From Candidatus Poseidoniaceae archaeon (GTDB taxonomy: Archaea > Thermoplasmatota > Poseidoniia > Poseidoniales > Poseidoniaceae): DNA of 64,000 nucleotides. Made by a program: the position numbers and the translations under genes. Positions 1-64,000 of the stretch are shown here, one piece after another (position 1 is the first letter of the stretch; each line of letters opens with the position of its first letter). The notes under the pieces are model-generated. The model worked only from the letters and a program-made list of their open reading frames with translations. It searched no databases and was not told the origin of the DNA. The stretch lies in the NCBI GenBank assembly GCA_938030705.1, contig CALHIR010000001.1, forward strand, positions 124,001 to 188,000, written 5' to 3'.

Positions 1-1473
1 GGAACGCCTGCCCCAACCACACGGGCCATGGCCATGGTCTACGGCCCGTTGGTCACTGCTTTTGAGCAAGTTTACACCGATACCTCAACGGCTGAAGAGG
101 CCTTAACCGGTGCCAACACCGAATTGATTTCCATCGTCAACGGGCTCCAACGAGCCGATGCCCCGCCAGCCAACATCGGCTACCGTACGGTCTCTGTCAA
201 CTTCACAACGGACGGTTCTTCCACATACACCGTTCTTGTGGACGGTGAACTTCACAGTCGTCTGGTCGAATCCACACCACCGGACGAAGCTCTGCCTCAC
301 TATGCCTCATGCCGAGCAGACGGTCTGGAAATGGTCGAGTTCAACGGAGACCGAATCCTCCCTGCCGGTTCGACGCTGATTGAATGCGACCTGACGGGTA
401 TGGTGCCCAACACGGTTCACGATGTGGTGGTCCAAGGGGAATCAAACCTTGTCTTTGAGGCCAGTCTGACCACCACCGTGGGTGATGTTCTACCACGCAC
501 AGGCGACACCTCTCCGGTGTTGTTCGCTTTGGGCGCTATTTTCCTCTCGCTCGTGGTGTTGCTCGGATACGGTCGGGCGATGGATGTGAGGGCAGGGCGA
601 ATTCACGGCAAGTCTGCCCATTTCTACATCGCTCCGGCGATGTTTGCGTTGGCCATGCTCACCTTTTATCCTGTTTTGTACGGTATTTGGCTCGCTTTTA
701 CTGACGCTGATGCGACTCGGCTCGGCGATGAAGCCTTCATTGGTCTTGCAAATTTCATTGAGGTCTTCTCGGCCTCTGGTTTCCTTCGCGTCACCTTGTT
801 TACCTTGGTTTGGACGGTGGTGAACGTTGCGGCACACATTGGGTTGGGCCTGTTTTTGGCCATGGTACTTCAATATGCCAACATCCGAGGAAAGACCGCC
901 TATCGAACGGTTCTTCTCCTCCCTTGGGCCATTCCATCCTACATTTCTGTCCTTGTTTGGAAGGGTATGTTTCAGCCGGAAGGATTGGTCAACGCCGTTT
1001 TGGGAACCAATTTCCATTTTCTTGCAGAACCGACCGGGGCCCAAATCGTGGTGATTTTTGTCAACATCTGGCTGGGTGTTCCGTTCATGATGATGTCGTT
1101 GAGCGGTGCTCTTCAGTCCCTTCCTCGTGAGATGTACGAGGCAGCCAAACTCGACGGTGTTGGGGCATGGGACACCTTCAGGCATCTGACGCTTCCAAAT
1201 CTAAAAAGCGCCCTCGTACCCCTTTCTTTGTTGGGATTCATTTGGACGTTTAACATGTTCAACGTCATTTACTTGCTCACCGATGGCGGGCCGGACCTGT
1301 ATTTTGGTGAGCCCGGGCAAACGGACATCCTCATCACGTATGTTTACGATGTGGCGTTTAGAGACGGTGCATACGGCGTTGCCGCCGCTTGGTCAGTCGT
1401 GATTTTCATGATGCTGGTCGCCTTTTCTTGGACCTACATGAAGGGGACACAAGCCACGGAGGCGGCAGCATGA
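1..1473 (+). CDS. Maltose/maltodextrin ABC transporter: solute-binding protein C-terminus fused to MalF-like permease (5' truncated by window)
   Basis: Frame is open from base 1 (GTPAPTTRAMAMVYGPLVTAFEQVYTDTSTAEEALTGANTELI resembles the C-terminus of MalE-type binding proteins), followed by a linker domain, LPRTG, a TM, then MalF-type TM domain with the EAA-like motif EAAKLDGVGAWDTFRHLTLP. Confidence 0.85.
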   Translation, partial: GTPAPTTRAMAMVYGPLVTAFEQVYTDTSTAEEALTGANTELISIVNGLQRADAPPANIGYRTVSVNFTTDGSSTYTVLVDGELHSRLVESTPPDEALPHYASCRADGLEMVEFNGDRILPAGSTLIECDLTGMVPNTVHDVVVQGESNLVFEASLTTTVGDVLPRTGDTSPVLFALGAIFLSLVVLLGYGRAMDVRAGRIHGKSAHFYIAPAMFALAMLTFYPVLYGIWLAFTDADATRLGDEAFIGLANFIEVFSASGFLRVTLFTLVWTVVNVAAHIGLGLFLAMVLQYANIRGKTAYRTVLLLPWAIPSYISVLVWKGMFQPEGLVNAVLGTNFHFLAEPTGAQIVVIFVNIWLGVPFMMMSLSGALQSLPREMYEAAKLDGVGAWDTFRHLTLPNLKSALVPLSLLGFIWTFNMFNVIYLLTDGGPDLYFGEPGQTDILITYVYDVAFRDGAYGVAAAWSVVIFMMLVAFSWTYMKGTQATEAAA

Positions 1474-2717
1474 TTTCCGAATCCACCGTTCGTAAGTGGT
1501 ACACGCCCGTTGAGGTCAGTACGCTCCAGCGATGGCTGTTGGTCAGTTTTGTTGTCAACATCGTTCTCCTGGCCGTTGACCTCTTGCGAGGCTCTCAATC
1601 AAATGCGATGTTGGGTGTTCTTGGTGCCGTTGTTATCGGTGCGTTGTTAACTTCTCTTCCAGAGGAGGCGAACCCTTCTCGGCGAAACACCGCATTGGTT
1701 CTTGGGGGCGTTTTGCTTCTCATCGGTCTCATACGTTTGTTGTCTTCGCCCGTGACCGGTTTTGACCTCTGGATGCAGGGATGGCTGGTCGGGCCGGGGG
1801 CCTTAACCCTCTTGTGGGTCTCCAGTCGACCGGTCTCTGCGTGGTCCACACGACGAATGTCGCTGGAAGCCATTGAGTTCGGTCTTGCACGTAACCAACG
1901 GCGAGAACATCGTTTCCGTTCTGTCGGGGCCCACCTTGTTCTCCTTCATTTCGTCGCTCTTACGTTGTTGCCACTGGTCTGGATCCTCGACATTGCGCTC
2001 TCACCGGGCAATGCTTTGGGCGGCAATCTTGGGGGCCCCTACACGGGGGAGCACTTTTCCAACATGCTGGGGAGCGACGCGTTTTGGACGTGGATGCGCA
2101 ATTCCCTCATCGTTAGTATTGGCACGACGCTGATGGGTTTGGCCGTGGCCATTCCCGCAGGATACGCGTTCAGCCGCTACAAATTCAAAGGACGAGAGGT
2201 TTCCATGTTTGCCTTCCTCCTCGTCCAGATGTTTCCCGGCATCATTATTCTCGTTCCGTATTTCCTCGTCATGAAAACATTCGGCTTGTTGAATTCTCAT
2301 CTCGGGCTCATCTTGGCGTACTGCGTCACTGCCCTTCCCTTGTGTGTTTGGATGCTCAAGGGCTTCTTTGACACGGTGCCCAGAGAATTGGAAGAAGCCG
2401 CTCTCCTCGATGGGTGCACGCAGTTCCAAGTCTTCACAAAAGTCGTCCTGCCACTGTCTCTGCCTGCGGTGGCCGTGACGGCGTTGTTCAGTTTCTTGGC
2501 GGCATGGAATGAATTCCTCCTGGCCTTGACCTTCAACACGTCCAACGATATGTACACCCTACCTGTTGGTCTCGCCTCCATGATCTCGAGCACCGGTCAG
2601 GCTTGGGGTGATTTCGCTGCCGCCAGTCTGTTGGTCAGTCTCCCGGTTGCGTTGCTGTTTTTGTTCTTCCAGAGGTTCCTCATCGAGGGACTTTCCGCTG
2701 GAGGCGTCAAGGGGTGA
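1470..2717 (+). CDS. malG: MalG-like ABC sugar permease with extra N-terminal TM region
   Basis: EAA motif EEAALLDGCTQFQVFTKVVLPLSLPA; start ATG overlaps the previous stop (ATGA). Confidence 0.85.
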   Translation: MISESTVRKWYTPVEVSTLQRWLLVSFVVNIVLLAVDLLRGSQSNAMLGVLGAVVIGALLTSLPEEANPSRRNTALVLGGVLLLIGLIRLLSSPVTGFDLWMQGWLVGPGALTLLWVSSRPVSAWSTRRMSLEAIEFGLARNQRREHRFRSVGAHLVLLHFVALTLLPLVWILDIALSPGNALGGNLGGPYTGEHFSNMLGSDAFWTWMRNSLIVSIGTTLMGLAVAIPAGYAFSRYKFKGREVSMFAFLLVQMFPGIIILVPYFLVMKTFGLLNSHLGLILAYCVTALPLCVWMLKGFFDTVPRELEEAALLDGCTQFQVFTKVVLPLSLPAVAVTALFSFLAAWNEFLLALTFNTSNDMYTLPVGLASMISSTGQAWGDFAAASLLVSLPVALLFLFFQRFLIEGLSAGGVKG

Positions 2718-2721
2718 GACC

Positions 2722-3516
2722 ATGGTAAGCGTGAAATTTACGAGCGTATCAAAACGTTATGAGGATGGATTTGAAGCGGTAAAAGGCTTGGATTTGGAGG
2801 TCAAGGACGGCGAGTTCCTCGTCCTTTTGGGTCCTTCTGGCTGTGGTAAATCCACCACGCTTCGTATGCTTGCAGGTTTGGAAGAGGTCACGGAAGGAGA
2901 AATCAGGATCGATGATGTCGTTGTTAACCATCTTCCGGCTGGCGCCCGAGGTTTGGGCATGGTGTTCCAATCTTATGCTCTCTATCCACACATGTCGGTC
3001 CGAGAGAACCTCACGTTTGGTCTTCGCATGGTCAAGGGCAAAGACCGACTTTCCGATACTGAAATGGAAACTCGCGTCAAAGAGACCGCCATTATGCTTG
3101 AACTGGATGACCATTTGGGCAAGAAAGCAAAGGAACTCAGTGGGGGTCAACGGCAGCGTGTGGCGCTCGGTCGCGCCTTGATTCGTCGACCAAAGGTGTT
3201 GCTCATGGACGAACCGCTTTCCAATTTGGATGCTGAATTACGCCACCAAATGCGCCATGAGATCCGTCGTCTTCACGATGAACTTGGGACCACGACCATT
3301 TACGTGACGCACGACCAAATCGAGGCCATGACCCTCGCCGACCGCGTAGCAATCCTCGACCGTGGTGTGCTCCAACAGCATGCACCTCCGCTTGAAGCCT
3401 ATCGTGAACCAGCAAACGACTTTGTCCAATCCTTCCTTTGCCGTCACCTCGATGATTTGGTTGAAACGGCCAACACCCTTCTTCGGCCAAAAGTCGACGC
3501 CAAGGAGGAGGTTTGA
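2722..3516 (+). CDS. MalK/MsmX-like ABC transporter ATPase, short (no C-terminal regulatory domain)
   Basis: Walker A GPSGCGKSTT, signature LSGGQRQRVALGRAL, Walker B LLMDEP; ends soon after the H-loop region. Confidence 0.9.
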   Translation: MVSVKFTSVSKRYEDGFEAVKGLDLEVKDGEFLVLLGPSGCGKSTTLRMLAGLEEVTEGEIRIDDVVVNHLPAGARGLGMVFQSYALYPHMSVRENLTFGLRMVKGKDRLSDTEMETRVKETAIMLELDDHLGKKAKELSGGQRQRVALGRALIRRPKVLLMDEPLSNLDAELRHQMRHEIRRLHDELGTTTIYVTHDQIEAMTLADRVAILDRGVLQQHAPPLEAYREPANDFVQSFLCRHLDDLVETANTLLRPKVDAKEEV

Positions 3517-3519
3517 ATC

Positions 3520-6240
3520 ATGCAACGTACGGCGCTCTTCATTGTGTTTGTTCTCGTTGCTGTGGTCTCGTCACCCCTCCTGTCCAACGATGTCAGGGCA
3601 GCAGACGGGCGCTCTTCAACCGCCACCACGCTGACCTACTCGGGTTCTGCTCAAACCGTCCAATTGGTGGGCGAATGGGATTGGAACGCACCGTTGGAGA
3701 TGGCCAACAGCAGCGGTCTCTGGACGGTTGATGTTGAATTGGAGGAGGGATTGTACTGCTACAAATTCATCGTTGATGGCACGTACATCTTCGACCCGAA
3801 CAACCCTGAGCGCGTGTACTGCGACGACATTGAAAACTCACTTCTTCGCGTCAACAACCACACTCGCCCGCATTACACGGCCTCCATCACCGGTGATGAA
3901 TTGGAAGTGACCTATCATCCCGGCTCTTCACAAGCAGCCCCGGACGGTACACCTGCGGCTTTGGCCGGGGCGATTTGGGATGCAGCTTCCTCCACGTGGA
4001 CGCTCGATTTGACATCCTTTGAAGATGGTAAACACAGCCTCCTCATCGAGGGTGTTGATGTTGAGGGTCATGCAGCCTATGACCTTCTTGTGCCCTTTTG
4101 GCGAGGTCCTCATGCTTCCTTTGGTTGGGAGGACGCCCTGATTTACATGATCATGACCGACCGTTTTGTCAACGGGAACTTGAGCAACGATGGCACGACA
4201 GCCGGGGCGGCTCAGGGGGCAGATTGGCAAGGCGGCGACTTCGCTGGTGTCACCAACATGATTCAGTCTGGTTATTTCGCCGACCTTGGCGTAAACGCCT
4301 TGTGGCTTACCCCGTTTAACACGGCAGCCAACGGTACCGGGAAGGCGGCCGACGGCGTTCACGATGTGGCTGCGTTCCACGGTTATTGGCCGACCGAGGC
4401 GAGAGGTGTTGACCCACGTTTGGGGACACCAGAAGAACTCCACGAAATGGTCGAGGTTGCCCACGATGCAGGCCTTCGCATCATGATGGATTTCGTGGTC
4501 AATCACGTTCACGAAGATCACGAGTACTTCGAGGCACATCCTGACTGGTTCAACGCCGGGTGTATTTGTGGGCAGGCGAACTGCGACTGGACCGAACATC
4601 GACTTGACTGTCAATTCACATCCTACATGCCCGATGTGAACTGGAAAAACCGAAATGCTTCGGAACAATTCATCGCCGATGCCTTGTGGTGGATGGAGAC
4701 CTTTGACCTTGATGGGGCTCGCATTGATGCGGTCAAGCACGTCGAGAACCTCGCCGTTTCCAATTTGGTTGCCCAAATCACCCACCGGTTTGAGACGGTG
4801 GGGAATGAGGTCTATCTCAAAGGTGAAACGGCCATGGGATGGTCTGGACATTCCTTGGAGGCCAATCAAGCCCAATACGACGCTATCAACGCCTACATGG
4901 GCCCTCATGGGCTGGACGGACAAGCTGACTTTGTGCTCTACCATGCGGTGGTCGACAACGTCTTTGTCTCGGGTAACGAAGATTACCAACACTTGGATTA
5001 CTGGACCAACCGGAGTCAAGACCAGTACACGACGGGTTCACTGATGGTCCCCTATGTTGGCAGCCACGATGTATCACGCTTGACCAGTCGGGCGGATACC
5101 GGAACGAGTGACGCCTACAATCAGTGGGTGGAGGATGGATTGCCCGGCCAGCCCGGTGATGTTTCTGCCTATCATGCCGCCCTCCAAGCCTATGGCTGGC
5201 TGTTAACAACGCCAGGGGCACCGCTGATGTATTATGGGGACGAATACGGCGAGTACGGCGGTGCCGATCCCGATAACCGCCACATGTATCGAAATGAATC
5301 TCTGTGGAGCGACCATGAATCTGCGCTGTTCGAAAACATCTCTGCCTTGGGGAAACTTCGTTTGGAATCCATTGCGCTGCGGCAAGGCCATTATGCTACA
5401 CGGCTCGCCATGCCCAATCTTCTCGTTTACAACATGACTCACGATGACCACGTCATGTCCGTGGTGTTGAACAGAGGCGGACCAACCCAAGTGGGCGGCT
5501 TTTCGGCCAATGATACGGTACGTTTTGGCGATGCAGTCCTTTCATCGGGTCAACTCATGATTGGGGCCCATTCGGTCTCCGTTGTGGAATTGAATGTTCA
5601 ATCAGGCCATCCTCCGACCAATAACACGGGTGAAATCACCACGGTCCTGGGGTGCACAGACCCTTCCGCCGAGAACTACAACCCGGAGGCTACCGAGGAT
5701 GACAACAGCTGCACCTATCCACCCGCGCCGGTGATGGGTTGCACCGACGACACGGCGAACAACTACAACGCTGAAGCGACCCAAGACGACGGTACCTGCA
5801 CGTTTGATGAGACCGACAACACCACCTCCAACCAAACCAACTCCACCTCCGATAACAGCACCACCAACCAAACTGGCGATACGTCCGGAAACGAGACAAC
5901 TGGGCAGGGCAACGCCACATCGGACCATCAATCCGGCAACCAAACCACCAACGAAACCACCAACGGAACCACCAACGAAACCGGGATGCAGACCTGCGAG
6001 GGTTGCTGCGGAGAAACCTCACAAGTACCGGCTGACGAAGTTTGTCCAGTGCCGACGTGTCTGGCTTGTGAAGAGGAGGATTCTGCTACCACCTCCTCAT
6101 CGGTTGAAAGCCTCCGGAACGTCTTCATCGGTGCGGTTGCTTTGTTGGTTTTCGTGCTCGTCTTCACCGGGCGACGTCCACCGAAGGACGGATTTGAAGC
6201 GACGCTTGAACATGACGACGATCAGGCGAATGAGTCGTAG
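3520..6240 (+). CDS. Secreted membrane-tethered GH13 alpha-amylase with N-terminal starch-binding-like domain
   Basis: Signal peptide; CBM48/glycogen-binding-like VQLVGEWDWNAPLEM; GH13 motifs DFVVNH, GARIDAVKHV, KGETAMG, GSHDVSRL; C-terminal GCTDP repeats, N-x-T rich linker, Cys cluster, TM and short tail. Confidence 0.9.
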   Translation: MQRTALFIVFVLVAVVSSPLLSNDVRAADGRSSTATTLTYSGSAQTVQLVGEWDWNAPLEMANSSGLWTVDVELEEGLYCYKFIVDGTYIFDPNNPERVYCDDIENSLLRVNNHTRPHYTASITGDELEVTYHPGSSQAAPDGTPAALAGAIWDAASSTWTLDLTSFEDGKHSLLIEGVDVEGHAAYDLLVPFWRGPHASFGWEDALIYMIMTDRFVNGNLSNDGTTAGAAQGADWQGGDFAGVTNMIQSGYFADLGVNALWLTPFNTAANGTGKAADGVHDVAAFHGYWPTEARGVDPRLGTPEELHEMVEVAHDAGLRIMMDFVVNHVHEDHEYFEAHPDWFNAGCICGQANCDWTEHRLDCQFTSYMPDVNWKNRNASEQFIADALWWMETFDLDGARIDAVKHVENLAVSNLVAQITHRFETVGNEVYLKGETAMGWSGHSLEANQAQYDAINAYMGPHGLDGQADFVLYHAVVDNVFVSGNEDYQHLDYWTNRSQDQYTTGSLMVPYVGSHDVSRLTSRADTGTSDAYNQWVEDGLPGQPGDVSAYHAALQAYGWLLTTPGAPLMYYGDEYGEYGGADPDNRHMYRNESLWSDHESALFENISALGKLRLESIALRQGHYATRLAMPNLLVYNMTHDDHVMSVVLNRGGPTQVGGFSANDTVRFGDAVLSSGQLMIGAHSVSVVELNVQSGHPPTNNTGEITTVLGCTDPSAENYNPEATEDDNSCTYPPAPVMGCTDDTANNYNAEATQDDGTCTFDETDNTTSNQTNSTSDNSTTNQTGDTSGNETTGQGNATSDHQSGNQTTNETTNGTTNETGMQTCEGCCGETSQVPADEVCPVPTCLACEEEDSATTSSSVESLRNVFIGAVALLVFVLVFTGRRPPKDGFEATLEHDDDQANES
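5650..5805 (+). repeat. Two copies of a GCTDxxAxNYNxxATxDDxxCT(Y/F) repeat within the amylase
   Basis: GCTDPSAENYNPEATEDDNSCTY (5650-5718) and GCTDDTANNYNAEATQDDGTCTF (5737-5805). Confidence 0.9.
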
Positions 6241-7871
6241 AAGTGCAGGTAATCGGCGATCATGCGGGCGCCGGTAAATCGGGCCGAGGTGGCGATGCTG
6301 GCTCGCATCAGTTTGGACCATCGTTCAGGTCCTTCGTCCCAAAGCGGGAGCACTTCGTGTTCGAGGACATTGTAGATGTTTTCAGCGTCTCTTTCGTCAT
6401 CACGTTCGTCCTCGGCTTCGCCGATGGCCCAACCGTTCACGCCGTGTTCGCAGCCTTCCGGCCACCAACCGTCGAGAATGGAGCAGTTGGGGACGCCGTT
6501 CATGGCTGCTTTCATCCCCGAGGTGCCGGAGGCTTCCAAGGGGCGAATGGGGTTGTTCAGCCAGATGTCAACGCCACTGGTCATCGCAAGGCCGGTATCC
6601 ATGTCGTAGTTTTCAATGAAAGCAACGGGAATGTCGTTGGCGACTTCACCGGCCGATGCGAAGATGTCTCGAATCAATTGTTTCCCACCCTCGTCCTTTG
6701 GATGCGCTTTCCCACTGAAAACAAATTGGATGCGGTCGGCCCCGATGGCCCGAAGTCGGTTGAGGTCGCTGAACACCAAATTGGCACGTTTGTAGGTTGC
6801 AAAACGTCGTGCGAAACCAACGGTAAGTCGGTGCTCTTCCAGGTGCACACCGGTTGAGACTCGGACCAACTCCCTCAACATGCGCCGATTGGCTTGACGG
6901 GCCTCGAGCAGGGCTTCGTCCGGCAGGCTCCCGGCGTAGCCCAACTGGCTGGGGTCTTCTTTCCATCCAGGGAGATGGGATTCAAACAGCGCCGCCATCT
7001 GAGGAGAGGTCCATGTGATGTGATGAACGCCGTTGGTGATGGGTGCGATGTGGGTGCTGCCAAACATGCCGGAGGCGACCTGAGCGTTGAGGTTTGAAAC
7101 CGCATTGACCGAGGTGGAGAGCGCAACGGCGAGATGGGACATTGAGCAGCGCTGTCCTTCCTCAATGTCGCCGGCGTTCTTCACCAGTTCTTGTGCATCA
7201 TCGGGCAACAAATCGCCAATGACGTCCTTCACGAGGCTCCATTCAAACCGGTCGTGCCCCGCTGGAACCGGCGTGTGCGTTGTGAACAACGTCCGCTGTG
7301 CCAGTTCATCACGCGTCCATCCTTGGCGAAGCATTTCCAGCATGGCGAAGGTGCAATGACCTTCGTTCAGATGCATGCCGGCGAAGTCGTGTCCGAGCGC
7401 CTGGAGGGCCTGTACGCCGCCTACACCCAAGAGGTATTCTTGTCGCACACGAGTGTCATCATTTCCACCGTAAAGACGTGCACCGAGTCGAATGAATTCA
7501 GCGGAGTTGTTGGGGTGGAAGGTATCGAGAAAGTAGACGGGAACAACATGCCCCGATACCCCAACCACTTCGGTTTTCCACACACTGGCGTACAAGGTTG
7601 AACCGTCAAGCGGGAGTTGGATGGTTTTGCCGGTGTTTTTCAGGTGCTCGGCCGGATCAATGGGGGCATAGGTTTCGGACTGGTCGCCTTTCGCATCCAG
7701 GTGTTGGCGCCCATACCCTTCCCGGTAAAGAAGGCTAAGGGCCGCAAGGGGAACGTTTGCATCGGCAGCTGATTTGACATGATCGCCGGCAAGAACTCCG
7801 AGGCCGCCGGAGTAGGTGTGAAGTTCAGACCACAGCCCGATTTCGGCCGTCAAATAGGCAACGGTTGGCAT
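6222..7871 (-). CDS. glgP: Alpha-glucan (glycogen/maltodextrin) phosphorylase, short archaeal-type
   Basis: MPTVAYLTAEIGLWSELHTYSGGLGVLAGDHVKSAAD; PLP-site region EASGTSGMKAAMNGV. Confidence 0.92.
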   Translation of the reverse strand: MPTVAYLTAEIGLWSELHTYSGGLGVLAGDHVKSAADANVPLAALSLLYREGYGRQHLDAKGDQSETYAPIDPAEHLKNTGKTIQLPLDGSTLYASVWKTEVVGVSGHVVPVYFLDTFHPNNSAEFIRLGARLYGGNDDTRVRQEYLLGVGGVQALQALGHDFAGMHLNEGHCTFAMLEMLRQGWTRDELAQRTLFTTHTPVPAGHDRFEWSLVKDVIGDLLPDDAQELVKNAGDIEEGQRCSMSHLAVALSTSVNAVSNLNAQVASGMFGSTHIAPITNGVHHITWTSPQMAALFESHLPGWKEDPSQLGYAGSLPDEALLEARQANRRMLRELVRVSTGVHLEEHRLTVGFARRFATYKRANLVFSDLNRLRAIGADRIQFVFSGKAHPKDEGGKQLIRDIFASAGEVANDIPVAFIENYDMDTGLAMTSGVDIWLNNPIRPLEASGTSGMKAAMNGVPNCSILDGWWPEGCEHGVNGWAIGEAEDERDDERDAENIYNVLEHEVLPLWDEGPERWSKLMRASIATSARFTGARMIADYLHFYDSFA

Positions 7872-9175
7872 CAGCGGTTCCCTCCACGAGGCCGGTTATG
7901 ATGTTCACGGTTCCTTCTTTTGTACGTTTCAAGGTCAGCCCAAGAGCAGTGCCATCGCCAATTCTTTTCCGACGTGCCCGGTGTGTTCATCCTTGCCGAT
8001 TCGTCAAGGCCCAAAAGGTCCTGAAGCGGGAGGATGGCGAGGCAAGCTTCGCTTTCGCAAGCCAGTCGAACCATGCCCGCGACCGGATCTTCGTCGGGGT
8101 GGAGCAGTGCATGTACCCTTGCCTTCGCCTCTTCGTCAAGTTCCTTCCACCATCCGAGCGTCGTGTTGTTATCGTGTGTGCCGGTATAGACAACCTGGTC
8201 GTTGCGAATGGAACCTGGATGGTGAGGGTTCTCATCGGTTTCTCCGTGGAATCCAAATTGCATGACGGCCATCCCGCACAATCGGTGTCGCTTTCGAAGT
8301 TGAATGACCTCGTCGGGAATGATGCCAAGGTCCTCCGCCAGAATTTCTCGGGGTCCTTCGGCCAAGGGGAGGAGCACCTCCAGCAATTCGTCCCCGGGCC
8401 CATCCTGCCAGAATCCTCCCCGTGCATCCTCGTCCTCAACGGGGATGGCCCAATTGGAGTGGAGGCCTCGGAAGTGGTCAATTCGCACCACGTCAAACAA
8501 ACGGAACATGCGCTCCATGCGTTGTATCCACCACGACCATCCCTGTTCGCGATGCGCCTCCCAGTCGTAGAGCACCGTCCCCCACTTTTGCCCGCCTTCG
8601 CTAAAGTAATCTGGAGGTACGCCAGCAACGTATTGCGGCCATCCGTCCCGGTCGAGTTGAAACAAGGCACGATGTGCCCACACATCGGCTGAATCGTGGG
8701 CGATGAAGATTGGAATGTCCCCGACAAGCGTAATCCCAGCATCTTTGGCTTTGGTGGCGAGTTGTCTCCAAGCCGCCATGAAACATTGTTGGTCTCGTCT
8801 GTGTACCTGAGCCGCTTCTCGGTAGGCATCCAATGCTTCTGGGTTGCGATCTCGGAGGGGAGCAGGCCATGTAAACCACGGCTGTTGGTCATGGTCTTCT
8901 TTGATCGCAGCGTACAAAGCCCAATCATCCAACCAATCCTCGTCCTCTTCCATGCTCACCGGTTCATCGCTCTGCATGAGTTGAGGCCATGCGGCGAAAG
9001 CAGACGGGGAGGCGTAGGGAGAGCCGTGTTTATCAGGTGGCGTGAGCGGCAGCATTTGCCACGCATTGAATCCATGATGCTCGAGCCAGTCCACAAAGCG
9101 AAGCGCACCCTGAAGCGAGACTTCTGGGAGGGAGGTAAGGTGGCACAACACACCTTTCCCTTGCATGGTTGGCAA
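7871..9175 (-). CDS. malQ: 4-alpha-glucanotransferase (amylomaltase)
   Basis: GVLCHLTSLPE, AWQMLPLTPPDKHGSPYASPSAFA, VRIDHFRGL, AEDLGIIPDEV, YTGTHDNNTTLGWW; 1-bp overlap with the glgP start. Confidence 0.93.
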   Translation of the reverse strand: MPTMQGKGVLCHLTSLPEVSLQGALRFVDWLEHHGFNAWQMLPLTPPDKHGSPYASPSAFAAWPQLMQSDEPVSMEEDEDWLDDWALYAAIKEDHDQQPWFTWPAPLRDRNPEALDAYREAAQVHRRDQQCFMAAWRQLATKAKDAGITLVGDIPIFIAHDSADVWAHRALFQLDRDGWPQYVAGVPPDYFSEGGQKWGTVLYDWEAHREQGWSWWIQRMERMFRLFDVVRIDHFRGLHSNWAIPVEDEDARGGFWQDGPGDELLEVLLPLAEGPREILAEDLGIIPDEVIQLRKRHRLCGMAVMQFGFHGETDENPHHPGSIRNDQVVYTGTHDNNTTLGWWKELDEEAKARVHALLHPDEDPVAGMVRLACESEACLAILPLQDLLGLDESARMNTPGTSEKNWRWHCSWADLETYKRRNREHHNRPRGGNR

Positions 9176-9217
9176 CAGGCGACAAAGCCTTTCAATCTAT
9201 CACGCGAGGCATCAGCC

Positions 9218-12200
9218 ATGCGAGCGAAGGCGGCGTTCCTTGTGCTGATATTTTTTTCTTCACTTTTTTCTGGACTCGTCCACGGTGAAACGCCCGAAGA
9301 CATCGTTATCGACGGTGATTATACAGAGTGGTCCGCCGAATCACTGATGGGGACCAACAGTGATGGGATTGATTTCAGACTGACGTGGAACGCCACCCAT
9401 CTCTTCCTTGGGTGGGATGGAACGGATTGGAAATCCACCGAAGAAGGCGCCGATCTCTTCGTTTATCTCAACACTTCGGAGGGTGGCTCCGTGCTCGCCC
9501 GCGATTGGGGTTTTGCTCATACCCTTCCCTTTGCTGCTGACCATGGCTTCGTGCTTGAGGACGACACCTACTACCAACACATTGCGTACGACGGAAGTGC
9601 TTGGACGGGCCAGGCCTCAGAGGTTGGATTGTACGCAGGTTGGTCGGGTAACCAGGCCACTGAAATCGCTCTCCCTTGGGCGGCCATGGGTTCGCCGGAT
9701 TCGTTTGACATCATGGTTTACGCCCAATGGCAAGACGCCGGAAACGTCTGGGCGTCGTTCCCCTCACCGAATCCAGCCAGCAACAACGGAGCGGAAACCT
9801 TCACCCACGCCTGGCACGCAGCGAACCTCTCCAACGCCACGGCTCCAAACACCCTTTCGGTCATTGAATCGGGCGGTGTTGGCAAGGTTGAGGATGCGTT
9901 GAACCTCGCTATTGTCTTCCATCAACACCAGCCGTATTACAAGAACAAGTTGACCGGTATGTACGAGATGCCTTGGGTCCGCGTTCACGCCATGACCGAA
10001 TACGTGGATTCGCCCGGCATCCTTGGTCAAACGGAGACCAAGGTGACCTACAACCTCGTGCCGTCATTTATTGAGCAACTGGTCGATTACAATCTGAACG
10101 AGACCCTTGATGTCCACACGGACATTGCCAAGCGGTCCTGGAACGAGGGAGGGTATCCCAACGCAACCGCTCTGGAACTTCACACAATGCAATTCCAATC
10201 CTTCTGGAACAGTGGGTGGATTTACAACGTCTCGCAGAGCGATGAAAAATTAGGTTGGCTCTATCCTTCCAGTGCTCGCTACAAACAGCTCCACGACATG
10301 ACCCTGCACAACCTCAAACCTGACACCATCATGGATGACGAGTTACTTGAGCCGCAGGCCTTCCTCGACCTCCAAGTCCTCTGGTACCTCTACCAATTCT
10401 CCCCCGATTATGTGCAGGGCGATTACAACAACAGCCACCGAGATGACGGCCTCATTGCCTTGTTCATGCAGGGTGGGAATTACACCTTGAGCGATTTGAA
10501 TTATGTTTTGGATGCTCAACACGAGCACATGGGCAATGTCATGCCCATGTACAGTGAACTGGCGGCTGAAGGTCAAGTTGAATTGACGACGACACCCTAC
10601 TACCATCCCATCATGCCGTTGTTAATGATGGACGGTTGGACGATGGAGGACGGGATTCGTGTGAACAAAGATGCCTGGCCCGAAGACGTGGAACAACACC
10701 TCGTGACCGGCATGGATCTGTTCGAACAGCAACTTGGTTTCCGTCCAACCGGCATGTGGCCCAGCGAAGAAGCGGTTTCACCGGCCATGGTGGAACCTGT
10801 GACGGACGTGGGCATTCAGTGGATGGTCACCGACGAGGAAATCCTCAAACAATCCACCGATGTCAACGGAAATCTGGTTGACGTCGAGGACGCAGCCAAC
10901 CTCGCCACGCCGTGGACGGTCACGGGGGCTGAAGGGGGCGAAGTGGCCGTCATTTTCCGCGACCGTGTGATTTCCGACCGTATCGCCTTCCAGTACGGTA
11001 CGATGACGCCGGAAGCCGCCGTTTCTGATTTCATTGCCTACCTTGACAACATTCGCCAACAACTCTTGGATGCGGGCGAAGACCCCTCTGAACATTTGTT
11101 GACCGTGGCGCTTGACGGCGAGAATTGGATGTTCATGTCCGAGTTCCAACACCACGACAACGCCCGTCCGTTCATGGCCGAGTGGTACGGGCGCTTGGCC
11201 GAGCACCCGACCATCGTGACCACCACGCCTTCGGAATTCTTGACCAAGGAAACCACGCTGCCTGAAATCCAAACCATCGGGACGGGTTCTTGGATTGACG
11301 GTACACTCCGAACATGGGCCGGTGAAGAAGAGGAAAGCCTGGCTTGGCAACGCCTCGTGGAAGCACGACAGGCGCTCGTTGAATTTGAGGAAAGTCATCC
11401 AAATGACCCCGGTCTTGACGCCGCCTGGGAATCCTTGTACATCGCCGAAGGCAGCGATTGGTATTGGTGGTACGGCCTTGACCAAGACAGTGGCTACGAT
11501 GAGAACTGGGACGTATTGTTCAAAGTTCACCTCTCCAATATTTATCGCGCCATTAACCTCGACCTTCCACCCTATCTGCAGGACTTGTGGACCAACCCTG
11601 CGGTGGCCGACCCTGCGGCGGCTGGCATCGTCGAGCCGATGATTGACGGCGTTGCCCTGCCGGGTGAATGGGACGGTGCAGCTCGCTATGACGCACCGGT
11701 TTCAGGTGGGGACTTTGACATTGAATCCTTTTATTTCGGCTACGATGCCTCCAACCTTTTCTTTAGAGTGGACGCAACGACGCTTGAGGACTTGGGCGAC
11801 CTTGACACCAATGCTCAGTACACGTCTCCCGATTTGGCCATTTATTTCATGCAACCCAATGCGGTAAATTTCAACGAGGCTGAAACGAATTTCCGAACCT
11901 ACTACGGGAATCAGATTCTTGGCTTCCCCTCGAAATACATGGTCGCCTTTGATTTTGATACGGTTCGGGAAGACGGGCGAGCAAAATGGAATTTGTTCAG
12001 TGCCCAAGGAAAGGTCGGCGAACAAGAGCGTTGGGTGCTCTCTGGCAGTTCAAACCTCGGAGGTTGCGCCGTTGATGATATCTACGAGTTCGCTATTCCG
12101 TGGGACGATATCGGTTTGGCCCCTCGCTACTCAACCCGTGTCAAGGTCGTGACCTCTTGGAGGGATTCTCTTTCCTACGGCGACGGGGTGGATGCTGAGA

Positions 12201-13690
12201 TGGCGCCTCCTGCGCCTGCTGAGATGGTCTTGCCTGATCTTGAAGAATGGGTGACGTTGCTGGAACTCGACGATGCGGTTGGTGATGAGACCGGAGACGG
12301 AGATTACGTCTATCCTCTGGCCACTGATTTCAACACGCCCAATGGAGGGGGTCTGTGGGACGCCACCCATCTGACCGTGCGTCAAAGCGCATGGAACGCC
12401 CAGTTCATCCTCACCATGAGCGAAATGACCGACATTTGGGGTTTAGCGAACGGCTTCAGCCATCAAATCGTTCAAATTTATGTCGATCAGGGTGAAACCA
12501 CCTACGGGCAAACTTCCATGCTGACCGGTGCCAACGCCGAAGTCCACCCTGACTGGGCTTGGGAGGTGGCCATCAGCGGTACGGGCGAGCCGGGCGCCGT
12601 ACAGGCGGTTCAAGCCGAGACCGGCAGCGCCTCAGCCCGCGGTGTTGATGTCCGTGGCGATGTGGAGGCGAAAACCATCACGTTTACCGTGAGCAAGGAC
12701 GTCATCGGGTCAGATATTCCGAATTATCGCTACATCATCGTTATCGGTAGCCAAGATGGGTTTGGCACTGGAAAATGGCGAGACGTCAATGAAGAACCTG
12801 CGACATGGGCCCTTGGCGGTGGGGCAAACCCTGCGCCCGACGACGGCCTTGAATATGATCCAAACATCATCGATGTGATTTTGGATGGCGATGGTCAAAC
12901 GACCATGCTCTCCAGTTATGACGTGGCAGGGCACACGTACGCCCAATTGACTGGATTTGAGATGCCGGAGGTGCCTCAACAGATCTTTGGCGCTTCGGTG
13001 GACACCATCACCTCTGCCTCAGCCGTGCTGACGTGGTCCACGACGGTGGCCGAAGCAACGGCCGTCGAAGTTGTTGTTTCAGGAGAACAACCGACCCAAG
13101 CTGAAGCGGCCCGAACGTGGACGGCTTCGAGCACAGACCACGCCATAACGCTGACTGGATTGGCGGCCAACACGAGTTATGCAGCCTACATCTCGGCCAA
13201 CGATACCGAAGACGTCGTGCTATCGTTCACGACGAGCGATGTTGTTGACGAAACGGCTCCCGATGTCCTGAACCTCGCCGCAGAAGTTCTAGAAGACGGA
13301 CGGGTAACCATCACGTGGTACACGTCGGAAAGCGCCACGGAATCGGTTCTCATCAACGGGGCATCGGTGCATGAAGACGCCTTTGCAACCAAGAAAAACC
13401 ACGCCTTCACCACCGATGTTTTGGCCGATGGAACCTATGCCCTCGAGGTCATCAGTGCTGACGCCTCCGGAAATAGCAACAGCAGTTCACTGGCCTTTGA
13501 GGTCTCAGCAGGCGCTACGGTGGACCGGCCTGACGCTGGTGATGACCCCACAGACGATGATTCAGATGCGAGTTCTGGCCTCTCAGGCACGGCCCTCCAA
13601 CTGGTGGCCTTGGTTGTGGTGGTGCTCGTTCTCTTGGCTTTCCTGCGCGTTCGCGGCCACGAGCCGAACGAGGACGACCCCTGGTCGTGA
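9218..13690 (+). CDS. Secreted GH57 alpha-amylase/amylopullulanase-like exoenzyme with DOMON/glucodextranase-like and FN3-like domains, C-terminal TM
   Basis: Start MRAKAAFLVLIFFSSLFSGLVHG (signal peptide); GH57 core LNLAIVFHQHQPYY, GMWPSEEAVS, IQWMVTDEEI; C-terminal TM ALQLVALVVVVLVLLAFLRVRG. The ORF track start at 8696 lies in antisense malQ and is rejected. Confidence 0.88.
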   Translation: MRAKAAFLVLIFFSSLFSGLVHGETPEDIVIDGDYTEWSAESLMGTNSDGIDFRLTWNATHLFLGWDGTDWKSTEEGADLFVYLNTSEGGSVLARDWGFAHTLPFAADHGFVLEDDTYYQHIAYDGSAWTGQASEVGLYAGWSGNQATEIALPWAAMGSPDSFDIMVYAQWQDAGNVWASFPSPNPASNNGAETFTHAWHAANLSNATAPNTLSVIESGGVGKVEDALNLAIVFHQHQPYYKNKLTGMYEMPWVRVHAMTEYVDSPGILGQTETKVTYNLVPSFIEQLVDYNLNETLDVHTDIAKRSWNEGGYPNATALELHTMQFQSFWNSGWIYNVSQSDEKLGWLYPSSARYKQLHDMTLHNLKPDTIMDDELLEPQAFLDLQVLWYLYQFSPDYVQGDYNNSHRDDGLIALFMQGGNYTLSDLNYVLDAQHEHMGNVMPMYSELAAEGQVELTTTPYYHPIMPLLMMDGWTMEDGIRVNKDAWPEDVEQHLVTGMDLFEQQLGFRPTGMWPSEEAVSPAMVEPVTDVGIQWMVTDEEILKQSTDVNGNLVDVEDAANLATPWTVTGAEGGEVAVIFRDRVISDRIAFQYGTMTPEAAVSDFIAYLDNIRQQLLDAGEDPSEHLLTVALDGENWMFMSEFQHHDNARPFMAEWYGRLAEHPTIVTTTPSEFLTKETTLPEIQTIGTGSWIDGTLRTWAGEEEESLAWQRLVEARQALVEFEESHPNDPGLDAAWESLYIAEGSDWYWWYGLDQDSGYDENWDVLFKVHLSNIYRAINLDLPPYLQDLWTNPAVADPAAAGIVEPMIDGVALPGEWDGAARYDAPVSGGDFDIESFYFGYDASNLFFRVDATTLEDLGDLDTNAQYTSPDLAIYFMQPNAVNFNEAETNFRTYYGNQILGFPSKYMVAFDFDTVREDGRAKWNLFSAQGKVGEQERWVLSGSSNLGGCAVDDIYEFAIPWDDIGLAPRYSTRVKVVTSWRDSLSYGDGVDAEMAPPAPAEMVLPDLEEWVTLLELDDAVGDETGDGDYVYPLATDFNTPNGGGLWDATHLTVRQSAWNAQFILTMSEMTDIWGLANGFSHQIVQIYVDQGETTYGQTSMLTGANAEVHPDWAWEVAISGTGEPGAVQAVQAETGSASARGVDVRGDVEAKTITFTVSKDVIGSDIPNYRYIIVIGSQDGFGTGKWRDVNEEPATWALGGGANPAPDDGLEYDPNIIDVILDGDGQTTMLSSYDVAGHTYAQLTGFEMPEVPQQIFGASVDTITSASAVLTWSTTVAEATAVEVVVSGEQPTQAEAARTWTASSTDHAITLTGLAANTSYAAYISANDTEDVVLSFTTSDVVDETAPDVLNLAAEVLEDGRVTITWYTSESATESVLINGASVHEDAFATKKNHAFTTDVLADGTYALEVISADASGNSNSSSLAFEVSAGATVDRPDAGDDPTDDDSDASSGLSGTALQLVALVVVVLVLLAFLRVRGHEPNEDDPWS

Positions 13691-13698
13691 TGTTTGGT

Positions 13699-15297
13699 TC
13701 AAGCGAATGGAATTGAAATCGACTTGTGGCTCTTCAGGTTGATGATGGTCAACATACAGGGCTTGGGTTGGAACCCGAGCATGCGCTGATAGGAGGTTTG
13801 GTCTTGCCATGTGCTGGAGCACACCAGTGTGGTGCCTCGGAAATCAACGCATTCGTGTCCGTGAACGTGGCCGGTCACGAAGATATCAGGCACTTCTCGA
13901 ATGACCAAGCCGTCTTCGGGTTCCGGGGAGAGCGGAGTCTTCCCACCCCATTGGGGGGCGAGGTGGCGTCGTCGCAACATTTCACGCATGGCCTCGACCG
14001 GGTCTGCGTAAGTGACGGTTCTCAACCCTGCAACGAAATCGTCGATGGACTTGCCGTGATAGGACAATAAACGAACACCGTGCAATGAGAAATCGCAGGG
14101 GTTGCCGACGAAGGTCGTCGTGTTGTAGTCCTGCTGGATGTCTTTCTCAAAGGTTGGCTGAGGTTCAGCCGGACGAACAGCATCGTGGTTTCCAGGGAGC
14201 ATCAAGCACTCCACCCATTCGGGAAGCAATTCCAAAAGACGGGCGAATTCGGTATACTGTGCGAACAAATCAGGGATGGCCAATTCTTTGTCCTGGCCTG
14301 GGTATATGCCAACACCGTCAACGCAATCACCAGAGAGAATGAGGTACTTGATCGTCTTCGCCAGCGGGTCGGTGTGGAACCATCGGACCATTTTGTGCCA
14401 CTGTGCCTCAAGGAAGGTTTTGGATCCTACGTGAATGTCGGAGAGGAAGGCCACACTCACGCCCGCATCGGAACTGATCTTCTGATGCTTGGTTTCCAAG
14501 GGGAAGTGCAAATCGTCCACATAGAACACATCGCCCGTTTGGCTGAAGGTCCCCGAGACGCCCATCACATCATCGGGCATCAAACCGGCCTCGAGAATTT
14601 GTTCATGGGCGCGGTCTCTGTCCGCTCCGCTCCGCTTGGTGAGCAAGCAGGTCATTTCGCCCGTTTCATCCTCCAAACCCCACATCAAATGGCCGTTCTT
14701 GGTGTACCGGGGCTCGTTGACAAGGCCAATCGCCACCGCCTTGTTTTCGTAGCCTTGGTAGCGTGCATATTCTGCTAGGAGCCGAGAGATTTCTTGGTGC
14801 TTCCTTGGGAGGTTTGAGTTTTGTACGATCAATTTGCGAATGCTTTGCAAGCGGTCGTTGAAACACGCGGAAATGTCGGTCATCTTCCCCTCGGTGGTTG
14901 AATTGCCGGTAATGTCGTAATGAACCGTTATGTCCGCCGCAGCATCGCTGGCATGCATGGAAAAGTCCGCTTCGTTCCAATCTGGCAGGTTGTTGCGCAG
15001 CAGCAAATCCACCGGTTCAGGTGCTGCTATCGGTGCGATGGTTCGGCCCAAATCTTCTGCTGGTTGAGCGACCACTTCGCTGGCGGCGCTTCGAGCAGGC
15101 GCTCCTCCACCAGCATGGGCGACCATTTCGTCGAGCATCGAGGCGGTTAACATCCCGCCGGAGAGGTTGAGGGTCCGAGCGGCTTCAATGACCGATTTTG
15201 GGTCGGCGAGGTTGAGTAAACGGTCTTGCAACGATTGTGGGGCAAGCAACTTTTGGTTGCGCAGATGGGCGACGATGTCGGACCACGGCTCACCCAT
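13699..15297 (-). CDS. DNA polymerase D (PolII) small subunit DP1, phosphoesterase/exonuclease
   Basis: LSDIHVGSKTF, GDCVDGVGIYPGQ, LPGNHD, VTGHVHGHE; start MGEPWSDIVAHLRNQ chosen. Confidence 0.92.
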   Translation of the reverse strand: MGEPWSDIVAHLRNQKLLAPQSLQDRLLNLADPKSVIEAARTLNLSGGMLTASMLDEMVAHAGGGAPARSAASEVVAQPAEDLGRTIAPIAAPEPVDLLLRNNLPDWNEADFSMHASDAAADITVHYDITGNSTTEGKMTDISACFNDRLQSIRKLIVQNSNLPRKHQEISRLLAEYARYQGYENKAVAIGLVNEPRYTKNGHLMWGLEDETGEMTCLLTKRSGADRDRAHEQILEAGLMPDDVMGVSGTFSQTGDVFYVDDLHFPLETKHQKISSDAGVSVAFLSDIHVGSKTFLEAQWHKMVRWFHTDPLAKTIKYLILSGDCVDGVGIYPGQDKELAIPDLFAQYTEFARLLELLPEWVECLMLPGNHDAVRPAEPQPTFEKDIQQDYNTTTFVGNPCDFSLHGVRLLSYHGKSIDDFVAGLRTVTYADPVEAMREMLRRRHLAPQWGGKTPLSPEPEDGLVIREVPDIFVTGHVHGHECVDFRGTTLVCSSTWQDQTSYQRMLGFQPKPCMLTIINLKSHKSISIPFA

Positions 15298-15356
15298 ACC
15301 ACGAATGAGGGACGACGATTCAAAAGGTATGTGCCTCGTTTTGAAGGAAGTTTCAT

Positions 15357-16052
15357 TCACTCTTCTTGGCCTTCGGACCATTCAACCTCAAGGCCAATTT
15401 CTTCTCCCTCTTGCTTCTCAGACCACGCCTCGTCCTGCCAGGGTGCTTGTTCCCGAGCCTCTTGTTCCCGACGCTCACGTTCTGCTTCACGCCGTTCTTC
15501 AAGCCGTTGCGCTTCGATTTCTGCACGTATGGCCTCTCGCTCTTCTTCTGTCTTACGTACCATGGCGTCGTCCCAACACTGCATGGCGGTCAAGAGGGCA
15601 AAATAGACGAAGCCGGCTTTGTTTTCCGCTCTTGTTCCTCCGATTTGTGTGTGAATGGCGTTGGCCCAGCCGTGTTTTGAAGCGATACCGACGTAGACCG
15701 TCCCGACTTGTTTTTTGCTCCCTTCATTGGTGGGGCCTGCGATGCCGGTTACTGAGATGGCGTAATCGGCATCGGCTCGCTCAAGGGCGCCCTTGGCCAT
15801 CATGATGGCGACCTGAGCGGAGACGGCTCCTTTCGTCGCCAATTCCTCCGGGTCCACACCCAATTCCACGACTTTCGCTTCGTTGGCATAGGTTACCCAG
15901 GATTTTTTGAACCATGCACTTGCGCCGGCGATGTCCGTTAGCGTGCTTGCAAGGAGGCCACCCGTACACGATTCAGCAACAGTAAGGGAGTAATTGTCGT
16001 TTTTCAGCTTGCGCACCAACTTGGCAGCAGCGGACTGGATATTGGCATCCAT
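15357..16052 (-). CDS. CinA C-terminal domain protein (NMN amidohydrolase-like) with charged C-terminal tail
   Basis: ESCTGGLLASTLTDIAGASAWFKKSWVTYANEAK, ISVTGIAGP; Glu/Arg-rich tail. Confidence 0.9.
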   Translation of the reverse strand: MDANIQSAAAKLVRKLKNDNYSLTVAESCTGGLLASTLTDIAGASAWFKKSWVTYANEAKVVELGVDPEELATKGAVSAQVAIMMAKGALERADADYAISVTGIAGPTNEGSKKQVGTVYVGIASKHGWANAIHTQIGGTRAENKAGFVYFALLTAMQCWDDAMVRKTEEEREAIRAEIEAQRLEERREAERERREQEAREQAPWQDEAWSEKQEGEEIGLEVEWSEGQEE

Positions 16053-16132
16053 TGTCCAGTGGTCGGGGGCACCTGCTTTGAGCGTTCCGTTGGGGGCGGA
16101 CTTTTCAAAAAGGGGTGGATGCAGGGCGAGTT

Positions 16133-16205
16133 GGGTCTGTGGTCTAGCGGCTATGACACCTCCCTTACACGGAGTTGATCGAGGGTTCGAGTCCCTCCAG
16201 ACCCA
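16133..16205 (+). tRNA. tRNA-Val (anticodon UAC)
   Basis: Acceptor GGGTCTG/CAGACCC, T-arm GAGGG-TTCGAGT-CCCTC, anticodon loop CTTACAC; discriminator A; no intron. Confidence 0.92.
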
Positions 16206-16508
16206 CTACCACAGGAGTTCTTCAATCGGTTGGTCGGTGGCCAACACCTTCGTGATGCCGCTGGTGCTCTGCAGACCGGTGGCTTCGTCCACATCTGAAA
16301 CGAGCAACAAATGGACTGCACGCATCCACAAGCCGTCTTCCACATCACTTCCTCGGTGGTCCACCGCCACCAACACATCTTCCAGTTCGCTAAACGCCAA
16401 GGCCGCGGTCGCTCTGGGCACTTCGTCCGCTATGAGTACCAGCCATCGATGGCCCTGCAGCGAGGCACGAATGTCCTCGCCAAGTTGTGAAAAAGAAATG
16501 GTTCGCAC
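16206..16508 (-). CDS. Hypothetical protein (about 100 aa)
   Basis: VRTISFSQLGEDIRASLQGHRWLVLIADEVP...; GTG start at 16508 avoids overlap with pelota (ends 16513); stop abuts the tRNA-Val 3' end. Confidence 0.55.
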   Translation of the reverse strand: MRTISFSQLGEDIRASLQGHRWLVLIADEVPRATAALAFSELEDVLVAVDHRGSDVEDGLWMRAVHLLLVSDVDEATGLQSTSGITKVLATDQPIEELLW

Positions 16509-16512
16509 GGTA

Positions 16513-17577
16513 TCACATCCTGTAGCGAAGCAAGGCGACGGCGCCGCCAAAACCCATCAGTTGCTCACCCGCATCGTGATCAACTGAGCACTGAATGACT
16601 TTCCCGGAAAACTTCTCAACAGTTTCTGCTAGACGAGCCCAAGACCGTTGACCTTCGGATGATTCGTCTTCCCGGAGCACGTCCGCCCCGATGAGAAGGG
16701 TCTCAACGGCTCCTTCCTCCGTGGCTCGTTGAATATCGGCTCTTCCGTAAGCCACGGGACCGTTGGTGGAAATCCGTTCCCAAGCCTCCTCGAGCAGAGA
16801 AATTTCCTGGACCATGCGATGTTCAGAAAGCATGTTCCCTGCCAAACCTTCTCTGAGTACTTCGTTGGCTGCGCCACGCCCCCCCATGCTGGTGCCCACC
16901 GACATCATGGGGCGCGTGTGGCCTGCTTCCTTGAGGTCGGCGAGCATGCGATCTCTGTTCCGTCCGGGCCCGCACAGAACCAAGGGCATGGCGGCGTCGA
17001 GTTGTTGCGTTAATCCGTCAACAATGGTGTTTCGGAATTGGTTGGCGATGCCTTCGGTCAGTCGTAGGTCGCCTCGCTTCCCTCCGCCTCGCATCGTCCA
17101 TGTCGCACTTTCTCGTAGCCCCCGGGCGGTGACAAAATACAGAATCATCTCATCACCTTCCACCACCAACAGCGCCACTTGGCTTTGATTGGCGGCGCGC
17201 ACACTTTCATCGAGCAGGTCTCGGTCGAGTTTTGAAAACCCCTTGTGCGAAGAGAGTTTCAGTTCATCTCGCAGTTCAACAGCGTGGGTGTGATGAAGGC
17301 CCACATCAAAGGGCGCTTCCTCAATGACGCCATGAACGCGAAGGACATCGGTGAACGTTTGGTGCTCGGTATGTTCCACCGCAAGGCGTATCCACATTCT
17401 CTTTCGCTCGGCCTGTTTGGACCGCCCACCTTCGTCTCCCCCGGTGGTCTGGTCCCGTCGTTCCCCCAACATACCCAGCGACATGCCCGGTTGAATCAGT
17501 CGGTTGAGGACCCATAAATCGTCCACGGTTTGAACCCGTAAACGCCATTCATGGTGGTCTCGAAAAAGGACGTCCAT
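16513..17577 (-). CDS. pelA: mRNA surveillance protein pelota (Dom34)
   Basis: DDLWVLNRLIQPGMSLGMLGERRDQTT, AKRMWIRL-like eRF1_1 fold, CGPGRNRDRML, start MDVLFRDHHEWRLR. Confidence 0.88.
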   Translation of the reverse strand: MDVLFRDHHEWRLRVQTVDDLWVLNRLIQPGMSLGMLGERRDQTTGGDEGGRSKQAERKRMWIRLAVEHTEHQTFTDVLRVHGVIEEAPFDVGLHHTHAVELRDELKLSSHKGFSKLDRDLLDESVRAANQSQVALLVVEGDEMILYFVTARGLRESATWTMRGGGKRGDLRLTEGIANQFRNTIVDGLTQQLDAAMPLVLCGPGRNRDRMLADLKEAGHTRPMMSVGTSMGGRGAANEVLREGLAGNMLSEHRMVQEISLLEEAWERISTNGPVAYGRADIQRATEEGAVETLLIGADVLREDESSEGQRSWARLAETVEKFSGKVIQCSVDHDAGEQLMGFGGAVALLRYRM

Positions 17578-17581
17578 TCCT

Positions 17582-19297
17582 TCACCCAAACACGCCGAGG
17601 AGGTTCCCGTCTTCATCCATATCCATGTCGAGGGCTGCTGGACGCTTCGGCAATCCGGGCATGGTCATCATGTTGCCAAGGACGGCGACAATAAAGCCAG
17701 CACCGGCGTTGAGTCTGAATTCACGAACGGGTACCGTGAATCCTGAGGGTGCCCCCAAGAGGGATGCATCGTGCGAGAAGGAATACTGCGTCTTCGCCAT
17801 GCACACCGGGAGGTGGCCGTAGCCCCAGGAACGAATTCGGTCCAGTTCGCGGGCGGCCTTTGGGGTCAGTTCAATGCCTTCGGCTTTGTAGAGTCGTGTG
17901 GCGATGGATGTTGCTTTGTCGAGCACATCGGTTTCCGGGGTGAACAACGGGACGAAGGGGCGTCCGGCAGCCACGTGGTTTTGCACCGCCTTTACCACGG
18001 CTTCAGCCAAATCCTTTCCGCCTTCACCACCGTTGGCATGCACTTCAGTGATGCAAACCGATTGAGCTCCGCTTTCGTGGGCGGCCTGCGAGATGGCTGC
18101 CAACTCTGCATCGGTATCGGATGCAAAGCGGTTGATGGAGACCACCACAGGAATTCCAAAGGATGCCATGTTGCGAATGTGCCGGTCCAGATTGGTTTTG
18201 GCACCAAGACGGGTCGCTTCGACGTTTTCAGCCTCAAGGGTTGCTTTGTCAGGTCGGATGCCACCGCGGTCGCCAAAGGCCCCACCGTGGAGTTTCATGG
18301 AGCGCACGGTGACGTTCATGACCACGCAGTCCGGGGCTTTCCCGGATGTGGCCGCCTTGATATGCATGAATTTCTCTGCTCCCATATCCGAGCCAAAGCC
18401 CGCCTCGGTCACCACCAAGTCAGCCGATGCCAGGGCGATTCGGTCGGCGATGATGCTTGAGTTTCCGTGGGCGATGTTGGCGAACGGTCCACCGTGGATG
18501 AAGGCAGGGTCCCCTTCCAGCGTTTGGGTGATGTTGGGAAGGAAGGCCTGTCGCAGGAGGAGCGCCATGGCGCCAGCTCCGCCAATGTCGCTGGCTTTGA
18601 CAGGATGGCCCTCCGTTGAAGTTCCAACCACGATGTCCCCAAGACGGCGACGGAGGTCGGCATAATCGGTGGCGAGCACCAAAATAGCCATGACTTCACT
18701 GGCAGCCGTGATATCAAATCGGTCTTCACGCACCTGCCCGTTCGCAGGGCCTCCCATGCCGATGGTGATGCTCCGAAGCGAACGGTCGTTCATATCAATG
18801 ACTCGCGGCCAGGATATCCGTGTCAGGTCGAGTTTGGCTTCGTTGCCGTGCTTGATGTGGTTGTCGATCAAGGCGGAGAGAAGATTGTGAGCGGATGTAA
18901 CGGCGTGTAAATCTCCGGTCAAATGAAGATTGATGTCTTCCATCGGGAGAACTTGTGCGTGCCCGCCTCCTGCCGCACCCCCTTTGATACCAAACACTGG
19001 GCCCATGGAAGGCTCCCGTATTACACAAGTTGCCGACTGTCCGATGCGATTCAAGGCCTGGGTCAATCCGATGGTGGTCACGGTTTTCCCTTCGCCGAAC
19101 GGCGTTGGGTTCACCGAAGTCACCAACACCATGCTGCCTTGTGGTTTCGAGAAGCGTTCTTTCAGGGCGTTCCAACTGACTTTAGCGACCCCGTTTCCCA
19201 TGGGCATGAGTTCGTGAGATGAGATGCCCAACTTCCATGCGACGGCTTCGATAGGCTCCATTTTGGCAGCACGAGCAATTTCAAGGTCGGTGGTCAT
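17582..19297 (-). CDS. fhs: Formate--tetrahydrofolate ligase
   Basis: TSVNPTPFGEGKTVTTIGLTQALN, EPSMGPVFGIKGGAAGGGHAQVLPMEDINLHLTGD, FANIAHGNSS. Confidence 0.95.
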   Translation of the reverse strand: MTTDLEIARAAKMEPIEAVAWKLGISSHELMPMGNGVAKVSWNALKERFSKPQGSMVLVTSVNPTPFGEGKTVTTIGLTQALNRIGQSATCVIREPSMGPVFGIKGGAAGGGHAQVLPMEDINLHLTGDLHAVTSAHNLLSALIDNHIKHGNEAKLDLTRISWPRVIDMNDRSLRSITIGMGGPANGQVREDRFDITAASEVMAILVLATDYADLRRRLGDIVVGTSTEGHPVKASDIGGAGAMALLLRQAFLPNITQTLEGDPAFIHGGPFANIAHGNSSIIADRIALASADLVVTEAGFGSDMGAEKFMHIKAATSGKAPDCVVMNVTVRSMKLHGGAFGDRGGIRPDKATLEAENVEATRLGAKTNLDRHIRNMASFGIPVVVSINRFASDTDAELAAISQAAHESGAQSVCITEVHANGGEGGKDLAEAVVKAVQNHVAAGRPFVPLFTPETDVLDKATSIATRLYKAEGIELTPKAARELDRIRSWGYGHLPVCMAKTQYSFSHDASLLGAPSGFTVPVREFRLNAGAGFIVAVLGNMMTMPGLPKRPAALDMDMDEDGNLLGVFG

Positions 19298-19389
19298 GGA
19301 ACCGTTCCGGTTCAATGGGTCTTTGAAACCCTCGCTTAACGTAGTGACCTTGAGGCCGGTTTCCCCACCTCAACTCTGGCTCCGGGCCC

Positions 19390-20775
19390 TCAGTCGTCTT
19401 TCATCGAGCCCAAGTAATCGGGCAGGTCGACGCCGGCCATCTTGGCGACGTCGTGGACGGGCGGTAGGCTCTGGATGAGGGACGAAACAAAGTTCGAGGT
19501 TGCTCCACCTTCGCCGCCGTTGTTGCCGGAATCCCAAACGGTGATCTTGTCGATCTTGAGGTTGGCAATGGCTTCGGTTTGGCGAGCGACCAGTTCTTCG
19601 ATTTTCTCAACCATCAGGAGCGTGGCGGCAGCCTTGGCATCGCCGCCGGCACTTGCAACCAAGCGTGAGTATCCTTCTGCTTTGGCTTCAAGAACAGCTC
19701 GTTGACCTTCTGCTTCAGCATTGTAGGCGGCAAGGGTTGCGTCAGCCTGACCCCGGGCGATACGGCGTTGGCGTTCGGCTTCGGCTTCGGCTGCAATCTC
19801 TATTTGTTGCTTCGAGACTTCCTCACGAGCAATTTCCTCTGCACGAAGGCGTTGGCCTTCGAATTCGTACTGGGCTTTCTCGATTTCAACTTGGGCCTTG
19901 CGCTTAGCAACTTCCGAACGCTTGAGCGCCTCGGCTTCTTTCTCAGCGAGGTCGGCGTTGAAGCTGGCGATGTCGGCACGGGAGAGGTTTTCACCCTCAA
20001 CGGCCTTCGATTCCTGTTGTTGAACGAAAACACGTCGGTCGGCTTCTGCTTCTTTCTGACCCTTATCGGATTCTGCACGGTTTTTCGCCACCTGAATCTC
20101 ACGAGCGCGGTCGGCTTCTGCTTGACCGACGGCACCGTCTCGGGTAGCGTTGGCTCGGTCAACGTCGGCTGCGGCAATGGCTTGAGCGGCGGCCTTGGCA
20201 CCAATGGACTTGATGTAGTCAGCTTCGTCGGTGATGTCCGTGATGTTGACGTTGATGAGGTACAATCCAATCTTGTGCAGTTCGGTGTCCACGTTGTTGA
20301 CCACTTGGCTCAAGAAGGCTTCACGGTCGCCGTTGATCTCTTCGATGGTCAACGAAGCGACGGTCAGGCGAAGTTGCCCGAAAATGATCTCCTTGGCCAT
20401 GGCTTCGATGTCGGCGGGCTGAAGGCCGAGAAGGCGAACAGCGGCGTTTTGCATAATGGACGGTTTGGTATCAATACCAATGGTAAACGTCGACGGGACG
20501 TTGATACGAATGTTCTGTTGCGAAAGAGCGTGCTCAAGGTTGATGTTGATGGTCATCGGTTGGAGGTCCAAGAAGGCGTAGTTTTGGACCAGCGGCCACA
20601 CAATTTTTCCGCCACCGTGATAACACTGGGCTGCCCCTGCGCCCTTGGTATTACCGTAAACGACGAGGATTTTGTTCGCAGGTGCAAGTTTGTATCGGGA
20701 GGTCGCCACGTAAACTGTAGCGAGGACAATTCCAACAAACAGGGCGATGCCAATGAGAACGAGTGTCTCCATCAT
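19390..20775 (-). CDS. Flotillin-like SPFH membrane protein
   Basis: N-terminal TM, SPFH domain, long Ala/Glu/Arg coiled coil. Confidence 0.9.
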   Translation of the reverse strand: MMETLVLIGIALFVGIVLATVYVATSRYKLAPANKILVVYGNTKGAGAAQCYHGGGKIVWPLVQNYAFLDLQPMTININLEHALSQQNIRINVPSTFTIGIDTKPSIMQNAAVRLLGLQPADIEAMAKEIIFGQLRLTVASLTIEEINGDREAFLSQVVNNVDTELHKIGLYLINVNITDITDEADYIKSIGAKAAAQAIAAADVDRANATRDGAVGQAEADRAREIQVAKNRAESDKGQKEAEADRRVFVQQQESKAVEGENLSRADIASFNADLAEKEAEALKRSEVAKRKAQVEIEKAQYEFEGQRLRAEEIAREEVSKQQIEIAAEAEAERQRRIARGQADATLAAYNAEAEGQRAVLEAKAEGYSRLVASAGGDAKAAATLLMVEKIEELVARQTEAIANLKIDKITVWDSGNNGGEGGATSNFVSSLIQSLPPVHDVAKMAGVDLPDYLGSMKDD

Positions 20776-20821
20776 GAGTCAGCGACCAAGGTTCTCCTTT
20801 AAGAGAGTTAACACGGCGAAT

Positions 20822-21454
20822 TTATTCTTCTTGAGCCACGGCATCCGCAATACTGAGGGGTTTCACCACCAACGTTTCGGCCACGTTTCCGGTGACAATA
20901 ACGAACTTACCCGTCTCAATTTTCAGCGACTCATCTTCGGCCACTGCTTCACAGGTGCGCAAAGCGGATTGGAACTCGACCTGGACTTGGCCCGACTTAC
21001 CGGGCATGATGGTGCGATACACGGTGCCTTTGGCTCCAAGCGCTTGGCTGTGCACTACGGTACCATCGGTTTCCAATCCTGCAATGGCCTGGAAGACTTT
21101 GCCGACCATCCACATCGAGGCAAGACCCGTGATGGTTCCGGCTGCGATTGCAGGCAGGGCGCCGTAGTCGCCTTGTGATACAGCAAGGCCGAATATACCG
21201 AACATCATCATGAAACTGAGGAGGCCTTGAATGGTCAGCATGTGGAATACGCCTTCAGCGTCCATTTCAAAATTAACATCAAGGAACGGAATGGCATCAG
21301 CAATACCGTCCGCAACGCCACCGATCAACACCAAGGCGAAGTAGATGATGAAAAGGATGGTTCCAATCACGGCCATGGCGGCAAAAAAGACATCAATTCC
21401 CGAGATATCCCCGAGTCCAAAAAATTCCAAAATTGACGAAAATCCGAGTACCAT
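20822..21454 (-). CDS. NfeD/YqiJ-like membrane protein with OB-type C-terminal domain
   Basis: MVLGFSSILEFFGL start; TM helices then LGAKGTVYRTIMPGKSGQVQVEF; next to flotillin. Confidence 0.75.
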   Translation of the reverse strand: MVLGFSSILEFFGLGDISGIDVFFAAMAVIGTILFIIYFALVLIGGVADGIADAIPFLDVNFEMDAEGVFHMLTIQGLLSFMMMFGIFGLAVSQGDYGALPAIAAGTITGLASMWMVGKVFQAIAGLETDGTVVHSQALGAKGTVYRTIMPGKSGQVQVEFQSALRTCEAVAEDESLKIETGKFVIVTGNVAETLVVKPLSIADAVAQEE

Positions 21455-21455
21455 G

Positions 21456-21743
21456 CTACTTCCTCTTGTTCTTTCCTTGGTTCTTGCTCTCATCAATGTT
21501 CTGTTGTTTTTTTGCTGGTCGTATGTAAATGAAGTAGTAGTGCCCGTACACAACAGGGCCAAGTGAAGCTCCGACAAGGGCCCCAACCCCCCAAGCAGGA
21601 AGATTGAGGGCAACGCCGAAGAGCATCACCACCAAGAGGGAAATCAAAATGAAGGCTTTCTCAAATATCATCATGAAGATTGAGTCGTCTCGACTGTCAT
21701 TCACCCGCTCTTTGAGGATGAAAACTTCCATGAGGCCCGGCAT
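21456..21743 (-). CDS. Small membrane protein (95 aa)
   Basis: Two predicted TM helices, basic C-terminus; packed within the flotillin/NfeD gene string. Confidence 0.6.
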   Translation of the reverse strand: MPGLMEVFILKERVNDSRDDSIFMMIFEKAFILISLLVVMLFGVALNLPAWGVGALVGASLGPVVYGHYYFIYIRPAKKQQNIDESKNQGKNKRK

Positions 21744-21755
21744 GAGGGTCCACCC

Positions 21756-22070
21756 TCACAATGTGCCCAGAAGAATCTCGAAAATCACAATGATGAACAC
21801 GTAAAAACCTGCGATAAAGGCCACGGGCTGAGGGTTGTTCTCCGCCTCCATGGTCGACTTGCTCACCGTGTCGGTGAGTATGTTTCCGAAGGAAGTCTCG
21901 TAATCTTTCTCGTTTTTGTTTGACTGGTAGATGATGAACACCATGAAGGCGATGATGCCGCCCCAAGCCGTTCCAAAGACGCTGCCGAGGTTTTCCTGAA
22001 ATTCAGCCCACATTTTGAACGTCAAGTACGCTCCGAGCCCTGTGGTCATCAGTCCAACGGCCTTTCCCAT
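21756..22070 (-). CDS. Small membrane protein (104 aa)
   Basis: MGKAVGLMTTGLGAYLTFKMWAEFQ...; three predicted TM helices; the ORF-track start at 22235 would overlap aroE, so a later ATG is chosen. Confidence 0.6.
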   Translation of the reverse strand: MGKAVGLMTTGLGAYLTFKMWAEFQENLGSVFGTAWGGIIAFMVFIIYQSNKNEKDYETSFGNILTDTVSKSTMEAENNPQPVAFIAGFYVFIIVIFEILLGTL

Positions 22071-22151
22071 AGTGGAAGGGAGGTCCCACTCCCTCTTGAA
22101 GGTTGAGACGGCATTCGTCGCCTTTTTGTGTTGTGAACGCTTGGTGAGGCC

Positions 22152-23129
22152 ATGGCAGCAATTCGATACGGAATTGCAGGCCAACCTGTTGACCATAGCC
22201 TTTCGCCCCTGTTGGTCGCCTTGGTCGTCAATCATCTTGGCCTTCCCGTAGAGGAAAAAAACCTCAGAATGGAGCTTATTGATGCCTCGACCATCCCCGA
22301 TGCGTTTGCCTGGGGCTACGCGGGAACGGTTCCAGAATCGATTCCGTGGGCCTACACCAAATCGGTCTTCGGTAAATTCCGAACCAAAGCGTTGTTGAAT
22401 AAAGCGCTGGAGGCGGCCTCACAGGTTTCGGGAAGTCATCCAGTGCTGGAAGCAAAACGACCCGAACGCGTGCGCTCCCAGCCGGCGTTGATTGGCCTAC
22501 CCACCAGAATGTTTGACGAAGAGATTTGGGTGAACCTCACCGCACCACTCAAGCATCAACTTGATTCAGGCGCCGTGGTTGCTATCGATGACAGTATGGA
22601 GAACAAATGCGTCAACGCCTTGCGATGGGACGGACGAGGCTGGTGGTGTGCAGGGGTCGACGGTGAGGGCGTTTTGGAAGTCCTCCACCATCACGGCGTT
22701 GAGCCCCATGAACACGTTCTGGGTTTGGTCGGAGGCGGCGGGGCAGCTCGTTCAACAGCGACGGCATGGGCAGCGGCCGGAGGCCGCCTTCAACAATTGC
22801 CGAGTAAACGGCTGTTGGAAGAAGGCCCTTGGTCGGCACAAATGACGGAAGAAACGCCGACGGTGTTTGTTGATTTTGATGGGGCACTTGAGGAGCAGGG
22901 TGAAACGGTGGTCCTCAAATCAACCTACAGGCCGATGACCGGGTCCATGGATGAACGCGTGAAGGCCATCACCACCAAGGGTTTGGACGGACGCTGGCTT
23001 CTCGTTGCGCAACATCTGGCTTGCTGGCGCTATTTGTGGGCTCCTGAACGAGCAGAACAACTCCCTGACTTGGGGCTCCTTCTGACCCGATTGCTCGAAG
23101 CCGAATGTGTGCTCTCATCGTATACATGA
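22152..23129 (+). CDS. Shikimate dehydrogenase-like protein, divergent with internal insertion
   Basis: YGIAGQPVDHSLSPLLVALV, VNLTAPLKHQL, KCVNALRWDGRGWWCAGVDGEGV, LGLVGGGGAARS. Confidence 0.75.
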   Translation: MAAIRYGIAGQPVDHSLSPLLVALVVNHLGLPVEEKNLRMELIDASTIPDAFAWGYAGTVPESIPWAYTKSVFGKFRTKALLNKALEAASQVSGSHPVLEAKRPERVRSQPALIGLPTRMFDEEIWVNLTAPLKHQLDSGAVVAIDDSMENKCVNALRWDGRGWWCAGVDGEGVLEVLHHHGVEPHEHVLGLVGGGGAARSTATAWAAAGGRLQQLPSKRLLEEGPWSAQMTEETPTVFVDFDGALEEQGETVVLKSTYRPMTGSMDERVKAITTKGLDGRWLLVAQHLACWRYLWAPERAEQLPDLGLLLTRLLEAECVLSSYT

Positions 23130-23170
23130 ACGGAAAGACTCTTTGATGCACAGCCTTGACCACTGGATGA

Positions 23171-25933
23171 ATGATGAGCATGCTACGCCCTCACACGATG
23201 CTGACATTCGTAGTCATTCTTTCCCTCGCTTCACCCGCATTGGGTGCCATTTTGGAGGAGGATACCTCGTTTGAAGAAAGCCATGCAGGTGTGGATTTCC
23301 CCGTTGGTTGGACTGAATTCCGCCTCGATGGTCCGTTTTCTCCTGAAGTGAGGATGGTCTATCCCGCCATGTTTGAAGGTGAGGACAAGGACATGGCCGG
23401 CAACGGACCGTTTTCATGGCTGGTGTTCATTGGCGATTCAGGAGAATCCATTGACAGTTACACCTTGCTCACCGATGAACTGGTCAAACGGGGTTTTATT
23501 GTGGTCGTCACCCAACCGGTTTCCGACGAAACGGATGTTGAAGAGACGCTGGACTTGCTGACGACCCTTGTGGAAATCATGCAGCAACAAAACCAGACCA
23601 ACCTGCATGTCCTGGGCAGCGCCGACAACATCGATGTCGATCATTGGGCTGTATCCGGACATGGCTTGGGGGCTGCTGCTGCTTATCTTGCCTATCCGTT
23701 CTGGGGCCTCAGTCCAGGTTCTGAAACGGCCCATCCGCCCCGAGGCTTGTTTGGCCTTGGTCTTAATCTCGAGAGCCTTGAGGAAGACTTCGCTTGGTCG
23801 CAAGTTTCAACCCCTCATCTCCCAACGCCCAACACCGGTTTCTTCATCACCGGAACGGTGGATGAGGTCGCTCCCTCTCAGGAAACGATGGAACGTGTGG
23901 AGGCACATGGCGGCATGGCCTGGCATTGGATGCATTTGCTTGGAGCAAATCACTATCAATTCCAGGACAGTCAAAATTTCTTTGAGAGTGATGGCGACCC
24001 TACCATGAGTCAGTCTGCGCAGATTTCCATCACCGCTGACCACCTTGTCGCCTACTTGGATACGATTCTTCACGGCGACCATGAACGGTTCCGAACCGCC
24101 TTCAACCGGGCAGAAGGTCCGCGCACGGTCAGCGATTCAAATGCTTATGTCGATGAAGACTTGACGGCTGCCTCCTTCCTTCGATGGACATCACAAGACC
24201 TGAGCCACAACGCCTCGGCCGAGGTCAACGCAACCCAGACCCTCGGAATTCAACTCAACTGGACCCTTCGTGATGGGACGAATTTTTCTGAACTTCCCGC
24301 CGGCTGGGACGTCAACATCACCTGCGGATGGTTCAACGGTCCGTGGGAAACGGTAGCGTCGTTGTCTCCCAACGGCACGGCAGGGTGCGCTTATCCCATG
24401 GCGCCCGTCGCACCGGGTTTGCAAAAGGCATGGTTGCGTGTAGAAGTTGAGGGTGCCCCAAGCCTCTTCACGACGACGGTGATAAGGGAGAACACACCGA
24501 TTGAACTCATTTCGCCCAAGCCCGTCATCTACGTGGCCCAGCACGGTGAGAAAATCCTGAACGCATCGAGCATCGCTGTGGATCCCGACGGTCAACCCGT
24601 TCGTGTGATGAACGCCAGTCTCTCCGGTGTTGATGCCAACCATTTCGGATTGAGCATCGCTGAGGACGGATTGTCCCTGGTCGTCGTCCACGCTTTGGAC
24701 GAGGAGTGGCTTGGCGAATGCAATGTGGACGTCGTCTTGCGAAGCGATGGATTGGTGGTCGATGAAGCAACCACGCAGCTTCGGGTCGTTCTAACACCCG
24801 TTGATGATCCTCCCGTCAAGGACGGTACCATCCCAATTCAGGAAATGAACGAAGACGGGCCGAGTGTGACCTACAACCTTTTGGAGGTCGTTTCCGATCC
24901 GGAAGGGGAAGAACTCGATGTTCGGATTGGCGGTCAGAAAAGCGGGACGCAATCGCCTATTCTGTACAGCATTGAGGGTGAGCGAATCACCATCACGCCG
25001 TTGCCAGACCAATACGGAGCGACCGTCTTGCAAGCTTTGGTTTCCGATGGGGTAAATCCGTCCTTAATGTTGGAGATCCCGGTGGTGGTGAACCCGGTTA
25101 ACGACCCTGTGTTCGTCAACGCCTCTGCGTGGGAAAACTTGACAATGCTCGAGGATGACACCATGATGTTGGATTTGGGAGCGCTTGCTTACGATGTTGA
25201 TGGCGATCCGCTGACATGGACGCTTGAGGGCAATACGTCCGATGTTTCTGTGATTCAGGTCAACCAATCCATGGTGTTCACGCCAAGAATGGATTTCTTT
25301 GGCGTCATCGATGAAGTTTGGTTGAATGTCTCCGATGGTTCAACAACACACAGTCAGGTGCTCTCGCTCACTGTTCAACCTGTGGGCGACCTGCCGTTTG
25401 TCAGCATTGAGTCGGTGCAATTTCTGGGCGGCTCAACAGCCAATATGTACTGGTCGGTCGCTGATGTTGATGGCGTGGTGAGCACCGATGCAAATGTTTC
25501 TGTTGACAACGTGAAGGTGGAAGTGAATCATTCCTGTTTGACCAGTTCAAGCGGCGTTTACCAGTGCGTGACGCTCCTCCCCATCAACGGCGACCTTTCC
25601 ACTTCGAGGTACATCCAACTCGAAATTTACGATGCGGATTTGGACCGAAGTGTCCTCGCCACAGCCGTGTTTGATCCTTCCCTTGCCAACACCACCGATG
25701 ACGGGCAAAACGATGCAGGGCAGGACGAGACGGGTGGGCTCAACGGTGGATTGTTGTTGGGCGCTGGGTTTAGCTTCTTGGCCGTGCTCGTGGGCGCCGT
25801 CATGGTGTTCATGCGCAAGCAAAATGAACACCCAGAAGAGGTGTCGACTCAAGGCTTGGAAACGGTGGAAACGGAGGTTTCGAAGTCGGAAAACAGCGGT
25901 GGCCTCCTGGCTCGAGCCAACCGATTGAAGTGA
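23171..25933 (+). CDS. Secreted alpha/beta-hydrolase-fold protein fused to cadherin-like Ig repeats, C-terminal TM
   Basis: Signal peptide; WLVFIGDSGESIDSYTLLTDELVKRGFIVVV and VSGHGLGAAAAYLAYP; repeats VNPVNDPVFVNASAWENLTMLEDD; C-terminal TM. Confidence 0.75.
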   Translation: MMSMLRPHTMLTFVVILSLASPALGAILEEDTSFEESHAGVDFPVGWTEFRLDGPFSPEVRMVYPAMFEGEDKDMAGNGPFSWLVFIGDSGESIDSYTLLTDELVKRGFIVVVTQPVSDETDVEETLDLLTTLVEIMQQQNQTNLHVLGSADNIDVDHWAVSGHGLGAAAAYLAYPFWGLSPGSETAHPPRGLFGLGLNLESLEEDFAWSQVSTPHLPTPNTGFFITGTVDEVAPSQETMERVEAHGGMAWHWMHLLGANHYQFQDSQNFFESDGDPTMSQSAQISITADHLVAYLDTILHGDHERFRTAFNRAEGPRTVSDSNAYVDEDLTAASFLRWTSQDLSHNASAEVNATQTLGIQLNWTLRDGTNFSELPAGWDVNITCGWFNGPWETVASLSPNGTAGCAYPMAPVAPGLQKAWLRVEVEGAPSLFTTTVIRENTPIELISPKPVIYVAQHGEKILNASSIAVDPDGQPVRVMNASLSGVDANHFGLSIAEDGLSLVVVHALDEEWLGECNVDVVLRSDGLVVDEATTQLRVVLTPVDDPPVKDGTIPIQEMNEDGPSVTYNLLEVVSDPEGEELDVRIGGQKSGTQSPILYSIEGERITITPLPDQYGATVLQALVSDGVNPSLMLEIPVVVNPVNDPVFVNASAWENLTMLEDDTMMLDLGALAYDVDGDPLTWTLEGNTSDVSVIQVNQSMVFTPRMDFFGVIDEVWLNVSDGSTTHSQVLSLTVQPVGDLPFVSIESVQFLGGSTANMYWSVADVDGVVSTDANVSVDNVKVEVNHSCLTSSSGVYQCVTLLPINGDLSTSRYIQLEIYDADLDRSVLATAVFDPSLANTTDDGQNDAGQDETGGLNGGLLLGAGFSFLAVLVGAVMVFMRKQNEHPEEVSTQGLETVETEVSKSENSGGLLARANRLK

Positions 25934-27496
25934 TCACAAGGGAATATTGCCGTGTTTCTTGGGCGGCGACCATTCTCGCTTCGACTTCAAAATGTTCAGG
26001 GCGCGACACAGTCGGAGACGGCTTTCTTGTGGTTCAATGACATCGTCCAGCCAGCCGTTGCGGGCGGCGACGTAAGGGTCGCCGAACTTGGCCTTGTACT
26101 CATCGACAAGTCGCAGGCGAACGTTTTCTTTTTCTTCGTCGGGCACGGCACCAATTTCCCTTCGGTGAATGATGTTTACCGCCCCTTCTGCCCCCATGAC
26201 GGCGAGTTCTGCGGTGGGCCAAGCCACGTTGTAATCGCTTTGCAGGTGCTTGCACGACATGGCGAGGTAGGCGCCGCCGTAAGCCTTGCGAGTGACGAGG
26301 GTCAGTTTGGGTACGGTGGCCTCTGCGTAGGCAAACAGCAATTTTGCGCCGTGTCGAATGATGCCCCCCCATTCCTGAACGACACCCGGAAGGAAACCAG
26401 GGACGTCCTCAAAGGTTACAAGGGGGATGTTGAACGCATCGCAGGTGCGAATAAATCTCGCAGCTTTGATGGAAGCGTCAATATCCAAGCAACCCGCCAG
26501 TACTTTGGGTTGATTGCCTACCACGCCAACGGTGGCCCCGTTCATGCGAGCAAACCCGATGATGATGTTGTCGGCATAGGCAGCAAATAATTCCATGAAC
26601 GCCCCGTCGTCTACGATTTCTTCAACGACCCTGACCATGTCGTAAGGCTTGTTTGGATTGTCGGGCACGATGTCCTGAAGCGTCTCATTCAGGCGTGTTG
26701 GCGGGTCGCCCGTCACCATTTCCGGTGGGTCGGCCATGTTGTGGTCTGGAAGGTAGGAAAGCAACGTTGCGGCCAATTCGCAGGCGTCTTCTTCATCGTC
26801 TGCGATCAACGAGGCAATGCCAGAACGAGATGCGTGGAGGTTTGCGCCTCCGAGACCGGCAGCGTCAACTTCCCCGCTGATGACTTCCGGCGTTTCAAGA
26901 GGGGATGACAAGAAGAGTTGACCGTGCTCTTCACCCAAGATGGTAAAATCAGAGAGGGAGGCCGCCAGTGCCGAAACACCGACCACCGGTCCAAGGACGA
27001 TGCTGATCATCGGTATTCGGCCGCTGCATTGCACCAATCGGTCAAGCATTTCACCGGTACCTGCCAGTGCATTCACGCCGTCGTGGGCTCGCTGACCGCC
27101 GCCGTCCCACATGGCGATGAGCGGGGCTTTTGCTCGCTCTGCCATCTCAATGATCTTGGCGATTTTGAGGGCGTGCATCTCGCCCATGCTTCCGCCGTGG
27201 ACACTGAAATCTTGAGCGAAACAGTACACTCTTCGCCCCTCGATGGTGCCTTGGCCGGTGACCACGCCATCACCCAACGTTTGGTGGAGGAACATGTTGT
27301 GGTCGTCGGTACGGTGCGTGACAAAGGCATCAACCTCGAGAAAGGACCCTTCGTCGAGAAGGAGCCCAATGCGGTCTCGAGCGGTCCCTCGACCGCTTGA
27401 CCGAATGGCTTCTTGCCGCTTCAAACCTCCACCAAGCCGAGCGTTCTCACGCTTGGCACGAAGGTCTTCCAAAGCATCGTTGGCTTGGCTGTCCAC
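25934..27496 (-). CDS. Acyl-CoA (propionyl-CoA) carboxylase carboxyltransferase subunit
   Basis: TARDRIGLLLDEGSFLEVDAF, FAQDFSVHGGSMGEMHALKI, EDVPGFLPGVVQEWGGIIRHGAKLLFAYAEATVPKLTLVTRKAYGGAYLAM. Confidence 0.95.
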   Translation of the reverse strand: MDSQANDALEDLRAKRENARLGGGLKRQEAIRSSGRGTARDRIGLLLDEGSFLEVDAFVTHRTDDHNMFLHQTLGDGVVTGQGTIEGRRVYCFAQDFSVHGGSMGEMHALKIAKIIEMAERAKAPLIAMWDGGGQRAHDGVNALAGTGEMLDRLVQCSGRIPMISIVLGPVVGVSALAASLSDFTILGEEHGQLFLSSPLETPEVISGEVDAAGLGGANLHASRSGIASLIADDEEDACELAATLLSYLPDHNMADPPEMVTGDPPTRLNETLQDIVPDNPNKPYDMVRVVEEIVDDGAFMELFAAYADNIIIGFARMNGATVGVVGNQPKVLAGCLDIDASIKAARFIRTCDAFNIPLVTFEDVPGFLPGVVQEWGGIIRHGAKLLFAYAEATVPKLTLVTRKAYGGAYLAMSCKHLQSDYNVAWPTAELAVMGAEGAVNIIHRREIGAVPDEEKENVRLRLVDEYKAKFGDPYVAARNGWLDDVIEPQESRLRLCRALNILKSKREWSPPKKHGNIPL

Positions 27497-27534
27497 GGTT
27501 CAAGCACGTCCGACTCGGTTTTTGATTCAAACGC

Positions 27535-28890
27535 TTATTCCCACAAGGTTGTTCGGTGTTCACCACACAAGTTTGTGGCAAGAGCCTTCTTGATGTCCAT
27601 GTTTTGTGATAGCACCCAGTGCAACTTTGCTGTCATGGCTTCAGGTGTTGAATTGATGCCGTGCCCGAGGAGGCCCATCGCTTGCTGTTTGCGACCTTTG
27701 GAATAGACGTTCATGTCCACGGGGCCGTGAATGCATTGATTCACGATCAGGACAGGTAATTCTCTGTTGACACATCGGGTCAGGGCTCGCCACAGCAGTG
27801 CGTTTTCAGGAGCGTCGTTCTGCGGGTCATCGATGGGAAGATGGCCAAGACCGGTCCCGTGGATGATCACGCCTTGAACACCGGTGTTCACCACGGCTTC
27901 GATTTGTTCGGCGTACAGCCATGGGCCTGCGATGAATTGGGCAAAGCGTTGTCCTGGCTCGTAGGTCGTGGGACGTTCTGCAATCGGTCGTTCATCCGAT
28001 TCTTCTCTGGCTTTTTCGTACCATGGAAGACATGTGTTCGTGAATCCGTCGGGGGAGAGGGACACTTTGGCGAGCGGTTGTCCGTTGACGGCTTGGAAAG
28101 CATCTCGCCGAGTGGAGTGCATTTTACGAACGGCAAGTCCCGAATGAACCGCCATCACTCCATCGCTTTGGCCATCGTGCATCACGAGGGAGACGGCATC
28201 GCCTGAATCGCCGATGGGAAGCGGCCCGGTGGCGGCCCAGTGAACCGCTGCCAGCAGGTTCTCCGTGGCGTCAGATGAACCTCGGTCACTCGAGCGTTGG
28301 GATCCCACCATGACGATGGGGCCAGCGGGGCGCGTTCCTTTGCCAGCAAAAGCGAAGTTCAACGCTGAAGAGGTGATGTGAAGGGTGTCGGTTCCGTGAG
28401 CGATAACCACACCCCGACAACCGTCTGCAAAGGCATCGGCGCAAGCATTGGCCATGATGTTCCAGTGATGCGGGCGAAGGTCATCGCTGAACATGTTGCC
28501 AATTTTGACGGCATCCAAACGAGCGATTTGAGCGAGTTCGGGGATGGCGTCAAGCATTTCTTCCGGCTCGAATCTAGCCTCAACGGCCCCGGTGGCGTAG
28601 TCCACTTTGGAGGCGATGGTTCCACCGGTGTGAATGAGTCGGACCCTTGGGAGTGCGTCATCTTCGGGTGGCCGATGAAGGTCGCTGCCTTTGGTTGATT
28701 GAACTGCTTCCAGTTCTTCCCATTCTTGCACGGCTTCGGCAGGATAGGAGACATTGTACCCGTTGTCAAGTTTGATGGAGACGTGTTGCGGAGCGGCTGG
28801 AGGCAGCACAAGGCCCACATGTTCCACCGTTTCGTTGTGGGTGGAAACACGCGCTTTGATGCGAAGCCCGGGTTCTGGAAGTTCCACCAT
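27535..28890 (-). CDS. gatD: Glutamyl-tRNA(Gln) amidotransferase subunit D
   Basis: RVRLIHTGGTIASKVDYATGAVEARF, VIAHGTDTLHITSSAL, VMVGSQRSSDRGSSDATENLLAA, GTGLGHLP. Confidence 0.93.
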   Translation of the reverse strand: MVELPEPGLRIKARVSTHNETVEHVGLVLPPAAPQHVSIKLDNGYNVSYPAEAVQEWEELEAVQSTKGSDLHRPPEDDALPRVRLIHTGGTIASKVDYATGAVEARFEPEEMLDAIPELAQIARLDAVKIGNMFSDDLRPHHWNIMANACADAFADGCRGVVIAHGTDTLHITSSALNFAFAGKGTRPAGPIVMVGSQRSSDRGSSDATENLLAAVHWAATGPLPIGDSGDAVSLVMHDGQSDGVMAVHSGLAVRKMHSTRRDAFQAVNGQPLAKVSLSPDGFTNTCLPWYEKAREESDERPIAERPTTYEPGQRFAQFIAGPWLYAEQIEAVVNTGVQGVIIHGTGLGHLPIDDPQNDAPENALLWRALTRCVNRELPVLIVNQCIHGPVDMNVYSKGRKQQAMGLLGHGINSTPEAMTAKLHWVLSQNMDIKKALATNLCGEHRTTLWE

Positions 28891-28929
28891 GAAAACAAGC
28901 AGGAGGAGTCGCCTCATGAATCAATCGCT

Positions 28930-31377
28930 TCACTGAGACAAATCTTTGACCTTCTCAACGAGGTCCATTTTACGAAGCCGCCATACGCCGAAAGGCGTCA
29001 TGGCAACGGCGATGAGGATGATGCCTGACATCAATTGCCACGCCACACTTGGAACGATGTTCACCGGTACGAAGAATTGCCAGGATGAGAACGACGCTGC
29101 TAATCCGACCGCTCCTCCATAGGCAAACAAAACGCCGACAATCCCGCCGATGATGCCGATGAGCAGGCTCTCAAACAGGAGCATCGCCCCAAGATTGCGT
29201 GTGGATGCACCAAGAACACGTAAGGTGGCGAGCTCGAAATCACGCTCTGCTACGTTCATGATCATCGTATTGAACATGACGACGACCGTGAAAAGAAGCC
29301 CCAAATACATCATCGTCTGGAAAATCTGCGTCTGTTGGTCGAGTAAACTGTTGATGCCATTCAGGAGTGTTTGTCGTTCCACAATGCCCAACGACACCTC
29401 GCCTAGGGCAGAATCTACCTCAACATCATCCGGTAGTTCAAGGTAGATGGAAGTCGCATTGACGCCTAAAATCTCCCCCAAATCTTCCCGCAGGAAATAC
29501 ATCGTTCTCGCCAGTTCTGCAGTTGATGTTGCCGTGATTTCAACTTCGGTTTCGGCGCCGTTGAGAGTGACGGTGTGGCGCTCTCCAACGCTCCAACCAA
29601 GGAACGTCATGCTTCCCTCATCCATCATGACCTGGGGTGCCGTGGTGTCGCTCACCGGTGCATCCCCCTCCAAAAGAGAGACCGAACGCATGCCACGTTC
29701 GAATGAATCGAGACCTACAAGTGTGAATGTTCGTTCAATGTCATCGGCATCAGCAACCGAACCAAGGGGCATTTCGATGAGCATTTCATACTTGGCAGCG
29801 TTGCTTTCCGCCCAATCCACAACGGGTTCTTCTCCATCCGGCATGATGTAGACTTGCGCATCCCACGTTTGGTCATCCTCAAGAGCGCCGACCATGGTAT
29901 CTTGCAATCCGGCAGACATCATTTGAATCGAGCCAAACAGCATCAGTGAAATACCGACGGCGATGAAAGTCATGGTCAGACGAACCGGCTTTCGAACGCT
30001 TGAACGAATGGAGAGGCCAAGCGTTGTGGGCATCCACGAGGTCAGCTTCCGCAGGATGTTTGACCCCACGCGCATCTCGTTTTGGCCGCTCAAGACCACC
30101 AGAGGATCGAGGCGGCTTGCCTTCCATGCGGGGAATGCACCCGAGAAAAACACAACGAGCATGGTTGAACCAATGACGGTGGCGACCACGGCTGATGGAA
30201 CGGTTCGTTCCACAATCGGAACACCAACCAAGTCTTGGTAGAAGTCCAACATCCCATTCATGCCGCTCGGTCCTGCCAACGCCCCAAGAGCACAGCCGAT
30301 TCCACCAATCGCCAACGGAGCGATGAGGTAGCCAGTCATGAGCGAAGAGCGTTTAACGCCTAAAGTTCGTAGTACTGCGATTTCTTTGGCCTGACTTTGA
30401 ACCAGGCGCTGGAGGCTGAGAACAATGGTGATGGAGGCAATTGAAGCGATCATCACGGTGAAGGGAACGGTCGTTCGCTTGGTACCTTCCAAATCCTGTC
30501 GCATGACTTCAACGGGTTCGTTTTGCCCTCGATCTCGAACTCGGGCGTCCAACGCTGCTTCGGTAAGTGCTGTTTCAACGAGTTCTTTCACAGCGTCAAT
30601 CTCGTCGCCTTCGTACTCGTTGGTATCCGGCAAATCAAAGGACGGCGTTCCTTCGACATCCAGCAGAATCGTGTTGCTGGTGCCGATGACCTCGCCGGTG
30701 AGGCGAGCCATGCCTGCATCGGAGAGGTAGCCTACCACGAATTGGCCGGGCTCGGCCGGAAACAATTCGCCCTCAGGTGCCATGATGACGTGTAATGGAT
30801 GGTACCCGATGCCGACCAGTGTAAATTCAGCCGTCGCGTTTCCAGCCCCGATGGTCACTGAATCCCCTACACGGAGGTCAAGGGCTTCGGTCACGTGAGC
30901 ATCGATGACAATCTCATCGGCAGCGATGGCGGTCCTGCCTTCAGAATGGCCTTCTGGCATCCAGACTCGGTCGGCGTTGGCACCGTCAGCGATGCCGTGC
31001 CAGAGAGCGTTCACGATGCGCTCTCCGGAATCGTTGGTGTGGAACATCGCGCCTTGTGTCACAGCTCGCCCTTCACAAGAATCAAGCGATTGAGACACGG
31101 AGGAAGCATCCCATGCCGTTTCCAAAGCAGAACAAAATGAATTGACTTCTTCTGGCGTCCAAAGAGCGCTACGGTTGTCGATCCACACATCAGCGAGATT
31201 CGCCCCGTTTTCATCGTCGGCTTGCATGGCGTCGTACATTCCGCCGAGGTTGTGAGCGTAACCGCCAAAGGTGATGCCAGCGAAGACCCCGACAAACACC
31301 ATCAAAACAACGGCCAGAAGTCGTAATTTCGTTCGCCAAAGGCTTCGTGCGAGGCGCTTATTGAGTAGATTTGACAT
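28930..31377 (-). CDS. FtsX/MacB-like ABC transporter permease
   Basis: N-terminal TM and extracellular domain, duplicated FtsX modules (SLQRLVQSQAKEIAVLRTLGVKRSSL; NVAERDFELATLRVLGASTR). Confidence 0.85.
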   Translation of the reverse strand: MSNLLNKRLARSLWRTKLRLLAVVLMVFVGVFAGITFGGYAHNLGGMYDAMQADDENGANLADVWIDNRSALWTPEEVNSFCSALETAWDASSVSQSLDSCEGRAVTQGAMFHTNDSGERIVNALWHGIADGANADRVWMPEGHSEGRTAIAADEIVIDAHVTEALDLRVGDSVTIGAGNATAEFTLVGIGYHPLHVIMAPEGELFPAEPGQFVVGYLSDAGMARLTGEVIGTSNTILLDVEGTPSFDLPDTNEYEGDEIDAVKELVETALTEAALDARVRDRGQNEPVEVMRQDLEGTKRTTVPFTVMIASIASITIVLSLQRLVQSQAKEIAVLRTLGVKRSSLMTGYLIAPLAIGGIGCALGALAGPSGMNGMLDFYQDLVGVPIVERTVPSAVVATVIGSTMLVVFFSGAFPAWKASRLDPLVVLSGQNEMRVGSNILRKLTSWMPTTLGLSIRSSVRKPVRLTMTFIAVGISLMLFGSIQMMSAGLQDTMVGALEDDQTWDAQVYIMPDGEEPVVDWAESNAAKYEMLIEMPLGSVADADDIERTFTLVGLDSFERGMRSVSLLEGDAPVSDTTAPQVMMDEGSMTFLGWSVGERHTVTLNGAETEVEITATSTAELARTMYFLREDLGEILGVNATSIYLELPDDVEVDSALGEVSLGIVERQTLLNGINSLLDQQTQIFQTMMYLGLLFTVVVMFNTMIMNVAERDFELATLRVLGASTRNLGAMLLFESLLIGIIGGIVGVLFAYGGAVGLAASFSSWQFFVPVNIVPSVAWQLMSGIILIAVAMTPFGVWRLRKMDLVEKVKDLSQ

Positions 31378-31386
31378 GCCTTCACC

Positions 31387-32091
31387 TCACGCTTCTTCGT
31401 CGGTGGATGTCTGTTCATCGGAAACAATCTTTCCGCTGTCGATTCGAATCACCCTGGTGGCGTATTTCACCAAGCCTTCGTCGTGGGTGACAAAAACTGA
31501 GGTGATGTTTTCTTGCTTGCAGGCACTGACCAGGGCTTCCATGACTTTGTTGGACGTTTCCGTGTCCAGATTACCCGTCAATTCGTCCCCCAAAAGGAGC
31601 GTTGGCCGTTTCGCAATGCTTCGGGCGATGGCCACACGCTGTTGTTGCCCACCGCTGATTTCGCCGGGGAATCGATTGACTTCGGATTCAAGACCCACCA
31701 TTTTGAGCAGTTCCTTTGCTCTCGAGGGATCCTTCTTTCCTGCAAGCTCCTGAATGAGGAGGATGTTTTCAAGCACCGTCAGGTCTTGCAAGAGGTTGAA
31801 GAATTGGAAGACATATCCGATATTGTCTCTTCGAAACGAGGTCATTTTTTCAGAATGGTTCCGAGGAACCTCCTCGCCGAGGAAGGCATAGGATCCTCCG
31901 GTGGGGCTGTCCAAGGCAGAAAGGCAGTTCAGGAGCGTGGTCTTTCCCGAGCCGGATGGACCAAGGAGGATCACGCGCTCGCCTTCGTGAATCTCAAAAC
32001 TCACGCCATCAAGCGCTTTGACTACGCCAGCAGGGGTATCATAATGCCGCTCTAAGTTTTCCATTTTCAATAATTTATTCACTGTGTTCAC
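31387..32091 (-). CDS. LolD/MacB-type ABC transporter ATPase
   Basis: LLGPSGSGKTTLLNCL, ISGGQQQRVAIARSIAKRPTLLLGDELTGNLD. Confidence 0.93.
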   Translation of the reverse strand: MNTVNKLLKMENLERHYDTPAGVVKALDGVSFEIHEGERVILLGPSGSGKTTLLNCLSALDSPTGGSYAFLGEEVPRNHSEKMTSFRRDNIGYVFQFFNLLQDLTVLENILLIQELAGKKDPSRAKELLKMVGLESEVNRFPGEISGGQQQRVAIARSIAKRPTLLLGDELTGNLDTETSNKVMEALVSACKQENITSVFVTHDEGLVKYATRVIRIDSGKIVSDEQTSTDEEA

Positions 32092-32711
32092 CTTTTTGTT
32101 TCAAAGAGCAGTCTAAACATGTCAAAGCATTGCGCGATGACGTGGTTTTCATCCAACCTCTGGTGATTCATTTCTTGTATGAGCCAAATTTCGTATTCCG
32201 TTGACATACGAACGAGCACGTCAAGCGGTACGTCGCTTCGGATGGCACCGATTCCTACGCCGTGGTTGAGAATGGCCATGAGGTCGTTGTACTCAATGAG
32301 CCCCTCACATTCTACGTTTAACTTGCGAACAATGGGGTGGTCTGAGCCAAGCGATGCCACTTGTTGGATAAGCGCCATGAGGCGAGGATGTTGAAACGAA
32401 TTCTTCCATTGTCTCGACATCAATTTCTGGATTGAACTCCAATAGGCCTCATAATCGTCCAGTTTGGAAAACTCCCTTGGCTCAAAAGCCGTCATTCCCG
32501 TTGAACGCGATTCATCGATGAGACACGTTATGAAGAGGTCTTCCTTGTTTTCAAAATAATAGTACATTGAGCCTTTTGAGATGCCGATTTTTTGGATGAT
32601 TTTGTTATAGGACGCATTTTCATAGCCATGCGTTGCGAATTCATGTTTGGCGACATCGAGAATCCTCATTTTGAGAGATTCATCGAGCGATTCGAAGCGT
32701 GCAAGCGGCAT
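32088..32711 (-). CDS. TetR-family transcriptional regulator
   Basis: ILDVAKHEFATHGYENASYNKIIQKIGISKGSMYYYFENKEDLF; ATGA overlap with the downstream ATPase. Confidence 0.93.
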   Translation of the reverse strand: MPLARFESLDESLKMRILDVAKHEFATHGYENASYNKIIQKIGISKGSMYYYFENKEDLFITCLIDESRSTGMTAFEPREFSKLDDYEAYWSSIQKLMSRQWKNSFQHPRLMALIQQVASLGSDHPIVRKLNVECEGLIEYNDLMAILNHGVGIGAIRSDVPLDVLVRMSTEYEIWLIQEMNHQRLDENHVIAQCFDMFRLLFETKR

Positions 32712-32741
32712 TAGACCAGTCGGTCTGACCGGCCAGTCTAA
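32711..32741. promoter_or_regulatory. Near-palindromic TetR-type operator between TATA-like box and tetR start codon
   Basis: TTAGACCAGTCGGTCTGACCGGCCAGTCTAA; overlaps TATA-like TTTAATTTA (32739-32747, minus strand) and abuts the ATG. Confidence 0.75.
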
Positions 32742-32819
32742 ATTAAAGGCTCTGCCGGAAAAAACATCATCGAATCTCTTGGATTTGATGCGTGAAGTAG
32801 CATGCAGTGCTAAGATGAA

Positions 32820-32949
32820 TGGTGCCGGGAGCGGGGCTCGAACCCGCGACCTTCGGATGTCTCAGACACCACAAGGGGCTTGCACGTCATACGATCGCCT
32901 TGGAGGCTGCCCTATGAGTCCGACGCGCTACCAACTACGCCACCCCGGC
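32820..32949 (-). tRNA. tRNA-Met (anticodon CAU, elongator-like) with 54-nt intron (32859-32912) at 37/38; encoded CCA
   Basis: Acceptor GCCGGGG/TCCCGGC, anticodon stem TCGGA/TCCGA, loop CTCATA|intron|A, T-arm GCGGG-TTCGAGC-CCCGC; BHB helices CUCA/UGAG and GGCA/UGUC. Confidence 0.92.
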
Positions 32950-33071
32950 CTGTCCCGTGGGTGAGCCCTTCCCTCTTTGAACAAATCGGAAGAAAAGTCC
33001 GAGGGAAACTCCTCCCCGTTGAAATAAAAACAACCGCAGTGTTCTAACACTTGCTCGCCTCCCAACGGACC

Positions 33072-33980
33072 ATGGTGGACCTCAAAACGGCCATGGCGGC
33101 GGCACAAGCCGAGCGCATGAAGCGTGATGGGGCCAAGGGCGCAGAGAAGAAGAAACGACGCTCGGGGGCCGACCTCGGCATCGAACCTTTCGACCCCGTG
33201 AAGTACCACGGTAAGGAGCGGGCGGACACCGCCTCGATGTGGTTGGTCATCGTCTATGCGTTCATTATCACGATGATGATGCGTTTCGTGTTAATGCCGT
33301 CGACCACCCTTGACAAAACGGATGTCCTCTACATTTTGCCACTGACCATGCTCATTCTGATCCCTCAACTTCACCGGATGGTCATGCCGGAGCGATTCAA
33401 AGAACACTACACTAAGGGTACCTGGTTCAAGGCGTTCTTCCTGTACACGTTCACGTTCCTTTCGCTCTCCTTCCTCATGGTGAACCCACCGTTCGGGGAT
33501 ATCGTTGCACCTCAACTCGCAGACGAGTGGGGCGTGGTGATTGAACACGATGGAAATTACACTTTTGCCGACAAGGTCAGTGGTGTAGAAAACCAGTGGA
33601 CCCTTGAAGAAGGCCGGTACGTTCAGGGCGGGGCTTGGGTGGTGTTTGGTTTGGCCGACAACGTTGACGACACCGGTGCGAACGTGACGGTCCTCCACCG
33701 ATACCAAAACACCGAGGTGCCCATTGATTCAAACGCTTCCTTTTGGGACGAGCACGGCACAGATATTCGCACATGGCGAACCGCCGACAACAAATCAGCG
33801 CCTATTCTCCTTCCCCATGCCGACCTTGATATGCCCTTTGCCATCTACTTGGGCGAAGGTTTGGCGATTGGCGAACACACCATTGTCGTGGATATCTTGG
33901 AACAAGGCGACCCGTGGGAAAACACCCGCACATACACCTGGACGTTTACCGTTAATCCACCCGTTGCTTCAGCAGAGTAG
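33072..33980 (+). CDS. Membrane protein with extracytoplasmic beta-rich domain, unknown function
   Basis: Start MVDLKTAMAAAQ; three TM helices then a C-terminal Ig-like extracellular region. Confidence 0.65.
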   Translation: MVDLKTAMAAAQAERMKRDGAKGAEKKKRRSGADLGIEPFDPVKYHGKERADTASMWLVIVYAFIITMMMRFVLMPSTTLDKTDVLYILPLTMLILIPQLHRMVMPERFKEHYTKGTWFKAFFLYTFTFLSLSFLMVNPPFGDIVAPQLADEWGVVIEHDGNYTFADKVSGVENQWTLEEGRYVQGGAWVVFGLADNVDDTGANVTVLHRYQNTEVPIDSNASFWDEHGTDIRTWRTADNKSAPILLPHADLDMPFAIYLGEGLAIGEHTIVVDILEQGDPWENTRTYTWTFTVNPPVASAE

Positions 33981-34145
33981 GTCGGCATGTTGTTCAACGA
34001 TTTCATTGAGCACACGATCAATACGGGCTTTGTCGTGAAGTTCTCTTGAAATCCGTCGTTCAAGTCTTCTCCGTCGGGTGCGGATGAGCGGGGCGAAAAC
34101 CGTCCAACAAAGCGCATGTTCAACTTGCACAAGAACGTGGGGCAT
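33969..34145 (-). CDS. Putative small protein (58 aa), below the ORF-track cutoff
   Basis: MPHVLVQVEHALCWTVFAPLIRTRRRRLERRISRELHDKARIDRVLNEIVEQHADLLC; fills an otherwise unexplained gap downstream of rfcS. Confidence 0.45.
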   Translation of the reverse strand: MPHVLVQVEHALCWTVFAPLIRTRRRRLERRISRELHDKARIDRVLNEIVEQHADLLC

Positions 34146-34210
34146 GCTATGAGCATAGCACCACGGTACAGGTCCGTTTTGCTGACCCCTTCAGACAAAC
34201 TGAAAGTGAA

Positions 34211-35167
34211 TCAAACCCGAAGATGCTGGACGATTTGAGCGGTTAAAGCATCGAGTTGAATTTGTTCTCCACCGCCTTCTACGAGGCGATAATCAATTTC
34301 AGCCATCCACTCGGTCAAGGCGAGTTTTGAACGCTCACTGAGGAAATCTGCGCTGTACAGCTCACGGTGCAACTGGTTCACAAAGTCAGTGCCGGCCAGG
34401 CCAAATTGGTCCAGAAGTTCACGAAGTCTTCGACGGGCGACGTGAAAACCATCGTCGCGACATGCCATCAAGTACTGGTGGAGGGCTTCAGGTGGAGCGG
34501 TCGCTGAGGTTTCATAGACCAATTCACGCCCCACCGTGGTGTTGAGTGCGGCCGCCACCTGAAGGGCCGTCAACGCCTTTCGCAAATCGCCTTGCGATAT
34601 GCGCGTGAGGGCTTCCACTGCCCCCTCCTCGAGGGTCAAAGCCTCGAGTTCAGCCACATGGGTCACTTGAGCGGCGACATCGGCGTCGGAGAGTGGACGG
34701 AACCGAAACACGGCGCATCGAGATTGGATGGGTTCGATGATTTTCGAGGAATAATTGCACGAAAGGATAAATCGGCAAGTTTCCGCGTATTGCTCCATGA
34801 TCCGGCGAAGGGCACCCTGTGCGTCGTTGGTTAACGCATCGGCTTCATCGAGGAAGATAATTTTGAACGCTGCGCCACCGTAGGGTTGCGTTCGGGCAAA
34901 CTGCTTGACCTTGGTGCGAATACTCTCCAATTTGCGCTCGTCCGAAGCGTTCATTTCGAGGAGGTTTTGGCGATACGCTTCGCCGAAGATATCCTTGGTC
35001 AGGGCCATGGCGGCCGTGGTTTTCCCTGTCCCGGGTGGTCCAGCGAACAACAAGTGCGGAAAATTCTTGCTCCCAGCGTACGTTCCGAGCCGTTGAACAA
35101 CGGCCGCTTGGCCTTTGATTTGAGTCACCGATTGCGGGCGGTGTTTCTCGACCCAAAGTTCGCTCAT
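34211..35167 (-). CDS. rfcS: Replication factor C small subunit
   Basis: LWVEKHRPQSVTQIKGQ, HLLFAGPPGTGKTTAAMAL, IIFLDEADALTNDAQGALRRIME, SCNYSSKIIEPIQSRCAVFRF. Confidence 0.96.
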   Translation of the reverse strand: MSELWVEKHRPQSVTQIKGQAAVVQRLGTYAGSKNFPHLLFAGPPGTGKTTAAMALTKDIFGEAYRQNLLEMNASDERKLESIRTKVKQFARTQPYGGAAFKIIFLDEADALTNDAQGALRRIMEQYAETCRFILSCNYSSKIIEPIQSRCAVFRFRPLSDADVAAQVTHVAELEALTLEEGAVEALTRISQGDLRKALTALQVAAALNTTVGRELVYETSATAPPEALHQYLMACRDDGFHVARRRLRELLDQFGLAGTDFVNQLHRELYSADFLSERSKLALTEWMAEIDYRLVEGGGEQIQLDALTAQIVQHLRV

Positions 35168-35307
35168 ACTCTTCCTTCTCGTTGACGAGCCTCCTTCAAC
35201 ATTCGCATGACAAAAGAACACACAATTTCGGCAGTTTTCAACATCCTGGCCTCAAGGGCGCAGTGCGATGGAGGGAAAAGTCCCTATATTGGGGAGTGGT
35301 GTAAGGG

Positions 35308-38300
35308 ATGAGTCCCATGCGTAGCGTACGAATCCTTCGTCCCCGAGCCACCGCTCTTTTGCTCGTTTTCATGTTCATCTTTGCTGACCTTTCCCTTCCC
35401 CAAACCATGGAGGGCTGGTCCGAATTAGAAGACGAAACCACCGTGCAGCGGGCCGTTTCTTACCATGCTGTCGCTGCAGATACGTACATCACAGCAGGTT
35501 CCCCCTCCTCCACCTACAACACCTCAACCACCGGTACCCTTGCTGACGGCCCTGCTCAAGAGTCGCGTTTATTGCTTCGATTCCCGATGAACTTCACCTC
35601 CAGCGATACGGTTCACCAAGCCAGTGTGGCCCTGCAATGCACCACCGATGATCTCGGGCCGACCGAACTTACGGCCTACGTCGCAGCCATCGATCGCACC
35701 TGGAACGGCTCTTACGCTTCTTGGGTGTCGTTCGAGAACAATCAGTTGTGGGCAACCGCCGGGGCTGAAGGTGCTGGCGACCGTGGCGATTGGGAGCCCC
35801 CAACCACACTGACAGGGAACGGGACTCTTTCCCTCAACGTGACCACGCTCGCTCAAAACGCAGCGCGTTCGAATGCGGGCAACCTTTCTCTTGTCGTCTC
35901 GTCCTTCGGCGCTACGTATGACTGCGCCATGTCCGAGGCATCGAATGCCTCCAATCGCCCTCGACTCTCGATGGACACCACCAACAACACGGCGGCCACC
36001 AGCGGTGCAACCGTCTCAACGGACCTTCCTGTTGAAGACGGTGCGCCATGGATGAAAGCTGACTTCTTGCTTCAACCCGTCACCACACCATCTCTGTCCT
36101 ACGACCTCAACACCGGAACGGATGTTGAGATTCAACTGAGTAACGACGCCGAATGGCGCTCTGAAACCGACGAGGCATGGCACTTCTCGACCTTGTGGTC
36201 CACTTTTTCTTCCACGGGCACCTCCGGTGTTTACAACCTTCCCTCTTCCCTTGCGCTGGCCAATGGGACCACGATGCACATGCGTGTTCGGGCTGTTGAC
36301 AGCAACGATCAGTGGGGTGCTTGGGACAGCACAAGTTTCCTTCTTCCAACCCACAACGTGGTCGACAACGGCGATGGAACAGCCACCATGACGTTCGGTC
36401 CAACCGATACCGGCTTGGAACAGAATTTCTTGCAAGACGCTACCGTCAGCGAAACGAGCAAAACCATCACTTACGGCGACGGCTCAACCCTTGAATCCAG
36501 CATGACTTCGAGCAAGGAACGTTTGATTCACTTCAGGGCCTCGTTGAACCAACTTGGTCTCCACGATAACTTGACCATCGTCAACGCCGAAATGAAATTG
36601 GTGCGCTCTTCCTACTCTGGCGATCCGGTGGTTTCGGTTCACGGCATGGAAGAATCTGGGCTTTGGGCTGAGAATGAAATCACGTGGAACCGTATGTCAG
36701 CCAACGGCATCACATGGTACGATGGTGGACGATCCAACGGTACGGCCTCGCTGGCGCTCGTTGAAGGAAACCAAAGCAGCAGCAGTTTCACTTTTGACCT
36801 TGACCACGCCGTGCAAAATTACCTTGACGGTGGCGATGATGCCCCCCTCGACATGTTGATGGCGGTTCGTGGAAAGTACGAATCCTATACGAACGGTGAA
36901 GGTATCATTTTCCACTCTGCTGATGCATCGAACCCCAGCGATTTACCATCGTTCTCGCTGACCTATGAGTGGGGCAGCGGCACACCGCCCGCTTCGGTCA
37001 ACTTGACCGCTCCTGCCGATGGACTCGCCATTTGGAATCAGACCGGTCACAACCTTTCAGGAAACACCCAACCGGCGTTGAATTGGACCGTTCCTTCATC
37101 GGGCGAGGACATCATTTTTGAATTGGCGACTGACGAAGATTTCCGTCTACGTCAGCTACGCATCGATACCCGTGTTGACAGCGATTTCAGTCCCACCGAT
37201 GGCATCTTGAACATGACCGGGAGTAAAACCCTCGAAGTCGGCAACATGTACTTCTGGCGCATGGCCACGGTGAACAGCGACGACCACTACGGAGCATGGG
37301 TCAGTTCCAGTTTCCTCGTTTCATCTGCCGAGAGCACATGGTTGACCGGTGACCGCTACGAGTTCCGAATCAAGCACGGAAACGGTTCCCAAGACAATCA
37401 ATACCCCGAATGCATGGACACGTATATCGATAGTTCAGCCTCGAACGACAACTTTGACGGCGACTCCGAGATAACCATTGATTACAACCCAACCGGCGGC
37501 GAAATTACCGGCCTGTTGGGGTGCAACCTCGTGTCCACGCTGTTACCCAACGGCTACGCTGTTGAATCCGCTCATCTGTCTATGAAACTGACATCGACGA
37601 CGTTTGGAACCCCTACCATCGCCGTGTGGGAGAGCAGCCAAAATGATTGGGACGCAGAGGATGCGACTTGGTCAAGTTATGATGGTTCCAACGCATGGGA
37701 TACGGCTGGTGCCAAAGGTTCAGAACGCGGCTCGCTTTTGGACAGTGTGAGCGTTGGTTCCTCCTTCTCTGAGGGGGACAGTGTGGAATGGAACGTCACG
37801 CTTGCGGTCCAAAACGCCATGCGAGAAGATCGTCGTGTGGATTTCATCGCAGGCATACTCGGGGCTGGCTCCGGTGGCGCTCGAACCGCCTATTTCAGCA
37901 CGGCAGAAGATTCCATGGCCAATCGACCTGAACTGACCTTCGTTTATGTGCCAGGTTCGGATGCACTGCCATCCAATCCAACGCCTTCGCTTCCGGCCAA
38001 CGGCTCGTGGTCCATTGGTTCGGGCGTCGACCTGACGCCCATCGCTCAACCTGAGTTGGTTTGGAGTTTCACCGGTTCAATGGCGCTGACGGGTTTCATT
38101 GTTCAACTTGACACGCAGAGTGATTTCTCTTCGGTGAACAGCCTTACCTACACCTCTTGGAACGATGCAGGCTTTGACGTGACCAACAACACGTTCACCT
38201 TGCAGTCCGACCTTGATGATGGGAACACATGGTTCTGGCGTGTCCGGGCTGTTTCGGCGACCAACCAAATTGGAAACTGGTCGTCTTCCTATCACTTCCA

Positions 38301-41300
38301 ACTCCCCGACCTGAACACGGTCGTCTTCAATTCCACCAAGGCCTCGGTTGAGTTGCGCCATCACGGTGCGCTCCCTCACCTCAACACGCCGCACCTGGTT
38401 GATACCTACGTCATCGAGAACGGCTCGGGTGCCGACGACACCCATGAAAACGCCACCACGCTCCGGGTCGGTGAACAGTCCACCGGCTACCAGTCCGCTG
38501 CTCTTATCCGTATTCCTCTTGCCGAAGTCCCGCAACCTTCGGGCGCACGTGTCACTGGCGCTGAATTGAGTCTCTTCGCAGAATACGGCTCAGTAGAGGA
38601 TGAACCGGTGGCCATTCGCCCCGTCCTCCAACCGTGGACGACCTCGGCCAACGCCACCACCTACGACGGGACCAACAACTGGTCCGAGCGTGGTGGTCGT
38701 GATATCGGCGTTGATATTGGCGGCTATGTCGACCTCGTCGACAGCGTCTCCGATGATTGGATGGATTTCGACATTACCGAAGCGGTCCAAGCCGCTTTGG
38801 CAAACAGCCAGACTTTCGTTTCCCTGATGGTTTACACCTCTTCGCAAACCACGGATGAAATCATCTTCACCTCTACGGAAGGAAGCGCTTCAGAAGCACC
38901 GTATTTGACCTTGATTTGGGAGGACGGAACGGTGGCGACCCCAACGGTCAGCGGCGTGAATACCGGCCCGTCCAATGCGACCATCGTCTGGGACACGGCC
39001 TCACACGCGCTCAAGGCCGACCGTTCTCCAACCTTCACGTGGACCTACAGTGGCTCGACCACAGCGACCGATTGGCGCGTCTTCCTCCAAGCGGATGCCA
39101 ACGACGACATGGCGGGCTTGTACACCTACGATTCTCGTACCACACCCTCGTCGTTCGACATGACCAACCTGACCTTCACGCCCTCCTCCGATTTGACCTT
39201 CGCACAGGAAATCCGCTGGATGGTTCAACCCATCAACAACGGTATGCTCGGCCCTCGAAGTGCGTCTACGATTTTCTACTTGCCTAACGATGTCGGTCAA
39301 GAGATCAACAGCACCTACGCCAATCTTTCCATTCAAGAAGGGTCCATTGTATCCTCGCTCTCCTACCCGAGCGTTTCGCAGGATACGTACTTGGACACCG
39401 GGACCATTTACACCGACCGGGGTTCTTCTTCCAGCCTTTACGTTGGTCGCAGTCAAATCTCCACCAGCAACCCGAACCTTCGTTCCATGTCGCTCGTGAA
39501 CATGAATTTCAGTGCCCTGCCAATGCCAGGGACCTACGAGGTGGTTGACGCCAGTTTGGATTTCAATGTGCTGGCGGCCTCCGATTCGACGCTGATCGCC
39601 GTCTCGGACATCTCTTCCTTGTGGAGTGAATCATCCGTTTACGCCTATCCCGCAGGCAATACCTCGTCGTGGGCCCAGAGCGGTGGTTTCTCAGTCAACG
39701 ACCATGACGTTCCCTTCAACGCACCGCAATGGGTGAACGACACAGGCAGCGTCGGCTTCAACGTCACGGCCTTCGTTCAGCACGCCTTGAACAACAACGT
39801 GGCTGAATTGAATGTCTTGCTCTTCGCCGTAGAATTGGAGAGCGGTGTTGACGGCCGTGTCCAATTCGCTTCAAGCGAAGCCACCAACATCGATGTTCGC
39901 CCTCGCCTCAACCTGACCTACCGTACCACCGCCGCTTGGACGCCATCCGCACCAAGCGGGCTCCTGCCTGCCGATGGCGCCACGTTGTGGAACACCTCAC
40001 AACCTCGCCCCTCGGGATTGAACGACAGCGATTTTAGCTGGACCACCACTTACTCAAACGAAACTCAGTTCGTGGCGTGCGGTGGATACGACCCGCTCTT
40101 CCTCAGCGATGACACACTCTGTTACCTCTCCAATGATATCGCAGCCGGTCTTCATGACAACTTCACCATTGATTTGGCCAACAACACGGTCAACAATGCA
40201 GGGTTGGAGAAGGGGGACTTCTGGCAATACTGGCGTATTCGGGCTGACCAAGGTGACCGAATCGGGGAATGGTCGGCGGTCCACAAGTACCGGAATCCGG
40301 CCGACCAAGGCAGTGATGATGGAGCGGGTAACCACACGCTGAACATCTCTCGAGGTTCCATCTTTGAGCAAACGGGTCTTTTGCCATCGGTGCCGGATGT
40401 AGAAATCGATTCGAACGCAACCACCAACCGGGGGAGTTCCACGAACATGGTCTTGGGTGTGAACAGCCTCGGCACCGGTGAAAGCCGTATCTTGATGGAG
40501 TTTGATTTGTCCAACATCCCTTGGCCTTCCGCCATGACCCCCACGCAAATGATGTTGCGTATGTACCAAACCAACGTCGGCGGTTCAGCATCAACCACCA
40601 TCGCAGCCTATGCCTGCAGTGGCTTCACCGAATCCAGCGTGGTTTGGTCCACCGCTCCGTCATGCTCCAGCACGGAAATCACCCGTTCGACCTTGACCTT
40701 GGCTTCACCCATTGGCTGGATGGAGTGGGACCTGACGAGTCTAGCGCAAAGCAACATTGCCAACGGTAACACCACCATGACATTCATGCTTCAGATGGTG
40801 GGTACCTCAGGTTCTTCCCACACCTTCTACTCGTCAGAATTCTCAAATTCTTCTTTCCATCCTCATCTGGTTCTCGACTACGTCGACAACGTGAACGGTA
40901 TCGTGCCACCTGCACAACCCACACTCACTTCGCCCGCCGACGGTCAAGTGCTCTATGCAGAAGAAAACGGCTTGTTGACGCCTTCCACCCAACCGGCCTT
41001 GACATGGACACCCGTCTCTGGGGCTACGGGCTACATCGTGACAGTAGCCAATCAAACCGGTGTGTACAAATTCAAGTCATGGGAAGATTCCGAAATCACG
41101 AACACCACGTTCAGATTCGCTGACAACCTGACCGAAGGCCAACTCTTCTCCTGGTGGGTCCAGGGTGTGAATCAATCCATCCCGGGTCCTTCGTCTGCTC
41201 GTTGGAGTTTCGCTGTGGGCGATCCCAACCACACCTACAACAACGATTACACCTACACTTACACCTTCCAGACGGGCAATGAAATCGCTGCCTTTGGCCA

Positions 41301-44300
41301 CACCAATGTTCAGGACCTCGCCCTCTACAGCGAATATCCAGATACCAACTTTGCTGGTGAATCAACCATCAGTGCAGGCGATTATTGCGGTACGCTCTAT
41401 GCCGACGAGTGCCGGATCAACATTGGATTGAATGCGGCCCAAATTCCGTTCGCTCAGTATCAACAGGTGCATTCTGCATCGCTCGGCATGTACATTGAAT
41501 CATGGACTTCGGTTCAAGGTGCGACCTCCGTTTCTTTCGATGTCCACCCGATCCTCAATGCGAACTGGGGCCAAGCTTCCGCAACATGGAACGGCACCAC
41601 GGTCGGCAGCACATGGGGTGCGCCAGGAATGCAGGCCGGTCTGGATTACGGTGATGCTATCTCCACCACGACGGTGAACGTTGACACCACAGGATGGCTG
41701 TGGTTTGATCTCAGCACGCCCGGTATGACCACCACCAATCTGAACGCTTGGATCATCATCGCCACACCCAACAACGGCCATGCCCACGCCTCGTTCTACT
41801 CGGGTTCTGCCGTCAACGTGGATTATCGTCCGCAGATCCTGTTCAACACGACCAACATCACCACCGTGGCCATCAGTCCCTCAGGTACGGTTTCCACCGA
41901 TGCAGATTCGGCAGTGAATTTCAACTCGGTGGCCTACGATCACCAATCGATGGTCCAAACAACCCCTGTGACATGGGCTGCATCCTCCGGTAGCATTGGT
42001 TCAAATGGTCTCTTCACGCCAACCACGGCAGGGACCGTCACCATCACGTCGTGTTTCGGTCTGGTCTGCGGACATCAAAACATCACGGTGACACCCGGTG
42101 CACCAACCGAACTCATCGTCACTCCATTGACGGCCACCATCACGGCAGATGAGTCCTTGACCATCACGGCCCACATGGTCGACCAGCACGGTAACATGGT
42201 GCCTGGTGAGCCCATTACCTACACGCCGACCAACGGGAGCATGAGCGCCGTCGTGCCCAATATTTTCCAACCATACGCTGTTGGTTCTCATGTCGTGCGG
42301 GTCGCTCACAATGTTCAATCTGGAGAATTTATTGATGTCGCGGTAACGGTCGAAGCCGGCGCCCCCTCTTTCTTTGAACTGGGTGGATGCGAAGGTACGG
42401 TGCCCGCCGGTGTGGTGTGTGACATCACCATCGACTTGTACGACCAATTTGGCAATGCTTTGGACCTTGCAACCGCTGGAAATCTGACTTGGACCACCAC
42501 GAACGGGAATTACTCCGAAATCAATCAGCAGTACTTCCCAGATCACGTTGGTGTCTGGTGGTTAAACCTCAGTTCAGTTTCTGGAGCCTCAGACGAACTT
42601 CAAATCACCGTTGGTTATGGTGCCATTGATTTCTTAGAACTGAATGCCTCCTCAACCTCCATCACCGCCGACGACCGGGTTTACATCAACACCACTCGGG
42701 TTGACGTCCGAGGAAATCGCTTGGCCGTTGTTTTGCCGGCCGATAACTGGACCAAGACTTCGGACGGTCAGTTGACGCCAGGTGCCCCAGCCATTTGGGA
42801 CCCGGTCAAGACCGGTTCGAAAATCCTCGAAGCCCGGTACGAAACTGAATTGACGCAACTTGTGATCGAAGTGGACCGGGGACAAACCCAAACCCTGCGC
42901 ATCACCGTCGAGGACGAGATTGCAACCTGGCAACACTTTGACATAACGGCTGATGATACGCTCGAAGCCAAGATCTTCGCCATTGACGCCAAAGGTAACC
43001 AATGGGCGGTTCCCGAATCGAACTGGTCGCTCTCCCACCCGACCATCGATGAAACCTCGAACTTTATCGAAGTCTTCATCGGCGACGCCACCACCTTCAC
43101 GCCGTATTACGCCTCAGACATGCCCTACACTCTCAGTGCCTCCTACAGCGATCTCATTGTCTCGATCAACATCACGGTCGACCACGGCATGCTCAACACC
43201 GTCTCCATTGAAGGCGTGGCCAATGACCCCCTGCGCTCGACCGGGGCCATCATCGAGATGACGTCGGACTTTGCGATTGATTTCTCATCCGAACTCTTTG
43301 ATACCGACAACAATCGAATCTCTTCGGACGAATTGACTTGGCTTGAGGTAAATGTCGACACCGGGGATGTTCAAGACATAACAACGCAACTGCTGCTCGA
43401 TGACATGCGTTGGGAAGCGACCACGGTTGGTGAGTGGCGCATTGAAGCCTTCAGTATCAGCGGTACCGGTTTCAACATCTCCGACAGTGTGTCCATCACC
43501 GTTCTCCACGGCGAGGCGGTCACCGTGGCCGCTGACCTCTCAACCACCAGCCCCACCGCTGGCGATCGGGTGGACATCCAAGTTACGGGAACCGACGCCG
43601 ATGGAAACCAGTTCCCGCAGAACGTTGCGTGGACCGAAAATGGTGCCGACGTCCCGACCTTGAGCATTATCACGACGTCGGACGGAACCTACACTTACGA
43701 CGCAGAAGTGGCCGAAGTCCATACGCTCCAATACAGCGTAGGTGGAGCAGTATCGACGGTTGAAATCACCGTATCAGCCCAAAACACCGTCGCTCGTCTA
43801 GAGGTCAATCTGTCCACCGACGTACTTGAGCAACTCGAGAGTCTCGATGTATCCATCCGAGCCTTTGATGCGTTTGACAATGAGATTCCTGTTCCGGGTA
43901 GCGTTCAGGTGCAATCCACCGGACGTGGAAAAGCGATGATGACCTCGTCCGACCAGTGGACGGTCACCACATTGGATGACGGACCACAGACGATCACCGT
44001 CAGCGTCGGCACTGTCCGTGTAAACGAGGAAATCACCGTGAACGGAAACTTCCAGGGTTTCTTTGAAGCCGGTGGAACGTTGTATTATGTCGGTGCAGGT
44101 TTACTCGCTCTCGTGGCTGTTGTCCTCTTGGCGCTCGGCGTCATGTTCTTGCGAAACTCAGGAGGCGCCGATGACTGGGATGATGACGATTATGACGACG
44201 AGGACGAAGATGTGAAACCCTCGGGTCCAACAGGTCCAGCTCCCGGTCCATCCGGTCCAGCTCCCGGTCCATCCGGTCCAGCCCCCGGCCCCTCGGGTCC

Positions 44301-44475
44301 AGCCCCCGGTCCATCCGGTCCACCCGCAGAGGAGACGCCTGCTGCAGAAGAGGAGGTTGAAGAAGAACTCGAAACCACCTTTGACGAAGACGGCGTGGAA
44401 TGGTGGGAGGACGAAGACGGTGCCTGGTGGTTCCGTAGTCCCGGTGAAGAAGAGTGGCAAGAGTACAACGAATGA
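35308..44475 (+). CDS. Giant (3055 aa) secreted surface protein: about 7 DNRLRE-like modules interleaved with FN3/Ig-like, then bacterial-Ig-like repeats, TM, GPAPGPSG repeats and acidic Trp-rich cytoplasmic tail
   Basis: N-terminal signal segment; recurrent DTYI...R.LL.F..../W....TW pattern; repeated Ig motif ITADESLTITAHMVDQHGN; TM LLALVAVVLLALGVMFL; tail GVEWWEDEDGAWWFRSPGEEEW. Confidence 0.85.
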   Translation: MSPMRSVRILRPRATALLLVFMFIFADLSLPQTMEGWSELEDETTVQRAVSYHAVAADTYITAGSPSSTYNTSTTGTLADGPAQESRLLLRFPMNFTSSDTVHQASVALQCTTDDLGPTELTAYVAAIDRTWNGSYASWVSFENNQLWATAGAEGAGDRGDWEPPTTLTGNGTLSLNVTTLAQNAARSNAGNLSLVVSSFGATYDCAMSEASNASNRPRLSMDTTNNTAATSGATVSTDLPVEDGAPWMKADFLLQPVTTPSLSYDLNTGTDVEIQLSNDAEWRSETDEAWHFSTLWSTFSSTGTSGVYNLPSSLALANGTTMHMRVRAVDSNDQWGAWDSTSFLLPTHNVVDNGDGTATMTFGPTDTGLEQNFLQDATVSETSKTITYGDGSTLESSMTSSKERLIHFRASLNQLGLHDNLTIVNAEMKLVRSSYSGDPVVSVHGMEESGLWAENEITWNRMSANGITWYDGGRSNGTASLALVEGNQSSSSFTFDLDHAVQNYLDGGDDAPLDMLMAVRGKYESYTNGEGIIFHSADASNPSDLPSFSLTYEWGSGTPPASVNLTAPADGLAIWNQTGHNLSGNTQPALNWTVPSSGEDIIFELATDEDFRLRQLRIDTRVDSDFSPTDGILNMTGSKTLEVGNMYFWRMATVNSDDHYGAWVSSSFLVSSAESTWLTGDRYEFRIKHGNGSQDNQYPECMDTYIDSSASNDNFDGDSEITIDYNPTGGEITGLLGCNLVSTLLPNGYAVESAHLSMKLTSTTFGTPTIAVWESSQNDWDAEDATWSSYDGSNAWDTAGAKGSERGSLLDSVSVGSSFSEGDSVEWNVTLAVQNAMREDRRVDFIAGILGAGSGGARTAYFSTAEDSMANRPELTFVYVPGSDALPSNPTPSLPANGSWSIGSGVDLTPIAQPELVWSFTGSMALTGFIVQLDTQSDFSSVNSLTYTSWNDAGFDVTNNTFTLQSDLDDGNTWFWRVRAVSATNQIGNWSSSYHFQLPDLNTVVFNSTKASVELRHHGALPHLNTPHLVDTYVIENGSGADDTHENATTLRVGEQSTGYQSAALIRIPLAEVPQPSGARVTGAELSLFAEYGSVEDEPVAIRPVLQPWTTSANATTYDGTNNWSERGGRDIGVDIGGYVDLVDSVSDDWMDFDITEAVQAALANSQTFVSLMVYTSSQTTDEIIFTSTEGSASEAPYLTLIWEDGTVATPTVSGVNTGPSNATIVWDTASHALKADRSPTFTWTYSGSTTATDWRVFLQADANDDMAGLYTYDSRTTPSSFDMTNLTFTPSSDLTFAQEIRWMVQPINNGMLGPRSASTIFYLPNDVGQEINSTYANLSIQEGSIVSSLSYPSVSQDTYLDTGTIYTDRGSSSSLYVGRSQISTSNPNLRSMSLVNMNFSALPMPGTYEVVDASLDFNVLAASDSTLIAVSDISSLWSESSVYAYPAGNTSSWAQSGGFSVNDHDVPFNAPQWVNDTGSVGFNVTAFVQHALNNNVAELNVLLFAVELESGVDGRVQFASSEATNIDVRPRLNLTYRTTAAWTPSAPSGLLPADGATLWNTSQPRPSGLNDSDFSWTTTYSNETQFVACGGYDPLFLSDDTLCYLSNDIAAGLHDNFTIDLANNTVNNAGLEKGDFWQYWRIRADQGDRIGEWSAVHKYRNPADQGSDDGAGNHTLNISRGSIFEQTGLLPSVPDVEIDSNATTNRGSSTNMVLGVNSLGTGESRILMEFDLSNIPWPSAMTPTQMMLRMYQTNVGGSASTTIAAYACSGFTESSVVWSTAPSCSSTEITRSTLTLASPIGWMEWDLTSLAQSNIANGNTTMTFMLQMVGTSGSSHTFYSSEFSNSSFHPHLVLDYVDNVNGIVPPAQPTLTSPADGQVLYAEENGLLTPSTQPALTWTPVSGATGYIVTVANQTGVYKFKSWEDSEITNTTFRFADNLTEGQLFSWWVQGVNQSIPGPSSARWSFAVGDPNHTYNNDYTYTYTFQTGNEIAAFGHTNVQDLALYSEYPDTNFAGESTISAGDYCGTLYADECRINIGLNAAQIPFAQYQQVHSASLGMYIESWTSVQGATSVSFDVHPILNANWGQASATWNGTTVGSTWGAPGMQAGLDYGDAISTTTVNVDTTGWLWFDLSTPGMTTTNLNAWIIIATPNNGHAHASFYSGSAVNVDYRPQILFNTTNITTVAISPSGTVSTDADSAVNFNSVAYDHQSMVQTTPVTWAASSGSIGSNGLFTPTTAGTVTITSCFGLVCGHQNITVTPGAPTELIVTPLTATITADESLTITAHMVDQHGNMVPGEPITYTPTNGSMSAVVPNIFQPYAVGSHVVRVAHNVQSGEFIDVAVTVEAGAPSFFELGGCEGTVPAGVVCDITIDLYDQFGNALDLATAGNLTWTTTNGNYSEINQQYFPDHVGVWWLNLSSVSGASDELQITVGYGAIDFLELNASSTSITADDRVYINTTRVDVRGNRLAVVLPADNWTKTSDGQLTPGAPAIWDPVKTGSKILEARYETELTQLVIEVDRGQTQTLRITVEDEIATWQHFDITADDTLEAKIFAIDAKGNQWAVPESNWSLSHPTIDETSNFIEVFIGDATTFTPYYASDMPYTLSASYSDLIVSINITVDHGMLNTVSIEGVANDPLRSTGAIIEMTSDFAIDFSSELFDTDNNRISSDELTWLEVNVDTGDVQDITTQLLLDDMRWEATTVGEWRIEAFSISGTGFNISDSVSITVLHGEAVTVAADLSTTSPTAGDRVDIQVTGTDADGNQFPQNVAWTENGADVPTLSIITTSDGTYTYDAEVAEVHTLQYSVGGAVSTVEITVSAQNTVARLEVNLSTDVLEQLESLDVSIRAFDAFDNEIPVPGSVQVQSTGRGKAMMTSSDQWTVTTLDDGPQTITVSVGTVRVNEEITVNGNFQGFFEAGGTLYYVGAGLLALVAVVLLALGVMFLRNSGGADDWDDDDYDDEDEDVKPSGPTGPAPGPSGPAPGPSGPAPGPSGPAPGPSGPPAEETPAAEEEVEEELETTFDEDGVEWWEDEDGAWWFRSPGEEEWQEYNE
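44227..44325 (+). repeat. Tandem GPAPGPSG (8-aa / 24-nt) repeats in tail of the giant protein
   Basis: GPTGPAPGPSGPAPGPSGPAPGPSGPAPGPSGPP. Confidence 0.95.
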
Positions 44476-47093
44476 GGAGACGTGGTGTTGTGAATTTCTC
44501 CAAAGCGTGCGTTGCTCTTGTGGCGCTCGTTCTGTTGGGTTCGTGGTCGGCCAGTCTTCCCGTTCTCTTGGACGATGAAACCATCCTCCAACGCTCAGGG
44601 GCAGCAGACAGGGTAGCCATCAACGATCCACCCACCTCAATGTCAGCCGACGAGGTTGTCATGTTTGAGGCCCTCATTTACGATCCCGTCAACAACATCA
44701 TCGCTGGCGAAGTGAGTTGGTCGGCAAGTAATGGAACCATCACCGAAGATGGTCTGTTCTATCCATGGTCTTCGGGTCTGATTGAAATCACCGCTGAACA
44801 CAACGGCCTCCTTGGGCAGCACAACATCACGGTCGAAGCGGGCGTACCCACCTCGATTGAAATTACACGCCTCAACATTGGCGTGCTCGAGCCCACAACG
44901 ATGACGGCTGACTTGCTCGACGCAAGAGGGAACCGAATGCCGGGAGCATCGTCCATGGTTTGGGATATTGACGGAGAATACATCGGCCATGGGCAACCCA
45001 CATGGTTCGCAGAATCCATTGGGGAATATCATGCCCGGGTCCGATACAACCAGTTAGAGACTCAAGAAACAATCACAGTTTCGGCAGGGGCGCCTTACGA
45101 ATTTGTATTTGATGAACCCTTGGTCGTTCGCGCTGGAACCCTCCAGAAGATAGCACCTCTCCTCGTGGACATCAACGGGTATGAAATGCCGCTCTCCAAC
45201 GTCGGTTCCTTGGCTTGGTTTGCCGAAAATGGCTCGTTTAACGCACAGGGAGAATACTTGGCCACCAATACTGGCCGTTGGGTCATCACCGTTTCTGCAG
45301 GCAACATAACCGGTAGCACCACGTTACAGGTCATTCCAGGAGATGCGGTCGCTTCAGAGTTGATGATCGTCGACGCTCCGGAGGTGTTCATGGCCGGAGA
45401 GTCCTACGAGCTCGTATTTGAGCGACGAGATGCCAACGGCTACATCGGTTTTGTATCACCTTCCATTCACGCCATCACGGCCTCTTCCGGCGGCTTATCG
45501 GTTGACGATGACGCACGGGTGTTCTGGAACCCTTCCGCCACGGGCCCTGCAGCCCTTTCGGGTGTTGACGGGACCGTGAGCAGTTCGCTCCACGTTGATG
45601 TCGAGCACGGGCGAGCCATTGACATCGGGTTCTTGGTTTCCCCTCGGGAACCGTCTGCTGGCGACCAAGTCGTCGTCGAGATCATCGCTGAAGATGTGAA
45701 AGGCAACCGTTGGGTGGTCAATGGAAGCATCAACATGCTCATGGGAGAAGAAACGGAATTGACCGCCGAGTCCTCCTTTACCTTGCTTCGTGCAGAGGTG
45801 GCGGGCTCTTGGCGATTTGAAGGAAGTTGGTTTGACAATACCAGCGGGACCATGTTTGTCGCTGAAACATCGTTTGATGTTCAAGCGGGCCGGCTCGCCT
45901 TCATCACGCTTGAGGGTGAAGGAAGCCGAGTCCCTGCTGACGGCGAGTTAGCGCTCAATCCTACGTTTTTCGATGCCTATGGCAACGAACTTGAGGGCAT
46001 CACCCTCAATTGGACCTTGGACGGAAAAGACATCACTCTCGACATGCTGTTGAACGATGGCCGTTGGACGGCCACTACCGTTGGAGGCCACGAACTTCGT
46101 GTCAACGCTGACGGTGTGTTTGCAACGGTACGCCTCACGGTTGTCGCAGGCGATGCTCACGGCCTCATCACCGATGCCGATGAAGGCTTGGTCGTGAATG
46201 CTGGGTCGCCTCATGACGTGTTCATTCAGGTGGTTGACGTCCACGGAAACATCGCTGAATCCACCTCGGTTACCACGATGTTCAACACCTCTCTGGGAGA
46301 GTTGGAAGTTTCACCCACAGGCATCGGCTATTGGCAGTTCACCGGTAAAAAAGTGGGTTCCTATGAATTGATTCTTCAAGATGAAGGAGCCACGCACACC
46401 ATCCCGTTGACCATTGAAGCCGGTGCTCCCGTCCGTATCCAAGCCGCCATGAGCCGTACCGCCATTGCCGAGGGTGATGTCGTGCTGATGAATGCCTTTG
46501 CCACCGACGCCTACGGGAACACCCTCAGCATTCCCAAGGCCAATACGAGCGTGACGTGCACATCGGGCACGGCTTCCTTTGTGACCAACGGGACGTGGGA
46601 AGTCGACATTCAGAACGGTGGAACCGACCGCTCATGCACCATCCGATGGAGTGGATTGCTCGCTCAAACGTTCTACGATGTTGATGAAGTTCTTCTCGGA
46701 GGAGCCGTGGGTTCAACCAACACCGCCATGACCATGGCAGCCGTTCTGTTGTTCCTGCTTCTCGCCGTTCTGGTTATGTTGACCCGGAAAGCAGCCGAGG
46801 CATCCAAAGATGAATGGATGGAGGAGGCTTTCGACGATGATGAAAACGACGATGAAGACGACGATGAAGCGTTCGTTGGCTCGCCGGACGTGTCCGATGA
46901 CACGCCGATTTACGAACGCCACGGTCTAACGCTTGAATCGATGAAAGCTCTCGCAAAAGAGGCAGGAAATGTCGGCGTGATGCAGGCCACGCCTTCCACC
47001 GTCCAAGGGGAAACTGGCTGGTACGTGGATGTCTCTGAAGAGATGCAGTATTGGGAAGTGACGCCAAGTGGCGAATGGATTCGCCATGAGTAA
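44472..47093 (+). CDS. Secreted Ig-like repeat surface protein, C-terminal TM, acidic tail with WY..YW..EW motif; paralogous in repeat type to the upstream giant protein
   Basis: ATGA overlap with previous gene; signal peptide FSKACVALVALVLLGSWSA; repeats like ITRLNIGVLEPTTMTADLLDARGNRM; TM MTMAAVLLFLLLAVLVML. Confidence 0.85.
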   Translation: MRRRGVVNFSKACVALVALVLLGSWSASLPVLLDDETILQRSGAADRVAINDPPTSMSADEVVMFEALIYDPVNNIIAGEVSWSASNGTITEDGLFYPWSSGLIEITAEHNGLLGQHNITVEAGVPTSIEITRLNIGVLEPTTMTADLLDARGNRMPGASSMVWDIDGEYIGHGQPTWFAESIGEYHARVRYNQLETQETITVSAGAPYEFVFDEPLVVRAGTLQKIAPLLVDINGYEMPLSNVGSLAWFAENGSFNAQGEYLATNTGRWVITVSAGNITGSTTLQVIPGDAVASELMIVDAPEVFMAGESYELVFERRDANGYIGFVSPSIHAITASSGGLSVDDDARVFWNPSATGPAALSGVDGTVSSSLHVDVEHGRAIDIGFLVSPREPSAGDQVVVEIIAEDVKGNRWVVNGSINMLMGEETELTAESSFTLLRAEVAGSWRFEGSWFDNTSGTMFVAETSFDVQAGRLAFITLEGEGSRVPADGELALNPTFFDAYGNELEGITLNWTLDGKDITLDMLLNDGRWTATTVGGHELRVNADGVFATVRLTVVAGDAHGLITDADEGLVVNAGSPHDVFIQVVDVHGNIAESTSVTTMFNTSLGELEVSPTGIGYWQFTGKKVGSYELILQDEGATHTIPLTIEAGAPVRIQAAMSRTAIAEGDVVLMNAFATDAYGNTLSIPKANTSVTCTSGTASFVTNGTWEVDIQNGGTDRSCTIRWSGLLAQTFYDVDEVLLGGAVGSTNTAMTMAAVLLFLLLAVLVMLTRKAAEASKDEWMEEAFDDDENDDEDDDEAFVGSPDVSDDTPIYERHGLTLESMKALAKEAGNVGVMQATPSTVQGETGWYVDVSEEMQYWEVTPSGEWIRHE

Positions 47094-47154
47094 AACGGCC
47101 TGATGAATTGAGCAGGGGTTCATATCGGAGGACCTCATAGGTCATTGTGATACA

Positions 47155-47574
47155 ATGGGAACTCAGGAATTGATTGAACGCCTCAATGAAGCCCTTGGGT
47201 GGGAACTCCGGGCCATGAACATGTACGCGCATTATGCTGCAACAATCCAAGGTATTCACCGGTTGCAACTTGATCCTATGTTCAACGAAGAAGCCACCGA
47301 ATCGTTGGCCCATGCCGATACGGTGCGGCGTGCAATCGTCAAACTTGGAGGCATTCCGGTCACGGAGCGAAATCCACACCCCATTGTCCACGCCACGGAC
47401 TACACGGTCATGCTTGAGCGATCCCTCGAGACAGAAACCAAGGCTGCTGAGGTTTATGCAGGTATCATCAAACTTCTCGATGAAGTTGGCGACCAGGAAA
47501 TGTACGATTCCATTGAACAGATTTACTTTGCAGAGTTGCGGAGTCTTGAGAACCTCCGATTGATTCTCGCTTAG
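47155..47574 (+). CDS. Ferritin-like/bacterioferritin-type four-helix protein
   Basis: LIERLNEALGWELRAMNMYAHYAATIQG, EEATESLAHADTVRRAIVKLGGIP, ETETKAAEVYAGIIKL. Confidence 0.75.
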   Translation: MGTQELIERLNEALGWELRAMNMYAHYAATIQGIHRLQLDPMFNEEATESLAHADTVRRAIVKLGGIPVTERNPHPIVHATDYTVMLERSLETETKAAEVYAGIIKLLDEVGDQEMYDSIEQIYFAELRSLENLRLILA

Positions 47575-47582
47575 TGGAGATT

Positions 47583-49256
47583 CTACTCTTCCTCATTGCT
47601 TTGCATGATGGCAAGGAACTCGTCAATATCCACTACGCCATCGCCGTTTTCGTCGGCATTGTGGAAGTAGGTGCGAACCTCCATCGGTGTCAAGTCCATG
47701 CCCAAGCCTTGCGTGATCGCGGCACGGAATTCGCTCAGTGTCAAGTGGTTCTTTCGACCAATATCCGCCGCCCTAAAGGCCGTGTAGAAGCGTTCTGAAA
47801 CTTCTGGGGTGGCGTTTGAAAACCTTGCTTTGAAGGCGGCGAAGGGTGTGACTCGGGCCTCTTCGAGAACATGCTGTCGCCCGTAGGCTAACCATACAAA
47901 CAATCCCAACCCTATCGCACCAGAGGCGCCGATGAAGGCGTTCGCTCCAATCAACCAAAGCAGAAGAAGGCCCGTTCCAGCCCCGTAGATCTGGGGTAGA
48001 GGATAGAGGGGTGATTTGTACGGGGGATTCCAATCGTGGTGAGGGCCAGCATGCCTCATCACGACTACAGACGCATTGATGGCGACGAAAACCATGATGT
48101 TGAATCCAGAGGCCAGTTCGGCGATGGCATGGACGTCGATGGTCAGGATGGCCGTCGCCATCAGGACACCTGTGATGATGATGGGCCAATGCGGCGTTTC
48201 GTAGGTTGGGTTAAGGTCTTCAAGTTTGGAAGGGAGGAGATTGTCTCTGGCCATTGCAAACAAGAAACGAGAGGCAGAAAGTACGCCGGCAAGGGCCATT
48301 GAGGCCATCGTAACGATGGCCAAAAGTGCAGCGATGACACCAACGGTGCTACCAGCAACATGTTCTGCGAAGACGTAAATTGGGTTCTCAATGGCATGCG
48401 TTCCATCCATGTGCCAGCCTGGTTCCAAAACGGAAACCATGACATAAGCCACACCTGCATACAACCCGGTCGCGACAAGCAACGAGGCGAACATGCCTCG
48501 GGGAATGTTTCGCTCAGGGTCCATCACTTCGCCCCCGATAGCGCCGACCTTGATGGCCCCCGAATAGGCAACGAACACCAAAGCCGCCGCCGTTCCCATC
48601 TCTGGGCTCAGGTAATCGATATTGGTGATTGGCCGAGATAAATCGGCTTCTCCACTCAACAAGGCCATGACGCACAAGAACAGGAGGAAGATAACAGCCG
48701 TGGCGACAATGGGCGTCTGGACCTTCTTGATCTTCTTGACACCGGTGATGTTGATGATGACAATGAATGTCAGGAGAACGAGGGCGATGCTTTTCGGGTT
48801 GACCTCAATATCCATTGCGGTGGTGACCACTTCAAGATATGCTGCGAATCCGATCAAAGCAAACGCAGATTTGAGCATAAACGAGGCAAATAGACCCAGG
48901 CCGCTGATGGTTCCCATAAGCGAACCGTAGGTCCGTTCCATGTAGATGTAAACGCCACCCGATTCTGGCATGGCGCTAGCGAGTTCAGATTTTGAAAACG
49001 CTCCGGTCAACACCACCGAAGCGGCGAGCACAAACGCGAACCACATGCCGTCCCCGGCCACTTCCTGTGCAAAGGCAGGAAGGATGAACAGTCCGGAACC
49101 GAGCATGGATGAAAGCGAGAGGATGACAAGCGTGACCAAGCCGATGGTCCGAGAAAGGGCGGTTTTGAGCTCGCTTGACGAGCCTCCATTGTCTACGGCC
49201 GCTTCCGTGTTTTGCTTCGTATTGTCTCCCACAGGATAACCTCCCGATTCCGGCAT
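47583..49256 (-). CDS. APC-family amino-acid permease with C-terminal EF-hand pair
   Basis: GLVTLVILSLSSMLGSGLFILPAF, AMPESGGVYIYMERTYG; C-terminal canonical EF loop DENGDGVVDIDE (47619-47654) and a degenerate partner. Confidence 0.88.
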   Translation of the reverse strand: MPESGGYPVGDNTKQNTEAAVDNGGSSSELKTALSRTIGLVTLVILSLSSMLGSGLFILPAFAQEVAGDGMWFAFVLAASVVLTGAFSKSELASAMPESGGVYIYMERTYGSLMGTISGLGLFASFMLKSAFALIGFAAYLEVVTTAMDIEVNPKSIALVLLTFIVIINITGVKKIKKVQTPIVATAVIFLLFLCVMALLSGEADLSRPITNIDYLSPEMGTAAALVFVAYSGAIKVGAIGGEVMDPERNIPRGMFASLLVATGLYAGVAYVMVSVLEPGWHMDGTHAIENPIYVFAEHVAGSTVGVIAALLAIVTMASMALAGVLSASRFLFAMARDNLLPSKLEDLNPTYETPHWPIIITGVLMATAILTIDVHAIAELASGFNIMVFVAINASVVVMRHAGPHHDWNPPYKSPLYPLPQIYGAGTGLLLLWLIGANAFIGASGAIGLGLFVWLAYGRQHVLEEARVTPFAAFKARFSNATPEVSERFYTAFRAADIGRKNHLTLSEFRAAITQGLGMDLTPMEVRTYFHNADENGDGVVDIDEFLAIMQSNEEE

Positions 49257-49343
49257 AAAACCGATTCTTATCTCGGTGATTCTTCATATTGATATTAGTT
49301 ATTTGTATGAAATCCCACAACCTTCTCCGGAATCCGGAAAAAA

Positions 49344-50774
49344 TCACTCGCCCATATGGACAATCACCTTCATTTCAACAGCGATGGGGGTAGGAAGGGC
49401 ATCGATCGCCAAGGTTGTTCGGGTTGGTCCAACGGTTCCGAGCGTTTCAGCCCAAACTTCGTTATAGCCTGCGAAATCACGCTTCATGTCCACGAGGAAC
49501 GTGGTCACATCAACCACCTGGTCCATGGTTGCGCCTGCCTCTTCGACAATTCGCCGCACGTTGTTGACCACAGCATGAGTTTGGGCTTTGATGTCATAGT
49601 CCAATGGTTCTCCGTTCTCATCGTGGATGGGCCCACCTGGGATGGCGTTGGTGCCGGGTTGACGGGGTCCGACGCCGGAGAGAAAGAGCATATCGCCGAC
49701 CTTACGGGCATGGGGGTAGGCACCAACCGGCTTAGGTGCGGCGTCGGTGTTTACCGAACCCTCGGCCTCGGTCGGGTCCCAAAGCGCAGGCCCGCTCTCA
49801 CTCACCGATGTTTCGTCTGTTCGTTCAGCTTCTCGACTTTGGTCAATCTCCGCTTCATCAGAACCCTCCAGCACGCCTCGCTCGCCGTGGAAAAATTCCA
49901 CATCGTCCTCATCGTACTCCTTGTCGCCGATCCCGGTTGAGGTGGGGTCGATATGAACCACCGCACCACCAGCGCCGTGAATGGCTTCGTAGGCGAGGAT
50001 GCGACCGGTCAAATCATTACGATTACCGTTCATGGCGGAAAGCCACCACATCGGCTTGAACGCCACCACCTTCTGGACCCGAATTTGGCGGTGGATGGTC
50101 CGGGAGAGTTGACCCACGTCTTCAAGACGGCCTTGCTCGAGGAATTCCAAGATCTTCCTGTTCCATTCGTCGTCCTTGAGCGAGTGGATTTTATCTTCCT
50201 CCGGCTTGATAAAGTCGGTGAACATTCTGTTGGACAAGGACATGGCCGTGATGGCCACAGCACGTCGCCCCTGCGTCTTGATGACGTCCAAACAGGACTT
50301 GGCCAGTACCGTGGTTTCGCTTCGGTTGGCGTACATATTGGAAGAGACGATCACCGCGGGAATGCTGTTGTCCGGGTTGAGCAGGGTCAAGGCCACGACC
50401 GAACCGACATCGATGGGGAACCCTTTGTAATTCACACAGCGACTCTGCAAGCCTCGTTGTTCGTTCGCTTCGTTCCAAGCATGGGCAAAGTCTGCATCGA
50501 TGTTGAACGAGTATGGGATGGAGCCGAGGTCGTGGAAGTCATGGTCCACCATGACCCACTCGGGGTTGGGGTCAGCTTGGATTTGGTGTCCGATGATGGA
50601 GGGCCACGTGGTGGAGTAGATGATGAGCAAATCAGCGTCCAAATCACGAATCGTTTGAGCGGCGTCGTTAAAGGCATCTCGTAGCCGTCGCCATCCGGGG
50701 TTTTGGTCTGGAGCCAACACCGTATGTGGGTGAACGGGCACCACAAACGAAGCCACCACTTCGCCCGAGGTCAT
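49344..50774 (-). CDS. Fusion: LigB-like extradiol dioxygenase non-catalytic subunit (AmnA-like) + RidA-family 2-aminomuconate deaminase-like domain (AmnD-like)
   Basis: N-term VVPVHPHTVLAPDQNPGWRRL / YSTTWPSIIGH / MSLSNRMF; acidic linker; C-term GAYPHARKVGDMLFLSGVGPRQP...VVDVTTFLVDMKRDFAGYNEVWAETLGTVGPTRTTLAI. Confidence 0.82.
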   Translation of the reverse strand: MTSGEVVASFVVPVHPHTVLAPDQNPGWRRLRDAFNDAAQTIRDLDADLLIIYSTTWPSIIGHQIQADPNPEWVMVDHDFHDLGSIPYSFNIDADFAHAWNEANEQRGLQSRCVNYKGFPIDVGSVVALTLLNPDNSIPAVIVSSNMYANRSETTVLAKSCLDVIKTQGRRAVAITAMSLSNRMFTDFIKPEEDKIHSLKDDEWNRKILEFLEQGRLEDVGQLSRTIHRQIRVQKVVAFKPMWWLSAMNGNRNDLTGRILAYEAIHGAGGAVVHIDPTSTGIGDKEYDEDDVEFFHGERGVLEGSDEAEIDQSREAERTDETSVSESGPALWDPTEAEGSVNTDAAPKPVGAYPHARKVGDMLFLSGVGPRQPGTNAIPGGPIHDENGEPLDYDIKAQTHAVVNNVRRIVEEAGATMDQVVDVTTFLVDMKRDFAGYNEVWAETLGTVGPTRTTLAIDALPTPIAVEMKVIVHMGE

Positions 50775-51673
50775 CCCTCGTTCACCTCGTGCGCATAACA
50801 AGGCCATTCAACGACAGCGTTTCCGGTGCCGATGATGGTCCCGTAGCCGTGAAGAATGCCGGGATAATCAGGGACATCGAGGGTGGAAAGCAACCAAGAC
50901 AGGCCGCCACCGTCGCTTTCGGCGATGGCCTGTTCGGTGAATTCGGGCATCTCGTCCAAGATGCGTTGGGCTTGACCTGTGCGCATGTACTCGATCATCC
51001 GCATGTCCCACAAGTGCATGGCATGGCTCGTAATGTGCTCTTTGCTCATGTCTTCGGGTACCTCTGATTCGGTGGTAAAGTGGCGATGGGAGAGGGAATT
51101 GCTGGCGAGGACAACGACCCTTTTTCCACTGGCTTCGATGGCTTTTCGTGTGACTTTGCCAAGTTCAATCATGATTTCTTGCATCACTTCGACCGAATAA
51201 TAGGCCGTGGAACGGTTGCTTGAAATGACCACAAGCGGCTTATCCCAGTCGGGGTTGAACAAGTGGCCCGTGGTGATGGTGCCGTAATCCACACGGAAGT
51301 CTGGGTTCTCCATCATCTTCACCGGAAGGCCGGCCTTGGCTGCTTCATCATGAATCGCTTGCGCCAATTCAACGTCCACGTTCATGTCGTAATGGTAGCG
51401 GAAAAGGTTCGGGAAGATGGGGTCGACCGAGAGGCCTTCAAAATTTGGTAGGCCAAGGAAATGGGTGCCGACATAGGTTTGCCAGTGTGGGGAAAGGAGG
51501 ACGATGGCATCGTAATCGTGTTCGGAAAGGGAAGCACGAAGGCGTTCATACCCCCATCGAAGTTGTTCCCATCCTCCTTCGGCAACGGGTTCGTTTTGGG
51601 GCGGGTTTTCTGCGTAAACAAGATGCGGAGGATGCGGTGCGAGGCACCCGGCGACAATCTGTCCTTTGCCCAT
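50771..51673 (-). CDS. Class III extradiol dioxygenase catalytic subunit, 2-aminophenol 1,6-dioxygenase beta-like (AmnB-like)
   Basis: LAPHPPHLVYAENPPQNEP, LLSPHWQTYVGTHFLGLP, NSLSHRHFTTE; ATGA overlap with the AmnA-like gene. Confidence 0.82.
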   Translation of the reverse strand: MGKGQIVAGCLAPHPPHLVYAENPPQNEPVAEGGWEQLRWGYERLRASLSEHDYDAIVLLSPHWQTYVGTHFLGLPNFEGLSVDPIFPNLFRYHYDMNVDVELAQAIHDEAAKAGLPVKMMENPDFRVDYGTITTGHLFNPDWDKPLVVISSNRSTAYYSVEVMQEIMIELGKVTRKAIEASGKRVVVLASNSLSHRHFTTESEVPEDMSKEHITSHAMHLWDMRMIEYMRTGQAQRILDEMPEFTEQAIAESDGGGLSWLLSTLDVPDYPGILHGYGTIIGTGNAVVEWPCYAHEVNEG

Positions 51674-51768
51674 GGATGACGCATTGCGCCGAGGTTTAAT
51701 TCATCATCGGCACGACAGCAGGCGTTTCAAACACGAAGCCATAAACAACCTGCCGGAATGGGACGGCC

Positions 51769-52257
51769 ATGGGAGAAGCGGCGCCACAGGACAACGCGCC
51801 GGTCGAAGCTCATCCACCACGCTCGGCCACGTGGGCAGAGACGTGGGTCAACGTGGTGTTCCCTACTTTGTTTGGCATGGTGGCCGGTGCGTTTTGGCAG
51901 GCCTTGGTTTCGCCTCACCTGACGTACGGTTTACCCAACCCGCCTCAGGGAGGCCTGCTGATCATGATGCTCTTTTCTCCGCTGCTTCACCGGTGGTTGA
52001 CCCCCCATCCCCCATCGATGTGGCTTGATTACCTCGGAGGCATTGCGGCGCTTGCACTCCCACTGATGTTTGTCTGGTCCACCGGCATGGGCGGTTTTGT
52101 ATGCGGTGGATACCTCACGGTCGTCTTGTGGATATGGGTCAGCACCTCTTGGTGGCGCTTCCATCTCCCGCCATTTCGGCTGGCCATTTGGCACACGATG
52201 GGTGTGAACATCGGGGCGTTAAGTGGCTCGTTGCTCTACTATAGCCTGGTGATGTGA
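51769..52257 (+). CDS. Membrane protein, unknown function
   Basis: Four or more TM helices; abuts panB stop (convergent). Confidence 0.65.
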   Translation: MGEAAPQDNAPVEAHPPRSATWAETWVNVVFPTLFGMVAGAFWQALVSPHLTYGLPNPPQGGLLIMMLFSPLLHRWLTPHPPSMWLDYLGGIAALALPLMFVWSTGMGGFVCGGYLTVVLWIWVSTSWWRFHLPPFRLAIWHTMGVNIGALSGSLLYYSLVM

Positions 52258-53085
52258 TCACGAGGTGTAGGATTCCTCATCGCTGGGAAAATCACCCGAA
52301 CGCACATCATCGCAATAGCCCTTAATGGCCCCGTCAATCTCTTCGGCGAGGTTGAGGTAGCGGCGAAGAAAACGGGGTGAGAAATCCATGGTTATGCCCA
52401 ACAAATCGTGAAGCACGAGGACTTGACCATCGACATCTGGACCCGCACCGATACCGATGGTTGGAATGGTCAAGGCCGCTGACACACGCTTGGCGAGGTC
52501 TCGAGGAATCTTCTCCAGCACGATGGCAAAGCAACCGGCGGCTTCGAGAACCTTGGCATCGGCGATTAACTTCTCGGCTTCTTCGTCTTCTTTGGCACGA
52601 ACGGAATAGGTCCCAAACTTGTAGATGGACTGCGGGGTAAGCCCGAGATGGCCCATCACGGGAATGCCAGCGGTCAGGATGCGCTCAACGGATTCCACGA
52701 TTTCCGCTCCACCCTCCAACTTCACGGCGTGTCCGCTTGATTCTTTCATGATGCGGATGGCGGATTCAAGGGCCTGACGAGAATTGCCTTGATACGTGCC
52801 AAACGGCATGTCGACCACCAACAGGGCGCGGTCAACCGCTCGCTCAACACACTGGGCGTGGTAGATCATGTGGTCAAGGGTCATCGGCACTGTGGTGGCT
52901 TGGCCCGCCATCACGTTGGAGGCGGAATCGCCCACAAGAATCACATCAACTCCGGCTTGGTCAACAAGCCGAGCCAGTGAGTAATCATAGGCCGTAAGCA
53001 TGGTGATTTTCTCACCAGCACGCTTCATTTCCTGGAGCGTGTGGGTGGTCACCTTCCGTGCCTCGCTGTAGACGGACATAGCCAT
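52258..53085 (-). CDS. panB: 3-methyl-2-oxobutanoate hydroxymethyltransferase
   Basis: [69 protein letters not shown]. Confidence 0.96.
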
Positions 53086-53122
53086 GCCACCGCCCGTCGT
53101 GTTTTCAATTCGTCGCCTTCGT

Positions 53123-53851
53123 TTATTCTGCCTCGTCAACGAAGCCGAAAACATGGGTCTGAAGTTCATGCAATGCCTCGGCGGCACTGGAGCAGGCGAG
53201 GAGTTGTTGGCGTGCTTCGAGGTCGTTCAGGCATAAAGCCGCAATGTTGTAAATCGATGCTCTTTGTTCGTTGATCTGCTCCTCGCAAATGGATTCGACC
53301 CAGCCGTCCAGGACACTGGCATCGACGTTCATGCCTCGTCCAGCCCGATGGACGATGTTGCTGGTCAAGGAACGAAGGTAGGCTTGGTCTTCTTCCCCGA
53401 GTTCACCCACTTCCTCCAAGTAGGAAACTTTGGCCGAGATGTACAATCGTTGGTGGGGGGCGTCGGATGGCAGGTGTTGAAGCAAGGTATCGACATCCGG
53501 TGCCAATCCATCTTCGACCAGGGAGGCCATGGTGGGGTCGGAAAAGGGAGGCAGGGCAGGTTCAATGACCTCTTCAACGAAGAATCGCCGTCCACCCGTG
53601 ATGGTGAGGAAGTGGTTCACGCCTCGCGTTTCGTGATTGAGGATGATGGCCTCGCAACCGTGCCTTCGTGGACCGTCCCATCCGTTGGTCGGTTCAAAGG
53701 GGTCATTCATGACCAGCCCAAACGGACGTTCATCCAAAATGCAGGTGTCGAGCATTTGGCGATAGCGGGGTTCAAAGACGCGGAGTTCCTGATGTTCACC
53801 TGGAAAAAGCACCATGGGCAGGACGAAGAGTGGAAGTGTTTCCTCGTCCAT
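53123..53851 (-). CDS. Stand-alone LON N-terminal (substrate-binding) domain protein
   Basis: [41 protein letters not shown]. Confidence 0.85.
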
Positions 53852-53889
53852 GACCCTACCTTCCTCCGGAAGCATTTGAACATGTGTTC

Positions 53890-55338
53890 TCAAGGTTGCT
53901 TCACGCAGATGTTGGTCAGTTCCGAGAAGAAGTTCAGCGACCACGCACCACCTTCACGTCCGACGCCCGATTGTTTGACGCCGCCAAACGGTGTTCGGAG
54001 GTCTCGATTTAACCACGTGTTGACCCATACAATGCCGGTGTCCATGCCTTGAGCAAAGGCGTACCCACGCTTAGCGTCAGCCGTCCAAACCGAGCCCGCC
54101 AATCCGTAGTCGGTTGCGTTGGCCATGTCGAGGGCTTCTTGCTCGGAGTTGAACGAGTGAAGGGTCACGACCGGTCCAAAGATCTCCTCGGTTGCGGTGC
54201 GGGCGGTATGGCTCAGTCCTTCGATGACGGTCGGGCGCAAAAACGCCCCTTCAGCGGCCACGCCTTTCACCGGGCAGGTGGCCGCCGAACCGCCGGTTAA
54301 CACCACCCCGCCTTCGTCTTGTCCGAGTTCAATATAGGACTCGACCTTGGCTTGATGGTCTTTGGAAATCACGGTCCCCATGACGGTCTCCTCCAACGAA
54401 GGGTCGCCGACGACAATGTTGTTGATGGCTTCGACAAACATCGACTTGAATCGGTCGTAAATGGAGGCGTCAACCAGCACCCTTGAACCGCACAGGCAAA
54501 CTTGCCCCGAATTGGTAAACGAGGCTCGTACGATACCGTCCATCATTTCCTCAAGGGGGGCATCGTCAAGCACGATGGTGGCGTTTTTCCCTCCTAATTC
54601 CAACGAGAGTTTCTTGAACATCGGAGCGGCGGTCGCTGCGACGATTTTCCCAGTGGCCGTTCCACCTGTGAACGAAAGTCCACGGATTTCAGGGTGTTCA
54701 ACAATGGCTTGGCCAACTTCTGGGCCTAACCCGTGGACGAGGTTGAACACGCCCTTTGGAAAGTTGAGTTTGGTCAAAATTTTTGCAAGGTGATTGGCCG
54801 TCATGGGGGTTAATTCCGACGGTTTGGCGACGATGGTGTTCCCCATCAACAACGCGGGGGCAATCTTCCATGTGAGCAGGTAGAGCGGAAGGTTCCAAGG
54901 GGTGATGAGGCCAACACAGCCGATGGGTGAACGGTGGACATGGTTGACGGCACCGTGGTCGGCGAAGGTTGGTTCAACGTGTTCTCGTCCGAACTCGGCA
55001 AAAAATCGGAAATTCGAGACCGAGCGTGGAGCATCCACGCTTCGGGCCAGAGAAATCGGTTTGCCGGTGTCCATGCTCTCAAGTTGAGCGATGGTTTCTG
55101 CCTCCTCCTCAAGCGCATCGGCGATTCGGTGAAGCCACACCATGCGTTCTTCCATCGTGGTGTTCGCCCAGGTTGGCGCTGCCTTGAGGGCGGCTTTGGT
55201 AGCCAAGCCCACGTCCTCGGCCGATGAGCGAGGCAACGTCGTGATGGGTTGTCCCGTAGCAGGGTTGACCGTTTCCAGGGTCAAGCCAGAGGTTGAAGGA
55301 AGGAATGCACCGTTGATGTAATTCAAAATTGGCTCCAT
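53890..55338 (-). CDS. Aldehyde dehydrogenase, 2-aminomuconic/2-hydroxymuconic semialdehyde dehydrogenase-like
   Basis: ITPWNLPLYLLTWKIAPALLMGNTIVAKPSELTP, SFTGGTATGK, LELGGKNA, ASFTNSGQVCLCGSRVLV (ALDH8A1/AMSDH-like active-site context). Confidence 0.85.
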   Translation of the reverse strand: MEPILNYINGAFLPSTSGLTLETVNPATGQPITTLPRSSAEDVGLATKAALKAAPTWANTTMEERMVWLHRIADALEEEAETIAQLESMDTGKPISLARSVDAPRSVSNFRFFAEFGREHVEPTFADHGAVNHVHRSPIGCVGLITPWNLPLYLLTWKIAPALLMGNTIVAKPSELTPMTANHLAKILTKLNFPKGVFNLVHGLGPEVGQAIVEHPEIRGLSFTGGTATGKIVAATAAPMFKKLSLELGGKNATIVLDDAPLEEMMDGIVRASFTNSGQVCLCGSRVLVDASIYDRFKSMFVEAINNIVVGDPSLEETVMGTVISKDHQAKVESYIELGQDEGGVVLTGGSAATCPVKGVAAEGAFLRPTVIEGLSHTARTATEEIFGPVVTLHSFNSEQEALDMANATDYGLAGSVWTADAKRGYAFAQGMDTGIVWVNTWLNRDLRTPFGGVKQSGVGREGGAWSLNFFSELTNICVKQP

Positions 55339-56462
55339 CAACTCACCTCGAGATCGAAATGCCATCGGTCTTGGTCGGGGTCCCACTCGTCCCAGGTAGG
55401 CACCGTCTCCAGGATGTCGACATAGCGCTCCGGGACGATGCCGGGGACGATGAATGCCTTTTGTCGATGAAGTGGATACGGATTTCGTAGCTTAATGCCA
55501 AGTACGCCCAGCAAAGCCCTGGCCACGTACCATGTCGCTTGTGAATTCCATCCGTGGGCGATTTTGACCACGATGCCCAATCCCTTTGGGTAGTCGGGGT
55601 GTTCAATGGCCATGCCGAGCAGCCCATCGGCTCCCTCTTTGGCGATGACGCGACCTTCACCTGCTTTGAGTACGGTGGAATCAAGTCGGTTGAACCCACC
55701 CACAAGGTCCGGATGACGGACCATGGCTTCCCAAATCCAGTCGTCGTCTTTGTCTCGGACGAGCCCGGCATAGATTTGGGCCAGTTCCGAAACGGTGTTG
55801 GAAACCGTGGGTAAACCGCAACCGTCCTTGGCGATGCGGAGGGGTTTCCATTCGGAGCCGAGGTAGGTTCTCAACTGCTCCATGTAAGCGTGGAAGACTT
55901 CGTGTGTTGGCAATGTGTAGCCTGCACGGTTCCATCCTTTCATTCGGCAACCCCGCAAGATGGCGGCATGCTCGCCCGAACAGGTGTGAAACCAGCGTCG
56001 GGGTCGCCGGACCTGACGCCCGAATTGAATCAACGGGACATCAAGGGGCGTCAGCATCAACGGCCACTCGGATTCACTGAGCAATGATTGGGCTGCAGCC
56101 ACGTGTTCAGTGTCGCCGTTATGGGAGGCCACGGCGATGGCTTTCTGCTCCCAAGAGCAATCCTCGAGCTCTTCCGTGAAGGCTTTCAACATGAAGGGTT
56201 TCATCATCGACCGTCCATAGCAGAGGACGTTGCCCCCAAACGAGTGAATCACTTCGTCGCCGTGTGCCCAAGCAACCGCACCGTGAATCGTCGTTTCCGA
56301 TACGCCGTTGCGACGGTAATCCACAAGCGGTTCCCAATCCACGTCTCGTCCGGTTGGAATGCCTTCCACCTTCTCGCCCAAGGGCGATTCGGGGTACATC
56401 GCTGAGCCGGGCTTTCCTGGCTGAACGGCCGAGAAGGTGTCGTGGTGGACGCCCATTCTCAT
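55338..56462 (-). CDS. Asparaginase II-family (rhizobial-type) L-asparaginase-like protein
   Basis: HTCSGEHAAILRGC, IAKDGCGLPTVSNTVSELAQIYAGL; ATGA overlap with upstream gene. Confidence 0.82.
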   Translation of the reverse strand: MRMGVHHDTFSAVQPGKPGSAMYPESPLGEKVEGIPTGRDVDWEPLVDYRRNGVSETTIHGAVAWAHGDEVIHSFGGNVLCYGRSMMKPFMLKAFTEELEDCSWEQKAIAVASHNGDTEHVAAAQSLLSESEWPLMLTPLDVPLIQFGRQVRRPRRWFHTCSGEHAAILRGCRMKGWNRAGYTLPTHEVFHAYMEQLRTYLGSEWKPLRIAKDGCGLPTVSNTVSELAQIYAGLVRDKDDDWIWEAMVRHPDLVGGFNRLDSTVLKAGEGRVIAKEGADGLLGMAIEHPDYPKGLGIVVKIAHGWNSQATWYVARALLGVLGIKLRNPYPLHRQKAFIVPGIVPERYVDILETVPTWDEWDPDQDRWHFDLEVS

Positions 56463-57715
56463 GCCTCCTTCAACATGGCCTCTACCCGCGGTACAACCTG
56501 TTCCATGTACGCCGTCATGTTTCGGCAAACGCGGTCAACGTCGTGATTGAAGAAATCAAACCATGCCATGATGCGGTCTTCAGGATGAAAGCGTTCCACC
56601 ATCTGATTGGCCACCTCCTCAACGTTTCCAATCAGGGCGTTGTTGGCTGCTTTCGACACCTTGTCGGGGTCGATGGTCCCCTCAAGGGCATTCCAATAGG
56701 CGCCAAGGGCTTGGTCTGCTTCCTTTTGGGCAGCTGCACTTTGCTCTTCTGGAGACAATCCTTCTTCGGCGTTCAAGAAGACAAAACTGGTTCGGGGCAT
56801 GTCGCTTCGCTTCCACGGACCGCCATCGGCATGGTAGACTTCTCGCATGCGGTCGTGCGTCGCATCGATGACCTCTGGAGAGGTGATGGAGAGGTTGAAT
56901 ACCTTCACGGGAAGGATGGTGTTGACGAACGTTTGCGCTCGGGGGTCGTGTGTGCCAGCGACCAACTTCAACAGTGAACGGCGGAAATCTGAGGGTATGA
57001 TTTTGAGGTCTTCAAAGACATATCTCGACGGGATTTTGACCGTCTCGGGGCGCTCGGCAAGAGCCTCAAACTCGACCGCTGCGTCTTGGACAGCCATCCA
57101 ATCCTCGTCGCTCCTGAAGTTGGCCCGTGTCAGGACCGTTGGACGAATCATGGTGGAGTTGATGGTGTCCCCTCGCAACAAGCGGAGGAAAATTTCGGCA
57201 GCCTCCATGAATATTTGACCTCGCAAAGCGGGCCATGCCGCTTCTTCAATGGCGTTGCGGGGCACCACGCCGTAAGGGCGCGCCATGAACTCAAATCGAC
57301 CTGCCGAGAAACCGACATGGAGGTGCCGATGTTCGTTCTCATCGAGGCCGTGGAGGCTCAATACATTGGCCATGCGTTCGGCCTGGGCGATGGGGCCTCC
57401 CGAGGCGAGTATCGAAACAACAGCGCTGCCGATCTCGATGTTTTTTGTTCGGCGAAAGGATTCCAATGCCAACTGTGGGAAGTCGGTGCAAAGGCCAACT
57501 TCACCCTTCCAATGCGGCACCACTGGACGAAGATTGGATTTCTGTGTCTCCGTAGAGAGGTGGGCCTGTGCGATCCATCCGATGCCAAAACCAAGTTGGT
57601 CGGCACATTCCAGCTGTTGGAAATAATTCCTCAACATCGTGGATTCGGAGGGAATGTGCCCGTCCTCGTTCGGCGTTTGAGAGATGGAGAAGAAGATGTC
57701 ATGCTCCATGCTCAC
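56459..57715 (-). CDS. Luciferase-like (LLM) flavin-dependent monooxygenase
   Basis: ECADQLGFGIGWIAQAHLS, NIEIGSAVVSILASGGPIAQAERMANV, HLHVGFSAGRFEF. Confidence 0.82.
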   Translation of the reverse strand: MSMEHDIFFSISQTPNEDGHIPSESTMLRNYFQQLECADQLGFGIGWIAQAHLSTETQKSNLRPVVPHWKGEVGLCTDFPQLALESFRRTKNIEIGSAVVSILASGGPIAQAERMANVLSLHGLDENEHRHLHVGFSAGRFEFMARPYGVVPRNAIEEAAWPALRGQIFMEAAEIFLRLLRGDTINSTMIRPTVLTRANFRSDEDWMAVQDAAVEFEALAERPETVKIPSRYVFEDLKIIPSDFRRSLLKLVAGTHDPRAQTFVNTILPVKVFNLSITSPEVIDATHDRMREVYHADGGPWKRSDMPRTSFVFLNAEEGLSPEEQSAAAQKEADQALGAYWNALEGTIDPDKVSKAANNALIGNVEEVANQMVERFHPEDRIMAWFDFFNHDVDRVCRNMTAYMEQVVPRVEAMLKEA

Positions 57716-57761
57716 TCACCGTTTGCCCCACATCGCCATGGCTCATAATGGGTGTGGCACC

Positions 57762-58610
57762 CTAGACTTCGTCATTGTTCGGTTGTGGTTGGTCTTTGAG
57801 GTCGGTCAAATCGCTGATGCGTTGCCTGAGTTGGGCGGGTGCAGGCGTGTCTTCAGCGATGAATTCGTGGAGAGCGTCCGAAAGCACCAGCATGGCGCTT
57901 TGGTAGTCCTCTCGTATCTCGGCGAGGTCAGCGAGGCCCCATCTGGCGACCAATTGACCCGAAAGGCTGGCCAAGGCTTTGGCATGCTCCAAGGACTGCT
58001 CAAAGAGGTCTTGTGCGACCGTGAATTCCCCGATGGTCGCTTGGCAGTGCGCCAAGTCGGCGAGGGCTTCCATTTGGCCCGCTTCGTCCCTGAGCGTCAT
58101 TAGCAATTCCAAACGTTCGGTGCCGATGGCAATGGCGGTTTCTTCATCGTGTTGCCGCTTGGCGACGGTCATCAGCAAGGCCATGCCGTAGGAAAGCCCT
58201 TCCTTGTCTTCGGTGATTTGTCGAAGTCGAAGCGCTCGTTGGGCGCTTGCTCGGGCTTCATCGAGTTGGCCATTGGCCATGTAGAGCAACGCGATGTAGT
58301 GGTTAACCGCCGCCGTGAGGCCTTGGCCCCCTTCGATTTGTTCGGCTTCTTCCGCTAGCCGAAGATAACTCTCCAAGCCCAAATCCATCACTTTGAGGGC
58401 CTCAAATTTTGCCCATCCCCGCTCTTCCTCGGTGGTGGCTACCTTGCTGGCGTGGTCCAAGAGTTGTTCGACCAACGCTTCCTCGCCGAGTTTTTGTGCA
58501 AGCGGAATCAGGTGAAGTGCAAGGGAGGTGTTGATGTTGTCCATTGAACCGCCGTCGGTTAACATCCCAAGCACTTGGGCGGCCATTTCTGGTGAAACTT
58601 CTGCATCCAT
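57762..58610 (-). CDS. TPR-repeat protein
   Basis: Helical repeats, e.g. AVNHYIALLYMANGQLDEARASAQRALRLRQI. Confidence 0.75.
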   Translation of the reverse strand: MDAEVSPEMAAQVLGMLTDGGSMDNINTSLALHLIPLAQKLGEEALVEQLLDHASKVATTEEERGWAKFEALKVMDLGLESYLRLAEEAEQIEGGQGLTAAVNHYIALLYMANGQLDEARASAQRALRLRQITEDKEGLSYGMALLMTVAKRQHDEETAIAIGTERLELLMTLRDEAGQMEALADLAHCQATIGEFTVAQDLFEQSLEHAKALASLSGQLVARWGLADLAEIREDYQSAMLVLSDALHEFIAEDTPAPAQLRQRISDLTDLKDQPQPNNDEV

Positions 58611-58619
58611 GGAATCGCC

Positions 58620-59435
58620 TCAGATGGAGCGGAGTCGTCCACCGTCCACCGCCAAACTCACGCCCCGTATGCCACCCGATGCGGGCAGACAGAGGTAGGT
58701 GATGGCACTGGCGGTTTCAAGCGGGTCGATGAGTCGGCCGATGGGCACTTGATTCAACCAGCCTTCCCGAACGGCTTCCGCCGACTTCCCTGTTCGTTCT
58801 TGAATGGAGGCCGAAAGGCTCCCCAGGCGCTCGGTGTCGGTGAAACCGGGAAGGACGTTGTTGATGGTGATGCAGGGTGCGAGTTCGTTGGACATGGATT
58901 TGGCCCACGAAGCCATTGCTCCGCGGAGGGTGTTGGAGAGTCCAATGTTCGGGATGGGTTCTTTGACCGATGTGGAAATGATTTGTACAATCCGGCCGTA
59001 GCCTTCGGATTCCATGGCCGGTGCAGCAGCTTTCACCAACGTATGGGCTGCATGGAGGTGCCGTCGAAACGGGGCTTCAAAGTCACTGACGTCGTTGTTC
59101 AACAGAGGGCCGCCGGGAGGGCCGCCAGCGTTGTTGATCAGAATGTGCACAGGGCCAAACGTTTCCACGGCGGAGTTGAAGGCCGAAGGAATGCTCTCGT
59201 TCTCCTCCAAATCGAGCATCAGGGCTTGATGTCGACCCGAACCCATGCCGGCTAATTCTTCACACAGGGCCGTCAAGGCCGCACCGTTTCGTGCACACAC
59301 CGTAACGTTTGCACCGGCTTTGGCAAGCATTTTGGCCGTCGCTTCACCGATGCCTTTGCTGGCGCCGCAGACAAAGGCATGCTTGCCTTCAAGGGCGGTT
59401 GAAACAAACGGATAGTCGCCACCGAGGAGGTCCAT
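58620..59435 (-). CDS. Short-chain dehydrogenase/reductase, atypical active site
   Basis: FVCGASKGIGEATAKMLAKAGANVTVCAR, ILINNAGGPPGG; YxxxK position reads SNTLR. Confidence 0.88.
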   Translation of the reverse strand: MDLLGGDYPFVSTALEGKHAFVCGASKGIGEATAKMLAKAGANVTVCARNGAALTALCEELAGMGSGRHQALMLDLEENESIPSAFNSAVETFGPVHILINNAGGPPGGPLLNNDVSDFEAPFRRHLHAAHTLVKAAAPAMESEGYGRIVQIISTSVKEPIPNIGLSNTLRGAMASWAKSMSNELAPCITINNVLPGFTDTERLGSLSASIQERTGKSAEAVREGWLNQVPIGRLIDPLETASAITYLCLPASGGIRGVSLAVDGGRLRSI

Positions 59436-59516
59436 GGGCGGTGGAAGGCGCCATAGGTCATAGCCCTTGGGATGGCATCGAAAGGCGTCGCTTTAGCCCG
59501 GTGGTGCGGGAAGGCC

Positions 59517-60263
59517 TCACAACCAGTCAAGAATGGTGTTGAGTTGGACCAGCCAATCGTCCGATGCCACGTCGATGATGTCGTAGTGGTTGCCTGGCAA
59601 CCATACTTTCTGGACGTCGGCCCCTTTCGCTTTCATCACCCTAGCATAGGCCTCGGATTGCTCAAGGGGGACGTCAACGTCTTGTTCGCCGTGGAACAGC
59701 AACACACTCGTCCTCGGGGGGTGGTCAACTGGATTGAGTTGATGCCACAAGGTTTCGTCAGCCTCGGGGGCGCAACCAATCCACCGACGTACAGCATCGC
59801 CTTCGTCGGATAGAGCGGCGTGGTCCGCCCCAATGAGGTCGGTTATGGGGGCTTGTGCAATGGCCAGCCAAGGCCTTCGCTCCGCTTTGGCGCTCATCAT
59901 CAGGGCAAGTTGGCCGCCAGCAGAGTGCCCCATCACCATGGAGCGAGCGATGTCGATACCAGGTATGAGGGCAAGTTGCCCCCAAGCCCTCAACACATCG
60001 GAAAGCGTGTCCATCCAAACGCCTTCATCGCCTGGCGCCCACCGTTTGAATTCGATATTCCAAGCAGCCACACCGGCTTCGGCAAGATCTTCGCCAATGG
60101 GTTGCATCAGGTCCAGCGTGTACTGTTCTTTCCAAAATCCACCGTGAATGAGCATGATGCAAGGGATGCCTTCGTCCTTTTGGAACGGCGAAGGGTCATC
60201 GGGCATGTAGAGGTCCGCGTACTGCCACGCCTCAGCCCCCCACTGCATCCGGTCAACGGCCAT
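59517..60263 (-). CDS. Alpha/beta hydrolase, arylformamidase (kynurenine formamidase)-like
   Basis: CIMLIHGGFWKEQYTL, MVMGHSAGGQLALMM, VLLFHGEQDVDVPLEQS; start MAVDRMQWGAEAWQYADLYMP. Confidence 0.75.
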   Translation of the reverse strand: MAVDRMQWGAEAWQYADLYMPDDPSPFQKDEGIPCIMLIHGGFWKEQYTLDLMQPIGEDLAEAGVAAWNIEFKRWAPGDEGVWMDTLSDVLRAWGQLALIPGIDIARSMVMGHSAGGQLALMMSAKAERRPWLAIAQAPITDLIGADHAALSDEGDAVRRWIGCAPEADETLWHQLNPVDHPPRTSVLLFHGEQDVDVPLEQSEAYARVMKAKGADVQKVWLPGNHYDIIDVASDDWLVQLNTILDWL

Positions 60264-60330
60264 GACGCAAACAGGAGAGGTTGGGCTATGATGCTTGTGC
60301 CACATCATGGGAAAGGGCTTACAAACGACA

Positions 60331-61026
60331 ATGCGTAGCAGGTCCGTGCAACGTTTAGCGTGGCTGGCCTTTCTCTTGGTTGGGCTGGCTCCTACCGCCT
60401 CAATTCTGACCTCGTTTGGCACCGGTGAAGGTTTGTTGGGGCAACTCGTTTGGCTGCTCTCTAAGGCTTGGATGCTCGGTTTACCGCTGTGGTGGCATCT
60501 CAAAATGGACCGCAAACCATGGTCGTGGTCCCCGGTGCGAAACGGTGGTTATGCCGCTGCTGCAGGTATCGGCCTTGTCTTTTCCGTCATCATGTTGCTG
60601 GCGTGGTTTTTCATCGGCGAATCACGGGTTGACCGTCAAACATTCCGAGCGACTCTCGAACCGTTTGGGCTGACCAATGTCAACACCTACCTTGCCGCTG
60701 CCGTGTTTTGGACGGTTGGAAATTCGGTGTTGGAAGAGTACGTGTTTCGCTGGTTCCTCGTTGAGAAAGGCGAGGTTGTGTTCGGGCCCGGCTGGCCAAC
60801 CATTTTTGCCTCGGCTTTCGTTTTCGTCCTTCATCACTTCTTTGCCTTGTGGTTCCTTGGCTTTTCCCTGTCGGCCAATCTCTTGGCCTGCATTGGGTTA
60901 TTCGTAGGGGGTGCCGCTTTCAGTTGGCTTTACGTTCGCTATCGGAGCATTTGGATTCCCTACATCACCCACGCCATGTGCGACGTGGTGGTCTTTGGTG
61001 TGGGTTATCTTCTGCTCTTTGGATGA
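60331..61026 (+). CDS. CPBP-family intramembrane protease
   Basis: GNSVLEEYVFRWFLVEKG, FVLHHFFAL, YITHAMCDVVVF in a multi-TM context. Confidence 0.82.
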   Translation: MRSRSVQRLAWLAFLLVGLAPTASILTSFGTGEGLLGQLVWLLSKAWMLGLPLWWHLKMDRKPWSWSPVRNGGYAAAAGIGLVFSVIMLLAWFFIGESRVDRQTFRATLEPFGLTNVNTYLAAAVFWTVGNSVLEEYVFRWFLVEKGEVVFGPGWPTIFASAFVFVLHHFFALWFLGFSLSANLLACIGLFVGGAAFSWLYVRYRSIWIPYITHAMCDVVVFGVGYLLLFG

Positions 61027-61039
61027 TCGGGCCTTGTGC

Positions 61040-62446
61040 TCAAGGGCAATACCGACGGAGGTCGCGGGGGAAGAGCACCGTTTCACGGACGTTCTTGGCC
61101 CCTGTCAACTTCATCAAAATACGCTCAACACCAAGCCCCCAGCCAGCGTGTGGAGGCACACCATGGCGGAACCCAGCGACATAGAATTCAAACTCTTCTG
61201 GGTCAAGGTCCATGTCTCGTAGGTTGTCGATCAGCACGTCGATACGGTGCTCTCGTTGACCGCCCGATGTCATTTCATCTCGGCCGAAGTTGAGGTCAAA
61301 GCCCCGGGAAAGTTGCTCACCGGTGCTCCCGATTTCGCCTTCGATTTGATGGATGTAGAACGGCTTGAGGGACATAGGCCATCGTGGTAAGAAATAGAAC
61401 TGGGGGAGGTCTTGAGCCAGCAGGTCAGAGTTTTCAGCATCGATATCGTCGCCCCACTCAATGCTACCACCCTTTTCCTTGATGATGCGGATGGCGTCGT
61501 CGTATTCCACGCGAGGGAAGGGCAGTTCGGGGACGATGACTTCAACCAGTTCTTCGCCTTGTTCCTCTCGGAAGGCATTGATCACGTCGATGAGGTTTTG
61601 AGATTCTTCATCTTCAGCAACGGATTTCCAAATGTGGTGCAGCATGCGCTCCAGCACGCCCATCACGTCGTCGTCGTTGGCCCAAGAACATTCGATATCA
61701 AAGGAAATAAATTCGGCTAAGTGGCGGTAAGTATCGCTCTTTTCCGCTCGGAAGGCGGGGCCTATTTCGAAGACTCGCTCCAGGCCTCCGCTCATGCACA
61801 GCTGCTTGAACAGTTGAGGGGACTGGTTCAGGAAAGCAGGACGGTCAAAGTACTGCATTGGAAACAAATCAGCTCCGCCTTCGGTCGCCGTGGCGACAAT
61901 TTTCGGCGTATGCGTTTCAACAAAGCCCTCGGTGATGAGGTGCTCTCGGCCGTATTGCAAGACCTTGCCCCGCAGTCGGAACATGGCGTTTACATGGGCT
62001 CTCCGAAGGTCGAGGAAGCGGTTGTCCAAACGGGTGTCGAGTTCAACCTTGACGTTGTCAGTCACGCCCAACGGGAGCGGTGCCTCGGCGCGGGCGATGA
62101 CATTGACGGAAGTGGCCAGGACTTCGTAAGCAGGGGGAGGTGTTGGTTCACCCTCCTTCACCTTGGGCGGGCGCTTGAGCGCTACGGTACCGGTGAATTG
62201 GAGCGTGGATTCCCGCGTCATTCGTTGAACGGTGTCCAAGGCCTCTTCCCCGATGTTATCGGCCTTGAGGAAAACTTGAGTTTTGCCCGTGCCGTCTCGG
62301 AGGTCAACAAAACAAATCGCACCCTTGCCGCGGTTGGCTTCCATGAAGCCGATCACGGTGACATCTTTCCCCACGAGTTCGGCACCATGTGTTTGCAATT
62401 CACCGAGCGTGTGCGTGCGGTAGGCGGTGGGAACCCAAGTGGTCAT
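61040..62446 (-). CDS. aspS: Aspartyl-tRNA synthetase (archaeal type)
   Basis: Start MTTWVPTAYRTHTLGEL; FLNQSPQLFKQLCMSGGLERVFEIGPAFRAEKSDTYRHLAEFISFDIE; GWGLGVERILMKLTGAKNVRETVLFPRDLRR. Confidence 0.96.
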   Translation of the reverse strand: MTTWVPTAYRTHTLGELQTHGAELVGKDVTVIGFMEANRGKGAICFVDLRDGTGKTQVFLKADNIGEEALDTVQRMTRESTLQFTGTVALKRPPKVKEGEPTPPPAYEVLATSVNVIARAEAPLPLGVTDNVKVELDTRLDNRFLDLRRAHVNAMFRLRGKVLQYGREHLITEGFVETHTPKIVATATEGGADLFPMQYFDRPAFLNQSPQLFKQLCMSGGLERVFEIGPAFRAEKSDTYRHLAEFISFDIECSWANDDDVMGVLERMLHHIWKSVAEDEESQNLIDVINAFREEQGEELVEVIVPELPFPRVEYDDAIRIIKEKGGSIEWGDDIDAENSDLLAQDLPQFYFLPRWPMSLKPFYIHQIEGEIGSTGEQLSRGFDLNFGRDEMTSGGQREHRIDVLIDNLRDMDLDPEEFEFYVAGFRHGVPPHAGWGLGVERILMKLTGAKNVRETVLFPRDLRRYCP

Positions 62447-62569
62447 GATGCTGGGGTTGAGGCACAGAACATGAACCATTCGCTGGGCAAGGTTGGATGA
62501 ATCAAAAGCCAAAGCGATTGGGAGGCGGGTTGCCCGAAGTCTCTTGAACAGTGTCGTTTTGGTGAGGCC

Positions 62570-64000
62570 ATGTCCAGCCGACCTGCTCGTGCGGTTGCTT
62601 GCGTCTTTGTTTTGCTCATGATGACCGTTTCACCGCTCATCGGTTCGGCGTCAGCCGACAACTCCATCCTCCTCAGCACCGATGTGCAGCATGTTGTTTT
62701 GGCGCCCGGGCAAAGCACCAACATCACGCTCGCAGTGGAAAACAACGGGACCAGCATTGAATCCTACAACCTCAGCGTTGATGCTGGGTCGCTCGCCTCC
62801 TACTGGAGCATCCTTCCTGTTGATGAGACGGTCGACCATGTCTTCCCAACATGGACGAAGAACACGACCATCGTCGTTCGCCTCGGAGAAGGCGCTACGG
62901 TGGCGGACAGCGGCTCATTCACCATCACGTTGACCGAACCTGACAGCAACGCCAACTCCTCGATCACCGTTCTGGCCTCCGTTGCGCCCGCTTACCATCC
63001 CTCCTTGACCACGACCCAGGTTGGTCCAGTTTCCATGGCCTCGGGCTCAAGTGCCAACCTCTCGTTTTCCGTCCAAAACCTCGGGACGGTGACCGACACC
63101 TTCCTTCTCGATGTGGAGGTTGAGCCTGACCTCAGCGGTTGGTGGGCCAACCAATCCAGCAACAACAGCGGGAACAACAGTGGAAACACCACTCCCTCGC
63201 CTTCAATGCGTGTGCTGATGTACGGAAACAGCTACACTTCCTCCAACAATCTCGGCTCGCTGGTTGAATCCATCACCGATGCCGACGGCTACAACGGAAC
63301 CGTTACACCGCTTTCAGGTGGTGGAATGATGCTCCAAGATCATTGGCAAAACATCAACGCCTCCGCTCACCAATGGAACACCACCTTGCGTGGCAGTACG
63401 TGGGATTATGTTGTCATGCAAGACCAAAGCCAAGTTCCCTCCCTGCCCACCAACGATTCGTACTGGCAAGAAAGCAAAAACGCCTCGGTGGTCATCAGCG
63501 ATGAAATAGAGGCCGAGGGAGCAGAGGCCGTGCTCTTCATGACATGGGGAAGGCGCAGCGGAGAATCGGGCACTCAATGGCATCAATACAACAACATCAA
63601 CCAAAACTTCACGTCCATGCAGGAGCGACTGACGGAAGGCTATACGAGGTTTGCAGAAAACATCACGGCTGCGGGAAACACCGTTTGGATCGCACCGGTG
63701 GGTCTTGCCTTCAAGACCGTCCACGACAGCGTCGTCGCTGCGGGCGACGACCCGACCGCCTCAGGAAACCTGTTCTACGACCTCTACACATCCGACGGCA
63801 GCCATCCATCGCTTTCCGGGTCGTACTTGGCCGCATGCGTCTTGCATTCAACCACCACCGGTGAAACATGCGTTGGTAGCAACGATTCCATCGCCCTCAA
63901 TGCGAGCGTCAAACTCACCCTTCAACAGGCAGCCGATGATACCGTTTTCAATCAAACGGCAGGCATGTCATACTACCCGTGGGAACCCTCCGGTACCGCT
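62570..64000 (+). CDS. Secreted protein with CARDB/NEW-like N-terminal repeats and SGNH/DUF4886-like hydrolase domain (3' truncated by window)
   Basis: Open frame to window end: MSSRPARAVACVFVLLMMTVSPLIGSASA; MRVLMYGNSYTSSNNLGSLVESI, WDYVVMQDQSQVPSLP, DGSHPSLSGSYLAACV; absent from the ORF track because no stop is reached. Confidence 0.75.
   Translation, partial: MSSRPARAVACVFVLLMMTVSPLIGSASADNSILLSTDVQHVVLAPGQSTNITLAVENNGTSIESYNLSVDAGSLASYWSILPVDETVDHVFPTWTKNTTIVVRLGEGATVADSGSFTITLTEPDSNANSSITVLASVAPAYHPSLTTTQVGPVSMASGSSANLSFSVQNLGTVTDTFLLDVEVEPDLSGWWANQSSNNSGNNSGNTTPSPSMRVLMYGNSYTSSNNLGSLVESITDADGYNGTVTPLSGGGMMLQDHWQNINASAHQWNTTLRGSTWDYVVMQDQSQVPSLPTNDSYWQESKNASVVISDEIEAEGAEAVLFMTWGRRSGESGTQWHQYNNINQNFTSMQERLTEGYTRFAENITAAGNTVWIAPVGLAFKTVHDSVVAAGDDPTASGNLFYDLYTSDGSHPSLSGSYLAACVLHSTTTGETCVGSNDSIALNASVKLTLQQAADDTVFNQTAGMSYYPWEPSGTA

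Follow-up and report, generated by a model that had tools for sequence, protein, structure and literature searches.

The best analogue of the protein described here is SCaMC (SLC25A23-25), in which a transporter is joined to a calmodulin-like domain through an amphipathic-helix linker; in the mitochondrial ATP-Mg/Pi carrier, Ca2+ pulls the amphipathic helix off the carrier, letting the carrier work (PMC6283063). The archaeal permease appears to consist of the same three parts (core, predicted helix with conserved aromatic positions, and EF-hand pair), but in the opposite order and with an unrelated fold. SCaMC combines a mitochondrial carrier fold with four N-terminal EF hands, whereas the permease core has the APC fold, so that the permease is not a member of the SCaMC family. 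The two architectures are of independent origin. In its transport core, the permease resembles GkApcT (PDB entries 5oqt and 6f34), a bacterial CAT homologue from the APC superfamily, which shares ∼25% identity with it and has no EF-hand tail. The tail itself is similar to the EF-hand pairs of calmodulin and troponin C in both sequence and predicted fold but comprises a single pair with one competent loop and is fused to a permease. The nearest core relatives found, APC permeases from other Thermoplasmatota and from Halobacteria, also carry a cytosolic domain after the last helix; however, that domain is Usp or PTS_EIIA_2, not an EF-hand pair. According to passages in the main text of a 2022 study (PMC9258230), protein modules specific to Poseidoniaceae/Thalassarchaeaceae carry calcium-binding domains, for which a signaling role was suggested; they are similar to the present case in being lineage-specific families of this order with such domains, but these passages name no APC permease or transporter fusion. 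No report of an APC or SLC7 permease with EF hands was found in the literature searched, mostly outside subscription papers. To our knowledge, intracellular Ca2+ signaling in archaea is barely documented. Poseidoniales, also known as Marine Group II, are very abundant marine archaea; named relatives with 85-90% identity place the genome studied here in this order.

Architecture of the permease

The window, a 64,000-nucleotide stretch of a Poseidoniaceae genome (contig CALHIR010000001.1, positions 124,001 to 188,000), contains an open reading frame with exact coordinates 47583-49256 on the minus strand, whose product is a 557-residue APC permease with the following features:

47583..49256, minus strand: whole gene, APC permease with a C-terminal EF-hand pair, 557 aa (open reading frame, Pfam, AlphaFold2)
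47928..49145, minus strand: 12-helix APC transport core, Pfam match at residues 38-443 (PF13520, Foldseek)
47817..47849, minus strand: linker helix, residues 470-480 (TPFAAFKARFS; conserved TP[WF]xxF[RK]xxF, model helix 472-480)
47601..47807, minus strand: EF-hand pair, residues 484-552 (PF13499, predicted fold, PDB matches)
47730..47765, minus strand: EF loop 1, residues 498-509, degenerate (DIGRKNHLTLSE; homologue alignment)
47619..47654, minus strand: EF loop 2, residues 535-546, canonical (DENGDGVVDIDE; homologue alignment)

The sequence-only reading had proposed an APC permease with a C-terminal EF-hand pair, its second loop canonical and its first degenerate, and the profile searches and alignments bear this out in full. 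Pfam recognizes AA_permease_2 (PF13520) at residues 38-443 (E value of 3.1e-39, 135.5 bits against a cut-off of 27) and EF-hand_7 (PF13499) at residues 488-552 (5.7e-13, 49.5 bits against a cut-off of 30), with an additional EF-hand_1 match on loop 2. The last helix of the core extends to approximately residue 466, and the EF-hand pair makes up the last ∼70 residues of the protein. Loop 2 is fully canonical, whereas loop 1 lacks an oxygen ligand at position 3 and has a lysine at position 5. In phmmer searches of the PDB, the tail matched troponin C (1e-13) and calmodulin (1e-11); together with the Pfam scores, these matches place it well beyond chance, and a chance EF motif is ruled out by both lines of evidence and by the conservation described below. 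The same permease-EF fusion recurs in dozens of genomes, which rules out an assembly or frameshift artifact.

As the sequence-only reading had suggested, the structure of the tail was predicted, using AlphaFold2 with an alignment of 40 tailed homologues (mean pLDDT of 83.8, pTM of 0.83). The model shows a confident EF-hand pair made of two helix-loop-helix units (residues 484-497/507-517 and 524-534/544-552, with pLDDT of ∼82-88) that is preceded by a short conserved helix at residues 472-480. The linker motif TP[WF]xxF[RK]xxF retains P471 in all 82 tailed homologues, W/F472 in 72, F475 in 59, and F479 in 56 of them; this segment (residues 470-480) is a possible candidate for the intramolecular target of the EF-hand pair.

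As judged from the model, Foldseek, and loop charges, the core has the APC fold with 12 helices, and its two termini lie inside. GkApcT is both its best PDB match by sequence (4e-33) and the best Foldseek match of the model (6f34, TM score of 0.83 by target length). Sides were assigned to the loops by assuming for the predicted helices the arrangement that is usual in APC proteins, which puts both ends inside; averaged over 104 homologues, the inside loops contain 19.7 lysine and arginine residues and the outside loops contain 3.4. This excess argues that the C-terminal tail is cytosolic, and an extracytoplasmic tail, which would have spoken against the sequence-only reading, is ruled out by the loop charges and the fold. 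The named APC subfamilies in NCBIfam (TIGR00909, BcaP, and others) all score below their cut-offs, the best at 188.9 bits versus the required 556.8. The protein is best explained as a predicted CAT/ApcT-like amino acid permease of Poseidoniales. As a weaker prediction, it probably transports an amino acid or else a compound of the aromatic amine type that is processed by the LigB-type enzymes encoded next to it, which belong to the following neighborhood:

49344..50807, minus strand: upstream gene, LigB-type extradiol dioxygenase fused to RidA (PF02900, PF01042)
50771..51673, minus strand: upstream gene, LigB-type extradiol dioxygenase, a conserved neighbor (PF02900, 1.1e-22)
52258..53187, minus strand: PanB, ketopantoate hydroxymethyltransferase, conserved in the neighborhood (PF02548, 1.6e-114)

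The LigB-RidA neighbor, or at least its LigB part, is found in 55 of 66 loci from both families of the order, some of these loci being near-duplicates, and PanB comes after the permease in the second family. A tie of this gene cluster to aromatic compounds appears plausible.

Conservation and loss of the tail, and other domains in its place

A homologue of the permease with an E value of 1e-20 or better is encoded in 254 of the 293 genomes of the order. Among the 104 distinct homologous sequences examined, the EF tail is present in 82, which come from both families, and absent in 22, including one (L016) whose contig ends early. In the tailed homologues, the Asp at position 1 and Gly at position 6 of loop 2 are invariant (82/82), Asp or Asn occupies position 3 in 80 and position 5 in 78 sequences, and position 12 is Glu in 74, with the remaining 8 having Gln (6), Asp (1), or Thr (1). 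The strict canonical pattern is matched in 72 of the 82; a close relative, L009, has His at position 5. Thus, loop 2 is a conserved canonical 12-residue Ca2+ loop across the order, a point on which the sequence-only reading had made its proposal depend. Loop 1 is canonical in just 1 of the 82 sequences, yet its NHL[TN]LxEF motif is kept. The core has a dN/dS of 0.109, compared with 0.143 in the EF-hand pair, 0.097 in loop 2, and 0.18 in the linker; these values come from independent pairs and are rough because pS is high in several of them. By these estimates, purifying selection acts on the tail about as strongly as on the core.

On the tree of the core, the tail-less copies require five or more state changes, even if the count is restricted to starred branches, and six changes are forced on a wider tree with more such copies. 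Most tail-less copies retain a TPF stub of the linker, and no tail remnants were found downstream in the 16 tail-less loci searched, which also rules out that these copies are frameshifts. Given the state changes, the stub, and the lack of downstream remnants, the most economical account is one probable gain of the tail, dating to the base of the Poseidoniales clade, followed by at least five losses in which the core was kept. The tail is therefore dispensable in some lineages. With this probable history of one gain and repeated losses from a permease that stayed, it looks regulatory rather than part of the transport engine, and the natural losses fit a modulatory role but not that of an essential gate.

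In the wider tree, the Poseidoniales clade is set apart from outside relatives with full SH-aLRT support. Among the matches listed from outside the order, alignments end by position 490 and none reach the EF region; in the rest of the class, no match was found in the eight genomes listed. Those outside relatives that were scanned with Pfam mostly carry other C-terminal domains, PTS_EIIA_2 (PF00359) in L152, L154, and L160 and Usp (PF00582) in L156, L202, and L203; the tail of L151 had no domain match. The view that the architecture is unusual is thus upheld, and the simplest reading is that this permease branch takes on differing cytosolic C-terminal domains by lineage. The Thermoplasmatota APC permeases with a PTS_EIIA_2-like end comprise L152-L155, L157-L160, and L162-L164, where L152, L154, and L160 were assigned by Pfam and the others by likeness. 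The viral collection yielded no relative. A plasmid-borne fusion was rejected as well: the plasmid matches listed end at residues 466-516, and the two examined, out of more than 400, both carry Usp.

Possible regulation by calcium

Judging from sequence comparisons and the structural model, the cytosolic tail is likely (with a probability of roughly 0.6) to be a Ca2+-responsive regulatory module of the permease. The suggestion of the sequence-only reading, intracellular Ca2+ gating or a Ca2+-dependent partner, is partly supported. Helix capture, as suggested by the analogy with SCaMC, would be its likeliest mode of action, a proposal put forward with less confidence than the regulatory role as such. 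Ca2+ would bind to loop 2, with the degenerate loop 1 presumably serving as its structural partner, and this binding would open a hydrophobic cleft in the EF-hand pair. The cleft could then take up the linker helix (W/F472, F475, and F479) located just past the last transmembrane helix, and the uptake or release of this helix would reshape the permease in its cytosolic half, thereby changing the transport rate by either activation or inhibition. The genome also encodes a homologue of Ca2+/cation exchangers (PF01699), so cytosolic Ca2+ could be controlled.

The EF-hand pair could instead be a constitutive structural or assembly module that is occupied by Ca2+ or Mg2+ and stabilizes the C terminus or an oligomer without any sensing. 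Such a role would agree with the presence of a single canonical loop, loop 2, with the conservation of its degenerate partner as a structural element, and with the prediction of the EF fold in the absence of ions, but it is unlikely, if far from negligible. Glu rather than Asp at position 12 of EF loops favors Ca2+, and Glu is what 74 of the 82 sequences have; moreover, related permeases carry regulatory-type domains at the same spot, and the tail is dispensable. It is rather improbable that the tail recruits a separate partner in a Ca2+-dependent manner, such as a LigB-type enzyme of the cluster, rather than gating the permease: the association of LigB, LigB(-RidA), APC, and PanB genes is indeed conserved in both families, but the tail-less orthologues have the same neighbors, and the cluster can therefore do without the tail. 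The five or more independent losses might also suggest a decaying or near-neutral decoration with no function. This is the least probable of the alternatives, as the constraint on loop 2 matches that on the core (dN/dS of 0.097 versus 0.109) and positions 1 and 6 of the loop do not vary among 82 homologues from two families.

Each of the 39 genomes in the relatives search has EF-hand matches, and several other EF-hand proteins are encoded in the same genome as the permease. In an 858-aa NuoL-type subunit of complex I (L008/L166; G000:C4:36419-38992, minus strand), an EF-hand pair is inserted at approximately residues 450-538, within a histidine-rich loop. Matches across this insert were seen in 15 of the 15 genomes of the genus that were searched, one of them cut by a contig end, and the other family has a similar insert in its genus g19 (G030); in the remaining genera, the match is interrupted around this segment and the frame is mostly ∼730-780 aa long. 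A multi-helix membrane protein (L007/L198; G000:C2, 662-aa frame) has a C-terminal EF-hand pair and a core with no Pfam family that, by eye, is faintly similar to heme-copper oxidase subunit I. Its homologues that reach the EF region are encoded in nearly all searched genomes of the window's family and are absent from the other family. The same genome additionally encodes (L002-L006) a protein combining a double zinc ribbon with four EF hands and membrane helices, an EF-hand protein that resembles ZnuA, a small EF-hand pair that stands alone, and an EF-hand pair with a zinc-ribbon-like C-terminal end.

The EF-hand pairs on the NuoL-type subunit and the multi-helix protein hint at a wider use of calcium. 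A cytosolic Ca2+ signal in Poseidoniales might tune respiration as well as nutrient uptake by way of EF-hand pairs that have been added to different membrane machines, namely the APC permease (across the order), the NuoL-type subunit (in the window's genus), and the multi-helix protein (in the family), but this broader scheme is speculative and, on balance, doubtful. For the permease itself, the retention of an EF-hand domain on the inner tail across the order suggests that amino acid uptake in Poseidoniales may be responsive to intracellular calcium. An order-wide permease with a calmodulin-like cytosolic end offers a concrete, testable case for Ca2+ signaling in archaea, with natural controls in the form of orthologues that lack the tail and relatives that have Usp or EIIA domains instead.
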